Shown here piece after piece: positions 1 to 64,000 of a DNA stretch of 64,000 nucleotides. Positions within the stretch are counted from its first letter, which is position 1; the number at the start of each line of letters is the position of its first letter. This DNA comes from Histidinibacterium lentulum (GTDB lineage: Bacteria; Pseudomonadota; Alphaproteobacteria; Rhodobacterales; Rhodobacteraceae), in contig NZ_ML119084.1 in assembly GCF_003789055.1 (NCBI RefSeq), positions 1 through 64,000 on the forward strand. Direction: 5' to 3'. The notes under the pieces are model-generated. The model worked only from the letters and a program-made list of their open reading frames with translations. It did not search any database and had not been told where the DNA came from. A program made the translations under genes and the position numbers.

Positions 1-102
1 GACATCCTCGCCCGGATCGGCGACCACAAGATCAACCGCCTCGACGACCTGCTGCCGTGGAACTGGGTGCCGCTCACTCAGGAGGACAAGGCCGTCGCCT
101 GA
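1..102 (+). CDS. IS66 family transposase, C-terminal fragment
   Basis: The open frame enters from the left edge and ends 25 bases before the element tip. It encodes 33 residues, including DILARIGDHKINRLDDLLPW. That matches the short IS66 C-terminal element (pattern L.RI..H..NR.D.LLPW..) that closes this DDE-type transposase. The catalytic domain lies outside the window, so activity cannot be judged. I am confident of the family because the LLPW tail with a preceding R-D pair is distinctive. Confidence 0.82.
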   Translation, partial: DILARIGDHKINRLDDLLPWNWVPLTQEDKAVA

Positions 103-127
103 GCTGCGGTCCTAACCGGCCGGTTAC
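1..127 (+). mobile_element. IS66-family insertion sequence, right end
   Basis: This is the last 127 bases of an IS66-family element; the rest lies to the left of the window. It contains the transposase C-terminus and then ends in TTAC, the reverse complement of the GTAA tip usual for IS66 terminal repeats. Immediately beyond it the reading frame of a VOC-family gene on the other strand begins, so the boundary is set both by the tip sequence and by the point where the VOC homology stops. The left end and the expected 8-bp target duplication cannot be seen. Confidence 0.8.
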
Positions 128-317
128 TGTCGGGGGACAGCGGTGACAGGAGCTCGAGCCGAGCGTTGCCAAGGTCGAACTGCACCAGCCTCACGCCCTG
201 ATCCGGTTTTTCGAGAACCGGGCCGGGTGACACCGCAAGGCGGTTCTGAAAGAGCGTCATCGCGGCTTCCAGATCCGGAACCGCGATGCCGACATGAGAC
301 AGGCCCACGATGGACAT
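128..317 (-). pseudogene. VOC-family (methylmalonyl-CoA epimerase-like) gene truncated by IS66
   Basis: The N-terminal half of a vicinal-oxygen-chelate protein is intact: SHVGIAVPDLEAAM carries the first metal-ligand His (residue 8), and a beta-strand region ends LELLSPLSPDSN. There the gene runs into the IS66 end, and 16 foreign codons follow before a stop. The family is normally about 130-140 residues, so the second half with its other metal ligands is lost. The ATG overlaps the stop of the upstream CaiB-type gene (TGATG), so it was the last cistron of the catabolic operon. Its probable role was epimerisation or isomerisation of an acyl-CoA; the closest named relatives are methylmalonyl-CoA epimerases. 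The remaining 3' part should lie left of the element. Confidence 0.78.
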
Positions 318-1483
318 CAGCGCGATCTCCCGCTCCCGGAAGCAATCTGAGGCGACTTGCGCAGCACCTCGTCCGTATGCTCACCGAAGGTGGGCGGCGG
401 GCGTCGGATGCCTGGCGGCGTACGCGACATCGAGAACGCTGGGCCGAGAAGCGAGAGCTCTCCAGCGCTCGGGTGGAGGATGGACCGGACCATGTCCAAC
501 GCGGCGCTCTGCGGGTCGGCCAGGGCCGCGCCCACGTCTCGCACGGCTCCACAGGGAATTGACGCCTCCCGGAGAATGTCGATCCAGTCCTCGACGCGGC
601 GTGATACGATCACATCCGCAACCAGGCGATCGACGGTCTCCCGGTTCTCGACGCGCTGCGCGTTGGTGGCCATGGTCGGCTCCCGGCTCCAGTCGGGGTG
701 CCCCGCGATGTCAGCAAACCGCGCGAACTGCTTGTCGTTGCCGATCGCAAGGGCAAGCTGGCCGTCGCTGGCAGCGTAGGTTCGATACGGGACGATGTTG
801 GGATGACCATTGCCGTATCGGCCGGGCGGCTTGCCGGAGACCAGATAGTTCGAGGCCACATTCGCCAGAAGGGACAGGCCGGACTGGTACAGCGACACGG
901 TCGCCTTCTGGCCTTGCCCGGACACGCTTCGCTCGTGGAGCGCTCCGAGCACCGCGATAGCGGCATAGAGACCGGTGGTGATGTCGACCATCGCAATGCC
1001 ATGCTTGGTCGGGGCGCCCTCGGGGTCGCCCGTGATGCTCATGAGCCCGGTTTCGGCCTGCAGGACGAAGTCATATCCCGGTAGGTGCGATTTCGGGCCG
1101 GTCGGGCCGTAGCCCGTGATGGAGCAGTGGACGACGTGCGGGACCTCCCGTTCGAACCAGCTGTCGTCGAACCCCCACTTCGAGAGGGTGCCCAACTTGT
1201 AGTTCTCCACAAGAACATCGCAGTCACGGATCAGCGCTTCGAGCTCGATCCGGTCGTGATCCGTCGAGAGATCGAGCACGATACTGCGCTTGTTGCGGTT
1301 CACTCCGAGGAAGTAGGCGGCCTCGTCGCCGGCGTGGGGTGGCCCCCAGCCTCGGGTCTCGTCGCCGGACGGCGGCTCAACCTTCAAGACCTCGGCTCCC
1401 ATGTCGCCGAGGATCATCGTGCACAGCGGTCCGGCGAGAACCCGCGTCAGATCCAGCACCTTCACTCCCTCGAGCGCGCTCAT
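317..1483 (-). CDS. CaiB/BaiF (family III) CoA-transferase
   Basis: A 388-residue family III CoA-transferase, the usual length. It opens with the family signature LDLTRVLAGPLCTMILGDMG and continues AEVLKVEPP. Asp167 in the VDITTG motif aligns with the catalytic aspartate (Asp169 in formyl-CoA transferase) that carries the acyl anhydride. The enzyme moves CoA between a thioester donor, often succinyl-CoA, and a carboxylic acid in the cytoplasm. Its ATG lies in an ATGA overlap with the upstream CoA-transferase subunit B gene, and its stop overlaps the truncated VOC gene, so expression is coupled. The acid that is activated cannot be read from the sequence; the operon context suggests the imported substrate or a downstream intermediate. 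Confidence 0.88.
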   Translation of the reverse strand: MSALEGVKVLDLTRVLAGPLCTMILGDMGAEVLKVEPPSGDETRGWGPPHAGDEAAYFLGVNRNKRSIVLDLSTDHDRIELEALIRDCDVLVENYKLGTLSKWGFDDSWFEREVPHVVHCSITGYGPTGPKSHLPGYDFVLQAETGLMSITGDPEGAPTKHGIAMVDITTGLYAAIAVLGALHERSVSGQGQKATVSLYQSGLSLLANVASNYLVSGKPPGRYGNGHPNIVPYRTYAASDGQLALAIGNDKQFARFADIAGHPDWSREPTMATNAQRVENRETVDRLVADVIVSRRVEDWIDILREASIPCGAVRDVGAALADPQSAALDMVRSILHPSAGELSLLGPAFSMSRTPPGIRRPPPTFGEHTDEVLRKSPQIASGSGRSR

Positions 1484-2220
1484 GTCGTGTCTCCTGAAAA
1501 GCTCCTGAAGGCTGTGGCGATTGCTGCAGAGGGCGGGTCGATCAGGTCGACGCGGTCCGCCTTCCGAACCGGCCAGCCCACATGTTCGACCGCGGCATCC
1601 TCCTCGATATCGGCGTAGTGGCCGACGAGGGTCATCTCGCCGTCCGGAAAACCGAATAGCGCTCGGTCCGTTGCGACGGCCTTGGGGCCATTTCCAAGAC
1701 CAGTCGCTTCGCTCCGTCCTGCGACGTGTCCCGGGCTGGTGACGAAATCCACCTGGTTCACGAACCTCCTTGGTTCATGGGGCATCAGGATCAGGACGTC
1801 CCGCGCCAGTGCGGCAATGTCGTGTGCACCGCCAGAGCCGGGCAACCGCAGCTTCGGGGCCGAAGGATCCCCGATCACCGTGCTGTTAAGGTTGCCCAGC
1901 CGGTCGACCTGGGCACCCGATAGAAGTCCGATGTCGATCTCGCCCCGCTGGAGGGTTGCGAAGACGTCGAGCATGGAGCCGACCATCAGAGCACCGGCTG
2001 CCACGGAGGGTGAACCTGTCGAGAGCGGGAGCCTGGGCGGGTCGGCGCCCATGACACCGGATTCGAAGATCATGTCGATGTTCGCCGCGTGACTGCGACG
2101 GGCGAGCATTGCCGCACTGCACGGGGCACCGATGCCGACGAAGACACGGCACTCGTCGGGAATGAGCCTCGCTGCCATCCAGGCGAGACGCAGCGTCCGG
2201 TCGGTGGCCGAGGGGCTCAT
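1480..2220 (-). CDS. CoA-transferase subunit B (glutaconate CoA-transferase/IpdB-like)
   Basis: A 246-residue subunit of the family I CoA-transferase fold. I start it at the ATG overlapping the stop of the A subunit (ATGA). Glu53 in MIFESGVMGA sits where the catalytic glutamate of GctB lies (Glu54), so a true CoA-transfer mechanism is possible. The sequence GAQVDRLGNLNSTVIGD is typical of the GctB/IpdB branch. It should form a heterotetramer with the upstream A subunit. The same fold is used by IpdAB, a ring-opening hydrolase of steroid degradation, so hydrolase activity is an alternative. Translation is coupled upstream and downstream. Confidence 0.85.
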   Translation of the reverse strand: MSPSATDRTLRLAWMAARLIPDECRVFVGIGAPCSAAMLARRSHAANIDMIFESGVMGADPPRLPLSTGSPSVAAGALMVGSMLDVFATLQRGEIDIGLLSGAQVDRLGNLNSTVIGDPSAPKLRLPGSGGAHDIAALARDVLILMPHEPRRFVNQVDFVTSPGHVAGRSEATGLGNGPKAVATDRALFGFPDGEMTLVGHYADIEEDAAVEHVGWPVRKADRVDLIDPPSAAIATAFRSFSGDTT

Positions 2221-3116
2221 GCCGGAACTCCGGCTCCGCGCGCGCCGGACCGCAGGGCCGTCGGCACGAAGCGTGAGACGTAGCTCGCATGATCGGGGCA
2301 TGCATGGATCGTCTCTTCGAGGAAGGTCCGAAGCTGTGCAACGTCGCGGGAGAGTTCGTCGAAGGCCATGTAGGCGTCGTCGTCCCGATCGTAGAGGCCG
2401 GTCATGTAGGAGGGGTGCGCACCGAGCGGTGTATGGCACACCGCGGCCACGCGGGCCGCCGGCAAGATGGTTCGGTCAGCCGTACGGCGTATTTCGGCCG
2501 GATCGACGATCTCCTCGACCGTGCAGACGATCCGCCTGGCGGCATTGGCACCCTCTAGGGTGTCGCCAGCAATCCCGAAGAGCTGCACGTTGCCGGCCTT
2601 GTCCGCGCGGTGGGCGTGAACGATCGCCACGTCCGGCGTCAGTGCGGAGACCGCGGTCATCTGCTCCCCGGTGAAGGGACAGAGCACCGGCTTGTGGGAT
2701 CCTGGAGCCTGATTGGCGATCTCTCCGAGACCCAGCGACCGGGTGGGCAAGAAGGGGATCCCGAGAGCGCCCGCATGAAGGCGCAGGAGAAGCCCGAAAT
2801 TACTCGTCTCCTCGATCTCGACGGAGCCATCGGCCACGGCCCGACGAAGAACATGGCTGATGCCGATGCCAGGATTGCCGAGCCAGCCGAAGATCGCTCC
2901 CTTCACGCAACCGCTCGCATGAAGGACGTCGAACAGGATGTCGGCACCGGTCCGGCAGAGGACGAGATCGCTCAGCCCCTGCCGGGCGATCTCGCGGGCA
3001 ATCGCGAATGGTACTCCCTGGCCGAACCCGCCGACGAAGACGAGATCTCCATCGCGCACGTTCTGCCGGACCGCCTCCGGCAGTCCGACAAGCTTTGAGG
3101 ATCCGTCCGAAGACAC
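2217..3116 (-). CDS. CoA-transferase subunit A (glutaconate CoA-transferase/IpdA-like)
   Basis: A 299-residue alpha subunit of a two-component acyl-CoA transferase. Near the N-terminus RDGDLVFVGGFGQGVPFAIA is the CoA-transferase glycine-rich entry, and PDVAIVHAHRADKAGNVQLF is the DVAIIHA..AD..GN segment shared by GctA-type proteins. The C-terminal stretch LGAHPSYMTGLYDRD also matches GctA. The start codon is GTG, two bases after the enoyl-CoA hydratase stop codon region. It works with the overlapping B subunit. The substrate could be a dicarboxylic or a ring-derived keto acid; the sequence does not decide. Confidence 0.86.
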   Translation of the reverse strand: MSSDGSSKLVGLPEAVRQNVRDGDLVFVGGFGQGVPFAIAREIARQGLSDLVLCRTGADILFDVLHASGCVKGAIFGWLGNPGIGISHVLRRAVADGSVEIEETSNFGLLLRLHAGALGIPFLPTRSLGLGEIANQAPGSHKPVLCPFTGEQMTAVSALTPDVAIVHAHRADKAGNVQLFGIAGDTLEGANAARRIVCTVEEIVDPAEIRRTADRTILPAARVAAVCHTPLGAHPSYMTGLYDRDDDAYMAFDELSRDVAQLRTFLEETIHACPDHASYVSRFVPTALRSGARGAGVPA

Positions 3117-3119
3117 GCG

Positions 3120-4016
3120 TCAGGCCGACTTCGTCTGGTTGCGATCGTTGTAGAAGTCGTCGAGGTAGGTATCGAGCGCCTCCTTGTTGCGCCGTCGGAA
3201 CTGCTGGAAGTCCGGTTTGCGCTTCTCGAGGAAGGCGTTCATGCCTTCGAGGCATTCCTCGGTCCCCCAGACGTTCGCCAGTAGCTCCATGCCCTGCTGC
3301 CAGGAGGCGTAGAGTTCGTCGGACTCGCTGTTGAGCGACTTCTTGGTCGCCCGGATCGTCTGGCTGCTGTGACCCTTGATCCGCTCACACCATGCCAGCG
3401 TTTCCTCGCGCAGCTTGGCCTTCGGGACGCACTTGTTGATGAGGCCCACGCTGACGGCCTCCTCTGCGGGGAACGTGCGGGCCAGAAAGATCATCTCGCG
3501 AGCGAGCCGCTCTCCGATGATCCGGGGAATGTACTGGGTCGCACCAACCGTCGGACAGGCGCCGACCTTTGCGCCGGTCTGGCCGAATACGGCATCCTCG
3601 GACGCGATCACGAGGTCGCACCACAGCGCCAGCTCGTGCCCTCCCCCCATGCACCAGCCGTTCACCATGGCGATCACGGGGATCGGAAGCCCGCGGATCG
3701 TCATCGCGAGACCGAGCATCCGGTCGTTCCACATATGGGCGTTGGCCCGGTTGAGCTTCATCATCGCCCCGAAATCGCCGCCGGCTGAGAAGGCATGGTC
3801 GCCAGCGCCCGTGACGACCGCGCATGCGATGGTCGGGTCCATGCGTGTTGCCGACAGGGCAGAAATCATTTCGTCGAGCGTCTGCTCGCGGAATGCATTG
3901 CGCACCTGGGGCCGGTTGATCGTGACCCAGGCCACGCCATCCTGAACTTCGTAGGTGATATCGCGGAATTTATCCGCACGGGCGGCGGCGACGCCTGGAC
4001 TGATCTCGACGGTCAC
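3120..4016 (-). CDS. Enoyl-CoA hydratase/isomerase (BadI/MenB-like crotonase)
   Basis: A 298-residue crotonase-fold enzyme. I start it at a GTG preceded by GGAGG with a six-base gap; an in-frame ATG 18 codons upstream has no such site. VTGAGDHAFSAGGDFGAM and MVNGWCMGGGHELALWCD supply the two oxyanion-hole strands. The segments FGQTGAKVGACPTVGATQY and LEKRKPDFQQFRRRN resemble MenB and BadI (2-ketocyclohexanecarboxyl-CoA hydrolase) more than ordinary hydratases. This subgroup performs Dieckmann-type ring closing or ring opening on CoA thioesters. With the adjacent CoA-transferase and thiolase, a ring-cleaving or beta-oxidation-like step is plausible. The reaction is inferred, not shown. Confidence 0.82.
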   Translation of the reverse strand: MTVEISPGVAAARADKFRDITYEVQDGVAWVTINRPQVRNAFREQTLDEMISALSATRMDPTIACAVVTGAGDHAFSAGGDFGAMMKLNRANAHMWNDRMLGLAMTIRGLPIPVIAMVNGWCMGGGHELALWCDLVIASEDAVFGQTGAKVGACPTVGATQYIPRIIGERLAREMIFLARTFPAEEAVSVGLINKCVPKAKLREETLAWCERIKGHSSQTIRATKKSLNSESDELYASWQQGMELLANVWGTEECLEGMNAFLEKRKPDFQQFRRRNKEALDTYLDDFYNDRNQTKSA

Positions 4017-4068
4017 GGTGGTCCTCCATGTTTTCCAAGCCAGATTGGTGCAGTCGATGCCATGAGAC

Positions 4069-4081
4069 AAACACCGTGTTT
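4069..4081. promoter_or_regulatory. 13-bp palindrome in the largest gap inside the catabolic operon
   Basis: The gap between the thiolase stop and the enoyl-CoA hydratase start is 111 bp, by far the longest in an otherwise overlapping operon. It contains AAACAC-C-GTGTTT, a perfect inverted repeat around one base. It could be an operator for an internal promoter or simply a small hairpin; no clear -10/-35 pair is visible. Confidence 0.3.
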
Positions 4082-4127
4082 CTATGGTCGCGATGCCTCA
4101 TCGGCATTGCCCGAGACATGGGTCGTC

Positions 4128-5339
4128 TCAGACCGCGTCGAGGGCCATGGCGAGGCCCTGACCCACGCCGATGCACATGGTCACAAGCGCCCGTCGGCGG
4201 CGTCCATGATGAAGCTCCAGCGCCGCAGTACCGGCCAGGCGGGCGCCAGACATGCCGAGAGGATGCCCCAGGGAAATAGCGCCTCCGTTCGGGTTCACCG
4301 CTTCGCCGTCAGCGGGAATGTCCAGATCGCGCAGCACGGCGAGAGCCTGGCTCGCAAAGGCTTCGTTCAACTCCACAAGGTCGAAGTCCTGAGGCGTGCG
4401 ACCGAGGCGATGACAGAGCTTGCGGCTGGCGGGAACGGGTCCGATGCCCATGAGCCGCGGCGCGACCCCCGCCGCGGCTCCTCCTGCGATCCGCGCGATG
4501 GGCGTCAGCCCGTGGCGTCGTGCAGCCTCTTCGGAGGCGACGATCAGAACCGCTGCACCATCGTTCACCCCGGAGGAATTGCCCGCAGTCACGGTGCCAT
4601 TCTTCCGGAACGGGGTGGGAAGTGCGGAGAGGGCCGACAGGCTGGTCTCGCGCGGATGTTCGTCCCGGTCCACCTTTAGCGGATCGCCTTTCCGCTGCGG
4701 GACCTCGACCGGAACGATTTCCTGTCTCAACCGGCCGGATTTCATCGCCGCCGCGGTCTTCTCCTGGCTTCGCAGGGCGAACGCGTCCTGATCGGCCCGG
4801 GAAATTGCGTAGGTCTCTGCAACGTTTTCCGCTGTCTCCGGCATGGAGTCCGTACCATGGGCTGCCTTGATGGCTGGATTCATCAGGCGCCAGCCGATGG
4901 TCGTGTCATGTATTTCGGCCTGCCTCGAGTAGGCCGACGGTGCCTTCGGCACCACGAAGGGCGCTCGGCTCATCGACTCGACACCGCCGGCAAGCATCAG
5001 CTCCGCTTCGCCGGCCCAGATTGCGTGGGCCGCGATGAGTACCGCGTCGAGGCCGGACGCACAAAGGCGATTGACGGTCGTACCCGGTACGCTCTCGGGC
5101 AATCCGGCGAGGAGAAGGCTCATCCGCGCCACGTTTCGATTGTCCTCGCCTGCCTGGTTGGCGTTCCCGAGGACAACATCGTCGATCTGGGCAGGATCAA
5201 GGTCCGGCGTCTGGCGCAGAAGGCTCGCGATCAAATGGGCCGCGAGATCATCGGGCCTGACGGAAGCCAGAGCTCCGCCGTAGCGGCCGATCGGCGTTCG
5301 AAGATAGCCGCAAATGAATGCGTCGGGTCTGTCGGGCAT
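4128..5339 (-). CDS. Thiolase family protein (acetyl-CoA acetyltransferase, PcaF-like)
   Basis: A 403-residue degradative-type thiolase. The nucleophilic Cys93 is in [22 protein letters not shown] gives the second active-site strand, [16 protein letters not shown] carries the catalytic His, and [12 protein letters not shown] carries the C-terminal acid/base Cys. All catalytic residues are present. It should cleave a 3-ketoacyl-CoA with CoA to release acetyl-CoA or succinyl-CoA. The N-terminal [17 protein letters not shown] resembles beta-ketoadipyl-CoA thiolases. I chose the ATG; an in-frame GTG three codons upstream is also possible, just after the preceding stop. It is co-transcribed with the flanking CoA-metabolism genes. 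Confidence 0.9.
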
Positions 5340-5349
5340 GGAATGCACT

Positions 5350-6438
5350 TCAGGTCGCGATCGCGACCGGCTGGCCCGTCCGTACCGACTCCTCGATCGC
5401 CAAGGTCACGGCAAGATTGGTCCGGGCTTGTTCGGCAGACGTGTGAACCGGGGACCGCCGGCCGCTCGCCAGACCGTCGAGCCAGGCACGGGTCTCGTTG
5501 GCCAAGGGCCCCCAGAAATCCCCGACCGCCCAGTCGCCTGCTGTGTTGCTCCCGAGGAATGCCATGTTCACGGCGTGGTCCGGAACGTAGGCATGGGGCA
5601 CGCCGACGTCGGAGAAGATCATGTGATCGAGGTGGTCGTCATCGACCATCATTGCCCCCTCACGTCCCAGGATCTCGACCCTGTCGGATTGCCCGAGGGT
5701 CGGATACCGCTCGGGAAGGGCGTAGCTGATACCCAAGGAGAAGATCGCCCCGTCCCGCAGCGTGACGATGACCCAGGTCAGGTCATCGGCGCCGAAACCT
5801 GCATCTGCGAAGACCCCCTTCTTTCCTCGTGCGACAACCTCGACCGGGGGATTGCCCTCCGTGAACCAGCACATCAGGTCGACGTAGTAGGTCAGCACGT
5901 CCACCACGGGCGTGGCATGGGGGTCGCGCTTGAGGATCGAGAAGGCCTGCGCTCGTGAGTTGTAGACTCGCGCCATCCCACCGGTGATCACGCCCAGCCG
6001 GCCGTGGTTCAGCTGCTCCTTGCTCCGCAGGAAGCATTCCTTGAAGCGGCGGCTGTAGCCGACACGCAGATCGCCACCGGTCTCGGCAAGCGCCGCGAGT
6101 ATCCTATCTGCGTCTTCCAGCGACATCGCGATGGGCTTCTCGACGAGAACGGGCTTTCCCAGTTCCAGCGCCTTCAGCACCGGTGCGACGTGATCGTCCT
6201 CGGGCGTCGACACGATGACCGCGTGGACGTCCTCCCGGGCGATCAGGTCGTCGTTTGATCCGGTGGCGAAATCGCCATTCACGCGCGCCCGCAGCGCCTC
6301 CGCCCTCTCGGGGTCCTTGTCGGAGACGCCGAGAAACCCGACCCCGGGATGACGGGAGGCCATCTCTGCCCGCAGCGCGCCGATGCGGCCCGAGCCTACC
6401 ACCGCCACGCCGAGCGGGCCGCCACTGTTGCTCTTCAT
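5350..6438 (-). CDS. Gfo/Idh/MocA family NAD(P)-dependent oxidoreductase
   Basis: A 362-residue protein of the glucose-fructose oxidoreductase/inositol dehydrogenase family. The N-terminal Rossmann motif VAVVGSGRIGAL binds the dinucleotide, and VLVEKPIAMSLEDADRI is the family's EKP signature with the conserved lysine. The C-terminal half (DVLTYYVDLMCWFTEG onward) matches the inositol-dehydrogenase-like substrate domain. It starts in an ATGA overlap with the amidohydrolase. It probably oxidises or reduces a hydroxyl of the imported compound or dehalogenates/dehydrogenates a diol; phthalate dihydrodiol dehydrogenases also belong to this family. The substrate is not identifiable from sequence. 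Confidence 0.87.
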   Translation of the reverse strand: MKSNSGGPLGVAVVGSGRIGALRAEMASRHPGVGFLGVSDKDPERAEALRARVNGDFATGSNDDLIAREDVHAVIVSTPEDDHVAPVLKALELGKPVLVEKPIAMSLEDADRILAALAETGGDLRVGYSRRFKECFLRSKEQLNHGRLGVITGGMARVYNSRAQAFSILKRDPHATPVVDVLTYYVDLMCWFTEGNPPVEVVARGKKGVFADAGFGADDLTWVIVTLRDGAIFSLGISYALPERYPTLGQSDRVEILGREGAMMVDDDHLDHMIFSDVGVPHAYVPDHAVNMAFLGSNTAGDWAVGDFWGPLANETRAWLDGLASGRRSPVHTSAEQARTNLAVTLAIEESVRTGQPVAIAT

Positions 6439-7517
6439 GCGATCTTCTCCTTGAGTGTCCCTGCAGCCCTCGTCGACAGCCCCCGCAGAGCATGCGGCGA
6501 GATCAGGCGGCTCATGTTTTCGCCGAGGATGGCGCGTTTCTCGCGTACCGAGAGATGCGGGTTGCCGAGGACGGCGCCCACCGGGTCCGGCGAGGCCATG
6601 TCGGCCGGGTAGTCGCTGCCCAGCAGGACCTGCCGCTCGCCCACCAGATCGATGAGCGCTCGCAGTGCGAGATCGCTGTGGGTCAGGCTGTCGAAGTGGA
6701 ACTGGCGGAGGTAATCGGATGGCAGTCGGGATATCTGGGCCTGGCATTCCTTGCGGACCCGCCAGCCGTGATCCCAGCGGCCCACGTTGCCGCAGCAATA
6801 TCCGCCTCCATGGGCGAGACAGGCGCGCAGCCCCGGCAACCGCTCCACGACACCGCCGAAGATGAGGGCCGCGGCGGCGGCTGTCGTCTCCAGTGGGTTT
6901 CCGATGAGGTTGCGCAGGTGGTATCGTGTCAGCCAGTCCTCCGCCCGCCCGCGCGCGGGATGGAAGAAGACGAAAGAGCCAAGGTCGGCGGCCCGTTCGA
7001 GGACGGGAAAGAGTTCGGGATCGTCCCAGTCGCGCCCAGCGATGTTGGTGCCGACCATAACACCGGGAAATCCGAGTTCGCCGACGCAGCGCTCCAGTTC
7101 AGCAAGGCTTGCGGACACGTCCTGGAGTGGCAGGTAGCCGAGGCCCAGGTACCTGTCGGGCCGGAGTTCGACCATCTCCGCCAAGGCGTCGTTCGCCGCG
7201 GCGGCGAAACCGGGGGCGCTTTGCGGGTCGGCCGAATACCAGTGCATCGTCGGACTGAGAGAGACCATCTGCACGTCGACGTTCAGCCCGGACATGACGC
7301 CCGTCCTTTCCTCGGCCGTCTCCAGGGGCAGTTGCCAGGGCAGCGCCATCTGGCGCCCTCCTGCCGCGGAGAACATCCGACCGGCCTGGGTCTTGCCGAA
7401 AGTGATACCGTACCAGTCTTCGCCAAGCTCGGCGGCTTCGACAATGGCCGGCGGCACGAAATGGGCGTGCATGTCGATGACCGGCACAAGGGCGTTTGCG
7501 GCTTCGGGTTGCGTCAT
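6435..7517 (-). CDS. Amidohydrolase family 2 protein (ACMSD/LigW-like)
   Basis: A 360-residue metal-dependent TIM-barrel protein. VIDMHAHFVPP gives the HxH metal ligands (His17, His19), FFHPARG the middle His region, CLAHGGGYCCG another conserved histidine strand, and LLGSDYPADMASPDP the terminal GSDYP motif with the catalytic Asp. This is the pattern of amidohydrolase 2 enzymes, which include decarboxylases of aromatic or muconate acids (ACMSD, LigW, gamma-resorcylate decarboxylase) and lactonases. Both ends overlap neighbours by ATGA. In this operon decarboxylation or ring hydrolysis of the imported acid is the likeliest role, an inference. Confidence 0.85.
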   Translation of the reverse strand: MTQPEAANALVPVIDMHAHFVPPAIVEAAELGEDWYGITFGKTQAGRMFSAAGGRQMALPWQLPLETAEERTGVMSGLNVDVQMVSLSPTMHWYSADPQSAPGFAAAANDALAEMVELRPDRYLGLGYLPLQDVSASLAELERCVGELGFPGVMVGTNIAGRDWDDPELFPVLERAADLGSFVFFHPARGRAEDWLTRYHLRNLIGNPLETTAAAAALIFGGVVERLPGLRACLAHGGGYCCGNVGRWDHGWRVRKECQAQISRLPSDYLRQFHFDSLTHSDLALRALIDLVGERQVLLGSDYPADMASPDPVGAVLGNPHLSVREKRAILGENMSRLISPHALRGLSTRAAGTLKEKIA

Positions 7518-9046
7518 GACTGATCTCCCAGCGTCATACCTTGCCGGGCCCGGTTCAGCTCCCGTTTGCGAAAACGGAGGCTCCGGACCACGCCGATGAT
7601 CACGATGCCGAGGGTTATCAGCAGGATGGTCGCGGTGATGGGACGGGTGAAAAAGGCGACGAAGCTGCCGTCCACGAGATTCAGGCCGAGACGCAGGCTG
7701 CGCTCCAATTCGCCGCCGAGAACGAAGGCGAGGGCAGCCGCGGCGGTCGAATAGCCGTAGCGGAGCATGAAATAGCCGATGACCCCCGCCGTGAACATCA
7801 CCACAAGGTCGAAGACGCGGCCGTTCAGGGAGTAGACGCCCAGCACGACCGTCGCCAGGGACAGGATCAGCACCACGGTCCGCGACATGTGCACGGCCTT
7901 CAGCATCAGGGAGGCCATGTACCAGCCGAGCAGCAGCAGCACGATGGAGGCCGCGAGCATCCCCCCGATCGCGGCATAGAAGAGGTCGGGGGTCTGCCGG
8001 ATCATCATCGGCCCCGGCACGAAGCCCTGCACCGTCAGGGCGCTCAGGAGCATGACCATCGACGTGCTGCCGGGCACGCCGAGCCCGAGGGTCGGGATGA
8101 GTTCACCGGAATTCGAGGCGTTCTGCGCGGAATCGGTTGCGGCGAGGGCTTCGACCGACCCCTTGCCGAATTTCTCCGGTTCCTTCGACATCATCCGGGC
8201 CTGCTGGTAGGCCAGCAGGGCCGCTGGCGTCGCCCCGGCGCCGGGCACCGCCCCTACGAAGGTTCCCAAGACGGTGCCTCCGAGCGTCGCGGGGATCGCG
8301 GGCTTGAGCTTCGACAGCGGTGGAAACGCGCGGCTCCGCTTGTCGTCCTCGGCGCCGCCCCAGTTGAAGACCTGCCGGGAGGACCGGAAGAGCTCGCTGA
8401 CGGCGAGAAGACCGATCAGCACGGCCATCGTGTCGAAGCCATTCCGCAGGATCATGATGTCGAAGGTGTAGCGGGTGGTCAGATTGACCGAATCGAGGCC
8501 CACCAGCGCGATCAGCAGTCCGAAGGCGGCGGCGACGAGACCCTTGAGCATGTTCGCGCCGGTCAGGCTGATGATCGCCAGGATACCGAGGACATAGAGC
8601 GCGAAAAGCTCGGGAAACAGGAAGCTGTAGGCGAGGTCCATCAGCGGCACGACGAGCAGAATGAAGAGCAGGATGCTGATGACCTGCCCGCTCACCGAGG
8701 CCATGAAGGCCGTGGCCAGCGCGAGTCCGCCTTCGCCGCGCTTGTGCATCTGATGGCCGTCGAGGACGGTCAGCACTGCGGCGGGAGTTCCTGGTATGCC
8801 CATGAGGATCGCCGGGATCGAGTTACCGTAGCCGACACCGACGCTGATCGAGAGCAGGAAGGCGACAGCATGCACCGGGTCCAGCGCAAAGGTGAAAGGC
8901 AGGACCATGCCGTAGAGCAGGGTCGTTCCCATGCCGGGCATGCCGCCGCCGATCACGCCGATGATCGTGCCGCCGATCACGAAGAACCACAGCCAGATGT
9001 CGCTGAGCTGTGACACTCCGCCTATGAGGGGGCCCAGAAAATCCAC
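7514..9046 (-). CDS. tctA: Tripartite tricarboxylate transporter permease, large subunit
   Basis: A 510-residue integral membrane protein with about twelve hydrophobic segments and the TctA signature GGGMPGMGTTLLYG near residue 35, plus a related glycine-rich repeat GAVPGAGATPAALLAY in the second half and ELIPTLGLGVPGSTSMVML. It is the transport subunit of a TTT secondary carrier, working with the small subunit TctB and the periplasmic receptor TctC, which lie immediately upstream in the order C-B-A. Its GTG start follows an AAGGA site, 18 bp after tctB. The cargo is likely a carboxylate such as an aromatic or tricarboxylic acid. Confidence 0.95.
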   Translation of the reverse strand: MDFLGPLIGGVSQLSDIWLWFFVIGGTIIGVIGGGMPGMGTTLLYGMVLPFTFALDPVHAVAFLLSISVGVGYGNSIPAILMGIPGTPAAVLTVLDGHQMHKRGEGGLALATAFMASVSGQVISILLFILLVVPLMDLAYSFLFPELFALYVLGILAIISLTGANMLKGLVAAAFGLLIALVGLDSVNLTTRYTFDIMILRNGFDTMAVLIGLLAVSELFRSSRQVFNWGGAEDDKRSRAFPPLSKLKPAIPATLGGTVLGTFVGAVPGAGATPAALLAYQQARMMSKEPEKFGKGSVEALAATDSAQNASNSGELIPTLGLGVPGSTSMVMLLSALTVQGFVPGPMMIRQTPDLFYAAIGGMLAASIVLLLLGWYMASLMLKAVHMSRTVVLILSLATVVLGVYSLNGRVFDLVVMFTAGVIGYFMLRYGYSTAAAALAFVLGGELERSLRLGLNLVDGSFVAFFTRPITATILLITLGIVIIGVVRSLRFRKRELNRARQGMTLGDQS

Positions 9047-9064
9047 GTCAGGTCCTTTCGCGGC

Positions 9065-9577
9065 TCAATAGAGTCCGAGTGTCCGGAACCACTCCTCGAG
9101 CGGTCCGAGCGGAAGCCGTACGCTGAGGAACTGTGCGAAGATCAGATAGCTTCCGATCGTCCACAGCACCGCGCAACTGACAACGACGCCCGGGCGGCGC
9201 TCCTGCATGACGACGAGGGCCGTCGCGACGAAGAGAGGTGTGGCCAGAAGATAGCCGAGCGGCACGATCAGCAGGATGTAGGCGAGGGTCGCGCCCATGA
9301 CCGAGGCCGCCCGCAGCGCAGAGGCCGGATGCCCGGCTTCATCGGGCGTCCCCTCTGCCGGGGCGAGATATCTTTCGTCCCGCCGCAGATCACGCAGGCG
9401 GCGGAGTGCGAGAACTCCGCCGCCCAGAGTGATCATGGCACCGAGGGCGTAGGGAAAGCTGCTCGAGCCAATCGCATCCTTGTAGATGGCCTGCTCGATC
9501 CTGAACGCCCCGTAGAGGATGAAGAGCCCGAGAAGCACGACGCCAAGGGAGACGCCAAGATCCCGCCGAGTATCCAT
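9065..9577 (-). CDS. tctB: Tripartite tricarboxylate transporter small subunit TctB
   Basis: A 170-residue protein with four predicted membrane helices, the expected size and topology of TctB. N-terminal LGVSLGVVLLGLFILYGAFR forms helix 1, and ILLIVPLGYLLATPLFVATA with the following hydrophobic run forms the later helices. The sequence is otherwise poorly conserved in this family, so position between tctC and tctA is the strongest support. It is required for the carrier's function in the inner membrane. Confidence 0.9.
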   Translation of the reverse strand: MDTRRDLGVSLGVVLLGLFILYGAFRIEQAIYKDAIGSSSFPYALGAMITLGGGVLALRRLRDLRRDERYLAPAEGTPDEAGHPASALRAASVMGATLAYILLIVPLGYLLATPLFVATALVVMQERRPGVVVSCAVLWTIGSYLIFAQFLSVRLPLGPLEEWFRTLGLY

Positions 9578-9603
9578 GATGTCGTTCCTCCCGAGCTTCT
9601 CCG

Positions 9604-10653
9604 TCAGTCGCCCCAGTAGGCTCCGAGGTCGCGCATGATCGGCAGGGTCTCGTTATACGCAGTCTCCGCCACGGCACGCGTTTCCGCCGGACCGAGGATC
9701 CGCAGCTGAAGTCCCGGAACCTGGTTGCGCTGCTCGCGGAACTCCTCGTTCTGCGACGCGCGCGTGAAGAGCTCTTCGAGCCAAGCCCGGTTCTCCTCGG
9801 GAACGTCAGGCGAGACGGCGATGCCACGGACCTGTCCCCATGGATCGCCTTCCATGCCAAGGTCCTGCGCGTTGGGTATGTCGGCCCAGGGCTCGGGCGG
9901 CGCCTGGTCGCCACTCATCATCAGGACGTCGACACGTCCCCCGTCGTAATGCGGGATGATCAGGTCGGGCGGAGAGACCGTCACGTCGCCTTCGCCCGAA
10001 GCCACGGTCAGGGCCCTTTCCGAGCCGCCGCCGCCGATGATCGTGTTGACCTCAAGGCCGAGCCTGCGCAGGTACCACTGCATCGCCGCATCCTGGGCTC
10101 CGCCAATTCCGCCGGAGATATAGCGGATTTCACCAGGGTTCGCCTCCGCATGGGCGATGAAGTCCTGAATCGTATCGCCCCACGGCGCATCCGCGCGCTG
10201 ATGAATGAAGTACGGAAGCACCTCGGTGGAGACGACGAAGTTAAGATCGTCGAGACCGACACCGAGCACCGTTTCCATGTCGACGACCAGCAGGTCGACC
10301 ACGGAACCGGGCACCGTGTAGACGATCGAGGTGTAGCCCTCGTCGCCGCGCTCACCCAGACCCATGAGCCAGACGAGAGCCTCCCAGGTTCCGAAGTTGG
10401 AGAAGTCCTGGCGGTGCTCGACGCGGATCGGCACCGGCGAGAGCGCTTCGGCAGCCTCGACCAGCTGGTTGGTATAGATACTGTCGGCCGATCCGGGCTC
10501 GTCGACGACGACGATGGTAAGGGCCTGGTTCGGGAACCCGCTTTCCAGCGGCTCCATCGGCTCGGCCTCTTGAGCGAAACCAGCCGAAGCGCCAAGAGCA
10601 GTCGCCGCTGCCGCTGCCGCGGCCGCTGCAAGCATCTTTATGTGGTAAGCCAT
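9604..10653 (-). CDS. tctC: TctC/Bug family tripartite tricarboxylate transporter substrate-binding protein
   Basis: A 349-residue periplasmic receptor. The ATG follows a clear GGGAGG site and opens an alanine-rich signal peptide cleaved near GFAQ-EAEP. The mature part has Bug-family features: QALTIVVVDEPGSADSIYTN near the N-terminus, ISGGIGGAQDAA for ligand carboxylate contact, and VSPDVPEENRAWLEELF toward the end. It would capture the acid in the periplasm and deliver it to TctAB. It is the first gene of the operon, directly downstream of a cluster of inverted repeats, so it should be the most strongly expressed. Confidence 0.92.
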   Translation of the reverse strand: MAYHIKMLAAAAAAAAATALGASAGFAQEAEPMEPLESGFPNQALTIVVVDEPGSADSIYTNQLVEAAEALSPVPIRVEHRQDFSNFGTWEALVWLMGLGERGDEGYTSIVYTVPGSVVDLLVVDMETVLGVGLDDLNFVVSTEVLPYFIHQRADAPWGDTIQDFIAHAEANPGEIRYISGGIGGAQDAAMQWYLRRLGLEVNTIIGGGGSERALTVASGEGDVTVSPPDLIIPHYDGGRVDVLMMSGDQAPPEPWADIPNAQDLGMEGDPWGQVRGIAVSPDVPEENRAWLEELFTRASQNEEFREQRNQVPGLQLRILGPAETRAVAETAYNETLPIMRDLGAYWGD

Positions 10654-10739
10654 TTTTTCCTCCCTAGTGGTCTCGCACTGCGATGCGATGCGAGCTGAGG
10701 CCACAATCTCAACACAGCATGGCCACACGGAGGAGCCTA

Positions 10740-10799
10740 CGGAGGCGTCAGCACCTCCGCCAACATCAATACCCTATTGGATCGATGCCGAAACGGCAT
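10740..10799. promoter_or_regulatory. Three stacked inverted repeats upstream of tctC
   Basis: Within 60 bp three separate perfect inverted repeats follow one another: CGGAGG-N8-CCTCCG (10740-10759), CAATA-CCC-TATTG (10767-10779) and ATGCCG-AAA-CGGCAT (10785-10799). They end about 85-145 bp upstream of the tctC ATG, where a regulator of the catabolic operon would be expected to bind. No regulator gene is adjacent. Which of the three is an operator, if any, is unknown. Confidence 0.45.
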
Positions 10800-11190
10800 G
10801 CCTCGAGACGACGCCGTCCGCAAGCTTTCGACTATGGGGCTCCGCAGACTTCGAGGCCGCCGTCCATCAGCGCCGAAGCCTCGAGCTGCCATTCAGCCGG
10901 GACTTCGGCACCGATGGCGCTCGCCCGCCTTTATTGATACGGTCGGTCCACCTTGACGCTTCCCGCTTCTGCGGGGGGCGTGGCTCTATGTTTGCCGATG
11001 TGGTCTGATCGGATGGCTCGTGGGCAGCGACGCCGATGTTGTCGACGCCGATCATCCTAGCAGCACCGACGTCGAGGAGGACCCGGTCATGACGGATCCT
11101 CCCGCGCCTCGCGGACGGTTTCTCGCGGCAGCAGCAGCAGGTTCCGGTTTATCCGGCTCTGTCCAAAGGTTGCCACCGTTGCTGGAAGAC

Positions 11191-11206
11191 TAGTTACTTG
11201 TAACTA
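11191..11206. promoter_or_regulatory. 16-bp AT-rich palindrome
   Basis: TAGTTAC-TT-GTAACTA is a perfect 7-bp inverted repeat around two bases, followed by AAAAGGTTTTG. It stands out in a GC-rich region and lies about 145 bp downstream of the sulfotransferase stop. It might be a protein-binding site or a weak terminator hairpin. No adjacent gene start explains it. Confidence 0.35.
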
Positions 11207-11349
11207 AAAGGTTTTGCTGCCTTGACTAAATCCCCGCCGGAGGCGGTCCCGGAAGCGACGCGGCGCGTCGTCGGGGCAGGGCATTCCGCAGCCCGCCGCA
11301 AGGAGGAAGCGCCGGAAAGGACGCCGACGGATCGCCCGTCTCCCCGCGT

Positions 11350-12165
11350 TCAGCCAGTGGCGCGGGCGAGAGCCTCGCCGGCGGGGCAGAGGTCGACCCA
11401 CTCGGTGGGGTGATCCTCGTAGCCGAGCTTGACGAGCGCCGCGCCGTGGCGCTCGGCGTAGATCTCGGCGATCTCGCGGGGGAGCTGGCTGCGCCAGTCG
11501 GTGACGCGGCTGGCGGTGACGTGCCGCTGCTGGCGCCAGGTACGGTTCTCGGGCGTGGCGAGCCCGCCGAAAAGGGAATTGTCCCAGTAGGTCTTCACCG
11601 CATGGTCGATGTCGAGGCCCTCGATGGCAAACTCCTCGAGCACGGAGCGGAAGAGGGAGCAGTCCTCGTCCTCGATCAGGTCCTCGTAGCGCAGTTCGCG
11701 GGCGCGGGGATTGCCCCAGGGCCATTTCAGCATTTCCGAGAGCGTCGTGGCGTGCTTGTTCTCCATCTCGAAGATCAGTCGCGCGGTGTCGTCGGGAAGG
11801 CTGTTGAGGTAGCTCTTGTAGTTGAGGCCGCCCCATTCCTCGCGCGGTGTGCGGAGGAATTTCTCGTTCGCGACCGGGGCCTTGCGGTGATAGCGCATCC
11901 CCGACAGCAGCACGTCGCGCGGATCCCGGATGATGTGGATGAAGCGCGCGTGGGCCATCTCCATGAGCTTCGGAGGGAAGGTCGACGCCCAGTTGACGAT
12001 GATCTGCGGCCCGGTCTCGGCCGCCTGGGCCAGCTTCTGCCAGCGGTAGCACTGCATGAGCGGGATGTTCTGTTCGGCGGCGATGACGTGCCAGACCTTG
12101 CGCATCCAGATCGTGCCGGTCTTGTGGTGGGTGCCGATGCAGATGAAGCGGGCGGGATCGTTCAT
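11350..12165 (-). CDS. Sulfotransferase domain protein
   Basis: A 271-residue PAPS-dependent sulfotransferase homologue. FICIGTHHKTGTIWMRKVW near the N-terminus is the 5'-phosphosulfate-binding loop (consensus ..PKSGT.W), and FIHIIRDPRDVLLSGMRYH is the 3'-phosphate-binding RDPRD motif. WRQQRHVTASRVTDWR toward the C-terminus fits the region that binds the nucleotide base. Its ATG overlaps the stop of the upstream glycosyltransferase (ATGA), so it probably sulfates a glycan or a polysaccharide made by the two glycosyltransferases of the same operon. The acceptor is not known. It is cytoplasmic, with no signal peptide. Confidence 0.86.
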   Translation of the reverse strand: MNDPARFICIGTHHKTGTIWMRKVWHVIAAEQNIPLMQCYRWQKLAQAAETGPQIIVNWASTFPPKLMEMAHARFIHIIRDPRDVLLSGMRYHRKAPVANEKFLRTPREEWGGLNYKSYLNSLPDDTARLIFEMENKHATTLSEMLKWPWGNPRARELRYEDLIEDEDCSLFRSVLEEFAIEGLDIDHAVKTYWDNSLFGGLATPENRTWRQQRHVTASRVTDWRSQLPREIAEIYAERHGAALVKLGYEDHPTEWVDLCPAGEALARATG

Positions 12166-13154
12166 GCCGCGGGCTCCTGCTGGGCCTTGGGGAAGATGCC
12201 GGTGTCGATGAAGGTGCGGTAGTCCGCGACCTGAAGCTGGTAGTCGAGCACGCGTCGGGCGCAGTCCTTGCAGGCGCGTGTGAGGGCGGCCAGATCGGGA
12301 TCCGCGAGCCACTGCTCCATGATCGGGCGGATGCCGGCGGTGGGGATCGAGGCGTCCGGCACGGTGTTGATGTCGTATTTGTCCCAGTAGTCTATGTCGA
12401 TTCTGTCCTTGTTCTTGGAATTGGCGGTGCCGCGCAGGCGCTTGAGCAGGAAATCCTCGCGGCTCTTGATGGCGTAGTGGTTCATCTGGGCGTGGCTGTA
12501 GCCCACGGTCTCGGGGCGGGAACGCCAGCCCTTGGCGAGGATATGCTCCCCGAGTTCGCGGCCGGACCCGTTCACCCATTTGACCATGCCGGGGGTCAGT
12601 TCCTTTTCCTTGCGCCATTTCGGGCGGTGGACGCCGAAGAAGTCGAATTTCTGCGGCCGGAACAGGGTCTTGAAGCCCCAGACGAGGCCGTTCTCGGGCT
12701 GTTCGAAGCTGGAGCCGCGGGTGAAGCGCTCTGTCACGAGGGCGTCGAAATCGGCATGGGCGGCGCCGCCCGATCCCATCAGGCGCCAGTTCAGGGAGAT
12801 CGCGTCGGCGTCGGGGGTGGCGGCGATCAGGTCGTCGAGCTTGCGCTCTCCGACGTGGATGTTGAGGAATTCGTCGGCATCGGCCACGAGGATCCATTCG
12901 GCCGCGCGCACGTCCTTCATCCGTGCGGCGCGGGAATAGGCGGCGCGCTGGGGGTCCATGCGGGGGCCGAGCGGGTTGTCGTAGTGATTCAGGACGCCCA
13001 TCGCCTCGAGCCGGTTGAGCATGAGGTTCGAGCCGTCGGTACAGTCGTTGGAGAAGATCACGAAGCCGTCGAAGCCGATCGAGCGGTAGTAGGCCAGCCA
13101 TTCGAGCAGATAGGGGCCCTCGTTCTTCATGGTGGAGACGACGATCCTTCTCAT
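12162..13154 (-). CDS. Glycosyltransferase family 2 protein (Glyco_tranf_2_4 type)
   Basis: A 330-residue GT-A fold enzyme. It begins MRRIVVSTMKNEGPYLLEW, the start typical of the Glyco_tranf_2_4 group, and NDCTDGSNLMLNRLEAMG is the nucleotide-sugar strand. WILVADADEFLNI contains the DxD-like metal site. The segment WVNGSGRELGEHILAKGWRS and the later MNHYAIKSREDFLLKRLRG are shared with the neighbouring paralogue. Starts and stops overlap neighbours by four bases. These enzymes commonly modify surface polysaccharide; with the sulfotransferase a sulfated surface glycan is a reasonable inference. Confidence 0.84.
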   Translation of the reverse strand: MRRIVVSTMKNEGPYLLEWLAYYRSIGFDGFVIFSNDCTDGSNLMLNRLEAMGVLNHYDNPLGPRMDPQRAAYSRAARMKDVRAAEWILVADADEFLNIHVGERKLDDLIAATPDADAISLNWRLMGSGGAAHADFDALVTERFTRGSSFEQPENGLVWGFKTLFRPQKFDFFGVHRPKWRKEKELTPGMVKWVNGSGRELGEHILAKGWRSRPETVGYSHAQMNHYAIKSREDFLLKRLRGTANSKNKDRIDIDYWDKYDINTVPDASIPTAGIRPIMEQWLADPDLAALTRACKDCARRVLDYQLQVADYRTFIDTGIFPKAQQEPAA

Positions 13155-14647
13155 GGCTCGTCCTTCCGGCCCGGACCCTCGTCCGTCGCGGCGGGTGGAG
13201 CAGGGACCGGCGCGACGGTGTCCGGATCGCTGGAGATGCCCTCGGAGGCGGAGACCGTCGCCTCCGCGACGATGCGCTCGAGGGGCGGGGCGGGCGTGTC
13301 GAGGCTGACGCGGGCGGTCTTGGGCGGTTTCGGGGTCCCGGGCTGAAGCTGCGGCACACCGAGGGCACGGGCCTCGGGGGTGTCGGCGAAGGGGTTGTCG
13401 AAGGTCATGGCGCGTTTGGTGGCGGCGTCGCGGGCCTCCGCGGTGGCCTCGGGCGGGACATCGTTGGGGCGGATACCCGCGGCCTCGAGCAGGGCGCTCC
13501 GGGTCTCGCCCTTCTTGGCGGTCTGGGTGTCGGCGATCATCCGGGCGATGGTCTTGTCGGGCACGCCCCGGGCCTGGAGCTCCTTGACCTTCTCCTGCCA
13601 TTTCTTCGGCAGGTGCTGGATGAAGAGCACCTCGTCGAGCTGGTCGAGCGTCACCTCGGAGGCCTGCCTGAGCTCTTCGAGCCAGTGATCGTATTCGCCC
13701 GTCGCACGCAGCTTCGCCACGCGGGCCTCGTGGAACGCCGTCGCCTCGTCCTGCAGTTTGCGCATCACCGGGTCGGACAGGATCTCGGCCATCTTCTTCT
13801 TCGTGCCGTTGACATGGCGCTGGACGTTCGTCGCCTCGATCTCGTTGCGGTCGAAGAGGGCGAAATAGGCGGCGTTGTACTTGTCTTCCTTGTTGTTGAC
13901 GTTGCCCCGCACGCGCCGGAGCAGATAGGCCTCGTAGCTCTTCACGGCGTAGTGGTTCATCTCGGCGAGCTTGTAGCCCAGCGTTGGTTTCGTCGAGCGC
14001 CAGCCGGAGAGGGAGAACTCGTCGGGCATCGGATCTCCGGAGCCGTTGACCCAGAGCTGGTCGAAGAGGAACTTCGCGTTCTCCGCGTCCTGGCGGGCCT
14101 TCTTGATCGTGGGCCGGTGGATGCCGAGCTTGATGTCGCGGAAGGGCTTGAAGAGCGTCTTCACACCCCAGCCCTTCTTGAACTTGTCGGGCGCGGCGCG
14201 GGTGTAGCTTTCGGTGACGAGACCCGGGTTCCAGGCGGTGATCCCGGACGAGCCGAAGAAGCGCCAGGTGATCGCCATGGCCTGCGCCTCGGGCGGGATG
14301 CGTTCGACGAGGTCACCGATCCTGCCGCGGCCACACTTGATCGAGAGGAACTCGTCCGCATCCATCACCAGCACCCAGTCGCTGTCCATGACGGCGGGAT
14401 TGGCCGTGGCCAGCGCCAAAGCGTTCGGTTGGGGTTTCTTGTCCGGGGGCACGTCATTGCGGAAGTGCCGGACCCAGCCCATTTCCTCCAGCCGGATCAG
14501 CATGTCGTCGGTGCCGTCCGAGCAGTCGTTGGTGTAGACGCAGATGTTGTCGAAGCCGAGATGCCGGTGATAGGCGACCCATTCCACCAGGGAATGGCCC
14601 TCGTCCTTCATCATCGACAGGATCGTGTAGGTATGTCTGGGGCTCAT
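13151..14647 (-). CDS. Glycosyltransferase family 2 protein with long C-terminal extension
   Basis: A 498-residue protein whose first 300 residues parallel the next gene: YTILSMMKDEGHSLVEW, NDCSDGTDDMLIRLEEMGW, WVLVMDADEFLSI with the metal-binding DADEF, and MNHYAVKSYEAYLLRRVRG. The final 190 residues have no counterpart in the paralogue. They are charged and probably helical, and they end in a Pro/Ala/Glu-rich tail, so they may serve as an interaction or anchoring arm. It is the first gene of the three-gene operon, ATGA-coupled to the second. The pair looks like a local duplication followed by divergence. Confidence 0.84.
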   Translation of the reverse strand: MSPRHTYTILSMMKDEGHSLVEWVAYHRHLGFDNICVYTNDCSDGTDDMLIRLEEMGWVRHFRNDVPPDKKPQPNALALATANPAVMDSDWVLVMDADEFLSIKCGRGRIGDLVERIPPEAQAMAITWRFFGSSGITAWNPGLVTESYTRAAPDKFKKGWGVKTLFKPFRDIKLGIHRPTIKKARQDAENAKFLFDQLWVNGSGDPMPDEFSLSGWRSTKPTLGYKLAEMNHYAVKSYEAYLLRRVRGNVNNKEDKYNAAYFALFDRNEIEATNVQRHVNGTKKKMAEILSDPVMRKLQDEATAFHEARVAKLRATGEYDHWLEELRQASEVTLDQLDEVLFIQHLPKKWQEKVKELQARGVPDKTIARMIADTQTAKKGETRSALLEAAGIRPNDVPPEATAEARDAATKRAMTFDNPFADTPEARALGVPQLQPGTPKPPKTARVSLDTPAPPLERIVAEATVSASEGISSDPDTVAPVPAPPAATDEGPGRKDEP

Positions 14648-14953
14648 CCCCCGCTCCCCGGGCCGGCGGCCCTCATGCTGAAACTGCTCTCACGGCCCTT
14701 CTGGACCTTCTTGTTCCGGTGACCGGTTCCGCGCATTCCGCAAGAAAGCCGGTGCGGTTCGGCCGGAGCATACGGACGCAAGGTAAAAAGTCTACGGATA
14801 CGGGCCTTTCGGAGGGGAACGGCGGGCCGTCTGTGACGTTTGTCAGACGGTCCGCCTCGGCGGGGCCGGGGCGGTTGCGTCTTGACCCTGACGCAGGGCG
14901 TGCTTTGTGTCCCCTACGCGAGACACCATTCAATAAAACCGAGGGAGACCCCC
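14648..14953. other. Divergent intergenic region between glycosyltransferase operon and sodB
   Basis: About 306 bp, divergently flanked. It contains the inverted repeat CCGTCTG-N10-CAGACGG (14828-14851) and, nearer sodB, a possible promoter. Just upstream of the glycosyltransferase start there is a tiny 15-codon plus-strand frame without a ribosome site, which I do not call. No gene is seen. Confidence 0.5.
14882..14910 (+). promoter_or_regulatory. Possible sodB promoter
   Basis: TTGACC and TTGTGT are separated by 17 bp, a spacing that fits a housekeeping sigma factor, with the -35 close to consensus and the -10 poor, as is common in this group. It ends 43 bp before the sodB ATG. The inverted repeat CCGTCTG-N10-CAGACGG lies just upstream and could be an operator. 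No transcript start is known. Confidence 0.35.
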
Positions 14954-15553
14954 ATGGCTTTCGAACTTCCCGACCTTCCCTATGCCCATGACGCGCTTGC
15001 CGGGAAGGGCATGAGCAAGGAGACGCTCGAGTACCATCACGACATCCACCACAAGGCCTATGTCGACAACGGCAACAAGGCCGTGGCCGGCACCGAGTGG
15101 GAGGGCAAGTCGGTCGAAGAGATCATCAAGGGCACCTACGATCCGAATGCGGTCGCCCAGAACGGCATTTTCAACAACGCCTCGCAGTTCTGGAACCACA
15201 ACCAGTTCTGGGAAATGATGACGCCCGACACCGTCGGCATGCCCAGCGAGCTGGAAAGCGCGCTTACCGAGAGCTTCGGCTCGGTCGATGCATTCAAGGA
15301 CGCGTTCAAGGCGGCGGGCGCAGGGCAGTTCGGCTCCGGCTGGTGCTGGCTGGTGAAGGACACCGACGGGTCGCTGAAGGTGACCAAGACCGAGAACGGC
15401 GTGAACCCGCTCTGCTTCGGCCAGACCGCGCTTCTGGGCTGCGACGTGTGGGAGCATTCCTACTACATCGACTTCCGCAACAAGCGGCCGGCCTATCTCG
15501 ACAATTTCCTTGAGCACCTCGTGAACTGGGAGAATGTCGCCAGCCGGATGTGA
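14954..15553 (+). CDS. sodB: Superoxide dismutase, Fe type
   Basis: A 199-residue cytoplasmic Fe/Mn-family superoxide dismutase, which dismutes superoxide to peroxide and oxygen. Metal ligands are seen in EYHHDIHHKAYVDN (first His), NNASQFWNHNQFWEMM (second His), and DVWEHSYYIDFRNKRP (Asp and His). The Gln of NNASQFWNH occupies the place of Gln69 in E. coli FeSOD, and QFGSGWCWLV follows, so iron is favoured over manganese. The start is the ATG after GAGGGAG. No signal peptide. A strong terminator follows, and a candidate promoter precedes it, so it is probably monocistronic. Confidence 0.96.
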   Translation: MAFELPDLPYAHDALAGKGMSKETLEYHHDIHHKAYVDNGNKAVAGTEWEGKSVEEIIKGTYDPNAVAQNGIFNNASQFWNHNQFWEMMTPDTVGMPSELESALTESFGSVDAFKDAFKAAGAGQFGSGWCWLVKDTDGSLKVTKTENGVNPLCFGQTALLGCDVWEHSYYIDFRNKRPAYLDNFLEHLVNWENVASRM

Positions 15554-15580
15554 GGCTGCGGGCACGACAGCGACAGGAGG

Positions 15581-15607
15581 GCCCCGGGCGAATGTCCGGG
15601 GCTTTTT
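15581..15607 (+). terminator. Rho-independent terminator after sodB
   Basis: Seven-base arms GCCCCGG and CCGGGGC enclose an eight-base loop and are followed directly by five T residues. It lies 27 bp past the sodB stop and should separate sodB from the next plus-strand genes. Confidence 0.85.
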
Positions 15608-15725
15608 CGTGGGGCGCGGGCCGGGCTGAAGCCCCGCCAGCGGGAACGGGGTGCGGGCCTTCGCGGTCGGGGAACAGGGCGCGGGGCGGGAAGGTTGTCC
15701 TCTCGACTGACGAAAGGAGGTTCCG

Positions 15726-15962
15726 ATGGCGGAACGGCACAGGTCCAAGGACGGCCGCAAGGAAACCGAAGCGTTCACCGACCGCGAGGACATGCCCGGG
15801 CAATCGGGCCGGGCGCAGGGCCGGGAAGAACGCGACGTGGGTACGCGGGACGAGGAGAAGCAGGCCGTGAAGGGCGGCGGCGCGACCCGCGTCACGAAGG
15901 AGGACGAGGAAGGCGAGGGCAACCTCGGCGGGCATCACGGCACCGACGGAGGGAAGAGCTGA
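15726..15962 (+). CDS. Small highly charged hypothetical protein
   Basis: A 78-residue, very hydrophilic protein rich in Arg, Glu, Asp, Gly and Lys, with no hydrophobic core and probably disordered. An excellent AGGAGG ribosome site six bases ahead of the ATG and a one-base gap to the next gene support it as real. It shares its transcription unit with the host-attachment-family gene, whose protein is also rich in charged residues. I do not recognise a family; a stress-related or intrinsically disordered protective role would be a guess. Confidence 0.7.
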   Translation: MAERHRSKDGRKETEAFTDREDMPGQSGRAQGREERDVGTRDEEKQAVKGGGATRVTKEDEEGEGNLGGHHGTDGGKS

Positions 15963-15963
15963 C

Positions 15964-16419
15964 ATGGCGGGACTGACACAGGACACCTGGGTGCTGGTCG
16001 CCGACGGCGAGAAGGCGCTCTTTCTCAAGAACCTTACCGATGCCGAGGACCCCAATCTGGAGGTCGTGGGCAAGGAGGAGCAGGAGAACCCCAAGGACAC
16101 CGACCAGGGCACCGACCGGCCCGGGCGGATGCAGGACACGGGCGTGCAGCAGCGCTCGGCCATGGAGGAGACCGACTGGCACCAGCTGGCGAAGGACCGT
16201 TTTGCCGACGATCTCGCGGAGCTGCTCTACGAGATGGCGCACCGGCACAGGTTCGAGCGGATCGTGCTCGTCGCCTCGCCGCGCGTCCTGGGAGAGATCC
16301 GCGACAAGATGCACAAGGAGGTGGCGGACCGCGTCGTGGGCGAGGTGCCGAAGACGCTGACGAACCATCCGGTGCGGGAGATCGAGACGATCGTGAAGCG
16401 GGAGCTCGCCGGGGCCTGA
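15964..16419 (+). CDS. Host attachment family protein
   Basis: A 151-residue protein of the host-attachment family (PF10116), described as needed for attachment of some bacteria to host cells. The N-terminal DTWVLVADGEKALFLKN is the usual opening strand (WVLVADGARARI in relatives). A polar middle RPGRMQDTGVQQRSAMEETDWHQ precedes FADDLAELLYEMAHRHRFERIVLVASPRVLGEIR, which gives an eRF1/RNase-like helix-strand pair, and the end LTNHPVREIETIVKREL is also characteristic. It has no signal peptide, so despite the family name it is probably cytoplasmic. It is cotranscribed with the small charged protein one base upstream. Confidence 0.85.
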   Translation: MAGLTQDTWVLVADGEKALFLKNLTDAEDPNLEVVGKEEQENPKDTDQGTDRPGRMQDTGVQQRSAMEETDWHQLAKDRFADDLAELLYEMAHRHRFERIVLVASPRVLGEIRDKMHKEVADRVVGEVPKTLTNHPVREIETIVKRELAGA

Positions 16420-16459
16420 GCGGCTTGCCAATCGGCGCGGGGCGTGTCCAAGGGGGCGC

Positions 16460-17362
16460 ATGTCGGACAACCTGCGCGGAATCGGAGCGATGGTCGGCGC
16501 CTGCCTCATCTGGGGGTTGTCGCCGCTCTACTATGATCTCCTGACGGGGGTGACCCCGGGCGAGGTGCTGGCCTATCGCACGCTCTGGTCCTTCGCCTTC
16601 TTCGCGGGAGTGCTGGCTCTACAGGGGCGGCTCGGCAAGCTGCGCGAGGCGCTCGGCGCGCCGAAGCGGGCCGGGCTGATCCTGCTGTCCGGCCTCTTCA
16701 TCGGGTCGAACTGGTTCGGCTTCATCTTCGCCGTCCACAACGACCGGGCGCTGGAGGCCTCGCTGGGCTACTATGTCTTTCCGCTGATGGCGGTGCTGCT
16801 GGGGCGGGTCGTCTTCGGCGAGCGGCTGGCGTGGCTGCAGTGGCTGGCGGTGGGCCTCGCCGCGGCGGCGGTGAGCGTGCTGACGCTGGGCTTGGGCGTG
16901 CCGCCGTGGATCTCGCTGCTGCTCGCGGTCACCTTTTCGGTCTACGGGCTCCTGAAGAAGCGGCTGCCCGCCGGGCCGGTGGTGTCGGTCACTGCGGAGG
17001 TGGTCCTGCTGTCGCCGATCGCGGTGGTCTGGATCTGGGCGCGGGGGACCGGGCCGGAACTGTGGGAGCACGGGCTGCTGGCCCTGTCGGGGCCGCTGAC
17101 GGCGACGCCGCTGATCCTCTTCTCCTATGCCGCGAAGCGCGCCAAGCTCTCGACCGTGGGGCTGGTGCAGTATCTGAATCCCACTCTGCAGTTCTTCGTC
17201 GCGGTCCTGATATTCTCCGAGCCGTTCACGCTCTGGCACGGTATCGCCTTTCCGGCGATCTGGGTGGCGCTGGCGCTCTATTCCGTGTCGGCGGTGGCTC
17301 AGGACAGGTCGGCGCGGAGGGCGGCCTCGAGCGAGGCCACGTCCCGGACGGCGATCACGTAG
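16460..17362 (+). CDS. rarD: EamA family transporter RarD
   Basis: A 300-residue drug/metabolite-superfamily permease with about ten membrane helices in two EamA halves. MVGACLIWGLSPLYYDLLTG and the helix pair SLGYYVFPLMAVLLG (NASLGYFINPL in E. coli RarD) place it in the RarD subgroup; TVGLVQYLNPTLQFFVAVLIF is the matching second-half motif. The substrate is not established for this subgroup. The last about 21 codons run into the end of the convergent LOG-family gene, giving a 64-bp tail-to-tail overlap; the C-terminal [18 protein letters not shown] is therefore atypical. Confidence 0.88.
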   Translation: MSDNLRGIGAMVGACLIWGLSPLYYDLLTGVTPGEVLAYRTLWSFAFFAGVLALQGRLGKLREALGAPKRAGLILLSGLFIGSNWFGFIFAVHNDRALEASLGYYVFPLMAVLLGRVVFGERLAWLQWLAVGLAAAAVSVLTLGLGVPPWISLLLAVTFSVYGLLKKRLPAGPVVSVTAEVVLLSPIAVVWIWARGTGPELWEHGLLALSGPLTATPLILFSYAAKRAKLSTVGLVQYLNPTLQFFVAVLIFSEPFTLWHGIAFPAIWVALALYSVSAVAQDRSARRAASSEATSRTAIT

Positions 17363-17856
17363 TCGCGCAACTCCGCCCCGGCGAAGCCTTCGGCGATCAC
17401 ATGGTCGATCAGGGCCGTGACCGGGCCGAAATAGCCTTCGATATCCACGAGGAGGATCGGCTTGCCGTGGAGCCCGAGCTGGCGCCAGGTCAGCACCTCG
17501 AAGAGTTCGTCGAGCGACCCCGCGCCGCCGGGCAGCAGCACGATGGCCTCGGCGTTCATGAACATCACCTTCTTGCGCTCGTGCATCGTTTCGGTGACGA
17601 CGTAGCGCCCGGTTTCGGTGGCCACGCGCTCGCGCGGGATCAGGTGGGTGGGGATCACGCCGAACGTCTGCCCGCCCGACTCGATGGCCGCGGAGGCCAC
17701 GGCGCCCATGAGACCCACGTCCCCCGCGCCGTAGACCAGCCGCCAGCCGTTGCGGGCGAGCATCCGGCCGGTCTCAAGGGCAGCTTCCCTGTAGGCGGGC
17801 CGGCTGCCCTCTCGGGAGCCGCAGTAGACGCAGACGGAACGGGTGGGGCTGGTCAT
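17299..17856 (-). CDS. LOG family protein (cytokinin riboside 5'-monophosphate phosphoribohydrolase type)
   Basis: A 185-residue TIGR00730/LOG-family enzyme. The nucleotide-binding loop VYGAGDVGLMGAVASAAIE and the signature PGGAGSLDELFEVLTWRQLG (PGGxGTxxE) carry the catalytic Arg/Glu pattern, and RERVATETGRYVVTETMHERKK is the intervening helix with the conserved MHERK. The enzyme hydrolyses nucleoside 5'-monophosphates to base and ribose 5-phosphate; in bacteria it may act in purine recycling. I chose the ATG giving MTSPTRSVCVYCGSREG, the usual opening. It overlaps the end of rarD on the other strand. Confidence 0.9.
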   Translation of the reverse strand: MTSPTRSVCVYCGSREGSRPAYREAALETGRMLARNGWRLVYGAGDVGLMGAVASAAIESGGQTFGVIPTHLIPRERVATETGRYVVTETMHERKKVMFMNAEAIVLLPGGAGSLDELFEVLTWRQLGLHGKPILLVDIEGYFGPVTALIDHVIAEGFAGAELRDYVIAVRDVASLEAALRADLS

Positions 17857-17983
17857 CGGGCCTCCGTGCGGAAATGGCTCTGTTCGGGTGCTTTGACCGC
17901 ACATAGCCCGCTTGCTATTGTCGCTCAACGTCGGGAACGCTACGGCATCCCCGGGGGACCCGGGATACAGGGTGGCTGCTGCC

Positions 17984-20413
17984 ATGGCCTTGCCGATCTG
18001 GAAGATAGTCGCGCTCGGAACAGGAGGCGCGGTCGCGGTCGCCGGAGTGGTGATCGCAGTGGATCCCGATATTCTTGCGCGGCTCCGGGGAGAGCCTGCG
18101 GTGGTCGCTGCACCGCCGGGGGAGCAGGAGGCCGCAACGCCGGCCGACACGGTGCCCACCGATGCGGCCGCCTCCGTCGCAGGGAGCGAAGAGCCCGCCT
18201 CCACGGGGACGGACGAACCGGGACAGGGCGGGTCCGCCGGTTTCCCGTCCTTCGACGTCGTGCGGATCGAGCCCGATGGCGGCGGTCTCGTGGCGGGGCA
18301 GGCGGAGCCGGGAGAGACCGTGGCGCTCGTCCTCGACGGAATGGAGACGCTGCGGGTGGACAGCGATGCGCAGGGGCGGTTCGTGGCGTTTCTGGACCTC
18401 GAGCCGTCCACGGCGCCGCGCACCCTGGCCCTGCTCGCTGATCCCGACGGCGCGGCGCGGCGGTCGGACGAGACCGTGATCGTTTCGCCGTTCGGCGCGC
18501 CGGAGGTCGGAGGCGATGCGGTCGCCTCGCTCGCGGGGAGTTCTGCGCCAGAGGGTGGAGATGTGGCGTCGGTGGCGCCCGATGTGCCGGAAGCCGAAGA
18601 CGATGCGGTGGCCTCGCTCACGGGGAGTTCTGCGTCCGGGGGTGGAGATGTGGCGTCGGTGACGCCCGATACGCCGGATGCCGGGGGCGCTGCGGTCGCC
18701 TCGCTCGCGGGAAGCGCCGCGCCGGAGGGTGGAGATGTGGCGTCGGTGGCGCCTGGTGCGTCGGAGGCCGGGGGCGATGCGGTCGCCTCGCTCGCGGGGA
18801 GCGCCGCGCCGGAGGGTGGAGATGTGGCGTCGGTGGCGCCCGATGTGCCGGAGGCCGGGGGCGATGCGGTGGCCTCGCTCGCGGGAAGCGCCGCGCCCGG
18901 GGGCGGAGATGTGGCGTCGGTGGCGCCTGGTGCGTCGGAGGCCGGCGGCGATGCGGTCGCCTCGCTCGCGGGAAGTGCCGCGCCCGGGGGTGGAGATGTG
19001 GCGTCGGTGGCGCCCGATGCGCCGGAGGCCGGGGGCGATGCGGTGGCCTCGCTCGCGGGGAGTTCTGCGCCGGAGGCCCGGGACCTGGTCGCGGCGCCGC
19101 CAGATGCGCCGGGGGCGGGCTGGGAGGATCTCGCCCTGGCGGAGCCCGAGGCCGAGGGGACCGCGCCCGTAGCGCCCGGTTCGCCTGTGGGATCGGCGAC
19201 GCCCGGTGATGCGCCTGTCGCGCCGGTGCAGGCCGGGGAGGCGGACAGCACTGCATCGGCGGAGATGGCCGCCGCGGACCTGCCGGAGGAGCCCGAGGCG
19301 CTCGCCGTGGCTCCTGACGGACCGGAGCCGGGCCCGGTGCAGGACGGCGCGACGTCTGCGCTCATTGACGAGGACGGCGCGCCGGAGCGGGTGCTCGACC
19401 GCCTGACCTCCGCGGAACAGATGGGCGAGGCGCCGGTCAACCCGGAGGAGACCGCTACGATTTCCGGCATCACGACGGAAGACCCATCCGCCCCGACCGC
19501 TGCGGATCGGGTTGCGGGGGTCGGTGACGTGTCGGAGGCGGACGGGGCGACTGATCCGTCGGAGGCTTCGGCGGGGCGGGGGGCTCCGGCGGTGGCGGAA
19601 GTGGACCTGCTGGACGAGGCCCCCGCACTTTCCGCTCCCGAGCCCGCGACCGCGCAGGTCGAGGGGCCGGCGGAGGGAGCCGCGCCCGAGCGGGTGGCGG
19701 CCGCGGATCTGCCCGAGGCCGCGGAGCCCGGCGTTCAGCCGGAACCCGACCGGACGACCGCGCCCGCGCCCGATGGCAGCGGGATCGTCCCGCCCGAGGA
19801 GGTGACCGTGCCCGCAGAGGCCCCGGCCCCGGAGGCGCCCGCCGCGGCGCCTTCGGTCATGGTCGCGGACAGCGAAGGCGTGCGGATCCTGCAGCCGGCG
19901 ACGGGCGGCGAGGCCGCGCCGGACGTGATGTCGAACGTGGCGCTCGATACCATCACCTATGACCCCGAGGGCGAGGTGCTGTTGGGCGGGCGCGCGGCCT
20001 CTGGAGGGTTCGTCCAGGTCTATATCGACAATGCGCCCGTCAGTTCGTCCCGGATCGCCGAGGACGGACAGTGGCGGCTGGAACTGCCCGAGATCGACAC
20101 CGGCGTCTACACGCTGCGGGTCGACGAGGTGGATGCGGGCGGCGAGGTCCTGAGCCGGATCGAGACGCCGTTCCGCCGGGAGGCGCCCGAGACCATCGCG
20201 CGGGTCATGGCGGAGGAGACGAGCCGCGCCGGGTTCTCCGTCGCGGTGCGGACCGTCCAGCCGGGGAACACGCTCTGGGCCATCGCGGAGGAGCGCTATG
20301 GCGAAGGCATCCTCTATGTCCGGGTCTTCGAAGCCAACCGCGACCTGATCCGCGATCCGGATCTGATTTACCCCGGCCAGGTCTTTCGCCTGCCCTCGGG
20401 CGAGGATGGCTGA
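17984..20413 (+). CDS. LysM peptidoglycan-binding protein with 29-residue tandem repeats
   Basis: An 809-residue envelope protein. Residues 1-25 (IWKIVALGTGGAVAVAGVVI) form a signal anchor. A small Ig-like fold follows (VVRIEPDGGGLVAGQAEPGE), then seven 29-residue repeats of Ala/Gly/Asp/Glu-rich low-complexity sequence, then a long acidic Pro/Ala spacer. A second Ig-like unit (ITYDPEGEVLLGGRAASGG) and a C-terminal LysM domain (VQPGNTLWAIAEERYGEG to YPGQVFRLPS) end it. LysM binds N-acetylglucosamine of peptidoglycan, so the long spacer would span the periplasm. The GC-rich repeats also create long open frames on the opposite strand, which I treat as artefacts. Repeat number may vary between strains. 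Confidence 0.82.
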   Translation: MALPIWKIVALGTGGAVAVAGVVIAVDPDILARLRGEPAVVAAPPGEQEAATPADTVPTDAAASVAGSEEPASTGTDEPGQGGSAGFPSFDVVRIEPDGGGLVAGQAEPGETVALVLDGMETLRVDSDAQGRFVAFLDLEPSTAPRTLALLADPDGAARRSDETVIVSPFGAPEVGGDAVASLAGSSAPEGGDVASVAPDVPEAEDDAVASLTGSSASGGGDVASVTPDTPDAGGAAVASLAGSAAPEGGDVASVAPGASEAGGDAVASLAGSAAPEGGDVASVAPDVPEAGGDAVASLAGSAAPGGGDVASVAPGASEAGGDAVASLAGSAAPGGGDVASVAPDAPEAGGDAVASLAGSSAPEARDLVAAPPDAPGAGWEDLALAEPEAEGTAPVAPGSPVGSATPGDAPVAPVQAGEADSTASAEMAAADLPEEPEALAVAPDGPEPGPVQDGATSALIDEDGAPERVLDRLTSAEQMGEAPVNPEETATISGITTEDPSAPTAADRVAGVGDVSEADGATDPSEASAGRGAPAVAEVDLLDEAPALSAPEPATAQVEGPAEGAAPERVAAADLPEAAEPGVQPEPDRTTAPAPDGSGIVPPEEVTVPAEAPAPEAPAAAPSVMVADSEGVRILQPATGGEAAPDVMSNVALDTITYDPEGEVLLGGRAASGGFVQVYIDNAPVSSSRIAEDGQWRLELPEIDTGVYTLRVDEVDAGGEVLSRIETPFRREAPETIARVMAEETSRAGFSVAVRTVQPGNTLWAIAEERYGEGILYVRVFEANRDLIRDPDLIYPGQVFRLPSGEDG
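18509..19117 (+). repeat. Seven tandem 87-bp repeats within the LysM protein gene
   Basis: Seven in-frame units of 87 bp encode 29 residues each, built on GGDAVASLAGS.APEGG followed by DVASVAP..PEA. Units 3-6 are nearly identical at DNA level, the outer ones more diverged, as expected for expansion from the centre. Units alternate between a VAPDVPEA and a VAPGASEA ending, which suggests a two-unit block was copied. Such arrays expand and contract by slippage or recombination. Confidence 0.9.
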
Positions 20414-20510
20414 AGGCAGGATTTCGCCCGCCTTGCCTGACCTAACGGACCTTCGGGAACCGGATTTGTGCCCGACCGCGTTATCTTTCCGCATGACGGA
20501 GGATGACGCC

Positions 20511-20906
20511 ATGTCGTTCGAAGAACTGACCGCAGACCGGGCCTGTCTCGGACCGATCCTCATTCTGGAGGACGAGTCGTTGATCGCCCTCGACTTCGAG
20601 ACGTTCCTCGAGGGCGAGGGCCACGCGGTGCTGGGTCCCTTCCGGTCGCCGGACCAGGCGCTCGAGGCGCTGGAGAGCAGGACGCCGGGCGTGGCCATCC
20701 TCGATGCAAACCTGGGCGGCGAAACCAGCGGGGAAGTGGCGCGCGCGCTCGAGGTGCGCGGCGTGCCCTATCTCTATGTTACCGGTGGGACCGTGGATTT
20801 CGTCGGCTCCTCGCTGCCGCCGGGGCCGGTGCTCCAGAAGCCGGTCAACCTGAGCGAGATGCTGTCGGCCCTGCATGGGCTGGCGCAGGAGCGGCGCGGC
20901 CGCTGA
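20511..20906 (+). CDS. Receiver-domain-only response regulator
   Basis: A 131-residue single receiver domain. PILILEDESLIALDFETFLE gives the acidic pocket (Glu-Asp-Glu), VAILDANLGGE carries the phosphoacceptor Asp, YLYVTGGTVDF has the conserved Thr, and VLQKPVNLSEML the conserved Lys. No output domain follows. I start it at the second in-frame ATG because GGAGG lies eight bases ahead of it. Stand-alone receivers act in phosphorelays or by protein contact; no kinase is nearby. Family members of this kind (LxxLEDE) resemble those fused to sensor kinases in alphaproteobacteria. Confidence 0.85.
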   Translation: MSFEELTADRACLGPILILEDESLIALDFETFLEGEGHAVLGPFRSPDQALEALESRTPGVAILDANLGGETSGEVARALEVRGVPYLYVTGGTVDFVGSSLPPGPVLQKPVNLSEMLSALHGLAQERRGR

Positions 20907-20952
20907 ACGGGGCCGGCCCGGAGCGCAGGGCGCGCGCCGGGCCGCGAGCGGA

Positions 20953-22197
20953 TCAGCCTTCAGGACCCGCGTAGGCGCCGGCGGTGTCGGGATACATCGC
21001 CTTGACGATCTTCATGTGGCTGATGTCCACGGTGGCATCCATGTGCAGGAAGATCGCCGCGTCCCGGAACAGCTTCTCGATCCCGTTCTCCAGCATCGCG
21101 CCATGGCCGCCGTGCAGTTCGAGCATGTGCTGGGCGACCTTCATGATCTCCTCGGAAGCATAGACCTTCGCCATGTTGCACAGGACGTCCATCTCGGGAC
21201 GGTTCTCGTCCACCGCGAGGGAGGCCTTCTCGACGAGGGCGCGAACGGCGGCGATCCGCGTGGCCATGTCGGCGAGGCGCACCGCGACAGCCTGGTGCTT
21301 GATGAGGATGCGGCCGCCCTGGACATGGGTCTGCACGAAATCGGCGGTGCGCTCGAAGCAGGCGACGCCGACACCGAGGTTCTTGGCGGCCTGGATGATC
21401 TTGCCGGCGCGGAAATACTTGCCGGCCCCGCCGAGGGCGGTGTCGCGCACCAGAAGCGCGCTGGCGGGCAGGCGGCACTCCTCGAGCACGATCTCGCCGT
21501 TGTTCATGTAGCGGCAGCCGATGGTCTCGTTGCACTTTGTCACCCGCAGGCCGGGCGTGTCCCGCGGCACGACGAAGCTGGAGGTGCCCTGAAGCATGCC
21601 CTTCGTGCGGTCGGTATTGGCGTAGATGACGTAAAGACTGGCGTCGAAGCCGTTGGAAATGTAGTGTTTTGTGCCATTGAGGACCCAGCCGTCCCCGTCC
21701 TGACGGGCGGTGGTCTGCATCGCCGCCTCGGGAACGTTGTAGGGTAGCCAGCGGTCCGAGGCGCCACGCGGCTCGGTCAGGGCGTGGGCCATGAGGTACT
21801 GCGGATCGGCGCGCAGCTTGGGGAACACCTCGGCCAGCGTCTCGGGTGCGGCGAGCTCGCGCAGGAGGATCGCGACCTTCCAGTTCTGCACCAGCTTGTC
21901 GGCGAGACCGCTGTCGCCGCGGGCGACCTCCTCGGCGATCAGGGCGAAGGTGCGGACCTCGGTGCCCTGGTCGAGGTCGAAGCCGCCGTATTCCTCGGGA
22001 ATGCCGAGAGTGCGGATGCCGATTTCCTCGGCGCCTTCGAGGATCGAGGGCGGCAGGCGATCGCCTGGGGACATGTCCCATTCCTGGCGCCAGTTCCGGC
22101 GGATGAAGGGCGTGACGACATCGTCGACGAAGGCCCGGCAGCTGTCGCGCATCATGCGCTGTTCCTCGGTCAGTTGACCGGCATCGGCGTAGATCAT
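20953..22197 (-). CDS. Acyl-CoA dehydrogenase family protein
   Basis: A 414-residue flavoenzyme. The N-terminal helical domain is residues 1-120 (GIPEEYGGFDLDQGTEV is the usual end of helix E). The middle beta domain has ALTEPRGASD and GDGWVLNGTKHYISNG, the FAD/substrate signatures. The C-terminal helices include AEAR-like positions and MLELHGGHGAMLENGIEKLFRDA, where a Glu sits at the catalytic-base position before LFRDA. It oxidises an acyl-CoA to enoyl-CoA with FAD, passing electrons to ETF. The ATG follows GGGAGG. It stands alone, so the chain length is unknown. Confidence 0.9.
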   Translation of the reverse strand: MIYADAGQLTEEQRMMRDSCRAFVDDVVTPFIRRNWRQEWDMSPGDRLPPSILEGAEEIGIRTLGIPEEYGGFDLDQGTEVRTFALIAEEVARGDSGLADKLVQNWKVAILLRELAAPETLAEVFPKLRADPQYLMAHALTEPRGASDRWLPYNVPEAAMQTTARQDGDGWVLNGTKHYISNGFDASLYVIYANTDRTKGMLQGTSSFVVPRDTPGLRVTKCNETIGCRYMNNGEIVLEECRLPASALLVRDTALGGAGKYFRAGKIIQAAKNLGVGVACFERTADFVQTHVQGGRILIKHQAVAVRLADMATRIAAVRALVEKASLAVDENRPEMDVLCNMAKVYASEEIMKVAQHMLELHGGHGAMLENGIEKLFRDAAIFLHMDATVDISHMKIVKAMYPDTAGAYAGPEG

Positions 22198-22339
22198 GGT
22201 TCCTCCCTGCGCGGCGCCTGGCGCGCCTCTCCCCGCGGCGGGCAGGTTAGGGCCGGGGACGGTCCCGCGAAAGGGGCATCGGGCGGCGCGAGGTCCGCTG
22301 TGCCTTTCGCAGGGCGGGACAAGGGAGTAGCTAGCTGTC

Positions 22340-24166
22340 ATGGCCAGACGTCTGTCAAAGACCTCGAGGAATCTCGATCCGGATTACCGGGTCAGCGGGC
22401 TGAGAGTGATCCGCAAGGTTGCCCCCTATCTCTGGCCGGAGGGGGAGGGCTGGGTGAAGCGCCGGGTGATCCTGGCGCTGGCCGTGCTCTTCGTGGCGAA
22501 GCTGATCGCCGTCGGGACGCCCATCCTCTACAAGGGCGCCGTCGATGCGCTTGCGGGCGAGGGGGACGCGTGGTTCCTTGCCCTGGGCGCGGTGGGGCTG
22601 ACCGTGGCCTACGGCGGGGCGCGGCTCCTGAACGTCGGGTTCCAGCAGCTGCGCGACGTGATCTTCGCCCGCGTGGGACAGAGGGCGCTCCGGCAGCTGG
22701 CGCTGGAGACCTTCGCCCACATCCACCGGCTCTCGATGCGGTTCCACCTGACGCGGAAGACCGGCGGGCTCAGCCGGATCATAGAGCGCGGCGTGAAGGG
22801 CGTGGAGTTCCTGCTGCGGTTCCTGCTGTTCTCCATCGGGCCGCTCCTGCTGGAACTCCTGATGATCGGGGTGGTGCTCTTCTTCCTCTTCGACATCTGG
22901 TATCTCGTCGTCGTCGCAGTGGTGATCGGCCTCTACATCTGGTTCACCTTCGCGGTGACCGAATGGCGCGTCCGTATCCGCAAGGTGATGAACGACCAGG
23001 ACACCGACGCGAACCAGAAGGCGATCGACAGCCTGCTGAACTTCGAGACGGTGAAGTATTTCGGCGCCGAGGAGCGGGAGACGCGGCGCTATGACGGGGC
23101 GCTGAAGCAATACGTGGACGCGGCGCTGCGCACGAACTATTCGCTCGCGTTCCTGAACTTCGGGCAGAGCGTCATCATCACGGGCGGCCTCGTGGCGGTG
23201 ATGGTGATGGCGGCGGTGGGCGTGGCCAACGGCGCGCTGACGGTGGGCGATTTCGTGATGGTCAACGCCTACATGATCCAGATCACCATGCCGCTGAATT
23301 TTCTCGGGACGGTCTACCGGGAAATCCGGCAGGCGCTGATCGACATGGGCGACATGTTCGACCTGCTCGAACAGCCCGCCGAGGTGCAGGACAGGCCCGG
23401 GGCTAAGCCGCTCGAGGTCGCGGGCGGGCATGTGCGGCTGGAAGATGTGAGGTTCGGTTACGATCCGGACAGGGAGATCCTGAAGGGCGTCACCATCGAC
23501 GTGCCCGCAGGGCAGACGGTGGCTCTGGTGGGGCAGACCGGGTCGGGCAAGTCGACGGTCGGGCGGCTCCTGTTCCGGTTCTACGATGTGACCGGCGGCG
23601 CGTTGACCATCGACGGGCAGGACGTGCGGGACGTGACGCTGGCGAGCCTGCACGACAACATCGGGGTGGTGCCGCAGGACACGGTGCTGTTCAACGACAC
23701 GATCTATTACAACATCGCCTATGGCCGCGACGGCGCCACCCGCGAGGAGGTGGAGGCCGCCGCCAGGGCGGCGCGGGTGCATGACTTCATCGTCTCGCTG
23801 CCGAAAGGCTACGACACCGAGGTGGGAGAGCGGGGGCTGAAGCTGTCGGGCGGCGAGAAGCAGCGCGTGGGCATCGCGCGCACGCTGCTGAAGGACCCGC
23901 CGATTCTGGTGCTGGACGAGGCGACGAGCGCGCTCGACACCGACACGGAACGGGAGATCCAGGCCGAGCTGAAGGCGATGAGCCACGGGCGGACGGTCAT
24001 CACCATCGCCCACCGGCTATCGACCGTGGCCGATGCGGACCGGATTGTCGTGCTGGAACAGGGCGAAATCGTGGAGGAGGGCAGCCATGAGGCCCTGCTG
24101 GCCGCCCACGGGCGCTATGCGCAACTCTGGGCTCGGCAGGCGGCCGAGGAGGACGAGGCGGCCTGA
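22340..24166 (+). CDS. ABC transporter, Atm1/HMT1 heavy-metal/glutathione-conjugate exporter type
   Basis: A 608-residue half-transporter: six membrane helices in residues 40-320 and a C-terminal ATPase with Walker A (GQTGSGKST), Q-loop (VVPQDTVLFNDT), signature LSGGEKQR, Walker B ILVLDEATSALD and switch His (IAHRLST). TM segments with QNALNFETVKYFGAE-like DSLLNFETVKYFGAEERE are the hallmark of the Atm1/HMT1 subfamily. Bacterial members export glutathione-linked compounds and heavy-metal complexes and aid Fe-S-related detoxification. It should work as a homodimer in the inner membrane. No partner genes are adjacent. Confidence 0.92.
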   Translation: MARRLSKTSRNLDPDYRVSGLRVIRKVAPYLWPEGEGWVKRRVILALAVLFVAKLIAVGTPILYKGAVDALAGEGDAWFLALGAVGLTVAYGGARLLNVGFQQLRDVIFARVGQRALRQLALETFAHIHRLSMRFHLTRKTGGLSRIIERGVKGVEFLLRFLLFSIGPLLLELLMIGVVLFFLFDIWYLVVVAVVIGLYIWFTFAVTEWRVRIRKVMNDQDTDANQKAIDSLLNFETVKYFGAEERETRRYDGALKQYVDAALRTNYSLAFLNFGQSVIITGGLVAVMVMAAVGVANGALTVGDFVMVNAYMIQITMPLNFLGTVYREIRQALIDMGDMFDLLEQPAEVQDRPGAKPLEVAGGHVRLEDVRFGYDPDREILKGVTIDVPAGQTVALVGQTGSGKSTVGRLLFRFYDVTGGALTIDGQDVRDVTLASLHDNIGVVPQDTVLFNDTIYYNIAYGRDGATREEVEAAARAARVHDFIVSLPKGYDTEVGERGLKLSGGEKQRVGIARTLLKDPPILVLDEATSALDTDTEREIQAELKAMSHGRTVITIAHRLSTVADADRIVVLEQGEIVEEGSHEALLAAHGRYAQLWARQAAEEDEAA

Positions 24167-24441
24167 GCAGTGGCGCCCGAGGTCGGGCAGGCTGCAATTT
24201 GTTCCATCACGAGGATGCGAGGCAACCTCTCTGCCGCGCAACTTCAAGCCAAGTAACTGACTACAAATAAATTTCGAGGTGATGCTGTCGCGCGGGGGCA
24301 ACGCCCGCGCCGGCGGGCGCGCGGGAAGAGGACCCCGGGAACCTTGGCTCCTGTTGGTTGTCCGGATGCTTCGAGGCCGGGGCTTCGGGGTTTGCAGGCA
24401 GATCGGCCTGCCACCAGACCAGACAGGAAAGGGACCGAGAC

Positions 24442-25269
24442 ATGAACAGGATCAGCCTTATCGCCGCCGCGGCGGTGATCGCCGGCACCAGCGCCGCGAC
24501 CGCGCAGGAGACCGTCTTCACCGGAACGGACGTCGTGGAAGAGCGCAACGAGGCGCTGCGCGAGGATATCGCCGAGGATTTCGAGCGCGATACGCAGATC
24601 GGCAACGAGGGTCGCCAGCTGGGTTTCTCCGGCTCGCTGGCTCTGCGGGCCTCGGCCTCGAACGGCAATACCGAGAGCACCGATATCGGGATCGGCGCGA
24701 ACTACAGCTGGTTCGACGGGACCAACGGGTTCGGCCTTCAACTGAGCTACAGATACGGTGAGGACGAGGGCGTGACGGTCGAGGAGAGCCTGCTCTACGA
24801 CCTCGAGTACACGCGCGACTTCAACCCGCGCTTCTTCGCCTTCGCCAAGCTGCAGGGATCGGTGGACGAATTCTCGAGCTACGAGACGGACACCTTCGTG
24901 GGCGTCGGCCTCGGCTATCGCGTGATCTCGACGCCGGACGTGCAGTGGTCGGTGCAGGCGGGGCCGGGCTACCGGGTCGCCGAGCTCGATGACGTGATCG
25001 ACCGGGATTTCGAGGAAAGCGCGCTGTCGGTGTCGTCGAACTATTCCGCCCGGATCACCGAGGGCGTGGTCTTCAGCAACGACACGGACGTGATCGCATC
25101 GGACAGCGACACGGTGGTCTTCAACGATCTCGGGATCAACTACGCCATCGGCACGGACGGGCTGGCGCTGCGGACCTCGGTGCAGACCGAGTATCACACG
25201 GACCCGGTGCCGGGTCGCGAGGATACCGACAATACCTTCGGCCTGTCGCTGGTCTACAGCTTCGACTGA
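24442..25269 (+). CDS. DUF481 family outer-membrane protein
   Basis: A 275-residue protein with a clear signal peptide (MNRISLIAAAAVIAGTSAATA-QE) and alternating polar/hydrophobic strands ending in VYSF-D, the C-terminal aromatic signature of outer-membrane beta-barrels. The segment GFSGSLALRASASNGNTEST followed by GANYSWFDG matches DUF481 (YdiY-type, salt-stress-induced outer-membrane proteins). The start follows AGGAAAGGGA. A strong terminator 39 bp downstream closes the unit. The function of the family is not established; a small barrel is expected. Confidence 0.85.
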   Translation: MNRISLIAAAAVIAGTSAATAQETVFTGTDVVEERNEALREDIAEDFERDTQIGNEGRQLGFSGSLALRASASNGNTESTDIGIGANYSWFDGTNGFGLQLSYRYGEDEGVTVEESLLYDLEYTRDFNPRFFAFAKLQGSVDEFSSYETDTFVGVGLGYRVISTPDVQWSVQAGPGYRVAELDDVIDRDFEESALSVSSNYSARITEGVVFSNDTDVIASDSDTVVFNDLGINYAIGTDGLALRTSVQTEYHTDPVPGREDTDNTFGLSLVYSFD

Positions 25270-25307
25270 CCGGTGGTCCGCCGCCTGCCGGGCGGCGTCG
25301 TGGAAGG

Positions 25308-25336
25308 GGCGGGGACCGTGCGGTCCCCGCCCTTTT
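25308..25336 (+). terminator. Rho-independent terminator after the DUF481 gene
   Basis: Ten-base arms GGCGGGGACC and GGTCCCCGCC surround a four-base loop and are followed by C and four T residues. It lies about 39 bp past the stop and insulates the following efflux gene. Confidence 0.85.
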
Positions 25337-25368
25337 GCCGTCTGGCCGGGGCGGTCGGGCTTGCCCAT

Positions 25369-25386
25369 CTGAACCGGTCGGTTTAG
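25369..25386. promoter_or_regulatory. TetR-type operator candidate in front of the MFS exporter gene
   Basis: CTGAACCGGTCGGTTTAG is an 18-bp inverted repeat with one imperfect pair. It is the same motif as two sites in front of the RND pump genes. It lies 32 bp upstream of the MFS ATG, where a repressor would block transcription. The regulator gene is not in the window. Confidence 0.65.
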
Positions 25387-25418
25387 CCCTTCGGGGAACC
25401 CCGACATCGGAGCATCCC

Positions 25419-26615
25419 ATGACCACTTTGCGCGCGGCCCTCGTGCTGGGCTTTCTTGCCGCCGTCGGCCCCTTCGCCATCGACATGTACCTGCCCGGCC
25501 TGCCGGTCATCGGCGCCGACCTCGGGGCGAGCGTGGCCGAGGTGCAGATGACGCTCACCTTCTATTTCGTGGCATTCGGTCTCTCTCAGCTCTTCTGGGG
25601 GCCGCTGAGCGACCGCTTCGGACGCAAGCCGCCGATCTATGTGGGTCTCGGCATCTTCGCGCTTGCCTCGGCGGGTTGCGCGATGGCGCCGGACGTGGGC
25701 ACCCTGACGGCGTTCCGGGCGCTGCAGGGGATCGGTGCGGCGGTGGTGATGGTCACGCCGCGGGCGATCATCCGCGACCTGCATACGGGCCCGGAGGCCA
25801 CGCGGCTGATGGCGCTGGTGATGCTTGTGATCTCCGTCTCGCCGATGCTGGCGCCTCTGGCGGGGGCGGGGCTGATGGCACTGGGCGGCTGGCGGGTCAT
25901 GTTCTGGGCGCTCGCCGGCGCGGTGGCGCTCAGCCTCACGCTGACCGCGCTGGCGCTACCCGAGACGCTGCCCGCGGAACGGCGCGTGCCGATCCGGCTG
26001 CGCACCATGGTGGCGGGGGCGCGCATCCTGATGTCCGACGCGACCTTCATGGGTCTGACCTTCATCGGTGCGTTCGGGTTCGCCTCGTTCTTCGTGTTCA
26101 TCGCCTCGGCCAGCTATGTCTATACCGAGCAGTTCGGCCTGAGCCCCGTGGGGTTCAGCCTGGCCTTCGCGGTCAACGCGCTGGGGTTCTTCGGCATGAG
26201 CCAGCTCGCCGCGCCGATCACCGAGCGGTTCGGGCTGGTGCCCGTGATCCGGGCGGCGGTGATCGGCTTCGCGGCCTTCGGCTGTGCCCTGACGGCGCTC
26301 GTAGTTGCGGGGGCGGGGACGCTGCCGGTGATCATGGCGATGCTCTTCTGCGGGAACGCCTTTCTGGGGCTCGTGGTGCCCACGACCATGGTCGCGGCGC
26401 TCGATCCCCATGGCGAGATCGCGGGGCTGGCCTCGTCCCTCGGGGGCACGCTGCAGATGGTGACGGGCGGGGTGATCCTGACGCTGGCGGGCCCGTTCTT
26501 CGATGGCACGGCGCTGCCGATGGTGGCGGCGATCGCTGCCTGCGGGCTGCTTGCGCTGGTGCTGGCGCTGACGGTGCTGCCGCGGATCGCGCGGGCGCGG
26601 GCGATGGCGGTGTGA
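25419..26615 (+). CDS. Bcr/CflA family MFS multidrug exporter
   Basis: A 398-residue, twelve-helix major facilitator. N-terminal GPFAIDMYLPGLPVIGADLG is the Bcr/CflA opening (acidic residue in helix 1), and GPLSDRFGRKPPIYVGLGIF is MFS motif A. FRALQGIGAAVVMVTPRAIIRD is the motif C/helix 4 region with the conserved Arg-Asp. It should be a proton-driven drug exporter, similar to bicyclomycin or chloramphenicol resistance proteins. The start is the ATG 32 bp downstream of a TetR-type operator identical in type to those before the nearby RND pump, so both may respond to the same signal. Confidence 0.9.
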   Translation: MTTLRAALVLGFLAAVGPFAIDMYLPGLPVIGADLGASVAEVQMTLTFYFVAFGLSQLFWGPLSDRFGRKPPIYVGLGIFALASAGCAMAPDVGTLTAFRALQGIGAAVVMVTPRAIIRDLHTGPEATRLMALVMLVISVSPMLAPLAGAGLMALGGWRVMFWALAGAVALSLTLTALALPETLPAERRVPIRLRTMVAGARILMSDATFMGLTFIGAFGFASFFVFIASASYVYTEQFGLSPVGFSLAFAVNALGFFGMSQLAAPITERFGLVPVIRAAVIGFAAFGCALTALVVAGAGTLPVIMAMLFCGNAFLGLVVPTTMVAALDPHGEIAGLASSLGGTLQMVTGGVILTLAGPFFDGTALPMVAAIAACGLLALVLALTVLPRIARARAMAV

Positions 26616-26723
26616 GAGGGGCGGCCTCGTCCCGCCCTTGCGGGCGGGTCCAGGGGGAGGCGGGGCCGGACTGGTCCGACTGGCCGGGCCTTGGCCCGGC
26701 CTACGGTGTCTCCCGAGGGGCCG

Positions 26724-29700
26724 TCATTCCGCGGCGCGGAGGGGGGTGACCGGGACAAGGTCGCCGTCGCGAGGCGGCAGCAGGTCGTCTTCGTCGGCCC
26801 AGACGATTTCCGGATGGCGGATGCGGCGCGCTTCGCGGGCCAGGGCCCAGTCGCGCGCGGCACGGCTGCCGCGGCCGAAGGACAGCCGCGCCAGCGCCCG
26901 GGCGAGCCACTGCGCGTAGGTCGTCACCCACACCCGAAGGGCCAGAAGCGAGGGCGTGAAGACGAGCGTCAACACGGTCGCGGTGCCGAGACCGAAGACG
27001 ACGGCGGTGGCGAGCTGTTTCCACCAGAGCGCGGTCGGGCTGTTGATCGAGTAGCCGCCGCCGACGAAGTCGAGGCTGAGGCCGAACATCATCGGCGTGA
27101 GACCGGCCATGGTGGTGATCGTGGTCAGGAGCACCGGGCGGATCCGCGCCTCGGCGGTGCGGATGATCGCCTCGTTGCGCGGCATGTAGGAGGAATACTC
27201 CTGGTATGTGTCGATCAGCACGATGTTGTTGTTCACCACGATCCCCGCGAGCGCCACGATCCCCGTCCCGGTCATGATGATCGAGAAGGTCTGGTCCATG
27301 ATCAGCATGCCCCAGAGCACCCCGGCGGTGGACAGCACAACGGCCAGCAGCACCAGCACCGCGTTGTAGAAGGAATTGAACTGCGCGAGCAGGATGATGA
27401 ACATGAGAGCCAGCGCCAGGGCGAAGGCCGTCATCAGGAATTCCTGGCTCTCGGCCTGGTCCTCCTGGTCGCCGGTCCACTGCCAGCTGACGGAGGCGGG
27501 CAGGGGGTCGGTCTCCAGCCAGCGGGTCAGTTCGGCGATGCGCTCGTTGGGGTTGACGGTCACGGTTCGGGCGGTGTTCTCCGCGAGCCGGCGCTCGATC
27601 CCGGCGGAGTCGACGCCGTCGGATATCTCCAAGAGCTGCATCCGGTCGCCGTTGGGCAGGGTCAGGACGGGCCCCGCGCCGGGACGCTCCATCACATCGC
27701 TGCCGAGTATGCGGCCGTAGCCGAGGGTGGGCGCCTCCGATGCGGGAGCGTCGGTCAGGACGGCGCCGGCATCGAGGTCGTCCTCGGATCCCTGCGAGGC
27801 GGCGCCGACGATGCGCACCATGCCGGGCTCCACGTCGGCCTTCACGTCGAAATAGCGGGTCTGGTTCGCCCGGTCGATCTGGGCCAGCTTCGCCACGGGT
27901 TCGCGGCTGACGAAGTTCGAAAGCGGGACCAGGCCCTGTTCGGTGCGGACGCGCAGGGTGTCGAGGGTCGACAGGACCCGGTCCTCCTCGGGCAGGCGGA
28001 CGCGAATGTCGATCTCTTCGTCAGAGGTGGGGACGCGCATCGTGTCGAGGACGAGCCCGTTCGTCACCAGCTGCACCATGGCGCCCACCGTGGCCACGTC
28101 GGCGCCGAAGCGGCCCGCGGCCTCCACATCCACGTTGATCTGCCAGTCGATGCCCGGGAGCGGCAGGCTGTCCTCGATCTGGACGAGACCGGGCGTCCCC
28201 TCGAAATGGGCGCGGGCCGCGTGCGTGGCCTCCCGCAGCGCCTCCCAGTCGTCGCCCGACAGACGCAGGTGCACGGGCTTTCCCGAGGCGGGACCCTGGG
28301 CGAGGGCGAGGATCTCGGCCTCGATGCCGGGGATCCGGGCGAGCTCGGCGTTGAGTTCGTCGATGATCAGGTCGCCGTCGAGATCGGGACGGTCGGAGCG
28401 CTCCTCCCAGGGGATGGTCTCGAACTGCACCTGGCCCACGGTATCGCCCGGAACGGCGCCGCCGGAGGTATTGGTGTTCAGCCCGCCGTCGCCGGCGAAG
28501 GAAAAGACGTTGCGCACGCCGGGATGCGCCATGACGATCTCCTCCGCCTGCCGGACGAGGGCGTCCTTCTCGGCGAGGCTGAGATTGCCGCGGGCGCGGA
28601 CGTAGACGGTGCCCTGTTCGGGCTCGCTCTCGACGAAGAACTCGACGCCGTTCTGGTTCGTGCCGTAGTAGCTGAAGGTGAAGACAACGAAGCCGAGCAC
28701 GGCCGCGATGGTCACCAGGGGCATCACGGGGTTGGCCACGATCAGGGACATGAACCGGCCGAAGGGGCTGCGGCGATAGCCGGCGCGGACCCGGCGCGGC
28801 GGGCGCTCGATCCGCGCAGCGGAAAGGGTGATCGAGGTCAGCACGGCGCCCGCGAGGAAGAGCACGATGCCGGGCAGGCTGTCGGAGAGGCCCGAGGTCT
28901 GCACCGCGGACCCGCTGAAATAGCCCGGGTTCAGGGTCAGCATGGCCCCGGCGAAGACCATCATCATCGCCACGGGCACGAGGGCTGCGCGGAGGACCCA
29001 GGGCAGGGTCGAGCGGAGTCCCTCGGAGGCCCGGCTGAAGCTGCGAGACATGCGGCCCGTGACCCCGCCCATGACCGGCAGGAAGATCAGCGCCACGATC
29101 AGCGAGGCCGCCAGCACGAAGATCAGCGTCACAGGCAGCATCCCCATGAACTCGCCCGCCACGCCGGGCCAGAACAGCATCGGAAGAAACGCGCAGAGCG
29201 TCGTCGCGGTGGACGACACGATGGGCCAGAACATGCGCTTGGCGGCCTCCACATAGGCCGTCATCGGGCCGGAGCCCTCCTGGATGCGCTTGTCGGCGTA
29301 TTCGACCACCACGATGGCGCCGTCGACCAGCATGCCCACGGCGAGAATGAGGCCGAACATCACGATGTTCGAGATGGTGATGCCCATGACGCCGAAGAGC
29401 ACGAAGCATAGCAGGAACGACGTGGGGATGGCGAAACCCACGAGCAGGGCCGGGCGCGGGCCGAGCGCGGCGAGGACCACGATCATCACGAGCGCGATGG
29501 CGGTCAGCACCGAGCCTTCAAGCTGGCTGACCATGGAGGCCACCTGGCGGGACTGGTCGTTGGACGTGCCCACGGTGATCGCCGTGCGCAAGTCCTCGGA
29601 CCAGGACGCCTCGGCTTCGGCGACGGTGGCCTTCACCAGTTCGACGGTGTCGATGAGGTTGAAGCCCTTCCGCTTCACCACCTGCAGCGCGACCGTGTTC

Positions 29701-30527
29701 TCGCCGTTGAACCTGGCGGTTCCGGCGCGGTCCTCGAAGGTAAGCTGGATCGTGGCGAGGTTGCCCAGCGTCACGACCCGGTCGCCGTTGGTCTTCACTG
29801 GCAGGTCGTAGATGTCGCGGGGGCCGCTGAAGGATGAGGGTATCTTGACCGAGAAGGCGCCCTGTTCGGTCTCCACCTCGCCGGCGGCGACGAGGAGGTT
29901 GTTGTTCGTCACCACCCGGATCAGTTCGTCCGCGGTGACGTTGTAGGCCTCGAGCCGAAGCGGGTCGATCACCACCTCGATCATCTCGTCACGCTGCCCG
30001 GCGAGGCCCGCCTCCTGCACCGCGTCGAGCGCCTCGATCCGGTCCTGCAGGTCCTTGGCCACCCGAAGCAGCGTCCGCTCGGGCAGGGTGCCGGTCAGGT
30101 TCACGATGACGATCGGGAACTCGGAGAAGTTGATCTCCTCGATCTGGTAGGCGTCGGCGCCTTCGGGAAACTGCGCCTCGGCGTCGTTCATCGCCTGGCG
30201 GACCTCGGCGATCACGGCCTGCTTGTCCCAGCCGAACTCGAATTCCATGGCGATCCCGGCGAAGCCTTCGGCCGCGGTGGCGCTCATCTCCTTCAGCCCG
30301 TCGATATCGGCGAGCTCGGTCTCCATCGGCTTGACGAGGAGCTTCTCGCTGTCTTCGGCGGAAATGCCGGGGAAGGGCACCGAGATGAAGAGCGCGGGAA
30401 TCTCGATGTCGGGCTCGCCCTCCTTGGGCAGGCTCACATAGGCAAAGCCGCCCGCAAGCAGCGAGACCGCGATGAAGGCGATGATCATGCGGGCCCGGGA
30501 GGCGGCCCAGTCGACGAGTCCGGTCAT
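26724..30527 (-). CDS. RND efflux pump permease (AcrB superfamily)
   Basis: A 1267-residue inner-membrane pump, longer than AcrB (about 1050). It has twelve membrane helices and two periplasmic loops with the ordinary duplication. Helix 4 reads FGLILAVGMLVDGAIVVVEYAD: the first Asp of the proton relay is kept, and the second is Gly, as in heavy-metal (HME) and some drug pumps. The second half has IVALAGIVVNNNIVLID. The order of domains and GYSINSPTALWWKQLATAVVFGLG near the end resemble the larger alphaproteobacterial transporters. The ATG overlaps the adaptor stop. The substrate, a drug, a bile-like compound or a metal, is not resolved. Confidence 0.9.
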   Translation of the reverse strand: MTGLVDWAASRARMIIAFIAVSLLAGGFAYVSLPKEGEPDIEIPALFISVPFPGISAEDSEKLLVKPMETELADIDGLKEMSATAAEGFAGIAMEFEFGWDKQAVIAEVRQAMNDAEAQFPEGADAYQIEEINFSEFPIVIVNLTGTLPERTLLRVAKDLQDRIEALDAVQEAGLAGQRDEMIEVVIDPLRLEAYNVTADELIRVVTNNNLLVAAGEVETEQGAFSVKIPSSFSGPRDIYDLPVKTNGDRVVTLGNLATIQLTFEDRAGTARFNGENTVALQVVKRKGFNLIDTVELVKATVAEAEASWSEDLRTAITVGTSNDQSRQVASMVSQLEGSVLTAIALVMIVVLAALGPRPALLVGFAIPTSFLLCFVLFGVMGITISNIVMFGLILAVGMLVDGAIVVVEYADKRIQEGSGPMTAYVEAAKRMFWPIVSSTATTLCAFLPMLFWPGVAGEFMGMLPVTLIFVLAASLIVALIFLPVMGGVTGRMSRSFSRASEGLRSTLPWVLRAALVPVAMMMVFAGAMLTLNPGYFSGSAVQTSGLSDSLPGIVLFLAGAVLTSITLSAARIERPPRRVRAGYRRSPFGRFMSLIVANPVMPLVTIAAVLGFVVFTFSYYGTNQNGVEFFVESEPEQGTVYVRARGNLSLAEKDALVRQAEEIVMAHPGVRNVFSFAGDGGLNTNTSGGAVPGDTVGQVQFETIPWEERSDRPDLDGDLIIDELNAELARIPGIEAEILALAQGPASGKPVHLRLSGDDWEALREATHAARAHFEGTPGLVQIEDSLPLPGIDWQINVDVEAAGRFGADVATVGAMVQLVTNGLVLDTMRVPTSDEEIDIRVRLPEEDRVLSTLDTLRVRTEQGLVPLSNFVSREPVAKLAQIDRANQTRYFDVKADVEPGMVRIVGAASQGSEDDLDAGAVLTDAPASEAPTLGYGRILGSDVMERPGAGPVLTLPNGDRMQLLEISDGVDSAGIERRLAENTARTVTVNPNERIAELTRWLETDPLPASVSWQWTGDQEDQAESQEFLMTAFALALALMFIILLAQFNSFYNAVLVLLAVVLSTAGVLWGMLIMDQTFSIIMTGTGIVALAGIVVNNNIVLIDTYQEYSSYMPRNEAIIRTAEARIRPVLLTTITTMAGLTPMMFGLSLDFVGGGYSINSPTALWWKQLATAVVFGLGTATVLTLVFTPSLLALRVWVTTYAQWLARALARLSFGRGSRAARDWALAREARRIRHPEIVWADEDDLLPPRDGDLVPVTPLRAAE

Positions 30528-31927
30528 CCGTCAGCCTCTTCGTCAGTCGCGGGGGCCAGGGCGGGCACCGCGGCATCCTCCGGCGTCGTCGCGTCGCGAT
30601 AGGTCGGGTCGACCGGCACGCCGTCGGTCACATACTCCTGGCCGGTGACGATCACGTCCACCGTCTCGGGCAGGCCGGTGGCCCAGACCCCCTCGAGGGT
30701 GTCCCGCAGGATCGTGACGGCTCGGAACTGCGCGACGGAGCCCTCGGCGACGGTGCGCACCCCGAGCTGGCCGTTATCGTCGAGGGTGAGGGCCGATTGC
30801 GGCAGCAGGTGGGCCGACTCGCCCTCGGCGCGGATCACGATGTTCGCGGTCTGGCCGTCGCGGATCGACAGGTCGCTGTTGTCGGCGGTGATCTCCACCC
30901 GGAAGGTGCGGGTGGTCTCGTCGGCGGAGCGGGACAGGAAGGTCACCTCACCGGTCACCTCGCGGCCCGAGGACAGCCGCGCGCCGGCCATGGCGCCGGT
31001 CTCGAGCTTGTCGACCTCGGCCTCGGGGACGAAGCCCACGAGCTTGATCGGGTCGAGCTGGATCACGGTGGCGCAGAGACCGCCGGGCTGAAGGAGCGAG
31101 CCGAGCTCCGCGGTGTCGGTCTCGAGAAGGCCGCCGAAGGGCGCGGCGATGGTCAGCTGCGAAATCGCCTCTTCGGCGGAGGCCACGTTGGCCTCGGCGG
31201 ACCGGATGCCGGCGCGGGCGCTCTCGACCGCGGCCTCGGCGCCCTCGATACCGGCTTCGGCGGAGATGATCTGTGCCTCGACGGATTTCAGCGTGGCCTC
31301 GGCGGAGGACACGGCGGCGCGGGCGCTTTCGAGAGCGGCCTCGGCATTTGCGACGCGGGTCTCGGAGGCGAAGCCGCCCTCGCTGAGCTGGGTCGCGGCA
31401 TTGGCGTTGATCTGCGCCTCGTTGAGACGGGCGCGGGCCTCGGTCAGGCGCGATTCCGATTCCGCCACGCGCGCCTCTGCTTCGGCGAGGGTCGCGCGGG
31501 CGGCGGGAACCCGCGCCTCGGCCTCGGGAAGGCGGGAGCGTGCCTCGAGGAGCCGGCCGCGCGCCTCTTCGAGCTGGGCTTCGCGCGTGCCGGGGTCGAG
31601 TTCGCACAGAAGGTCGCCGGCCTCGACAAGCGCGCCTGCGCGTTTCGGCTCGGAGATCACGAGACCGGAGGTTTCCGCCCGCACCTCGACGCTGCGCGCC
31701 GCTTCGGTCCGGCCGCGCAGCACGACGCCGCTGTCGATCGTCTGGGCGGTGCTCGTCGTCGCGACGACGCGGATCGCAGGCTGGGCCGGCTCTGCGGCCA
31801 CGTCCTCGGCTTCGGCGCTCGTGTCGCGCTCCACCTGGGCGAAGGCCAGCAGCGCGTCTCGGTCGATCACGACGAAATAAAGCGCAGCGGACACCAGCAG
31901 GGCCAGCAGAAGGGGCATGATGCGCAT
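30524..31927 (-). CDS. HlyD/MFP-family periplasmic adaptor of the RND pump
   Basis: A 467-residue membrane-fusion protein. The N-terminal IMPLLLALLVSAALYFVVI is a signal anchor. A lipoyl half (AETSGLVISEPKRAGALVEA) precedes a long Ala/Glu/Arg coiled-coil hairpin with heptad-like AEARVAESESRLTEARARL (residues about 125-260), and the second lipoyl half (LTIAAPFGGLLETDTAELGS) follows. The C-terminal beta-barrel and membrane-proximal domain complete the fold. It bridges the pump to an outer-membrane channel not encoded here. The ATG at 31927 lacks a strong ribosome site; another ATG three codons downstream is possible. Two palindromic operators lie 54 and 133 bp upstream. Confidence 0.88.
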   Translation of the reverse strand: MRIMPLLLALLVSAALYFVVIDRDALLAFAQVERDTSAEAEDVAAEPAQPAIRVVATTSTAQTIDSGVVLRGRTEAARSVEVRAETSGLVISEPKRAGALVEAGDLLCELDPGTREAQLEEARGRLLEARSRLPEAEARVPAARATLAEAEARVAESESRLTEARARLNEAQINANAATQLSEGGFASETRVANAEAALESARAAVSSAEATLKSVEAQIISAEAGIEGAEAAVESARAGIRSAEANVASAEEAISQLTIAAPFGGLLETDTAELGSLLQPGGLCATVIQLDPIKLVGFVPEAEVDKLETGAMAGARLSSGREVTGEVTFLSRSADETTRTFRVEITADNSDLSIRDGQTANIVIRAEGESAHLLPQSALTLDDNGQLGVRTVAEGSVAQFRAVTILRDTLEGVWATGLPETVDVIVTGQEYVTDGVPVDPTYRDATTPEDAAVPALAPATDEEADG

Positions 31928-31980
31928 CGGGTCGGTGGCCTTCTTCCCTGTCGTGCGGAGCCGTGTGTGGTGCGGCAAAT

Positions 31981-31998
31981 CTGAACCGATTGGTTCAG
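31981..31998. promoter_or_regulatory. TetR-type operator candidate 1 in front of the RND adaptor gene
   Basis: CTGAACCGATTGGTTCAG is an 18-bp palindrome: perfect arms CTGAACC and GGTTCAG around four bases. It is 54 bp upstream of the adaptor ATG, in a likely promoter position. It matches the site before the MFS exporter gene and a third site nearby. Confidence 0.7.
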
Positions 31999-32059
31999 TT
32001 TCTGCGAGGTGACTTAGCGACTTCTGCGCCTGCCGCAAGCCCCTCGTGCACATCTTACG

Positions 32060-32077
32060 CTGAACGAAGCGGTTCAG
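32060..32077. promoter_or_regulatory. TetR-type operator candidate 2 in front of the RND adaptor gene
   Basis: CTGAACGAAGCGGTTCAG has six-base arms CTGAAC and GTTCAG around six bases. It is centred 79 bp from the other site upstream of the adaptor, between it and the divergent yfgM gene (about 160 bp away). Its half-sites are the same as in the other two copies. Confidence 0.6.
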
Positions 32078-32239
32078 ATGTTTCGGCGAAGCGGTCTGCC
32101 AAAAAATTCTGCATCGCGGCGCGCGCTGCCCGGTTCGGGGCCGATGCCGCCGGGACGGAGGCGATCGGCGCAGGACTTGTCCCGCCGCGGGGCTTGAGGG
32201 TAAGAGGTCCGCCAAAGGCCGCGTGCCGAAGGAGGTCAG

Positions 32240-32917
32240 GTGAGCAATCCCGACAGCTTTATCGACGAGGTGACCGAAGAGGTTCGCCGCGACCGTCTCT
32301 ATGCGACCCTGCGGCGATGGGGCTGGGTGGCGATCCTGCTGGTGATCCTCGTGGTCGGCGGCACGGCCTGGCAGCAGGTGTCCAACGCACGGGAGATGCA
32401 GGCGGCGCAGGCCCGGGGCGACGCTCTGCTGGCGGCGCTCGAGGTGTCGGACCCGGCGGCGCGTGCCGAGGCGCTCGCCGCGGTCGAGGTCGACGGCCCC
32501 GCGTCGGCGGTGGCGGGGTTGCTGACGGCCGCGGCGCAGGAAGAGGCGGGAGAGACGGCCGCCGCCGTGGCGACCCTCGAGGGCGTGGCCACCAACATGA
32601 ACGCGCAGCCGATCTACCGCGAACTCGCGCAACTCAAGGCGTTGCTGCTCGACGAGGGTCTCTCTCCCGCGGATCGTGCCTCGGCGCTGGAGCCCCTGGC
32701 TCAGCCCGGCGCGCCGTTCCGGCTCGTGGCGCTGGAGGCGCAGGCCCTGGCGCAGGTGGCGGCGGGGCAGACGGAGGACGCGCTCGCCACCCTGTCCCTG
32801 CTGGTCGAGGACGCCGAGGTCAGCGGGGGCTTGCGCGATCGCGCCTCGGCCCTGATTGTGGCGCTCGGCGGCACTCCGGGCAGCGGGGCCGCCGGGACGA
32901 ACGAAAGCCCCGAATGA
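32240..32917 (+). CDS. YfgM-like TPR_21 inner-membrane protein
   Basis: A 225-residue protein with one N-terminal membrane helix (WGWVAILLVILVVGGTAW) and a periplasmic Ala-rich helical domain typical of TPR_21/YfgM. YfgM is an ancillary SecYEG-associated chaperone. The GTG start follows GGAGG closely. It is the first gene of the yfgM-bamB-der order known from E. coli, and its stop overlaps a possible ATG for the next gene, so the three are one operon. Its function here is inferred from this synteny as well as from topology. Confidence 0.82.
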   Translation: MSNPDSFIDEVTEEVRRDRLYATLRRWGWVAILLVILVVGGTAWQQVSNAREMQAAQARGDALLAALEVSDPAARAEALAAVEVDGPASAVAGLLTAAAQEEAGETAAAVATLEGVATNMNAQPIYRELAQLKALLLDEGLSPADRASALEPLAQPGAPFRLVALEAQALAQVAAGQTEDALATLSLLVEDAEVSGGLRDRASALIVALGGTPGSGAAGTNESPE

Positions 32918-32940
32918 CGGGCCGGGCGATGGGAGCGGGC

Positions 32941-34278
32941 ATGACGGGCACGGGCAGGCGGATCGGGTTTCTTCTGCTGGCGCTTGTCGGTCTGGCGTCC
33001 TGCGGTGAGCGCGAGGTGATCCTGCCGGGCGTGCGCGAGGATCCCCGTGCGGTGAGTTTCGGTGCGATGCGAAGCGATGGGGCGGAGGTGGCCGTGCAGC
33101 GGCCGCTGGCCCTGCCTGCCGCGCAGCTGAACCAGAGCTGGACCCATCGCGGCGGCAATGCGCGCCATGCCATCGGCCATCTGGCGTTGCCGGGCGGGGG
33201 GCTCACGCTCGCCTTCGCGGCGCCGATCGGCGAGGGCGACAGCCGCCGCGCGCGGATCACCGGGGATCCGGTGGTGGTGGGCTCGACGATCTATGCCATG
33301 GATGCGCGCGGCTCGGTCAGCGCGGTCAGCGCCTCGGGCCAGCTTCTGTGGCGGTCCGAACTGCGGCGCGACCTGAACCGGCTGCAGGACGCCTCCGGCG
33401 GCGGGCTGGCCTATGGCAACGGGCGGCTCTATGCCACGACGGGATTCGGCCAGCTGGTGGCGCTCGATCCCGCGACCGGCGCGCGGCTCTGGGTGCAGGA
33501 CCTCGACGCCGCCGGCGGAGCCGCGCCGACCGTGGCGGGCGATCTGGTCTATGTGTCCTCCCGGGACAGCCGCGCCTGGGCGGTGGACAGCGCGACGGGC
33601 CGTATCGCCTGGACCCGGGCGGGCGTGCCCTCGCCCGCAGGGTCCGGGGGCGGGGCGGGACCCGCCGTGGCGGACGGACTGGTGCTCTTTCCGCTGTCCT
33701 CGGGGGAGGTTGCGGCGCATTTCGCCATCGGCGGCCAGCAGCGCTGGTCGGCTTACGTGGTCGGCGAGCGGACGGGGTTCGCCGCGGCCACGATCTCGGA
33801 CATCGGCGGCGATCCGGTGATCGCGGACGGGCGGGTTTATGCCGGCAATGTCTCCGGTCGGCTCGCGGCGCTCGATCTCGCCACGGGTGACGAGATCTGG
33901 GCGGTGCGCGACGGCGCGGTGAGCCCGGTCTGGGCCGCGGGCGGGTCGATCTTCTACGTGAACGACGTGAACCAGCTGGTTCGCCGGGATGCGGCGTCCG
34001 GCGGGCTCGTGTGGCGGACCCAGCTGCCCTGGCGGCCCGAGACGCGGGGCCTGTTCGGGCCGACGCGGGACCGCATCTTTGCCCATTACGGCCCGGTTCT
34101 GGCGAGCGGACGGCTCTATGTGGCGGGTTCGGACGGTGCGCTCAGGGCTTTCGATCCGCGCTCCGGCGGGCTGATCGCGGAAACGGCGCTGCCGGGCGGC
34201 GCGACGAGCAACCCGGTGGTTGCGGGCGGGACGCTCTATGTCGTGTCGGGCGAGGGGCAACTTCTCGCTTTCCGCTGA
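32941..34278 (+). CDS. bamB: BamB-like PQQ/beta-propeller outer-membrane assembly lipoprotein
   Basis: A 445-residue lipoprotein. The signal IGFLLLALVGLASC ends at the lipobox Cys. Residues after about 60 form an eight-bladed propeller with repeated GG...Y...G.L.ALD..TG.. blades (for example GFGQLVALDPATGARLWVQD). BamB is part of the BAM complex that inserts beta-barrel proteins. I start at the ATG with GGGAG just upstream; an ATG 27 bases earlier overlaps the yfgM stop and is a valid alternative. The neighbours yfgM and der match the E. coli operon. Confidence 0.86.
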   Translation: MTGTGRRIGFLLLALVGLASCGEREVILPGVREDPRAVSFGAMRSDGAEVAVQRPLALPAAQLNQSWTHRGGNARHAIGHLALPGGGLTLAFAAPIGEGDSRRARITGDPVVVGSTIYAMDARGSVSAVSASGQLLWRSELRRDLNRLQDASGGGLAYGNGRLYATTGFGQLVALDPATGARLWVQDLDAAGGAAPTVAGDLVYVSSRDSRAWAVDSATGRIAWTRAGVPSPAGSGGGAGPAVADGLVLFPLSSGEVAAHFAIGGQQRWSAYVVGERTGFAAATISDIGGDPVIADGRVYAGNVSGRLAALDLATGDEIWAVRDGAVSPVWAAGGSIFYVNDVNQLVRRDAASGGLVWRTQLPWRPETRGLFGPTRDRIFAHYGPVLASGRLYVAGSDGALRAFDPRSGGLIAETALPGGATSNPVVAGGTLYVVSGEGQLLAFR

Positions 34279-34323
34279 ACGCCGGGCGGTGTATCGGTCG
34301 CGCTTCTGCGACAGAGAGCGGTC

Positions 34324-35790
34324 ATGACCTTCACCCTCGCCATCGTGGGCCGGCCCAACGTGGGCAAGTCCACCCTCTTCAACCGGCTTGTCGGAAAGCG
34401 GCTCGCGCTGGTCGACGACCAGCCCGGTGTGACGCGCGACCTGCGCGAGGGCGAGGCGCGGCTGGGGGACCTGCGGTTCACCGTCATCGACACGGCGGGT
34501 CTGGAGGAGGTCACCGACGACAGCCTCCAAGGCCGGATGCGCCGCCTGACGGAGCGGGCGGTGGCCGAGGCGGACGCCTGTCTCTTCGTGATCGATGCGC
34601 GGATGGGGGTGACGCCGACGGACGAGGTGTTCGCCGACATCCTGCGCCGGGCCAATGCGCGGGTGATCCTTGCCGCCAACAAGAGCGAGGGCCGCGCGGG
34701 GCAGGCGGGGGTGTTCGAGGCCTACGGGCTGGGCCTGGGAGAGCCCGTGCCGCTCTCGGCGGAGCATGGCGAGGGGATGGCGGAGCTCCATGCCGCGCTG
34801 ATGCCGATCGCCGATGCCATGGCCGAGCGGCGGGCGGTGATCGCCGACGAGGCGCCGGTCACGGATGTCGATGTGATTGATGGAGAGGACGCCCCCGACT
34901 GGGCTCCGCGACCTGGGCGTCCGCTGCAGGTCGCGGTGGTGGGACGGCCCAATGCGGGCAAGTCCACGCTGATCAACCGGATCCTGGGCGAGGAACGGCT
35001 GCTGACGGGGCCCGAGGCCGGGATCACCCGGGATTCGATCTCGCTCTCGCTCGACTGGGACGGCGTGCCGGTGCGGCTTTTCGATACCGCGGGCATGCGC
35101 AAGAAGGCCAAGGTCCAGGACAGGCTCGAGAAGATGTCGGTGGCGGACGGGCTCAGGGCGGTCAAGTTCGCCGAGGTCGTGGTGGTTCTCCTCGATGCGG
35201 CGATCCCCTTCGAGACCCAGGATCTGCGCATTGCGGACCTGGCTGAGCGCGAAGGCCGCGCGGTCGTGGTGGCGGTCAACAAGTGGGATCTCGAGGCGGA
35301 CAAGCAGGGTCGACTGACGCAGCTGCGCGAGGAATTCGAGCGGCTGCTGCCGCAACTGAAGGGGGCTCCGCTGGTGGCGGTGTCGGCCAGGACGGGGCGC
35401 GGCCTCGACCGGCTGCGAGAGGCGGTCGTCTCGGCCCATGCGGTCTGGAACCGGCGGGTGCCCACTGCGGCGCTCAATCGCTGGCTTGGGGAGATGGTCA
35501 CGGCGCATCCGCCGCCCGCGCCGGGCGGACGCCGGATCAAGCTGCGCTACGCGACCCAGGCCAAGACCCGTCCGCCTGGATTTGTCGTCATGTGTTCTCA
35601 TCCCGACAGGATGCCCGAGGCCTACAAGCGCTACCTCGTGAACGGGCTGCGGCTCGATTTCGACATGCCGGGCACGCCGATCCGGCTGACGCTGCGGGGG
35701 CAGGGCGACCGGAACCCCTACAAGGGACGGACGAAGTCGACGCCCTCGCGGCTGAGAAAGCACCTCGGAAAGCCGCCGCACAAGGGGTGA
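34324..35790 (+). CDS. der: Ribosome-associated GTPase Der (EngA)
   Basis: A 488-residue double-GTPase. The first domain has [15 protein letters not shown] and ANKSE, the second GRPNAGKST (about residue 205), DTAGMR and NKWD. A C-terminal KH-like domain follows (residues about 380-470) with the basic end [21 protein letters not shown]. Der is required for maturation of the 50S subunit. The usual length is 440-490 residues. It lies 45 bp after bamB. The NKSE variant of the first G4 box, rather than NKxD, is common in alphaproteobacterial Der. Confidence 0.96.
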
Positions 35791-35853
35791 CGGTCGGACC
35801 CTGACCCAGGTGTCGAACGGACTCCCGTGCGGATCTTGCTCAGCGGATCCGGC

Positions 35854-36564
35854 TCAGGCCAGCCGCGCGCTGCGCAAGGCCGTCGCGCCGACCAGTACCA
35901 CCCCCGCGGCTGCCAGAAGCGCGAGGGCTGTCCGCGCGTCCCAGTTCTGCACTGCCACCGCCACCAGTGCCCAGCAGACGGTGAGGCCGTATTCCGGCGC
36001 CTTGCCGAGCCAGGTCTGCAGCGCCACCGCCGTCGCCAGCGCCGCGGGGATGCCGACCCAGGCCCAGCCCGCGGCGTCGAGGAGGATACCGTACCCTGCC
36101 AGCGTGCTCGCCACCGACACGAAGGACGCGGCGGTCAGCCAGCCCGCGTAGACCGAGACCGGCGCGAGAAGCACCCAGCGGTCCCAGACCGGTGCCTGTT
36201 TCGCCGCCATCACGGCGGTGGCGGCCATGAGGACGATCAGGATGCTCGCCCAGATGGCGGAATGCTGCGCGACCCAGAGCCAGGGCGTGCCGATCAAGAG
36301 GGAGGCGGAGAGCCAGATACGGGGTGCCGTCCAGGCCGGGTCGTCGCGGCGCACGCGCAGGCCGTAGAGGGACGACAGGATCAGCCAGGCGTAGATCAGC
36401 CCCCAGATCGCGAAGGCATAGCCCGCCGGCTCGATGGGCGGGCTGTCCTGCGGCACGGGGAGCTGGTCGCCGTCGAAGCCCTGGAAGGGGGGCGTCACCA
36501 GGGGTGCGCCCGCGAAGGTCAGCGACAGGATCAACGTGATCCAGGGCAGGAAGGTGGTGCGCAT
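35854..36564 (-). CDS. Polytopic membrane protein, possibly TspO/MBR-related
   Basis: A 236-residue protein with about seven hydrophobic helices. The segment EPAGYAFAIWGLIYAWLIL, with Pro-x-x-x-(A/F)-x-I-W before a Trp/Tyr-rich helix, resembles tryptophan-rich sensory (TspO/MBR) relatives, but the whole protein is longer than TspO (about 160), so I am not certain. ATG chosen because it gives a short basic N-terminus before the first helix (ITLILSLTFAGAPLV). It lies convergent to der and about 20 bp downstream of serS on the same strand. Function unknown. Confidence 0.7.
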   Translation of the reverse strand: MRTTFLPWITLILSLTFAGAPLVTPPFQGFDGDQLPVPQDSPPIEPAGYAFAIWGLIYAWLILSSLYGLRVRRDDPAWTAPRIWLSASLLIGTPWLWVAQHSAIWASILIVLMAATAVMAAKQAPVWDRWVLLAPVSVYAGWLTAASFVSVASTLAGYGILLDAAGWAWVGIPAALATAVALQTWLGKAPEYGLTVCWALVAVAVQNWDARTALALLAAAGVVLVGATALRSARLA

Positions 36565-36584
36565 GGCTCTTGCTCCGTCCGGCT

Positions 36585-37874
36585 TTACTCCAGAACGCCC
36601 GCGGACGAGATTCGCTCCGCCCCGCCGATCCAGGGGCGCAGGGCGGCGGGGAGGGTGACCGAGCCGTCCTCCTGCTGGCCGTTCTCCAGCACCGCGATCA
36701 GGGTGCGGCCCACGGCGAGGCCCGAGCCGTTCAGCGTGTGGAGGAACTGCGGCTTGCCGCCGTCCTCCTTGAAGCGGGCGTTCATGCGGCGGGCCTGCCA
36801 GTCGCCGCAGGTGGAGACGGAGCTGATCTCGCGGTAGCGGTTCTGACCCGGCAGCCAGACCTCGATGTCGTGGGTCCGCCGCGCGCCCGCGCCCATGTCG
36901 CCTGCGCAGAGGAGCATGGTGCGGTAGGGCAGCTCCAGCTTCTCCAGCACCGCCTCGGCACAGGCGGTCATGCGGGCGTGTTCGGCCTCGCTCTCGTCCG
37001 GGTGGGTGATCGAGACCATCTCCACCTTCTCGAACTGGTGCTGGCGGAGCATGCCCGTGGTGTCGCGGCCGGCGCTGCCCGCCTCGGAGCGGAAGCATTG
37101 GGTGTGGCTGACGAAGCGGAGCGGCAGGCGGGCGGCGTCGAGGGTGACGCCGGCGACGATGTTCGTGAGCGTCACCTCGGAGGTGGGGATGAGCCACCAG
37201 CCTTCGCGGGTCTGGTAGCTGTCCTCGCCGAACTTCGGCAGCTGGCCGGTGCCGAGCATCGCCTCGTCGCGGACGAGGACGGGGGTCATCGTCTCGGCGA
37301 GCCCGTGCTGGGTCGTGTGCAGGTCGAGCATGAACTGGGCGAGCGCGCGGTGGAGGCGCGCCATGGCGCCCGAGAGCAGGACGAAGCGGGAGCCGGAGAG
37401 TTTCGCGGCGGTCTCGAAATCCATGCCGGGTTTGGCGGCGGGGATGTCGTAGTGCTCCTTCGGTTCGAAAGGGAGCGCGCGGGGGGTGCCCCAGCTTTTC
37501 AGCTCGACATTGTCGTCCTCGGAGGCGCCGTCGGGGACGTCCGCATAGGGAAGGTTCGGCAGGGCGAGGAGGAGGTCGTGAAGTTCGGCGTCCTTCGCCT
37601 TGGCTTCCTCCTGGAGGCGGGCGGTGTCGGCCTTTTTCGCGGCGACCTCGGCGCGGAGGGAGTCGAAGGCGGCCTCGTCGCCTCTAGCCTTGGCGGCGCC
37701 GATGTCCTTGGCGGCCTTGTTGGCGTCGGCCTTGGCGGTCTCGGCGGCCTGGATCGCGGCGCGGCGGGCCTCGTCGAGGGCGAGGATCTCGGGCGAGGCG
37801 GGGCCGAGGCCGCGGCGGGAGAGGGCGGCATCGAAGGCGGCCGGGTCTTCGCGGATCAGGCGGATGTCATGCAT
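36585..37874 (-). CDS. serS: Seryl-tRNA synthetase
   Basis: A 429-residue class II aminoacyl-tRNA synthetase that charges tRNA-Ser and tRNA-Sec. The N-terminal arm (residues 25-105) is a long coiled coil rich in Ala, Lys and Glu. Motif 2 is in [20 protein letters not shown] and motif 3 in [18 protein letters not shown]. The start is the ATG giving [10 protein letters not shown], the conserved opening. A 155-bp gap separates it from the upstream pentapeptide gene and contains an 18-bp palindrome. A downstream membrane-protein gene begins 20 bp after the stop and may be cotranscribed. Confidence 0.97.
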
Positions 37875-37960
37875 GGGGCTCTCCCGTCGGGATGTCTCGG
37901 GGCGGGATATGCCCGGTTTCGGGTGGGGGGGGAAGGGGGGCTGAAGGGGAGTTTGGGGGG

Positions 37961-37978
37961 GCGTCCACACGTGGACGC
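37961..37978. promoter_or_regulatory. 18-bp palindrome upstream of serS
   Basis: GCGTCCAC-AC-GTGGACGC is a perfect inverted repeat with eight-base arms. It lies 87 bp upstream of the serS ATG and 52 bp past the pentapeptide gene stop. It could terminate the upstream gene's transcript as a hairpin, although no T-run follows, or bind a regulator of serS. An AT-rich stretch with TATAAT-like sequence lies beside it. Confidence 0.4.
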
Positions 37979-38029
37979 TCGTGCAAGGGATTGTAATAGA
38001 GTTATAATCTCTGTGGACGGGCTGGGGCG

Positions 38030-40138
38030 TTAACCATTTTCCGGCGGGGCCTTGCCGCGGGTGGCGGCGTCCCAGCGGGCGCGGAAGTCGCGGTAGGCGT
38101 CGCTCCAGTCTTCATCGGGCCGGCCATCGTCCTCGGGCCAGGTCCGGTCCCAGCCTTCGGGGAGGGTCGCCTGCCAGGCGCGCCAGGCGGTGTCGAAGTC
38201 CTCGGGCGGCGTCGGGGGCCAGTGGGCAGGACGCTGGGCGCCTTCCGGCAGGGCCATGTCGGAGAAAACATCGTGCCAAAACGGCTGCAAGCTCGCCATC
38301 GTGGTTGCGTCCAGCGCTCTCAGGGCGGCACCTCGGAGGGTAGCCGCACTGAGGTCGGTGTGGTCGTCCATCTGCGCCCCGAGGAGGACCGCCCCCTGCA
38401 TCTGCGCCCCGCGAAGACCCGCCCCTTGCATCTGCGCTCCCATGACGGTCGCCCGTTGCATCTGTGCCCCGCCGAGGTCTGCCTCCTGCATCGTCGCACC
38501 AATGAGGACTGCCCTCTGCAACTGCGCCTTGACTAGCGTCACCCCCTGCATCTCCACTCCAAACAAACTCGCGCTCTGCAACTTCGCCTCGCGGAGTGTC
38601 GCCCCATGCATCCGCACGCTAAAGAGTAGCGTGTTCTGCATTTGCGCCTCGATGAGATTCGAGCCCTGCATCTGCGCCATGGATAAGTTCGCGTGCTGCA
38701 TGAGCGCTCCTTCGAGGTCCGTCCCTTGCATCTGCGCTCCGCTAAGGACTGCCTCCTGAATTTTTGCCTTGAAGAGATTTGCCCCCTGCATCCGCGCCTT
38801 TTCGAGGACCGCCCCGCGCAGGTCCAGACCTCCTAGATCGGCGAAGCGGAGGTCGGCGCCGCGAAGGTTTGGGCGGTAGCCCTTGAAGGACGGGTAAATG
38901 ATACGGACATCACCGGCTCGGAGGAAGTCTGCAGGTTTTGTACCGTTTAAGACCTCGTTCAGGGGTGGGATTAGCGCCCCGAAAGTCCGGCCAGCAAGGT
39001 TGTCTTGCCAGTCGGTCTCCGGCGTAGGCTGACTGGAATTTGCAAAACGCCGGGAGAGAACATCTAGCGCGGTGCGAATGTCGGTGCGGAAGGAGACGAA
39101 TTGGTGATTGTAGGCGCGAACCTTCGCCCATTGAGCATTAATTGGGAGAAGCTCGCGATCCTCCACCTTCTCCTTCTTCGGCAGGTCGTCAGGAGACATC
39201 AGAGCGCCGCCCGGGCTGGTGGGGCCGGAGAAGGCGGCGTTCTCGCGGATGTAGGCGCAGAGGATCTGCATGATCTGGACGTGGACCGAGAGGTTTTTCT
39301 GCGCGAGGCGCTCGAGGGCTAGGATGGCGCCGGTGCGGACTTCGAGGTTGGGCTCGGTGCGGGCGAGGGCCATCCAGTCGCCGTAATGGCCGACGCCTTC
39401 GCCCGCGCTGACCGGCAGGGCGGCGTCCTGCCAGTGGATGCGGGTCTCCTCCCGTGTCCATTGTGTGTAGCGGATGAGGCGCTTTTCCTCGGTGACGCCG
39501 TCTTCCTCGACCTCGACCGCCTCGCGCGCCTTGAGGATAGACAGGTGCGGAAGGTCTGGCTCCTGGAACGGCGCGACGTGCATGGCCTTCGAATAGCTCG
39601 TGCCGGTGTAGACGCGGAGGGAGCGTCCGATTCGGCTCACCTCCTTCTCCGCGCCCAGCCCCTCGACCGCCTCGTTGATGCGCTTGGTGAGCAGGTCCTC
39701 TTCCTGCGCGACGGTCTGGCGGCGGGTGAAGAGGACGCGGGCGATGGTGAAGGGGAAGGCGATCATCGCGCCGAGCGTTCCGGTGAGGGCGGCGATCAGG
39801 AAGAGTTCGAGTCGCCAGTTGCCGGTGTCGGGGAAGAACCGGCCCAGCGGCGTCGTGTCGGGGACGAGGCGGAAGAGGGTGACGACGAGGGTCAGGATCA
39901 GGCCGCAGACGGCGACGGCGACGAGGGACGTCCAGAGGAACAGCGCGAGCGCGCCTGCGGCATAGGCGAGGCGGCGGATCGGGGCTGGCAGAAGGTCCAG
40001 TTTCGTTTTCCTGGCAATGTCCCGGCGGGTGGTGCTGTCTCCGAGGGAGAACACGCCCACTGCGATGGCCAGCAGGACGGGGATCGCGGCGCAGGCGATC
40101 ACGAAGATGTAGAAGGCGCGCTGGTACTCGTCCGTCAC
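38030..40138 (-). CDS. Membrane-anchored pentapeptide-repeat protein
   Basis: A 702-residue protein. Residues 10-150 contain three or four membrane helices ([20 protein letters not shown], then [16 protein letters not shown] and others). A soluble part follows, then a right-handed quadrilateral beta-helix of pentapeptide repeats, residues about 419-597. Its last 100 residues are Trp-rich and end [13 protein letters not shown]. The repeat helix has a strict ten-residue period with Met-Gln at the same place in most turns ([10 protein letters not shown] type). The family is common in Rhodobacteraceae; its function is unknown. The high and regular Gln content could serve in protein contacts. Confidence 0.82.
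38345..38880 (-). repeat. 30-bp periodic coding repeat (two pentapeptides per unit)
   Basis: About eighteen 30-bp units encode ten-residue pentapeptide pairs in which Met-Gln recurs every tenth residue ([10 protein letters not shown] type). The DNA repeats CTGCATCTGC or a close variant once per unit on the plus strand. Such a period suggests expansion by unit duplication rather than independent divergence of single pentapeptides. Confidence 0.75.
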
Positions 40139-40683
40139 TGGCCCTGTTCCCTTGGGTGAGCCTTGCCTGCGCCTTGCCGGAGATCAAGCCTGCAGTTCGC
40201 GCTACTTCTTTGTCATCAATGAGATGGCGTGTTGACCTCTGCCCGCGCGGACTCAAGGCCGCAGGCCGCCGCGCATCGCCGGGCCGCCCCCTCGGCCCGG
40301 CGATTGGGTGACGATGGTGCGCCGCTTGGGCGGTTTGCGGGGTGGCTGAGATAAAGGACTGCCGCTCGGGCGTTGGATCGCCGGTCCGCGGCCCGTCGAC
40401 GCGCGGCTTCGAGTGTCTGGGGGCGGGGTTTGGCGATTGGGTGACGCTGGTGCGCCGCTCGGGCGGTTTGCGGGGTGGCCAGGGTAAAGGGCTTCCGCCC
40501 GGATGTCGGATCGCCGGTCGGCGGCCCGTCGATGCGCGGCTTCGCCCGTTGGGGGTGGGGCGGTGGTTGACCGCTGGGGACGGCGCTTGTCTGCGACAAT
40601 CGGCCCGGGAGGGCGCGGGCGGGCGTTGCGTCCGGGGGCGCGGGCGTCCATATGGCGCCGGAGGCCTTACGAGGGAGACCCCC
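40139..40683. other. 545-bp non-coding gap with tandem repeat upstream of yajC
   Basis: No gene is supported in this divergent region between the pentapeptide-repeat gene and yajC. Its central part is a two-copy tandem repeat. The repeat is GC-rich with many Pro/Arg codons on both strands, so it produces open frames, none with a start site or similarity to proteins. The ribosome site for yajC, GAGGGAG, is at the right end. Confidence 0.55.
40299..40564. repeat. Two tandem copies of a 133-bp repeat
   Basis: A 133-bp unit starting GGCGATTGGGTGACG occurs twice in succession. The best matching blocks include TGGTGCGCCGC..GGGCGGTTTG near the start and GGATCGCCGGTC.GCGGCCCGTCGA later in each copy. 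Identity is high in these blocks and lower elsewhere, so the copies are diverged. No transposase or element ends are seen, so it looks like a non-mobile intergenic repeat. Confidence 0.7.
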
Positions 40684-40962
40684 ATGGACGCATTTGCCCA
40701 GTTCATCCCGCTCATCCTGATCTTCGCGATCATGTATTTCCTTCTGATCCGGCCGCAGCAGCGGAAGATGAAGCAGCACCAGGAGATGGTGAAGGCGCTC
40801 CGCCGGGGCGACCAGGTGATCACCCAGGGCGGGCTGATCGGCAAGGTCTCCAAGGTCAAGGACGACGACGAGATCGAGGTGGAGCTGGCGCAGGGCGTCG
40901 TGGTCCGCGTGGTGCGCAACACCGTGGCGCAGGTGGTCTCGAAGACCGAGCCCGCGAAGTGA
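40684..40962 (+). CDS. yajC: Preprotein translocase subunit YajC
   Basis: A 92-residue protein with one N-terminal membrane helix (FIPLILIFAIMYFLLIRPQQ) followed by the conserved RPQQRKMKQHQEMVKALRRG and GDQVITQGGLIGKV, both typical of YajC. It assists the SecYEG-SecDF holotranslocon. The ATG follows GAGGGAG. Its stop overlaps the GTG of the next gene (GTGA), so it heads the yajC-x-secD-secF operon. Confidence 0.95.
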   Translation: MDAFAQFIPLILIFAIMYFLLIRPQQRKMKQHQEMVKALRRGDQVITQGGLIGKVSKVKDDDEIEVELAQGVVVRVVRNTVAQVVSKTEPAK

Positions 40963-41567
40963 GAGGCCTCGCGGTCGTCCTGATGCTGGCCCCGCTCGGG
41001 GCCGTGGCGGAGGAGGGCTGCCTGAGGGTGGCGCTGGCCGGGGCCGAGGCCGCCGCTCCGGCGCTGGCGGCGCGGGCCGAGGCGCTGGGCGGCCATGCCG
41101 AGGGGCTGGTCGCGGTGGTGCCGGACGGCGTGGTGCGGGACGCCGGAGCGGAGCTGCTGACGCGGCCGGGACATCTGTCGTTTCACGCCATGATCGGGCG
41201 GAACGGGGAGATCGACCCTGAGGGCGCGCTGATCCGCGACGCGGGCGTGCGCGCCGCGGAGGTGCGGTCGGGCGCCGGGGGCACGGAGCTCTATCTCGCG
41301 CTCGACGAGGCGGCGTCGGAACGGCTCGCGCGGGTCACGGCGGACCTGCTGGGCGGCACGGTGGCGATGGCGCTCGACGGCGAGGTGGTGGTGGCGCCGC
41401 GGGTGCTGGAGCCGATCACCGGGGGCGAGCTGGTCATCTCGGGCGGCTTCACCGGCGCGGAGCTGGAGCGGATGGCGGTGATGATGGCGGCGCCGCTGCC
41501 CGGGCCGCTGGTGATCGAGACGGTGGAGCGGACGGGCTGCACGGCGCCCGGCGCGACCGAGAACTAG
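40959..41567 (+). CDS. Secreted protein resembling the P1 head of SecD
   Basis: A 202-residue protein that begins at a GTG overlapping the yajC stop; its N-terminus (RGLAVVLMLAPLGAVA) is a clean signal peptide. The mature part ends in GGTVAMALDGEVVVAPRVLE followed by PITGGELVISGGFTGAELERM. That aligns with AIVLDDEVISAPRINEAI and SGIITGDFTVEESTELAVLL in the P1 head of the SecD encoded ten bases downstream. No membrane helices follow, so the domain is free in the periplasm. It has no established name that I recognise. An accessory to SecDF, or a paralogue of the SecD head, is the likely reading. Confidence 0.72.
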   Translation: MRGLAVVLMLAPLGAVAEEGCLRVALAGAEAAAPALAARAEALGGHAEGLVAVVPDGVVRDAGAELLTRPGHLSFHAMIGRNGEIDPEGALIRDAGVRAAEVRSGAGGTELYLALDEAASERLARVTADLLGGTVAMALDGEVVVAPRVLEPITGGELVISGGFTGAELERMAVMMAAPLPGPLVIETVERTGCTAPGATEN

Positions 41568-41577
41568 GGGACGGGAC

Positions 41578-43242
41578 ATGCTGAACATCTCGCTCGGGCG
41601 GCGGGTCATGATCTGGCTGGTGGTGGCCGCGGGGCTGCTGCTGGCGATGCCGAACCTGTTCTACGACCGGGTGGAGCGGTCGAACGACGCCGAGGCACTG
41701 CTGGAGCAGGGGATCGGCGGCCCGGAGGTCGAGGCGGAGGCGGCGCTCTGGCCGTCCTTCCTGCCCGACGGGCTGGTGAACCTCGGGCTCGACCTCCGGG
41801 GCGGCGCGCATCTCCTTGCGGAAGTGCAGGTGGAGGATGTCTACGAAAGCCGGATGACCTCGTTCTGGCCCGAGGTGCGGGACGCGCTGGCCGCCGAGCG
41901 GGAGACGGTGGGCTTCGTCACCCGGGAAGACAGCGCGCCCGACGTGCTGCGGGTGCGGATCTCCAACGCCGAGGCAATGCCGCGGGCGCTCGAGATCGTG
42001 CGCGACCTCGCGCGACCGGTGGTGACGCTGACCGGCGCGGGCGCGAGCGACATCGTGGTGGCCGCCGAGGGACCCGAGCTGGTGATCCAGCTCAGCGAGG
42101 CCGAGCGGGAGGCCACGGACGACCGCACGGTGCAGCAGGCCCTCGAGATCATCCGCCGCCGGATCGACGAGGTGGGCACGCGGGAGCCCGCGATCCAGCG
42201 GCAGGGGGCGGATCGCATCCTGATCCAGGTGCCGGGCGTGGGCTCGGCGCAGGAGCTCAAGGACATCATCGGCACCACGGCGCAGCTCACCTTCCGGCCG
42301 GTGATCCAGCCCTTTGCCGATGCCGACACCGTGGCCGGCTCCGACGAGGAGCTGCTGCCGTTCCCGAGCCAGGGCGAGGGGGCCTTTGCCCTCGTGGAGC
42401 GGGCGCCGGTGGTGACGGGCGAGGAGCTTGTGGACGCCCAGCCCGGCTTCGACCAGAACAACCGGCCCGCGGTGACCTTCCGGTTCAACCCCTCGGGGGC
42501 GCGGAAGTTCGGCGATTACACGGCGGCCAACGTGGGCGCGCCCTTCGCCATCGTGCTTGACGACGAGGTGATCAGCGCGCCCAGGATCAACGAGGCGATC
42601 CGGGGCGGCTCGGGCATCATCACGGGCGACTTCACGGTGGAGGAGTCGACCGAGCTCGCGGTTCTTCTGCGCGCGGGCGCCCTGCCGGCGGAGCTGACCT
42701 TCCTCGAGGAGCGCACGATCGGGCCGGAGCTGGGGCAGGACAGCATCGACGCGGGCACCATCGCCTGCATCGTGGCCTTCGCCGCGGTCATGGTGTTCAT
42801 GGTCCTGAGCTACGGTATCTTCGGGGTGTTCGCCGACATCGCGCTGATGATCAACGTGGCGCTGCTCTTCGGCCTTCTGAGCCTGATCGGCGGCACGCTG
42901 ACGCTGCCGGGCATCGCGGGAATCGTGCTCACCATCGGCATGGCGGTGGATGCCAACGTGCTGGTCTTCGAGCGGATCCGCGAGGAGCTGAAGACCGCCA
43001 AGGGCCCGGCCCGCGCCATCAGCCTCGGCTACGAGAAGGCCCTGTCGGCCATCGTCGACGCCAACATCACCACCTTCATGACGGCGGTGATCCTCTTTGC
43101 CATGGGATCGGGGCCGGTGCGCGGCTTCGCCATCACGCTGGGGATCGGCATCCTGACCTCGGTCTTTACCGCGCTCTTCGTCACGCGCGTGATGATCGCG
43201 ACCTGGTTCGACGCCCGCCGCCCGAAAACGATCGAGGTCTGA
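41578..43242 (+). CDS. secD: Protein translocase subunit SecD
   Basis: A 554-residue RND-type membrane protein that uses the proton gradient to help pull exported proteins out of the Sec channel. An N-terminal helix (MIWLVVAAGLLLAMPNLFY) is followed by the P1 domain with GLDLRGGAHLL and a head segment NPSGARKFGDYT. Five C-terminal helices follow, including GIVLTIGMAVDANVLVFERI, the SecD TM4 motif with the conserved Asp, and ALFVTRVMIATWF at the end. It pairs with SecF, encoded one base downstream. Confidence 0.96.
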   Translation: MLNISLGRRVMIWLVVAAGLLLAMPNLFYDRVERSNDAEALLEQGIGGPEVEAEAALWPSFLPDGLVNLGLDLRGGAHLLAEVQVEDVYESRMTSFWPEVRDALAAERETVGFVTREDSAPDVLRVRISNAEAMPRALEIVRDLARPVVTLTGAGASDIVVAAEGPELVIQLSEAEREATDDRTVQQALEIIRRRIDEVGTREPAIQRQGADRILIQVPGVGSAQELKDIIGTTAQLTFRPVIQPFADADTVAGSDEELLPFPSQGEGAFALVERAPVVTGEELVDAQPGFDQNNRPAVTFRFNPSGARKFGDYTAANVGAPFAIVLDDEVISAPRINEAIRGGSGIITGDFTVEESTELAVLLRAGALPAELTFLEERTIGPELGQDSIDAGTIACIVAFAAVMVFMVLSYGIFGVFADIALMINVALLFGLLSLIGGTLTLPGIAGIVLTIGMAVDANVLVFERIREELKTAKGPARAISLGYEKALSAIVDANITTFMTAVILFAMGSGPVRGFAITLGIGILTSVFTALFVTRVMIATWFDARRPKTIEV

Positions 43243-43243
43243 G

Positions 43244-44224
43244 ATGCGCCTGAAACTCGTTCCCCAGACCACGAACTGGGACTTCTTCAGCCGCCCGAAG
43301 CTGTGGCTGGGCATCTCCGCCCTGCTGATCGTGGTGGCGCTGCTGTCGTTCGGGACGCGGGGGCTCAACTACGGCATCGATTTCGCGGGCGGCACCACGA
43401 TCCGCACCGAGAGCGCCCAGCCGGTGGACGTGGGCGCCTATCGCGCGGCCATCGCACCGCTCGATCTGGGGGATGTCACGATCACCGAGGTGTTCGACCC
43501 CACCTTCGGACCGGACCGGAACGTGGCCATGGTGGCGATCCAGGTGCAGGACGGGCAGGAATCGGTCTCGGGCGAGACCATCGTCGCGGTGCAGGAGGCC
43601 CTGCGCGGCGTGGCGCCGGACATCACCTTTCCGTCCGTCGAATCGGTCGGGCCGACCGTCTCGGGCGAGCTGATCGTGACCGCGATCATCGCGGTGATGC
43701 TCGCCATCGGCGCGGTGCTGATCTACATCTGGCTCCGGTTCGAATGGCAGTTCGCCGTGGGGGCCGTGGTGGCGCTGGTGCATGACGTGGTGCTGACGCT
43801 CGGGATCTTCTCCGAGTTCGGCATCCGGTTCGACCTGGCGATCATCGCCGCCCTCCTGACGATCGTGGGCTATTCGCTGAACGACACGGTGGTGGTCTTC
43901 GACCGGGTCCGCGAGAACCTGCGGCGCTACAAGAGCCGGCCGCTGCGGGACGTGCTGAACCTGTCGATCAACGAGACGCTGAGCCGGACCTTCATGACCT
44001 CCTTCACCACGCTGCTGGCGCTGATCGCCCTCTTCGTGCTGGGGGGCGACGTGATCCGGGGCTTCGTCTTCGCGATGATCTGGGGCGTGATCGTCGGCAC
44101 CTATTCCTCGATCTTCGTGGCCTCGGCGACGCTGCTGGTGCTGGGCGTGAAGCGCGACTGGTCGAAGCCCGAGGACGATGCGGGCGGGCCGTCGGGGACG
44201 CAGTTCTCCACCGGCGGGAGCTGA
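43244..44224 (+). CDS. secF: Protein translocase subunit SecF
   Basis: A 326-residue partner of SecD. It has the SecF opening YGIDFAGGTTIRTES, six membrane helices, the TM4 motif LLTIVGYSLNDTVVVFDRVR with the conserved Asp, and an end rich in charged residues (VKRDWSKPEDDAGG). The one-base gap to secD implies translational coupling and equal amounts. Two perfect hairpins follow within 90 bp. Confidence 0.95.
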   Translation: MRLKLVPQTTNWDFFSRPKLWLGISALLIVVALLSFGTRGLNYGIDFAGGTTIRTESAQPVDVGAYRAAIAPLDLGDVTITEVFDPTFGPDRNVAMVAIQVQDGQESVSGETIVAVQEALRGVAPDITFPSVESVGPTVSGELIVTAIIAVMLAIGAVLIYIWLRFEWQFAVGAVVALVHDVVLTLGIFSEFGIRFDLAIIAALLTIVGYSLNDTVVVFDRVRENLRRYKSRPLRDVLNLSINETLSRTFMTSFTTLLALIALFVLGGDVIRGFVFAMIWGVIVGTYSSIFVASATLLVLGVKRDWSKPEDDAGGPSGTQFSTGGS

Positions 44225-44253
44225 GCGGCGGCGGGACCGCCCGGTGGCGCCGG

Positions 44254-44283
44254 GCGCCACGATCTTCTAGAAGATCGTGGCGC
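44254..44283. repeat. 30-bp perfect palindrome between secF and the Mth938-domain gene
   Basis: A perfect palindrome with 15-base arms centred on TCTAGA; the core reads CGATCTTCTAGAAGATCG. Transcribed, it would form a near loop-free hairpin. It is directly next to a second, unrelated hairpin. No T-run follows, so a simple intrinsic terminator is unlikely; transcript stabilisation or a repeated extragenic palindrome are options. Confidence 0.8.
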
Positions 44284-44284
44284 G

Positions 44285-44310
44285 CCCCGATTGTTCCAGA
44301 ACAATCGGGG
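44285..44310. repeat. 26-bp hairpin adjacent to the 30-bp palindrome
   Basis: Twelve-base arms CCCCGATTGTTC and GAACAATCGGGG with a two-base loop. Only one base separates it from the preceding palindrome, and it ends 20 bp before the next gene's ATG. The two together resemble a paired extragenic palindromic element. Confidence 0.8.
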
Positions 44311-44329
44311 CCTGACAAAGGAAATTGCG

Positions 44330-44683
44330 ATGCGTCTCAACGAGATCCGGTTCACCGACGCCCTGCCCATCGACGGTTACGGCGCGGGCTTCTTCCGCAT
44401 CGGCGGGGAGGCCGTCGACGCGCCGCTGATCGTCTCGCACCGGGGCGTGGAGGCCTGGGGCGGTTATGACGACGGGGAGGCCCTGCTGGCGCTGGCGGAG
44501 GGCATCGACGTGCTGCTCGTGGGCACCGGTCCCGAGATTGCCCGTCTGCCGGCCGGTCTGCGCGACCGGCTCGAGGCGGCGGGCGTCGGCGTCGAGACCA
44601 TGGCCAGCGCCCAGGCCGCGCGGAGTTTCAACATCCTTCTGGCCGAGGGGCGCCGGGTGGCGGTGGCGCTGTTGCCCGTGTGA
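44330..44683 (+). CDS. Mth938-like domain-containing protein
   Basis: A 117-residue single-domain protein. [20 protein letters not shown] and [20 protein letters not shown], followed by [17 protein letters not shown], match the Mth938-like fold (DUF498, related to NDUFAF3). It is cytoplasmic, with no catalytic residues I can name. AAGGAAA precedes the ATG. It lies between secF and ccmA, an arrangement frequent in Rhodobacteraceae. Function unknown. Confidence 0.85.
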
Positions 44684-44825
44684 GCGGGCCGCGCGTGCGG
44701 GGGGCGGCGTCGGAGGGGGCTCCGCCCCCGCTCGGCGGTGCCGAGCTCCCCCGGGATATTTCCGGCCAGAAATGCCGGGGCGGGGCGCGGGGGGCGAGGC
44801 TGTGCGCCCAGTGGAGGGCACGCGG

Positions 44826-45440
44826 GTGCTGAGGGTCAGGGATCTGGCGGTGGCCCGGGGCGGAGTTCCCGTGCTCGAGCGCGTATCGTTCGAGGTGGCG
44901 GCGGGGGAGGCGCTGGTTCTGCGCGGGCCGAACGGGATCGGGAAGACCACGCTTCTGCGCTGTATCGCGGGGCTGCAGCCGGCGGTGTCGGGCCGGATCG
45001 AGATGGCCGAGGGCATCGCCGCCTATGCCAGCCATGCCGACGGGATCAAGGCGCAGCTGACCGTGGCGGAAAACCTGGCCTTCTGGGCGGAGGTGCACGG
45101 GCAGGCGCGAGGCGAGGAGGTGTTCGCGGCCTTCGACCTCGAGGACCTGCGGGACCGGCCGGCGGGGACGCTCTCGGCGGGACAGAAGCGGCGCACCGGG
45201 CTGGCGCGGCTCGCGGTCACCGGCAAGGCGCTCCTGCTGCTCGACGAACCGACCGTGTCGCTCGACCGGGTGTCGGTGGGGCTTTTCGCCGCCTTCCTGA
45301 GGGACCGGCATCTGGCGCGGGGCGGGGCGGCGGTGATCGCCACGCATATCGATCTGGGCCTCGATGCCCCGGAGCTCGATCTGGCGCCCTTCGCCGCCGC
45401 GGCGGATGCGGGTGGCGGCTCGGACGAGGCCTTTCTGTGA
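44826..45440 (+). CDS. ccmA: Heme exporter ATP-binding protein CcmA
   Basis: A 204-residue ABC ATPase: Walker [13 protein letters not shown], signature LSAGQKRR (the Ccm-type variant), Walker [13 protein letters not shown], and the switch His in IATHIDL. With CcmB it drives release of heme from CcmC-CcmE in cytochrome c maturation system I. I start at the GTG with GGAGGG seven bases ahead, giving [13 protein letters not shown], the usual opening; upstream in-frame starts exist. Its stop overlaps the ccmB GTG. Confidence 0.9.
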
Positions 45441-46093
45441 AGGCGCTTCTGCTGAGGGACATCCGGCTGGCGGTGAGGGCGGGGGGCGGTTTCGGTCTGG
45501 GCCTGGCGTTCTTCCTGATCGTGGTGGTGCTGGTGCCCTTCGGGGTGGGCCCCGAGGCGGCGGTGCTGACGCGGATCGCGCCGGGGATCCTGTGGGTCGC
45601 GGCGCTCCTGGCGGCGCTCCTGTCGCTCGACCGGATCTTCGCGCTCGACTGGGAGGACGGGGCGCTGCCGCTGCTGGCGACCTCGCCCCTGCCGCTGGAG
45701 GCGCTCGCGCTGGTCAAGGCCGTCGCGCACTGGATCACCACGGGGCTGCCGCTGACGCTGGCCGCGCCCGCTCTGGGCTTTCTGCTGAACCTCGAGCCCG
45801 GGGCCTATGGCTGGCTTCTGGCCTCGCTGGCACTGGGCACGCCCGCGCTGAGCATGATCGGCACCTTCGGCGCCGCGCTGACCGTGGGGCTGAAGCGGGG
45901 CGGGCTCCTGCTGTCGCTTCTGGTGCTGCCGCTCTACGTGCCGACGCTGATCTTCGGGGCGGAGGCGGTGCGGCGGGGCGCCGAGGGGCTGGAGGCCGGG
46001 GTGCCGCTGATGCTGATGGCGGGGATCACCTTCGGCGCGCTCGCCCTGCTGCCTTTCGCCGCGGCTGCGGCCTTGCGCGTCAATCTGCGGTGA
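45437..46093 (+). CDS. ccmB: Heme exporter membrane protein CcmB
   Basis: A 218-residue protein with six membrane helices, the membrane partner of Ccm[22 protein letters not shown] at the N-terminus and [20 protein letters not shown] are family signatures. The start is the GTG in a GTGA overlap with ccmA. Together they form the ABC unit of cytochrome c maturation. Confidence 0.92.
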
Positions 46094-46125
46094 GGCCCAT
46101 TGAGCGGGGCGCAAGGGGAGGCTAA

Positions 46126-46884
46126 GTGCGAGCCATGTCGATCTGGGAATATGCCAACCCCAAGCGGTTCATCGCGACTACCTCGCCCCTGATCCCCTGG
46201 GTGCTGGGGCTTTCCCTCGCGTTGATCGGCACGGCGCTCGTCTGGGGGTTCTTCTTCACCCCGGACGATTTCCGGCAGGGCTCCACCGTCAAGATCATCT
46301 ACCTGCACGTTCCGTCGGCGATGATGGCGATCAATGCCTGGATCATGATGCTGGTGGCCTCGCTGATCTGGCTCGTGCGGCGGCATCACGTCTCGGCGCT
46401 CGCGGCGCGGGCGGCCGCGCCGGTGGGGATCGTCATGACGCTGATCGCGCTCTTCACCGGGGCGGTCTGGGGGCAGCCCATGTGGGGGACCTGGTGGGTC
46501 TGGGATCCGCGGCTGACCTCGTTCCTGATCCTGTTCCTGTTCTATCTCGGCTATGTCGCGCTCTGGGAGGCGATCGAGGACCCGGACACGGCGGCGGACC
46601 TGACGAGCGTCCTGTGCATCGTGGGATCGGTCTTTGCCGTCCTGTCGCGCTACGCGGTGCTCTTCTGGAACCAGGGGCTGCACCAGGGGGCGACGTTCTC
46701 GCTCGATGCCGAGACCAACATCGACCCGGTCTTCTGGTGGCCTGCGGTGATCTCCATGGCGGGCTTCGTGGGGCTCTTCGTCGCGCTGGTGCTGGTGCGC
46801 ACGCAGACGGAGATCCGGGCGCGGCGGATGAAGGCGCTTCTGGCGCGGGCGCGGCGCGCGGGCGCGGGCGAGGCCCGGGCATGA
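46126..46884 (+). CDS. ccmC: Heme exporter membrane protein CcmC
   Basis: A 252-residue protein with six membrane helices and the periplasmic heme-handling WWD motif WGTWWVWDPRLTS. It delivers heme to CcmE for attachment to apocytochromes. A GTG has GGGGAGG four bases ahead, and I use it; an ATG nine bases later gives MSIWEYANPKRF, the usual N-terminus, and is an equally good choice. Its stop overlaps the ccmD ATG. Confidence 0.93.
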   Translation: MRAMSIWEYANPKRFIATTSPLIPWVLGLSLALIGTALVWGFFFTPDDFRQGSTVKIIYLHVPSAMMAINAWIMMLVASLIWLVRRHHVSALAARAAAPVGIVMTLIALFTGAVWGQPMWGTWWVWDPRLTSFLILFLFYLGYVALWEAIEDPDTAADLTSVLCIVGSVFAVLSRYAVLFWNQGLHQGATFSLDAETNIDPVFWWPAVISMAGFVGLFVALVLVRTQTEIRARRMKALLARARRAGAGEARA

Positions 46885-47030
46885 TGCCGGACCTGGGCGC
46901 CTATGCTGTGGAGGTCGTGTCGGCCTATGCGGTCTCGCTCCTGCTGCTGGGCGGGCTCGTGGCGCTGTCGCTGGCGCGGTGGCGGAAGGTGAAGCGGCAG
47001 CTCGAGGAAGTGGAACGGCGCGATGGCTAG
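46881..47030 (+). CDS. ccmD: Heme exporter protein CcmD
   Basis: A 49-residue one-helix protein: VVSAYAVSLLLLGGLVALSL, then a basic tail RWRKVKRQLEEVERRDG, as expected for CcmD. It stabilises the CcmC-CcmE complex. It starts in an ATGA overlap with ccmC and overlaps ccmG by eight bases, so the cluster is tightly coupled. Confidence 0.9.
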   Translation: MMPDLGAYAVEVVSAYAVSLLLLGGLVALSLARWRKVKRQLEEVERRDG

Positions 47031-47589
47031 GGTATCTCCCCTGATGATCCTGCCCCCGGTGCTGTTCGCGGCGCTGGCGGGACTGTTCGCGGCGGGCATG
47101 TTCCGGGACAATCCCGACGAGCTGCGCTCGGCCTTCATCGGGCGGCAGGCGCCGGAGGTGACGCCGGAGGCCCTGCCGGGCCATGCGGCGCTCGACCCTG
47201 CGCTCTTCACGAACGGCGAGGTGACGCTGGTCAACTTCTGGGCCTCCTGGTGTCCGCCGTGCCGGGCGGAGCATCCGACGCTGCATGCGCTGAACGAGGC
47301 GGGGATCGACATCGTGGGGGTCAATTTCCGCGACCAGGCGGACAATGCGATCACCTACCTGACCGATGACGGCAACCCGTTCGTCGCCGTCCCTTTCGAT
47401 CCGAGGGGCCGGTCGGCGGTGGACTGGGGAGTCTCGGCGCCGCCGGAGACCTTCATTGTCGACGGCGACGGGACGGTGCTGTTCCGCTTCGCCGGGCCGC
47501 TCGTCGGGTCGGATTACGAGCAGCGGTTCCTGCCGGAGCTGGAGGCGGCGCTGGGCGGGCCGGTTCCGCAGCCGGCCGGGGGAAGCTGA
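47023..47589 (+). CDS. ccmG: Thiol:disulfide interchange protein CcmG/DsbE
   Basis: A 188-residue periplasmic thioredoxin-like protein with an N-terminal anchor (LMILPPVLFAALAGLFAAGM) and WASWCPPCRAEHP, the redox-active CxxC pair. GVSAPPETFIVDGDG contains the cis-Pro loop with the acidic insertion typical of CcmG. It reduces apocytochrome cysteines before heme attachment. ccmE, ccmF and ccmH are not in this cluster and must lie elsewhere. Confidence 0.93.
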   Translation: MARVSPLMILPPVLFAALAGLFAAGMFRDNPDELRSAFIGRQAPEVTPEALPGHAALDPALFTNGEVTLVNFWASWCPPCRAEHPTLHALNEAGIDIVGVNFRDQADNAITYLTDDGNPFVAVPFDPRGRSAVDWGVSAPPETFIVDGDGTVLFRFAGPLVGSDYEQRFLPELEAALGGPVPQPAGGS

Positions 47590-47671
47590 GGCGACAGGCG
47601 TAGCGCGGATCACGGATTCGTGAGATGATCCTGCGGGGGCGAGGGGAGTCGCCCCGGGTGGGAGAGACATC

Positions 47672-48514
47672 ATGAGACGATCATCTGCAACGGTCGTGGC
47701 CGGTCTGGTCACGGCGACGGCGGCCTTTTGCGAGCCGAGCGTCGAGAGGGGGGAATACCTCGCCGAGGGGCTTGCGGGCTGCGGCAATTGCCATACGCCG
47801 ATCGGACCCGAGGGGCCGGTCATGGAGATGAACCTCGCGGGACGACTCGTGGAGGACATCGAGCCGTTCCGGGCGGTGGCGCCGAACATCACGCCGGGCG
47901 GACGGGTCGCGGGCTGGTCCGACGCCGAGCTGGCGCGGGCCATCCGGGAGGGCATCCGGCCGGACGGCTCGGTCATCGGGCCGCCGATGCCGAGCAGGTT
48001 CTACCGGGGGCTGTCGGACGAGGATCTGGCGTCCATCGTGATGTACCTGCGCACCGTGCCGGCAGTGGCGAACGATCCCGGGGAGAGCGAGTACCGCATT
48101 CCGCTGCCGCCCGCCTGGGGCCCGCCGGTGGAGAGCGTGGCGCAGCCCGACGAAAGCGATCCCGTGGCCTATGGCGAATACCTTGCCGGGCCGGTGGCTC
48201 ATTGCATGGAGTGCCATTCGACGCCGGGGCCCATGGGGGCGATGCTCGACACCCACCTGGGCGCGGGGGGCTGGGAGTTTCACGGGCCATGGGGTGTCTC
48301 GGTCTCGGCGAACCTGACGCCGCATCCGGAGGACGGCATCGTGTCGTGGACGGACGCGGAGCTGGTGCAGATGATCACCCAGGGCGTGCGGCCCGGGGGG
48401 GCGCCGATGTTGCCGCCCATGGGGTACGGGTATTACGCGCGGGCGACGTCAGGGGACCTCGCGGCGATCGTGGCCTACCTGCGGAGCCTGCCGGCGTTGC
48501 CGGATCCGATGTAG
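47672..48514 (+). CDS. Diheme c-type cytochrome
   Basis: A 280-residue secreted cytochrome with a signal peptide (MRRSSATVVAGLVTATAAFC). It contains two CxxCH heme sites, CGNCH (about residue 37) and CMECH (about residue 178), each in a similar domain of roughly 120 residues, so it looks like an internal duplication. DLASIVMYLRTVP and DLAAIVAYLRSLP close each half, as in class I cytochromes of alcohol- and aldehyde-dehydrogenase electron chains. It probably transfers electrons in the periplasm. It follows the ccm genes, which mature such proteins. Confidence 0.9.
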   Translation: MRRSSATVVAGLVTATAAFCEPSVERGEYLAEGLAGCGNCHTPIGPEGPVMEMNLAGRLVEDIEPFRAVAPNITPGGRVAGWSDAELARAIREGIRPDGSVIGPPMPSRFYRGLSDEDLASIVMYLRTVPAVANDPGESEYRIPLPPAWGPPVESVAQPDESDPVAYGEYLAGPVAHCMECHSTPGPMGAMLDTHLGAGGWEFHGPWGVSVSANLTPHPEDGIVSWTDAELVQMITQGVRPGGAPMLPPMGYGYYARATSGDLAAIVAYLRSLPALPDPM

Positions 48515-48585
48515 GGGGCGGCGTTGCAGGCCTGCGCGGTGCCGGGCTGAACCCCGGCCAGCGGCTGTGGGGAACGTGGTATGGG

Positions 48586-48611
48586 GCAGGCCGGGCTGAA
48601 GCCCGGCCTGC
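48586..48611. terminator. Hairpin between the cytochrome and acnA genes (convergent)
   Basis: Twelve-base arms GCAGGCCGGGCT and AGCCCGGCCTGC around two bases lie between two convergent genes, 14 bp before the acnA stop. It has no T-run but is placed where transcription from both sides would end. A weaker related inverted repeat lies just to its left. Confidence 0.5.
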
Positions 48612-48625
48612 GGAGGAGGGCGGTG

Positions 48626-51415
<2,790 letters not shown>

Positions 51416-51490
51416 GGGGGCGTCCTCCGGATGCGCGGATCATGGGTGATTGAGGCCCATGTGCCAAAGGCGGGAGAGTCGTTCAAGTCT

Positions 51491-51502
51491 ATTGTATACG
51501 AT
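51491..51502. promoter_or_regulatory. GntR-type operator candidate between acnA and the DUF1223 gene
   Basis: ATTGTATACGAT is a 12-bp near-palindrome (ATNGTATACNAT form with one mismatch), similar to operators bound by FCD-subfamily GntR regulators. It is 76 bp from the acnA start in the divergent intergenic region. The surrounding sequence is unusually AT-rich. Confidence 0.4.
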
Positions 51503-51670
51503 TGTGCACAGAAGCGGCGAAGTGCCGCGTGGGGCGGGTCGGAGCGTGGCGGATCGGTCGCTGTCACAGAGTCTCCCGCAGGGTTGATTGGCGACGGCTG
51601 TCGGGGCGTATTACCTGCATCGGGCGCCGCGGCGGGCTGATCCGGGCGGGACACAGACGAGGTGATGACG

Positions 51671-52369
51671 ATGGGACGGATGCTGCAAGCCGCACTGGTG
51701 GTCACCACGACCGCGTTCGCCGCTGGCGGAACCGTCGCCCAGGAGTCGCCCGTCGTGGTCGAGCTCTTCACCTCCCAGGGCTGTTCGTCCTGTCCGCCGG
51801 CCGACGAGATCCTGCGGCAGCTGAGCGACCGTGACGACGTCATCGCGCTCGCGCTGCATGTGGATTACTGGGATTACATCGGCTGGTCCGACGTCTTTGC
51901 CGAACCTGCCTTCACCGAGCGACAGAAGGCCTATGCCCGCGCCGCGGGGGAGCGGATGGTCTACACGCCGCAGATGATCGTGGGGGGCAGGGATCATGTG
52001 GTGGGCGCCCGGGCGATGGAGCTTGCGGAGCTCATCGACACCCATTCGGAGACGCCGCAGCCCGTCCGGATCGACCTGACCGTCGAGGGCGACCGGCTGC
52101 GGATCACGGCGCGCGGCGACGGGACGGTAGATCCATGCGTGGTGCAGGTGGTGCGCTACCTGCCCGAGCAGACCGTTGCCATCGAGCGGGGCGAGAATGC
52201 GGGCCACACGCTGACCTATTCGAACATCGTGCGGGACTGGCAGGTCGTGGGCGACTGGGACGGGACGGGCACGTTCGAGGCCGAGGTGCCGCGCGGCGAG
52301 CATGCGCTTGCGGTCATCGTGCAGCGGCAGGGGCACGGCCCGGTGCTGGGAGCCGCCGCGCTGCGCTGA
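51671..52369 (+). CDS. DUF1223 family secreted thioredoxin-like protein
   Basis: A 232-residue secreted protein. The signal peptide is LQAALVVTTTAFAAGGTVA. The mature protein begins VVVELFTSQGCSSCPPADEI, in which the CSSC pair sits at a thioredoxin-like active site, the mark of DUF1223. YTPQMIVGGRDHVVG has a cis-Pro-like loop. I start at the ATG eight bases after GAGG; earlier in-frame starts are closer to the ribosome site than usual. The function of the family is unknown; a redox role is suggested by the motif. Confidence 0.84.
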   Translation: MGRMLQAALVVTTTAFAAGGTVAQESPVVVELFTSQGCSSCPPADEILRQLSDRDDVIALALHVDYWDYIGWSDVFAEPAFTERQKAYARAAGERMVYTPQMIVGGRDHVVGARAMELAELIDTHSETPQPVRIDLTVEGDRLRITARGDGTVDPCVVQVVRYLPEQTVAIERGENAGHTLTYSNIVRDWQVVGDWDGTGTFEAEVPRGEHALAVIVQRQGHGPVLGAAALR

Positions 52370-52506
52370 GGCCGGGGCCCGGTTGGTCTTGAATCAAGCC
52401 GCAGAGAGGTTCTTGGCCAGGTCTCCGGTCGGGGGATGAGCGGTGTCGAGGCCGGGGGTCTCCGGCCTTGGTGCGGGCGGGCATTTCGGGCAGTCCGGTC
52501 AGGGAA

Positions 52507-53415
52507 TTACCGGAGTTGGCGAGCCTGCGCCTTGCGGGGTTTCCAGCGGCGGTGGACCCAGAACCATTGTTCCGGCGTCTCGGCGATGCGGGCTTCGAGG
52601 CGGCGGTGGAGGTCCCTCGTCATCGTGGTCGGGTCGGTGTGGGGGATCTCTGCCTCGAGCACGCAGCGGAAGCCGTGGCCGTCGGGCTTGCGGATGCCGA
52701 ACCAGGGGATCAGGGCGGCGTCGTATTTCAGCGCCAGTTTCGCCGCGGAGGTTGCGGTCAGCGCCGGGCGGCCCATGAAGGGGATGTCCTCGCCCCGGGG
52801 GTCGCGGACGTCGTAGAAGAGGATGCCGAGCCCGCCCTCGCGCAGGTAGCGGGAAAAGCCCACGGTGCCCTCTCGGCCCTGGGGGAAGACCGCGCCGCCG
52901 AGGCTGGCGATGGTGCGGCGGTAGTCGGCGTCGAAGCGCGGGTTGGTGAAGGGGCGGTAGATGCCGCCTATACGGTGGCCCCGTTGCGACAGCAGATGCC
53001 GCGGCGCCTCGTGATTGCCGAAATGGGCGGAGACGAAGAGGACGGGGCGGCCTTGCGCGCTGGCCTCCGCGAGGTCGGCGAGGCCGGGACCCTCGAGCGG
53101 AGTGCCCTCGAGGCTGCGGCCGAACTCGGCGGGGCAGAAGTTTTCCATGACCATGCGGCCCATGGTGTCGAGGGCTTGTGTCGCGAGGGCTCGGCGGTCC
53201 GCCAAGGGCATGTCCGGGTGGACGAGGGCGAGATTCGCCATGATCCGGGCGCGGTATCCGGCGAGGCGTCCGAGGCCATGGGCCATGAGCCAGCCGAAGG
53301 CCGCGACGCGGCGGCGGAAGGGCAAGAGGGAGAAGACCGCCAGCGTGGCGCGGAAGAGCCCGTAGGTGAGCGCGGCGGCGAGGCGGCCGGAGCGGGAGCG
53401 GGGCTTGGCTGGCAT
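52507..53415 (-). CDS. Lysophospholipid/lipid A acyltransferase (LpxL/HtrB family)
   Basis: A 302-residue membrane-associated acyltransferase. LFVSAHFGNHEAPRHLLSQR carries the H-x4-E catalytic motif, and an N-terminal segment anchors it. WFWVHRRWKP at the end is the family's conserved WxxHRRWK signature. It should add a secondary acyl chain to lipid A or to a related lipid on the inner face of the inner membrane. It is monocistronic and about 100 bp downstream of fliG on the same strand. Confidence 0.9.
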   Translation of the reverse strand: MPAKPRSRSGRLAAALTYGLFRATLAVFSLLPFRRRVAAFGWLMAHGLGRLAGYRARIMANLALVHPDMPLADRRALATQALDTMGRMVMENFCPAEFGRSLEGTPLEGPGLADLAEASAQGRPVLFVSAHFGNHEAPRHLLSQRGHRIGGIYRPFTNPRFDADYRRTIASLGGAVFPQGREGTVGFSRYLREGGLGILFYDVRDPRGEDIPFMGRPALTATSAAKLALKYDAALIPWFGIRKPDGHGFRCVLEAEIPHTDPTTMTRDLHRRLEARIAETPEQWFWVHRRWKPRKAQARQLR

Positions 53416-53516
53416 GGCCGATCCCTAGCCGGGGAGGGCGGCCTTGGCCAGTGGGGGGCGGACCAAGGCGCGGGTCTCGGCGGGAGGCGGCCGCCGAGCC
53501 GGTGCGGACCCCGGCG

Positions 53517-54557
53517 TCAAGGCGGGGTCTCGGGAGCGGTGCGGAGCTCGATCTCTCCGGCGTCGGCGGCGGCGCGGATCGCGGCGATCACGCGGCCTTG
53601 CGCGGTTTCCGCGGCCTCGGCGGGGACGGTCCCCCGCTCCGCCATCTCTTCGCGCAGGGCGGTGGCCATGCGTTGCGAGATGCCGGCGAGGATGAACTCG
53701 GCAGCGGCCTCGAGCGCGCCTCCGGAGGCGATCGCGGCACCGAGGGCGGTGGCGAGATCGGCGGGATCGACGAGGCGGATGACCTTGGCGATGTCCTGCA
53801 CGGCGACACGCTGGGGCAGATCGCGGAAGGTGAAGATGGCGCGGCGCACCTCCTCGGCGAAGGCGGGGTCCTCGTCCCGGAGGTAGGCGAGCAGCTCTTC
53901 CCGCGTGGCGGCGGGGCTGGAATTGAGGATGGCGCCGAGGCGGCGGCCCGCCTTGTCCGCGAAAGCGGGCGCCGGCGCGCGACCGTAGGTTTCGGCGAGG
54001 GCCGCGCCGATGCGGTGCACGGCAGCGGGAGAGACCGCCTGCGTGCGGGAGATGGCATATGTGATCCGGCGTGCGCGTTCGCCGGGGAGAAGGCCCAGAA
54101 GCTGGGCGGCCTTGGCGACGGGGAGTTTCGAGAGGACGACGGCGCAGACCTCGACGCTTTCGCTGTCCATGATCGGGCGCAGGTCCTCCGGGTCCAGCGC
54201 GAGGACGCGAGGCCAGGGATCGGCGCCGGTGGCGCGGTCGTGTTCGTCGCGCAGCGCGGCGGCGGCGGCGGGGCTGATATGCCCTTCGAGCAGTTTCAGG
54301 GCGGCGTCGAGGGAGGAGGGGGCGGAGAGGGCGACACCGGCGAGTTCGGCGGCGAATTCCGCGGCGACGTCATCGAGGGTTGCCTGATCGACGAGGTTCA
54401 GCGTGGCGAGTTCGCGTGCGAGTGCGATCTGCGCCTCTTCGGACAGGCGGTCGAGCGGCAGGGGCCGACCGCCCGACAGCGCGAGCTGCACCACCATCGC
54501 CGCCTTTCGCCGCCGCGATCCGGCCGGCCCGCCGCCCTGGACCAGTCCTGTCACCAT
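53517..54557 (-). CDS. fliG: FliG-like flagellar motor switch protein (divergent)
   Basis: A 346-residue homologue of FliG. The N-terminal SRRRKAAMVVQLALSGG is the RKAA-type helix. The middle domain includes RAAA-type PEDLRPIMDSESVEVCAVVLSKLP, which matches EHPQ-like packing motifs, and the C-terminal FTFRDLPQRVAVQDIAKVIRLVDPADLA aligns with the torque helix. SQRMATALREEMAERGTV matches the SQRAADILRDDL segment. The charged cluster of E. coli FliG is only partly kept. No other flagellar gene is nearby, so it may be a second, specialised copy or part of a dispersed flagellar system. Confidence 0.75.
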   Translation of the reverse strand: MVTGLVQGGGPAGSRRRKAAMVVQLALSGGRPLPLDRLSEEAQIALARELATLNLVDQATLDDVAAEFAAELAGVALSAPSSLDAALKLLEGHISPAAAAALRDEHDRATGADPWPRVLALDPEDLRPIMDSESVEVCAVVLSKLPVAKAAQLLGLLPGERARRITYAISRTQAVSPAAVHRIGAALAETYGRAPAPAFADKAGRRLGAILNSSPAATREELLAYLRDEDPAFAEEVRRAIFTFRDLPQRVAVQDIAKVIRLVDPADLATALGAAIASGGALEAAAEFILAGISQRMATALREEMAERGTVPAEAAETAQGRVIAAIRAAADAGEIELRTAPETPP

Positions 54558-54566
54558 AGCCGAATG

Positions 54567-54583
54567 CCCCCGAATGTCGGGGG
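54567..54583. repeat. Hairpin just upstream of fliG
   Basis: CCCCCGA-ATG-TCGGGGG is a seven-base inverted repeat with a three-base loop, located nine bases upstream of the fliG ATG, in its leader on the minus strand. It could sequester the ribosome site or end upstream transcription. Confidence 0.5.
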
Positions 54584-54672
54584 AAGGTCTAGCGGCGACA
54601 TCGTGAATATGAGGTTAGGGCCGACCGCGCGGGCGGCACGAAGGAGATGGTCCGGCACGACGCCGGACGGAC

Positions 54673-54706
54673 CCGCGGCGCGACCCCGAGAGGTGTCGCG
54701 CCGCGG
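54673..54706. terminator. Hairpin downstream of the small secreted-protein gene
   Basis: Twelve-base arms CCGCGGCGCGAC and GTCGCGCCGCGG around a ten-base loop lie 22 bp after the small gene's stop on the minus strand and before fliG. No clear T-run follows, so it may act as a factor-dependent terminator or barrier. Confidence 0.5.
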
Positions 54707-54727
54707 ACGTCCGAAGCTCGGGTCGGA

Positions 54728-54886
54728 TCAGGAGGTCGTCACAGGCACGCAGGTGCCGGCTTCGGTGTCGTAGATGCTGCCATCGGCGCAGGACATTGCC
54801 TGCTGTTGACCGTGGTCGCCCCAGCACTGGGCCGCGGCGAGGCCGGGCAAGAGCACGAGAGCGAGGACGGAAAGCGCGGTCTTTAT
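54728..54886 (-). CDS. Small secreted cysteine-containing protein with an apparent ATA start
   Basis: A 52-codon frame: KTALSVLALVLLPGLAAA looks like a complete signal peptide, followed by QCWGDHGQQQ and AMSCADGSIYDTEAGTCVPV with three Cys. No ATG, GTG or TTG precedes the signal sequence in frame. The codon at the right place is ATA, seven bases after a perfect GGAGGA. Relatives I know of from Rhodobacteraceae start with MKT or MKK and have the same C-terminal SCADG.x.D...CV motif. So either ATA initiates here, or the start was mutated and the gene is inactive. The protein would be periplasmic or secreted; no function is known. Confidence 0.6.
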   Translation of the reverse strand: MKTALSVLALVLLPGLAAAQCWGDHGQQQAMSCADGSIYDTEAGTCVPVTTS

Positions 54887-54940
54887 GGTCGTCTCCTCCG
54901 GTGTTGACGTGATTTGACGGTAAGGCCGGAGGCCCTTTCG

Positions 54941-55435
54941 TCAAGTCGGACGTGCCGCGGGATGGGTCAGAGCCACGGACATGCGCTTGAGCTCGTCATG
55001 TGCCTCGGCAGAGAGCTGTCCTGCCTGCAAAGTGATCAGGTGAAGATCGGTCACCGTGCGCACGAGCTCGGCGATCTCGCGATCATCGAACTCACGGTCG
55101 GGGCGGGCGAGGCCTGCGACCGAGCGGCTCCCGCCCTCGTCGATGGCCACGGCGAGCCCGTAGGCGAGGCCGAAGTCGGCGCTCTGCGCGAGGACACCGG
55201 CAGGGTCGTCGAGGTCGGACCATCGCCGCCAGCCGGTTTGCGTGAAGCCGAAGCTGACGATCGGGTCCTGCATCACGAGCCCCTTCTGCGAGTAGAGATC
55301 GAGCCAGCGTCGGTCGTAGGTCTGGAACAGGAATGCGGGCGTCGTGTAGCGGATATGGAAGGCCATCGCGAAACCGGAGGGGCTGAGCGCGCCGAGCTGG
55401 GTGAGATATCGGTCGATTTCCGATCTAGAGCTCAT
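54941..55435 (-). CDS. LuxR-type protein with autoinducer-binding domain only
   Basis: A 164-residue protein made of an AHL-binding domain alone; the HTH that should follow is missing. The signature residues for AHL binding are all present at standard spacing: Trp44 and Tyr48 (RRWLDLY), Asp57-Pro58 (MQDPIV) and Trp72 (GWRRWSDL), plus the Gly-rich FGLAYGLAVAI. A C-terminal helix follows and the protein ends soon after. It is divergent from a full LuxR with a 135-bp gap. It could titrate AHL or form inactive heterodimers with the neighbour. Confidence 0.82.
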   Translation of the reverse strand: MSSRSEIDRYLTQLGALSPSGFAMAFHIRYTTPAFLFQTYDRRWLDLYSQKGLVMQDPIVSFGFTQTGWRRWSDLDDPAGVLAQSADFGLAYGLAVAIDEGGSRSVAGLARPDREFDDREIAELVRTVTDLHLITLQAGQLSAEAHDELKRMSVALTHPAARPT

Positions 55436-55460
55436 TTTTCGCCCCCTGCCGTTCTATCCG

Positions 55461-55511
55461 GTTGCCATACTCGCAAAGGACACACTAGGAAATCGGCCAA
55501 CAGTTGCCATA
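55461..55511. promoter_or_regulatory. Direct repeats GTTGCCATA in the LuxR intergenic region
   Basis: GTTGCCATA occurs at 55461-55469 and 55503-55511, 42 bp apart, which is about four helical turns and so on the same face of DNA. They lie between two divergent LuxR-type genes, where shared control would be expected. A true dyad lux box was not found in this gap. Confidence 0.4.
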
Positions 55512-55570
55512 GCGTATCGGCGTTCAACCGTGAGGGGTAGCTTGCAGCCGCCCCTGCCTGTCCTAAAGAG

Positions 55571-56185
55571 GTGTCCTTGGCGCGCCAGCTTACCCCCGAC
55601 GATCTGCGGATGCTGTCGCCCGGAGGACATTATGTTGCGCTCCGGCTGGGTTTCGCCTTTCCCATGGAGGAGATCAATCATCTCCCGCAGGACTGGGTCG
55701 AGCACTACACGACGCAGCGCTACATGCTGAACGACCCGGTCATCCGCTGGATCTACGCCAATACCGGCGCGATCCGGTGGTCGGACATCCAGCTGGACGA
55801 TCCCAAGCGGATCCTGGCGCAGGCGCGCACCTTTGGGCTGCGTTACGGGCTCGCGGTGAGCGTGTTCGACAACAATCCCGAGGGACAGCGGTCCTTCGGC
55901 ACCTTCGTGCGGGGGGACCGTGAGTTCAGCGATGACGAGGCGGCGGTGCTGACGGCCTGGGTCTCCCGCCGGCACATCGAGAAGGCGCCGCCGCGCAATA
56001 TCACCGACGCGGAGCTCGAGGCGCTGCGGATGGTCAAGGACGGGATGCGGCTCAAGCAGATCGCCCATTCCCTGGGCGTCTCGGAAGGGGCGGTGAAGCA
56101 GCGCCTGCGCAATGCCAAGCGCAAGCTCGGGGCCCAGACAGGGCCGCAGGCCGTGACGCTTGCGACGGAGTTCGGCCTGATCTGA
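55571..56185 (+). CDS. luxR: LuxR-family transcriptional regulator (AHL-responsive)
   Basis: A 204-residue quorum-sensing regulator. The AHL-binding domain has Trp42, Tyr46, Asp55-Pro56 and Trp70 at canonical spacing; the C-terminal LuxR-type HTH (NITDAELEALRMVKDGMRLK and QIAHSLGVSEGAVKQRLRNA) binds DNA. GTG start; a TTG two codons downstream has a better-spaced AGAGG and is an alternative. luxI lies 181 bp downstream on the same strand, so this is its likely partner. It would sense the AHL and activate luxI in the usual autoinduction loop. Confidence 0.9.
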   Translation: MSLARQLTPDDLRMLSPGGHYVALRLGFAFPMEEINHLPQDWVEHYTTQRYMLNDPVIRWIYANTGAIRWSDIQLDDPKRILAQARTFGLRYGLAVSVFDNNPEGQRSFGTFVRGDREFSDDEAAVLTAWVSRRHIEKAPPRNITDAELEALRMVKDGMRLKQIAHSLGVSEGAVKQRLRNAKRKLGAQTGPQAVTLATEFGLI

Positions 56186-56240
56186 CGTTTCCGGCCCGCT
56201 GCCCGATAGCGAAGGAAAATCGCGCGAGGCGGCGCGCGTT

Positions 56241-56258
56241 AACCCAAAATTAGGGGTT
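56241..56258. promoter_or_regulatory. Lux-box-like inverted repeat upstream of luxI
   Basis: AACCC-AAAATTAG-GGGTT is an 18-bp inverted repeat with five-base arms around an AT-rich centre. It is 109 bp upstream of the luxI ATG, in the 181-bp gap behind luxR. Canonical lux boxes are 20 bp and differ in sequence, so this is a positional candidate only. Confidence 0.45.
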
Positions 56259-56366
56259 TGCCCGCAGCGTGGCGTAGACAATCGCAGGTTGCTGGGGCGA
56301 TTGCAAAACAACCGGAAACAGTCAGACAGGCCGGCGGCCCAGCCACCCGCCGGTGAGGGGATCAAG

Positions 56367-57047
56367 ATGCACTATGTCACTTTCGGCTTTCGCACCCTCC
56401 ATGATCACGCGGCGGAGTATTATGACTATCTCGCCCTGCGGAAACGCTTTTTCGTCGATACGCTCGGCTGGTCGATCCCGCACGACGAGTGGGTCGAGAT
56501 GGACCAGTACGACAATCCCAAGGCGCGCTATGCGCTCGTCATCGGGGACGAGGGGCAGGTCCTCGCCGGGGCGAGGGCCCTGCCGACCAGCGCGCGCTGG
56601 GGCGACTTCTCCTACATGCTGCGCGATGCCCAGGACGGCCGGATCGGCGGCATTCCGTCGGACCTGCTGGGCGAGCGCGTCCTGCCCGACACGATGTACG
56701 AGTGCACGCGACTCGTCATCTCGCCGGAATTGAGGGGGATGCAGGCGCGGGTCGCCTGTCTGGGGCTGATCTGCCGCGGACTTGTGGATCTCGCGATGGA
56801 CGACGGGGCGACGGAACTGATGTCGCTGTCGAACCTGTGGCTCCTGCGGGCGCTGAAGTCGCTGGGCTATGACGCCGAGCTGATGTGCGATCCCTATGTC
56901 AATTGCGACGACGGGCACAAATACGCGGTGATGAAGATGTCGGCCATGTATGTGGATCAGTCCATGGCGACCGTCCGGCGAATGGCCGGCACCGCGGGGC
57001 CGTCTCGGCAGATGCAGCCGACGGTGCTGCACGCTCCGGCGAGGTAG
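56367..57047 (+). CDS. luxI: Acyl-homoserine-lactone synthase (LuxI family)
   Basis: A 226-residue AHL synthase that joins SAM and an acyl-ACP to make the signal. The invariant residues are present: Arg25, Phe29, Trp35 (LRKRFFVDTLGW), Asp46, Asp49 (MDQYD), Arg70 (AGARALPT), Glu112 and Arg115 (YECTRLV). Its sequence belongs to the roseobacter-type branch starting MHYVTF. The ATG follows GAGGGG. Acyl chain length cannot be predicted. It is the last gene of the plus-strand quorum-sensing unit and is followed by a terminator-like hairpin facing purB. Confidence 0.95.
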   Translation: MHYVTFGFRTLHDHAAEYYDYLALRKRFFVDTLGWSIPHDEWVEMDQYDNPKARYALVIGDEGQVLAGARALPTSARWGDFSYMLRDAQDGRIGGIPSDLLGERVLPDTMYECTRLVISPELRGMQARVACLGLICRGLVDLAMDDGATELMSLSNLWLLRALKSLGYDAELMCDPYVNCDDGHKYAVMKMSAMYVDQSMATVRRMAGTAGPSRQMQPTVLHAPAR

Positions 57048-57074
57048 CGGCCCGGGGCGCCGGGCGCGGCCGGT

Positions 57075-57100
57075 CCGGGGGCGGCGAGGGCCGCCCCCGG
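57075..57100. terminator. Hairpin between luxI and purB (convergent)
   Basis: Eleven-base arms CCGGGGGCGGC and GCCGCCCCCGG around four bases, between two convergent stops 60 bp apart. No long T-run, so the role as a bidirectional terminator is inferred from position and stem strength. Confidence 0.6.
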
Positions 57101-57107
57101 GGGGCGG

Positions 57108-58424
57108 TCAGTTCGCCTCGGGCGCATCGAAGACCCGGGCGAAGATCGTGTCGACATGGGCGGTGTGATAGGCGGTGTCGAACTTCTCGGCGATCTCCTC
57201 CTCCGACAGGGCGGCGCGCACGTCCGCATCGGCCAGAAGCTCGGTCTGGAAGTCGCGGCCTTCCTCCCAGACCTTCATCGCGTTGCGCTGGACGAGGCGG
57301 TAGGCGTCCTCGCGGCTGACGCCCTTCTGGGTCAGGGCCAGAAGCACGCGCTGGGACATCACGAGGCCGCGGTAGCGGTTCATGTTCTCAAGCATCCGGT
57401 CGGGATAGACCACGAGGCGGTCGATCACGTTCGTCAGCCGGGCGAGGGCGAAATCGAGGTGGATGGTGGCATCGGGCGCGATGCCGCGCTCCACCGAACT
57501 GTGCGAGATGTCGCGCTCGTGCCAGAGCGCCACGTTCTCGAGCGCGGGCGTGACTGCGGAGCGGATCAGCCGGGCGAGGCCGGTGAGGTTCTCGGTCAGC
57601 ACCGGGTTGCGCTTGTGCGGCATGGCGCTGGAGCCCTTCTGGCCCGCGGAGAAGAATTCCTCGGCCTCGAGCACCTCGGTGCGCTGCATGTGGCGGATCT
57701 CGGTCGCGACGTTCTCGATCGAGGAGGCGACGACGCCGAGCGTGGCGAAGAACATGGCGTGGCGGTCGCGGGGAATCACCTGGGTGGAGATGGGTTCGGG
57801 GCGCAGGCCCAGCTTTTCGCAGACATGCTCTTCCACCCGGGGGTCCACATTGGCGAAGGTGCCCACGGCGCCCGAGACGGCGCCGGTGGCCACCTCCCAG
57901 CGGGCCTTTTCCAGACGGTTCCGGTTGCGGTCCATCTCGGCGTAGAATCGCGCGAAGGTGAGGCCGAGGGTCGTGGGCTCGGCATGGATGCCGTGGCTGC
58001 GGCCGATGCGGAGCGTGTCCTTGTGCTCGAGTGCGCGGCGTTTCAGGGCCGCGAGCAATGCGTCCATGTCGGCGATCAGGATGTCGGCGGCGCGGGTGAG
58101 CTGGACGTTGAGCGTGGTGTCGAGCACGTCCGAGGAGGTGAGACCCTGATGGACGAAGCGGGCCTCGGCGCTGCCGACGATCTCTGCGAGGTGGGTCAGG
58201 AAGGCGATGACGTCGTGCTTCGTCTCGCGCTCGATCTCGTCGATGCGGGCGATGTCGAACTCGGCATCCTTCGCGCGCCAGACGGCCTCTGCGTTCTCGC
58301 GCGGGATCAGGCCGAGATCGGCCATGGCGTCGCCCGCGTGGGCCTCGATCTCGAACCAGATGCGGAACTTCGATTCGGGCGACCAGATCGCGGTCATCTC
58401 GGGGCGGGAATAGCGGGGGATCAT
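57108..58424 (-). CDS. purB: Adenylosuccinate lyase PurB
   Basis: A 438-residue fumarase/aspartase-superfamily enzyme that cleaves SAICAR and adenylosuccinate in purine synthesis. GSSAMPHKRNPVLTENL is the superfamily signature with the catalytic Ser loop, TSSDVLDTTLNVQL and GRSHGIHAEPTTLG are the other two active-site segments (conserved His in SHGIHAEPT). ATG chosen, giving MIPRYSRPEM, the usual start. It stands alone on the minus strand. Confidence 0.97.
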   Translation of the reverse strand: MIPRYSRPEMTAIWSPESKFRIWFEIEAHAGDAMADLGLIPRENAEAVWRAKDAEFDIARIDEIERETKHDVIAFLTHLAEIVGSAEARFVHQGLTSSDVLDTTLNVQLTRAADILIADMDALLAALKRRALEHKDTLRIGRSHGIHAEPTTLGLTFARFYAEMDRNRNRLEKARWEVATGAVSGAVGTFANVDPRVEEHVCEKLGLRPEPISTQVIPRDRHAMFFATLGVVASSIENVATEIRHMQRTEVLEAEEFFSAGQKGSSAMPHKRNPVLTENLTGLARLIRSAVTPALENVALWHERDISHSSVERGIAPDATIHLDFALARLTNVIDRLVVYPDRMLENMNRYRGLVMSQRVLLALTQKGVSREDAYRLVQRNAMKVWEEGRDFQTELLADADVRAALSEEEIAEKFDTAYHTAHVDTIFARVFDAPEAN

Positions 58425-58555
58425 GGGCGCTCCTTTCGTGTCGGGCGGTCAGTAGAAGGCGGGGAACGGTGCGGCAAGGGGCGACGGGCGCGGCAGGACG
58501 GGACGACGGCCGGGCGGGTTGGAAACCCTCCCTGCGGGCGTGGTAGGCGGGGGGC

Positions 58556-58966
58556 ATGGTCGATCTCGGGTTCCTGGCGGGAGAATGGCGTCTGGCGCGG
58601 CGCGTGGATGACGCGCGCGCCGGCGCGGTGCTGCGTTTCGAGGGCACGGCCCGGTTCCTGCGGGACGGGGCGGGGCTGTGCTGCGAGGAGAGCGGGCGCT
58701 GGATCGGCGGCGCGCAGGACGGCATGGCTGGGACGCGGCGGTCGCTGTGGCGGGACGGGGGGGACGGGCGGATCGCGGTCCTGTTCGGCGACGGGCGGCC
58801 GTTTCACGACTTCGAGCCGGGCGGGGAGGCGGACGCGGTGCATCTGTGCGGTGCGGACCGCTATGCGGTGCGCTACCGCTTTGGAGAGGCGGACTGGGAG
58901 GCGGTCTGGCGGGTCACAGGGCCGTTCAAGGATTACGTCATGATCAGCCGCTATGGTCGCGGTTAG
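58556..58966 (+). CDS. DUF6314 family protein
   Basis: A 136-residue beta-rich soluble protein. It opens DLGFLAGEWRLARRVDDARA, and a later RYRFGEADWEAVWRVTGPFK with DYVMISRY at the end is the usual DUF6314 pattern. Predicted to be a small calycin-like barrel that could bind a hydrophobic ligand. No catalytic residues known. It is followed 76 bp downstream by bioY on the same strand. Confidence 0.75.
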   Translation: MVDLGFLAGEWRLARRVDDARAGAVLRFEGTARFLRDGAGLCCEESGRWIGGAQDGMAGTRRSLWRDGGDGRIAVLFGDGRPFHDFEPGGEADAVHLCGADRYAVRYRFGEADWEAVWRVTGPFKDYVMISRYGRG

Positions 58967-59042
58967 CGCTGCCGGTCTTGTGTCGTCTCATCGCTTGAGC
59001 GAGAACGGAGCGAATTCCGGTGACCGAAAGAGGGACAGGCGA

Positions 59043-59630
59043 ATGACGGACAGGGTTCTGAGCGAGGCCTTCGGCCCGACCGAGGGCACGGGCAGGCTGG
59101 CCAAGGACGCGGCGCTCGTCGCGCTGGGCATCGCGGCGATGGTCGTGGCGGCGAATATCCGCGTGCCGATGTGGCCGGTTCCGGTGACGATGCAGACCTT
59201 CGCCGTCCTGACCATCGGTGCGGTCTACGGCGCGCGGCTGGGCGTCGTGACGCTTCTGGGTTACCTCGTGCTGGGCGCGCTGGGGCTGCAGGTGTTCACC
59301 GGGGAGACGGCGGGTCTGGCCTACATGGTCGGGCCGACGGGCGGCTATCTCGTGGGCTTCGCCGTCGCCGCGGGTGTCGTGGGCGCGCTGGCGCGCCGCG
59401 GCTGGGACCGGTCGGTCATGGGCATGGTGGGCGCGCTGCTGATCGGCAACGCGGTGATCTATGCCTTCGGCCTGCCCTGGATGGCCTGGCTCTTCGCCGC
59501 TGAGCGCGGCTGGGACTGGGTGATGCAGTGGGGCATGGTCAACTTCCTGCCCGGCGATGCGCTGAAGCTGGTGCTGGCGGCGCTGCTGGTGCCGGGGCTG
59601 TGGCGCCTCATGGGAGCCGCCCGGGACTGA
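59043..59630 (+). CDS. bioY: Biotin transporter BioY
   Basis: A 195-residue substrate-binding (S) component of an ECF-type biotin importer. It has six membrane helices; VPMWPVPVTMQTFAVLTIGA and GPTGGYLVGFAVAAGVVGAL are BioY signatures. No bioM or bioN is nearby, so it must use an ECF module elsewhere or function alone. It starts at the ATG after a weak site. No BioR-type palindrome (TTATMKATAA) was found ahead of it. Confidence 0.93.
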   Translation: MTDRVLSEAFGPTEGTGRLAKDAALVALGIAAMVVAANIRVPMWPVPVTMQTFAVLTIGAVYGARLGVVTLLGYLVLGALGLQVFTGETAGLAYMVGPTGGYLVGFAVAAGVVGALARRGWDRSVMGMVGALLIGNAVIYAFGLPWMAWLFAAERGWDWVMQWGMVNFLPGDALKLVLAALLVPGLWRLMGAARD

Positions 59631-59788
59631 ATGGTCTCCGAGGGCTGAAGCGGGCGCGCGGGAGACCGGGCGCCCTTTCTCGTTCGGTGCGGCCGTCCGG
59701 CGTGGGCCGGAGGTTCCTTTCGAGTATTTCTGGCCAGATGAGGAGGGGGCGCGGGGCCTCTGAAGCGCGGAGCGCCCTGGCGCGCGGG

Positions 59789-61000
59789 TCAGTCGGCGAG
59801 GGTTGTGACGATCTCGGCCTCGGCCTCCAGCGTGCGGTGGACGGGGCACTTGTCGGCGATCTCGAGAAGGCGGGCGCGCTGGGCTGCGTCGAGGTCGCCC
59901 TCGAGGCGGATCGTGCGCCGGAAGCTGTCGATCCTTGCCGTCGCCCCGTCGCCCGCGTCCTGGCCGTGGACCTTGGAATGGGTGACGTCGACCGAGACAT
60001 GGGCCAGCGACCAGCCCTTGCGGCGGGCATACATGCGAATCGTCATGGAGGTGCAGGCACCGAGTCCCGCCGAGACGAGGCCGTAGGGCGTGAGGCCGCG
60101 GTCAGTGCCGCCGTAGCTTTCGGGCTCGTCGGCGAGGATGTGGTGGGTGCCGGACTGGATGTCCTGGAGAAAGCCGTCCGGGTCGGCCTCGGAGACGCGC
60201 AGGACGCCCTCGGGCACGCCGGGCGGCGGGGCGGGGGCGGCGAGGTCGAGGTAGCGCGCGGCCCAGGCGGCGATGATGCCGGCGGCATATTCCGCATCCT
60301 CGGGCCGCGAGATCAGGTGGTCGGCGTCGTCGAGGGTCACGAAGCTCTTGGGGTGCTTCGCGGCGAGGAAGATGTCGGAGGCGTTCTCGATCCCCACCGT
60401 GTCGTCGCGGGGGGCGTGCATCACCAGAAGCGCGGCCTTCAGGCGGGGCACCGCCCTCGCCACGCCGCCGCGGCGGATGTCCTCGACGAACTCGCGGCCG
60501 ATGGTGAAGGGCCGGCCGGCGAGGCTGACCTCGGCGGCGCCGGTTGCGAGGATGCGGTCGATCTCGCCGGAAAAATGGTGGGTGACATGGGCGGGATCGT
60601 AGGGAGCGCCCAGGGTGACCACGGCGCGGACTTGGCGCATGTCGGCCGCGGCCTCGAGCACGGCCGCGCCACCGAGGGAATGGCCGATGAGCAGGCTCGG
60701 CGCCATGCCGCGCTCCGCGAGGGCCGCGCAGGCGGCGCGCAGGTCCGCCACGTTGGAGCTGAGCGTGGTGTTCTCGAACTCGCCGCCGGAATGGCCGAGA
60801 CCGGTGAAATCGAAGCGCAGCACCGCGATGCCCATGGCGGCGAGGCGGGCGGAGATTCGGCGGGCGGCGGGGATGTCCTTGCCGCAGGTGAAGCAGTGCG
60901 CGAAGAGTGCGGTCGCCAGATGCGGGCCCTCGGGCAGGTCGAGCCGGGCGGCGAGAAGATGACCGGCATGGCCGGGGAAGGTGAAGCGGTCTGTGTGCAT
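59789..61000 (-). CDS. Bifunctional alpha/beta hydrolase-OsmC fusion protein
   Basis: A 403-residue fusion. Residues 1-250 form an alpha/beta hydrolase with nucleophile Ser in GHSLGGAAV, an acid Asp and His in DDADHLISRP. Residues 260-403 form an OsmC/Ohr domain with the two redox cysteines, in LGACTSMTIRMYARRKGWSL and ADKCPVHRTLEA. The fusion is common in alphaproteobacteria. OsmC domains reduce organic peroxides; the hydrolase could release the peroxide or act as a thioesterase. ATG chosen just upstream of FTFPGHAG, the usual start. Confidence 0.9.
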   Translation of the reverse strand: MHTDRFTFPGHAGHLLAARLDLPEGPHLATALFAHCFTCGKDIPAARRISARLAAMGIAVLRFDFTGLGHSGGEFENTTLSSNVADLRAACAALAERGMAPSLLIGHSLGGAAVLEAAADMRQVRAVVTLGAPYDPAHVTHHFSGEIDRILATGAAEVSLAGRPFTIGREFVEDIRRGGVARAVPRLKAALLVMHAPRDDTVGIENASDIFLAAKHPKSFVTLDDADHLISRPEDAEYAAGIIAAWAARYLDLAAPAPPPGVPEGVLRVSEADPDGFLQDIQSGTHHILADEPESYGGTDRGLTPYGLVSAGLGACTSMTIRMYARRKGWSLAHVSVDVTHSKVHGQDAGDGATARIDSFRRTIRLEGDLDAAQRARLLEIADKCPVHRTLEAEAEIVTTLAD

Positions 61001-61154
61001 GGCGCGGTCCGTCCGTTGCTGGCGTCGGGTGGCCCTTCGGATGTGGTGCGGCGTGGCGGCGCCGGGCAAGGGCGGAGGGCGCTGCGCCGCGGATCGTGAC
61101 GCGTTGTCACATGGATGGCTGGTGGCCGGGAGAGAGAGACGGCAAGCTGAGGGC

Positions 61155-61877
61155 ATGGAAATCCTGCAGTCGCACATGCCCGAGGAGCTGATCGCCGCGG
61201 CGGCCCGGCCCCTGCCGAAGATGGCGCCGGTGGAGGGCCCGTGGGTGACCGTGGACGACGCCTGGGCCGCGCAGGTGGCGGAGCGGCGGAGGCTGATGGC
61301 GGAGCGGCCCGAGCAGGTCCTGGCGGTGGAGCCCGGCGCGGAGGAGGCACTGGCGGCGCTGCTGGAGGCGGCGCGAGCGGGGCTTGCCGCGCATCCGGTC
61401 TTTGCGGTGGAGGGGGACGCGGTGACCTGCCCGGACGGTCGGCAGGTCGTTCTCGATCCGGCGCGGGTGCTGGAGAGCCTGGGCGCGATCATGGCCGAGG
61501 ACCTCTGCGTGCTGGAACGGCGGGGGGAGGAGCATGTCCTGATCGCCGCGGGCCTGTGCTTTCCGGCGGGCTGGACCCTGGCGGAGAAGATCGGGCGACC
61601 GCTGATGCGGATTCACCGGCCGGTGCCACCCTATGACACGGAGGTCGGGCGGCGGGTGCAACGCTTGTTTGACGCCGTGCGGTCGGAGAGACCGATCTGG
61701 CGTGCGAATCTGCATGGCTACGACCGTGCCGACCTGTTCCTGCCGAGGCGGGAGGAGGAGCCGAAGCACAAGCTCAGGCAGGCGCCCCGGTTCCTTCGGG
61801 CGGAGCGGCAGACGGTCCTGCGGCTGACGGCGCAGGCGGTTCTCTTCGCGATCCACACCACCGTGGTGCGGGCGTGA
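61155..61877 (+). CDS. DUF3445 (heme-dependent oxidative N-demethylase-like) protein
   Basis: A 240-residue protein of the DUF3445/HODM family. WTLAEKIGRPLMRIHRPVPPYD, with conserved His and Arg, and the region LCFPAGW are shared with heme-dependent oxidative N-demethylases. ATG chosen; it opens MEILQSHMPEE. Such enzymes demethylate glycine betaine-type or dimethylamine-like compounds. It is divergent from the hydrolase-OsmC gene and its target amine is not known. Confidence 0.8.
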   Translation: MEILQSHMPEELIAAAARPLPKMAPVEGPWVTVDDAWAAQVAERRRLMAERPEQVLAVEPGAEEALAALLEAARAGLAAHPVFAVEGDAVTCPDGRQVVLDPARVLESLGAIMAEDLCVLERRGEEHVLIAAGLCFPAGWTLAEKIGRPLMRIHRPVPPYDTEVGRRVQRLFDAVRSERPIWRANLHGYDRADLFLPRREEEPKHKLRQAPRFLRAERQTVLRLTAQAVLFAIHTTVVRA

Positions 61878-61889
61878 CGGCGGGCCAGA

Positions 61890-62990
61890 TCAGATCAGGC
61901 TCAGCAGGGGACCGGCCTTCATCAGGGCGTGACCGAGACCGACCGCCGTCCCCGACAGGGCGAGCGCCCGGGCCGAGTGGATCAGGTTGGCGCGCCCGAG
62001 GCTGGCGTAGACGATCATCGCGCCGCCGATCGGGGGCATCAGGACCATGGCCGCGCCGTTGAGGGTCTGGGCCGCGAGGCGAATCGGGATCGAGGGAGTC
62101 TCGGGCATGGCGAGGGCCTCGCGGATCCCGGCGCGGAGCTGGGCCTCGGGATCGGGTGGGCGCTGCCGGATGAACTGTCCGTCCGGAGCGCAGAGGCGGT
62201 CGGCCAGCGTCTCGGGCGCCTCGAAGATGGAATTGGCGGCGACGCCGTAGCGGCGGCCCTGGGTGTCGTTCAGCTTCGGACGGAGCGGCGTGACGGGCTG
62301 AGCGGCGGCGGGCCGCGCGCGCTTCGTGCCGCGGCTGCGGGTCAGCTCGATCCGGGGTTTGCGGGGCGGGGCGCCCGACGTGATCCGGGGGCGGCGGGGC
62401 AGCGGAACGGCCTCCGCGGCGGGGAGCACCTCTGCGTCGAGGATGATGGCGTTCTCGGAGCCGGCCCCCATGGCTTGCAGGAACGCCGGCGCCGAATTGG
62501 CGGCCAGGAGACCCTGCCGCGCGAAATCGTCCCCGAAGTCGGTGTGGGGCGGGTGGAGGGAATCGAGTACGGCATCGTAGATGTCCTCGTCGAACCCGCC
62601 GGAGCGCTCGGTCCGCTGCACGTCGAGACAGGTCTGCCCTTCCTCGATGCGCCGAACGAGGAACTGGCCGAGCTTCTGCCGGTTGCGGGTCGCCTCCTGA
62701 TCGAGGTCGAGCGGATGGGTCGTGGTCAGGGCGAGGATCAGGGCGACCGCGCCGTCAGGATGGCCCGGCGCGGGCCAGCCCGGCCGCTCCATGTCGCAGA
62801 AACCCACCGAGACGGTGAGCCGGTCCAGGCTGAAGCGGACGAAATCGTCGAACACGCGGCTCCGGCGGAAGCTACCCGCGCTGGATTGCGAGAGCGTCTC
62901 CTCGAGGTCGGAGCAGATCTGCGGGAAGACCGGGCGCGCGTCCCGGTCGAGAGCGAGGGTGATGAGCGTGGTCCGGGTCGTCATCTGCAT
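61890..62990 (-). CDS. Hypothetical protein with C-terminal hydrophobic helices
   Basis: A 366-residue protein of no family I recognise. The first 200 residues are a mixed alpha/beta soluble part, then an Arg/Pro-rich linker (RPRITSGAPPRKPRIELTRS), and the last 70 residues contain two hydrophobic stretches (QTLNGAAMVLMPPIGGAMIV and LALSGTAVGLGHALMKAG) that could be membrane helices. Two in-frame ATGs two codons apart are possible starts; neither has a clear ribosome site. It lies convergent to the DUF3445 gene, with 12 bases between stops. Confidence 0.7.
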   Translation of the reverse strand: MQMTTRTTLITLALDRDARPVFPQICSDLEETLSQSSAGSFRRSRVFDDFVRFSLDRLTVSVGFCDMERPGWPAPGHPDGAVALILALTTTHPLDLDQEATRNRQKLGQFLVRRIEEGQTCLDVQRTERSGGFDEDIYDAVLDSLHPPHTDFGDDFARQGLLAANSAPAFLQAMGAGSENAIILDAEVLPAAEAVPLPRRPRITSGAPPRKPRIELTRSRGTKRARPAAAQPVTPLRPKLNDTQGRRYGVAANSIFEAPETLADRLCAPDGQFIRQRPPDPEAQLRAGIREALAMPETPSIPIRLAAQTLNGAAMVLMPPIGGAMIVYASLGRANLIHSARALALSGTAVGLGHALMKAGPLLSLI

Positions 62991-63205
62991 TTCGAGGGTC
63001 CCATGGCAGCAACCGATTTCCGATGTTGTCGGTGTGACAGGCAAGTTCGGCGCTCGAAGGGTCGGACTGGGGCCTTTTTGGAAACGGTTTACCACAGTTT
63101 TGCCCCGGATGACGAAACGGTAGGGCGCGGGTCCGGGGATTGTCCTTGCGTAATCCCTGCGGCGTATGACCTGGCGGAAACAGAAAGGGGGTGGGACCGG
63201 GCGCG

Positions 63206-63231
63206 AAAAAGGGCGCCCTGAGGCGCCCTTT
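63206..63231 (-). terminator. Rho-independent terminator of glnA
   Basis: On the minus strand, ten-base arms AAAGGGCGCC and GGCGCCCTTT around four bases are followed by a run of T (AAAAA on the plus strand). It lies 24 bp beyond the glnA stop. Confidence 0.85.
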
Positions 63232-63254
63232 CCCGGTGCAACTGCCGCTCGGGA

Positions 63255-64000
63255 TCAGCAGCTGTAGTAAAGCTTGAACTCGATCGGGTGGGGCGTGTGC
63301 TCGTAGGCGTAGATCTCTTCCCACTTGAGATCCATGTAGCCCTGGATCTGGTCCTTGGTGAAGACGTCGCCGGCGAGCAGGAACTCGTGGTCGGCGGCGA
63401 GGCTCTCCATCGCTTCGCGCAGGGAGGCGCAGACGGTGGGGATGCCCTCGAGCTCTTCGGGGGGCAGATCGTAGAGGTCCTTGTCCATCGCGTCGCCGGG
63501 ATTGATCTTGTTCCTGATCCCGTCGATGCCTGCCATCAGCAGCGCCGCGAAGGCGAGGTAGGGGTTCGCGGACGGGTCGGGGAAGCGGGCCTCGACGCGC
63601 TTGGCCTTCGGGCTTTCCGCCCACGGGATCCGGACGCAGCCCGAGCGGTTGCGCGCGGAATAGGCGCGCAGAACCGGGGCCTCGAAGCCCGGAATCAGAC
63701 GCTTGTAGGAGTTCGTCGACGGGTTGGTGAAGGCGTTCAGCGTCTTGGCGTGCTTCAGGATGCCGCCGATGAAGAAGAGCGCCTCGTCCGAGAGATCGGC
63801 GTACTTGTCGCCCGCGAAGAGCGGCTTGCCGTCCTTCCAGATCGACATGTTGACGTGCATGCCGGTGCCGTTGTCGCCGGCGATCGGCTTCGGCATGAAG
63901 GTCGCCGTCTTGCCGTAGGCCTGCGCCACGTTGTGGATGACGTACTTGTACTTCTGCAGCTCGTCGGCCTGCTTGGTGAGCGTGCCGAAGATGAGGCCGA
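63255..64000 (-). CDS. glnA: Glutamine synthetase, type I, C-terminal part
   Basis: The C-terminal 247 residues of a GlnA; the 5' end is beyond the right edge. [20 protein letters not shown] carries the His of the ammonia/glutamate site, [14 protein letters not shown] and [13 protein letters not shown] are the substrate loops, [20 protein letters not shown] is next, and the adenylylation-type region appears as [10 protein letters not shown]. The protein ends [16 protein letters not shown], typical of alphaproteobacterial GlnA. It assimilates ammonia; the glnB gene usually found upstream would lie outside. A terminator follows. Confidence 0.96.

Follow-up and report, generated by a model that had tools for sequence, protein, structure and literature searches.

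A conserved HTH-less neighbour of one LuxR class in the Rhodobacteraceae, probably a CerN-type AHL-dependent antagonist

Introduction

What does a protein with an AHL-binding domain and no DNA-binding part do when it is encoded beside a complete LuxR/LuxI pair? The question is raised by a locus in the first 64,000 nucleotides of contig NZ_ML119084.1 of Histidinibacterium lentulum (this whole stretch is referred to as the window), where a short LuxR-type gene lies next to luxR and points away from it. The initial annotation of the locus likened the short protein to the dominant-negative partners of Ti-plasmid systems and proposed that it acts as an AHL sponge or as a LuxR antagonist built into the switch, perhaps giving a threshold or a delay.

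A protein of comparable architecture was described in 2024 in Cereibacter sphaeroides (Hernandez-Valle et al. 2024, PMC11655674). According to the available part of that report, CerN lacks an HTH, requires AHL to bind CerM and takes it off DNA: the two proteins are pulled down together only when AHL is present, gel shifts in vitro show DNA released from CerM by CerN plus AHL, and the same combination lifts CerM repression in an E. coli reporter. CerM itself binds DNA without AHL. Mutants of cerN and cerI share a non-swimming phenotype that is suppressed by loss of cerM, and because CerN is in this way required for the quorum response its role is more than fine-tuning.

Results

A LuxR/LuxI pair with a divergent third gene

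The full LuxR, the LuxI and the divergent short gene of the initial annotation are all present as ORFs, and their domains were confirmed with Pfam (Table 1). LuxI matches Autoind_synth (49.1 bits), LuxR carries both Autoind_bind (67.3 bits) and the GerE HTH (35.2 bits), and the short protein matches Autoind_bind at 43.9 bits (cut-off 23). The LuxR start is TTG 55577 or GTG 55571, which gives a protein of 202-204 aa, and luxI starts at ATG 56367, the ORF list placing a TTG start at 56289. The gene order is acnA, lipid-A acyltransferase, fliG, the short gene and luxR in divergent orientation, luxI and purB. The short gene and the LuxR gene are adjacent, back-to-back as had been annotated, and divergent, a feature shared with cerN and cerM.

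Table 1. Features of the locus, in window coordinates.
Feature	Position	Strand	Details
Short AHL-binding-domain protein without HTH (CerN-like)	54941..55435	-	ATG start, 164 aa; ORF and Pfam
Full LuxR (CerM clade), ligand domain and GerE HTH	55577..56185	+	ORF and Pfam
luxI, LuxI-type AHL synthase	56367..57047	+	226 aa; ORF and Pfam
Divergent intergenic region common to short gene and luxR	55436..55576	.	141 bp
Predicted luxR promoter	55462..55490	+	TTGCCA (55462-55467), 17 bp, CTAGGA (55485-55490)

Between the short gene and fliG there is a small ORF (54728-54886, minus strand) that looks secreted, with a signal-peptide-like stretch. It has a strong ribosome site, GGAGGAG, followed by ATA in the expected start-codon position, and a Pfam scan of this region gave no match. 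Elsewhere in the genome, on contig C5 at about 143786-147208 (318-1013 and 1183-2040 of locus L001), lies a second LuxR/LuxI pair of another lineage. Its full LuxR scored 98.7 bits for Autoind_bind and 32.6 bits for GerE, and the adjoining LuxI 74 bits; this LuxR is the one further autoinducer-binding-domain protein of the genome besides the short protein and the LuxR of the window.

The short protein keeps a complete AHL pocket and has lost most of the HTH

The AHL pocket was defined by six positions of TraR, W57, Y61, D70, P71, W85 and G113, a list taken from the accessible portion of PMC11655674. By alignment all six (WYDPWG) are present in the short protein, as W44, Y48, D57, P58, W72 and G93, and the corresponding residues of the window LuxR are W40, Y44, D53, P54, W68 and G91. 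The two proteins are 38% identical over the ligand domain. Among 58 short proteins collected from related loci (see below), W57, Y61, D70, P71 and W85 are kept in 58/58 and G113 in 55/58. The retention of AHL-holding residues that had been noticed in the window therefore extends to the relatives, and because five of the positions are invariant there, the complete pocket of the short protein is more than chance. Their LuxR partners have W57 in 57/58, W85 in 56/58 and G113 in 57/58.

A Pfam scan of the short protein at E<=1 found no family besides Autoind_bind, which bears out the claim that it has no DNA-binding part. The same holds among its relatives: Autoind_bind was found in all 56 scanned (of 58 rows; L091 and L097, whose starts are uncertain, were left out), GerE or another named HTH family in 0/56, and the remaining matches occurred in one or two members each at E 0.014 or worse. 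The LuxR partners scanned (22 of 58 rows) had both Autoind_bind and GerE in every case. In the eight short proteins listed, the C-terminal tail can be aligned with the beginning of the paralogues' HTH and extends no further; the chain of the window protein ends behind the helix that corresponds, in the alignment, to helix 1 of that HTH. An AlphaFold2 model built from four sequences (pLDDT 77.5, pTM 0.79; below 50 pLDDT at residues 52-56) has the LuxR ligand-domain fold, with a last predicted helix, 143-157, at the HTH-start position. When the model was compared with the PDB, LuxR-type receptors were obtained throughout among the 50 matches listed, at TM 0.45-0.60 on the query.

The partner is the rule for one LuxR class

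Searches with the short protein, in which full-length LuxRs are counted in, matched 33/101 genomes at E<=0.001 (its own and 100 relatives) and 187/394 genomes at E<=1e-10 in a family sample of nearly one genome per genus. In a class-wide taxonomic sample, 2/289 genomes matched at E<=1e-15, both of them from the same family as the window (22 of the 289 rows are listed, 18 of these outside the family). As for a mobile origin, no tblastn match was obtained in 50,697 phage records, and a phage source was rejected. A plasmid source was rejected as well: 41/72,556 plasmid records matched, full LuxRs included and mostly from Paracoccus (22) and Cereibacter (10), all below 60% identity.

From the search matches, 60 loci were chosen for a short-looking protein and their ORFs were compared with the window proteins, start codons in the relatives being assigned by script. 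Three of them (L102, L107 and L110) proved to belong to a sister class and were moved to that set, and 58 loci, the window included, have an HTH-less protein with a LuxR nearby. The two genes are divergent in 56/58, a figure that does not describe a random sample because the loci were picked for looking short, with 89-169 bp between the assigned starts. A luxI match lies on the strand of LuxR in 53/58 loci and is absent from 5/58. Genes for purB, fliG or acnA are near the pair in 31/58; the other 27/58 have none of the three, so the pair persists where its surroundings differ.

A count that was not chosen for short-looking loci came from the LuxR side. With a profile of 22 LuxR partners, scores drop from 217.1 to 206.5 bits between their class and the sister class, and with the class edge drawn at this gap there are at least 84 class genes in 79/394 genomes, a lower bound because scoring covered just the best first-look candidates of each genome. 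On first listing a short gene was nearby in 73 of the 84, divergent in 70 of these; in the surroundings of the remaining 11, five have a divergent short gene and six do not. In total an HTH-less partner adjoins 78/84 class LuxRs, 75/78 of them divergently and in 75/394 genomes. The sister-class loci have such a partner in 0/24 cases, judged on flanks of at least about 1.2 kb, and an adjoining luxI in 22/24; the label 'gta' used here for this set is our own, after the orthogroups in the accessible part of PMC11655674, and applies to a tree without any named GtaR or LuxR1 sequence.

The six class LuxRs without an HTH-less neighbour in the DNA examined are L142 (3284-4060), L133, L136, L140, L141 and L143. 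The first of these sits in a genome taken to be C. sphaeroides. Conversely, L144 (3410-3952, genome G287) has an HTH-less short protein and no class LuxR within the 7 kb examined.

These counts bear on two alternatives. A truncated paralogue beside a LuxR gene is the expected look of a decaying copy, and the short gene might be a functionless duplicate on its way out. Pseudogene features, namely a relaxed or broken frame and scattered occurrence, are nevertheless not those of this gene: it forms one clade across the family, keeps its pocket and is intact in 78 loci, and dN/dS in seven pairs of short genes was 0.08-0.58, with dS near saturation in most. We therefore regard decay as extremely improbable. 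A complete pocket without an HTH is also what a sponge would need, one that binds and buffers AHL without touching LuxR, as the initial annotation had considered. However, a sponge need not adjoin one particular LuxR class, as the short gene does in 78/84 cases against 0/24 in the sister class, and CerN acts by contact in the published account (PMC11655674, seen in part), which together leave very little room for buffering as its function.

The two partners form separate groups across the family

In a ligand-domain tree of 140 rows, built without outgroups by a quick method with SH-aLRT as sole support measure, one branch separates the 58 short proteins from the rest (99); other branches do so for the 58 LuxR partners (99) and for the 24 'gta' rows (80). 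When two long outgroup rows were added, the LuxR partners were again a single group (100); both outgroup rows attached to the short set, which then needs two changes and is not a clean clade. Taken together, the trees suggest that loss of the HTH was one ancient truncation common to the whole clade across the family. One genome in the set, G055, has the order short gene, LuxR, second LuxR, luxI, which is that of cerN-cerM-cerR-cerI, and its LuxR partner has Phe at position 57; the genome is taken here for C. sphaeroides. CerN and CerM, as its short protein and LuxR would then be, join the respective clades of the window proteins with long branches, and the best pairwise identity of CerN is with the sister-class row L021 (41%). 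Distance correlations over 26 loci gave no partner-specific signal of co-evolution, at 0.42 for the short protein versus fliG and 0.28 for the short protein versus the LuxR ligand domain.

The same four-gene order, with a CerR-like second LuxR beside the pair, was also seen at L138 (2625-4549). At L139 (2452-4372) the short gene, LuxR and a CerR-like LuxR are found with no luxI in the 7 kb examined.

Another reading of the locus follows the TrlR/TraR precedent (PMC11655674 and PMC13043044, each available in part): LuxR would be activated by AHL, and the short protein would form dead mixed dimers with it, giving the higher AHL threshold or the delay that the initial annotation had in mind. Activation by AHL is possible, since the window LuxR and nearly all of its class keep a full AHL pocket. 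Against this, TrlR is a recent near-copy and the short protein of the window belongs to an old, separate clade; moreover CerM, the closest studied relative, is on DNA without AHL, and GtaR, of the same orthogroup as CerM, is relieved by AHL, as described in the part of PMC11655674 available. A TrlR-like mode of action is in our judgement unlikely.

A predicted luxR promoter close to the start of the short gene

The pattern [ACG]GTTGNNN-N17-NTANNN, directed toward luxR, occurs in 28/56 intergenic regions, against a mean of 0.6 and a maximum of 3 in 50 shuffle sets, figures to be read with the fact that the pattern was chosen after viewing the same regions. It begins 17-31 nt from the start of the short gene in 27 of the 28, points toward the short gene in 0/56, and gives 0-3 matches with spacers of 14-16 or 18-20. 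From its position in the window and in half of the relatives' regions, the predicted luxR promoter is placed just ahead of the start codon of the short gene, where a bound protein could influence both.

No operator was found at the locus: in a search for dyads in the 56 regions the best score, 6.13, equalled that of the shuffles (6.13), and the CerM motif was slightly above them, with a mean of 6.38 of 9 positions versus 6.17 (6.38 was reached by 1/100 shuffle sets) and a best match in the window of 6 of 9. Separately, the intergenic region of L064, a relative from the same genus, contains a perfect 16-bp palindrome, ATGGCAATATTGCCAT, a possible operator, and half of it, GTTGCCATA, occurs twice in the window intergenic region (55461 and 55503).

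Discussion

We consider it probable that the locus is a three-part quorum switch with a CerN/CerM-type, AHL-dependent antagonist pair. LuxI would make AHL, and at low AHL LuxR would occupy its DNA sites. The short protein would bind AHL in its complete pocket and, once loaded, would pair with LuxR via the retained ligand-domain and dimer-helix region; the resulting mixed dimer, with one HTH at most, would leave DNA, and the LuxR regulon would flip at quorum. Such an antagonist pair is supported by the shared clades and the published mechanism of CerN and CerM, by the pairing in 78/84 class LuxRs versus 0/24 in the sister class, by the kept pocket, by the lack of any HTH family in the 56 short proteins scanned and by the persistence of the pair in the 27/58 altered neighbourhoods. 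Of the roles first proposed for the short protein, that of a LuxR antagonist built into the switch fits best with CerN, a proven AHL-dependent antagonist of CerM. AHL-dependent pairing and loss of DNA binding have been demonstrated for CerN/CerM alone (PMC11655674, in the part available), and from that pair we infer AHL binding, pairing, direction of control and targets for the window locus. By the same precedent, the short protein would carry the quorum response.

Several observations count against an antagonist pair. On the sequence side these are the Trp of the window LuxR at TraR position 57 (Phe in CerM), the long branches of CerN and CerM, the identity of CerN with L021, the attachment of the outgroups, the failure to find an operator and the unspecific distance correlations. 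On the genetic side, the cerI cerN double mutant of C. sphaeroides swims a little, which its authors read as a possible stabilising effect of AHL and CerN on CerM (PMC11655674, available part). This last point favours a positive partner, in which the short protein would stabilise LuxR, help it fold or form a working mixed complex with it. The main CerN effects in that report are however antagonistic, and a positive role seems quite improbable.

The typical pair may differ from CerN/CerM in how AHL is perceived. The accessible portion of PMC11655674 describes Phe at TraR position 57 in CerM alone among six C. sphaeroides LuxRs, and its authors propose that this residue matters for the lower AHL affinity of CerM. 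With Trp in that position the window LuxR may answer AHL by itself, and if the Phe does matter for affinity, then a typical class member, with Trp57 present in 57/58 LuxR partners, may bind AHL in both partners. More tentatively, and with rather less confidence than in the antagonist pair itself, the quorum switch in much of the family might be ancestrally three-part, comprising LuxI, a LuxR on DNA by default and a dedicated HTH-less AHL receptor that strips LuxR off, with all three encoded at a single compact, divergent locus. With Trp57 so widely kept, its typical form would be a gate with two receptors, each half of the mixed dimer being able to hold the signal, and CerM/CerN would be derived, given the changed CerM pocket and the other luxRI alongside.

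The pair is of the CerN/CerM kind, and the present results widen the known range of that kind: in this LuxR class an HTH-less partner is the norm, and a finding from a single species becomes a conserved module, present in 75 of the 394 family genomes sampled. The accessible part of PMC11655674 describes conserved synteny for gtaR only, among the four species compared. Searches of the open-access literature turned up nothing in print on a wide distribution of CerN-like partners, on a single ancient truncation, on a luxR promoter immediately ahead of the short gene, or on such a LuxR partner that keeps the pocket Trp, unlike CerM. The results suggest that the AHL answer of this LuxR class may run through a protein-protein step; any model or reporter built on LuxR/LuxI pairs of this class should therefore include the third gene.

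Comparison with known systems places the locus as follows. TrlR of Agrobacterium Ti plasmids is a LuxR-type protein minus the DNA-binding domain that pairs with full TraR (PMC11655674, PMC13043044, available parts), and the short protein of the window is likewise a LuxR-type protein without that domain beside a full LuxR. To this extent the Ti-plasmid analogy drawn in the initial annotation holds. The analogy is remote, however: TrlR, at 88% identity to TraR, blocks a regulator whose DNA binding depends on AHL (PMC11655674, in part), whereas the window pair, at 38%, is not a recent near-identical copy and lies in a chromosomal-type neighbourhood, the truncation is apparently common to a whole separate clade, and CerN, the nearest relative with a studied function, acts against a regulator that holds DNA when no AHL is present. 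GtaR of Rhodobacter capsulatus and LuxR1 of Dinoroseobacter shibae share the orthogroup of CerM and CerN, as given in the available part of PMC11655674, and luxI usually adjoins at loci of this type (22/24 labelled 'gta'); they differ in that all 24 lack an HTH-less partner. The D topology of roseobacter luxRI (Cude and Buchan 2013, PMC3824088) resembles the window in having fliG upstream in opposite orientation and purB downstream, and two luxR loci are tabulated for 6/6 D strains. The portion of PMC3824088 available to us is silent on one luxR being without an HTH (the words 'HTH' and 'truncated' occur 0 times in it), and the short gene is a possible explanation for that second luxR. The closest counterpart remains CerN/CerM. 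The window pair has its own luxI behind it, whereas cerR-cerI, of another lineage, come after cerN-cerM, and position 57 of LuxR is Trp in the window, as in nearly all partners, versus Phe in CerM. Both systems have an HTH-less ligand-domain protein with a full pocket beside a LuxR, in the same two clades, and the divergent arrangement is found also in the genome taken to be C. sphaeroides.
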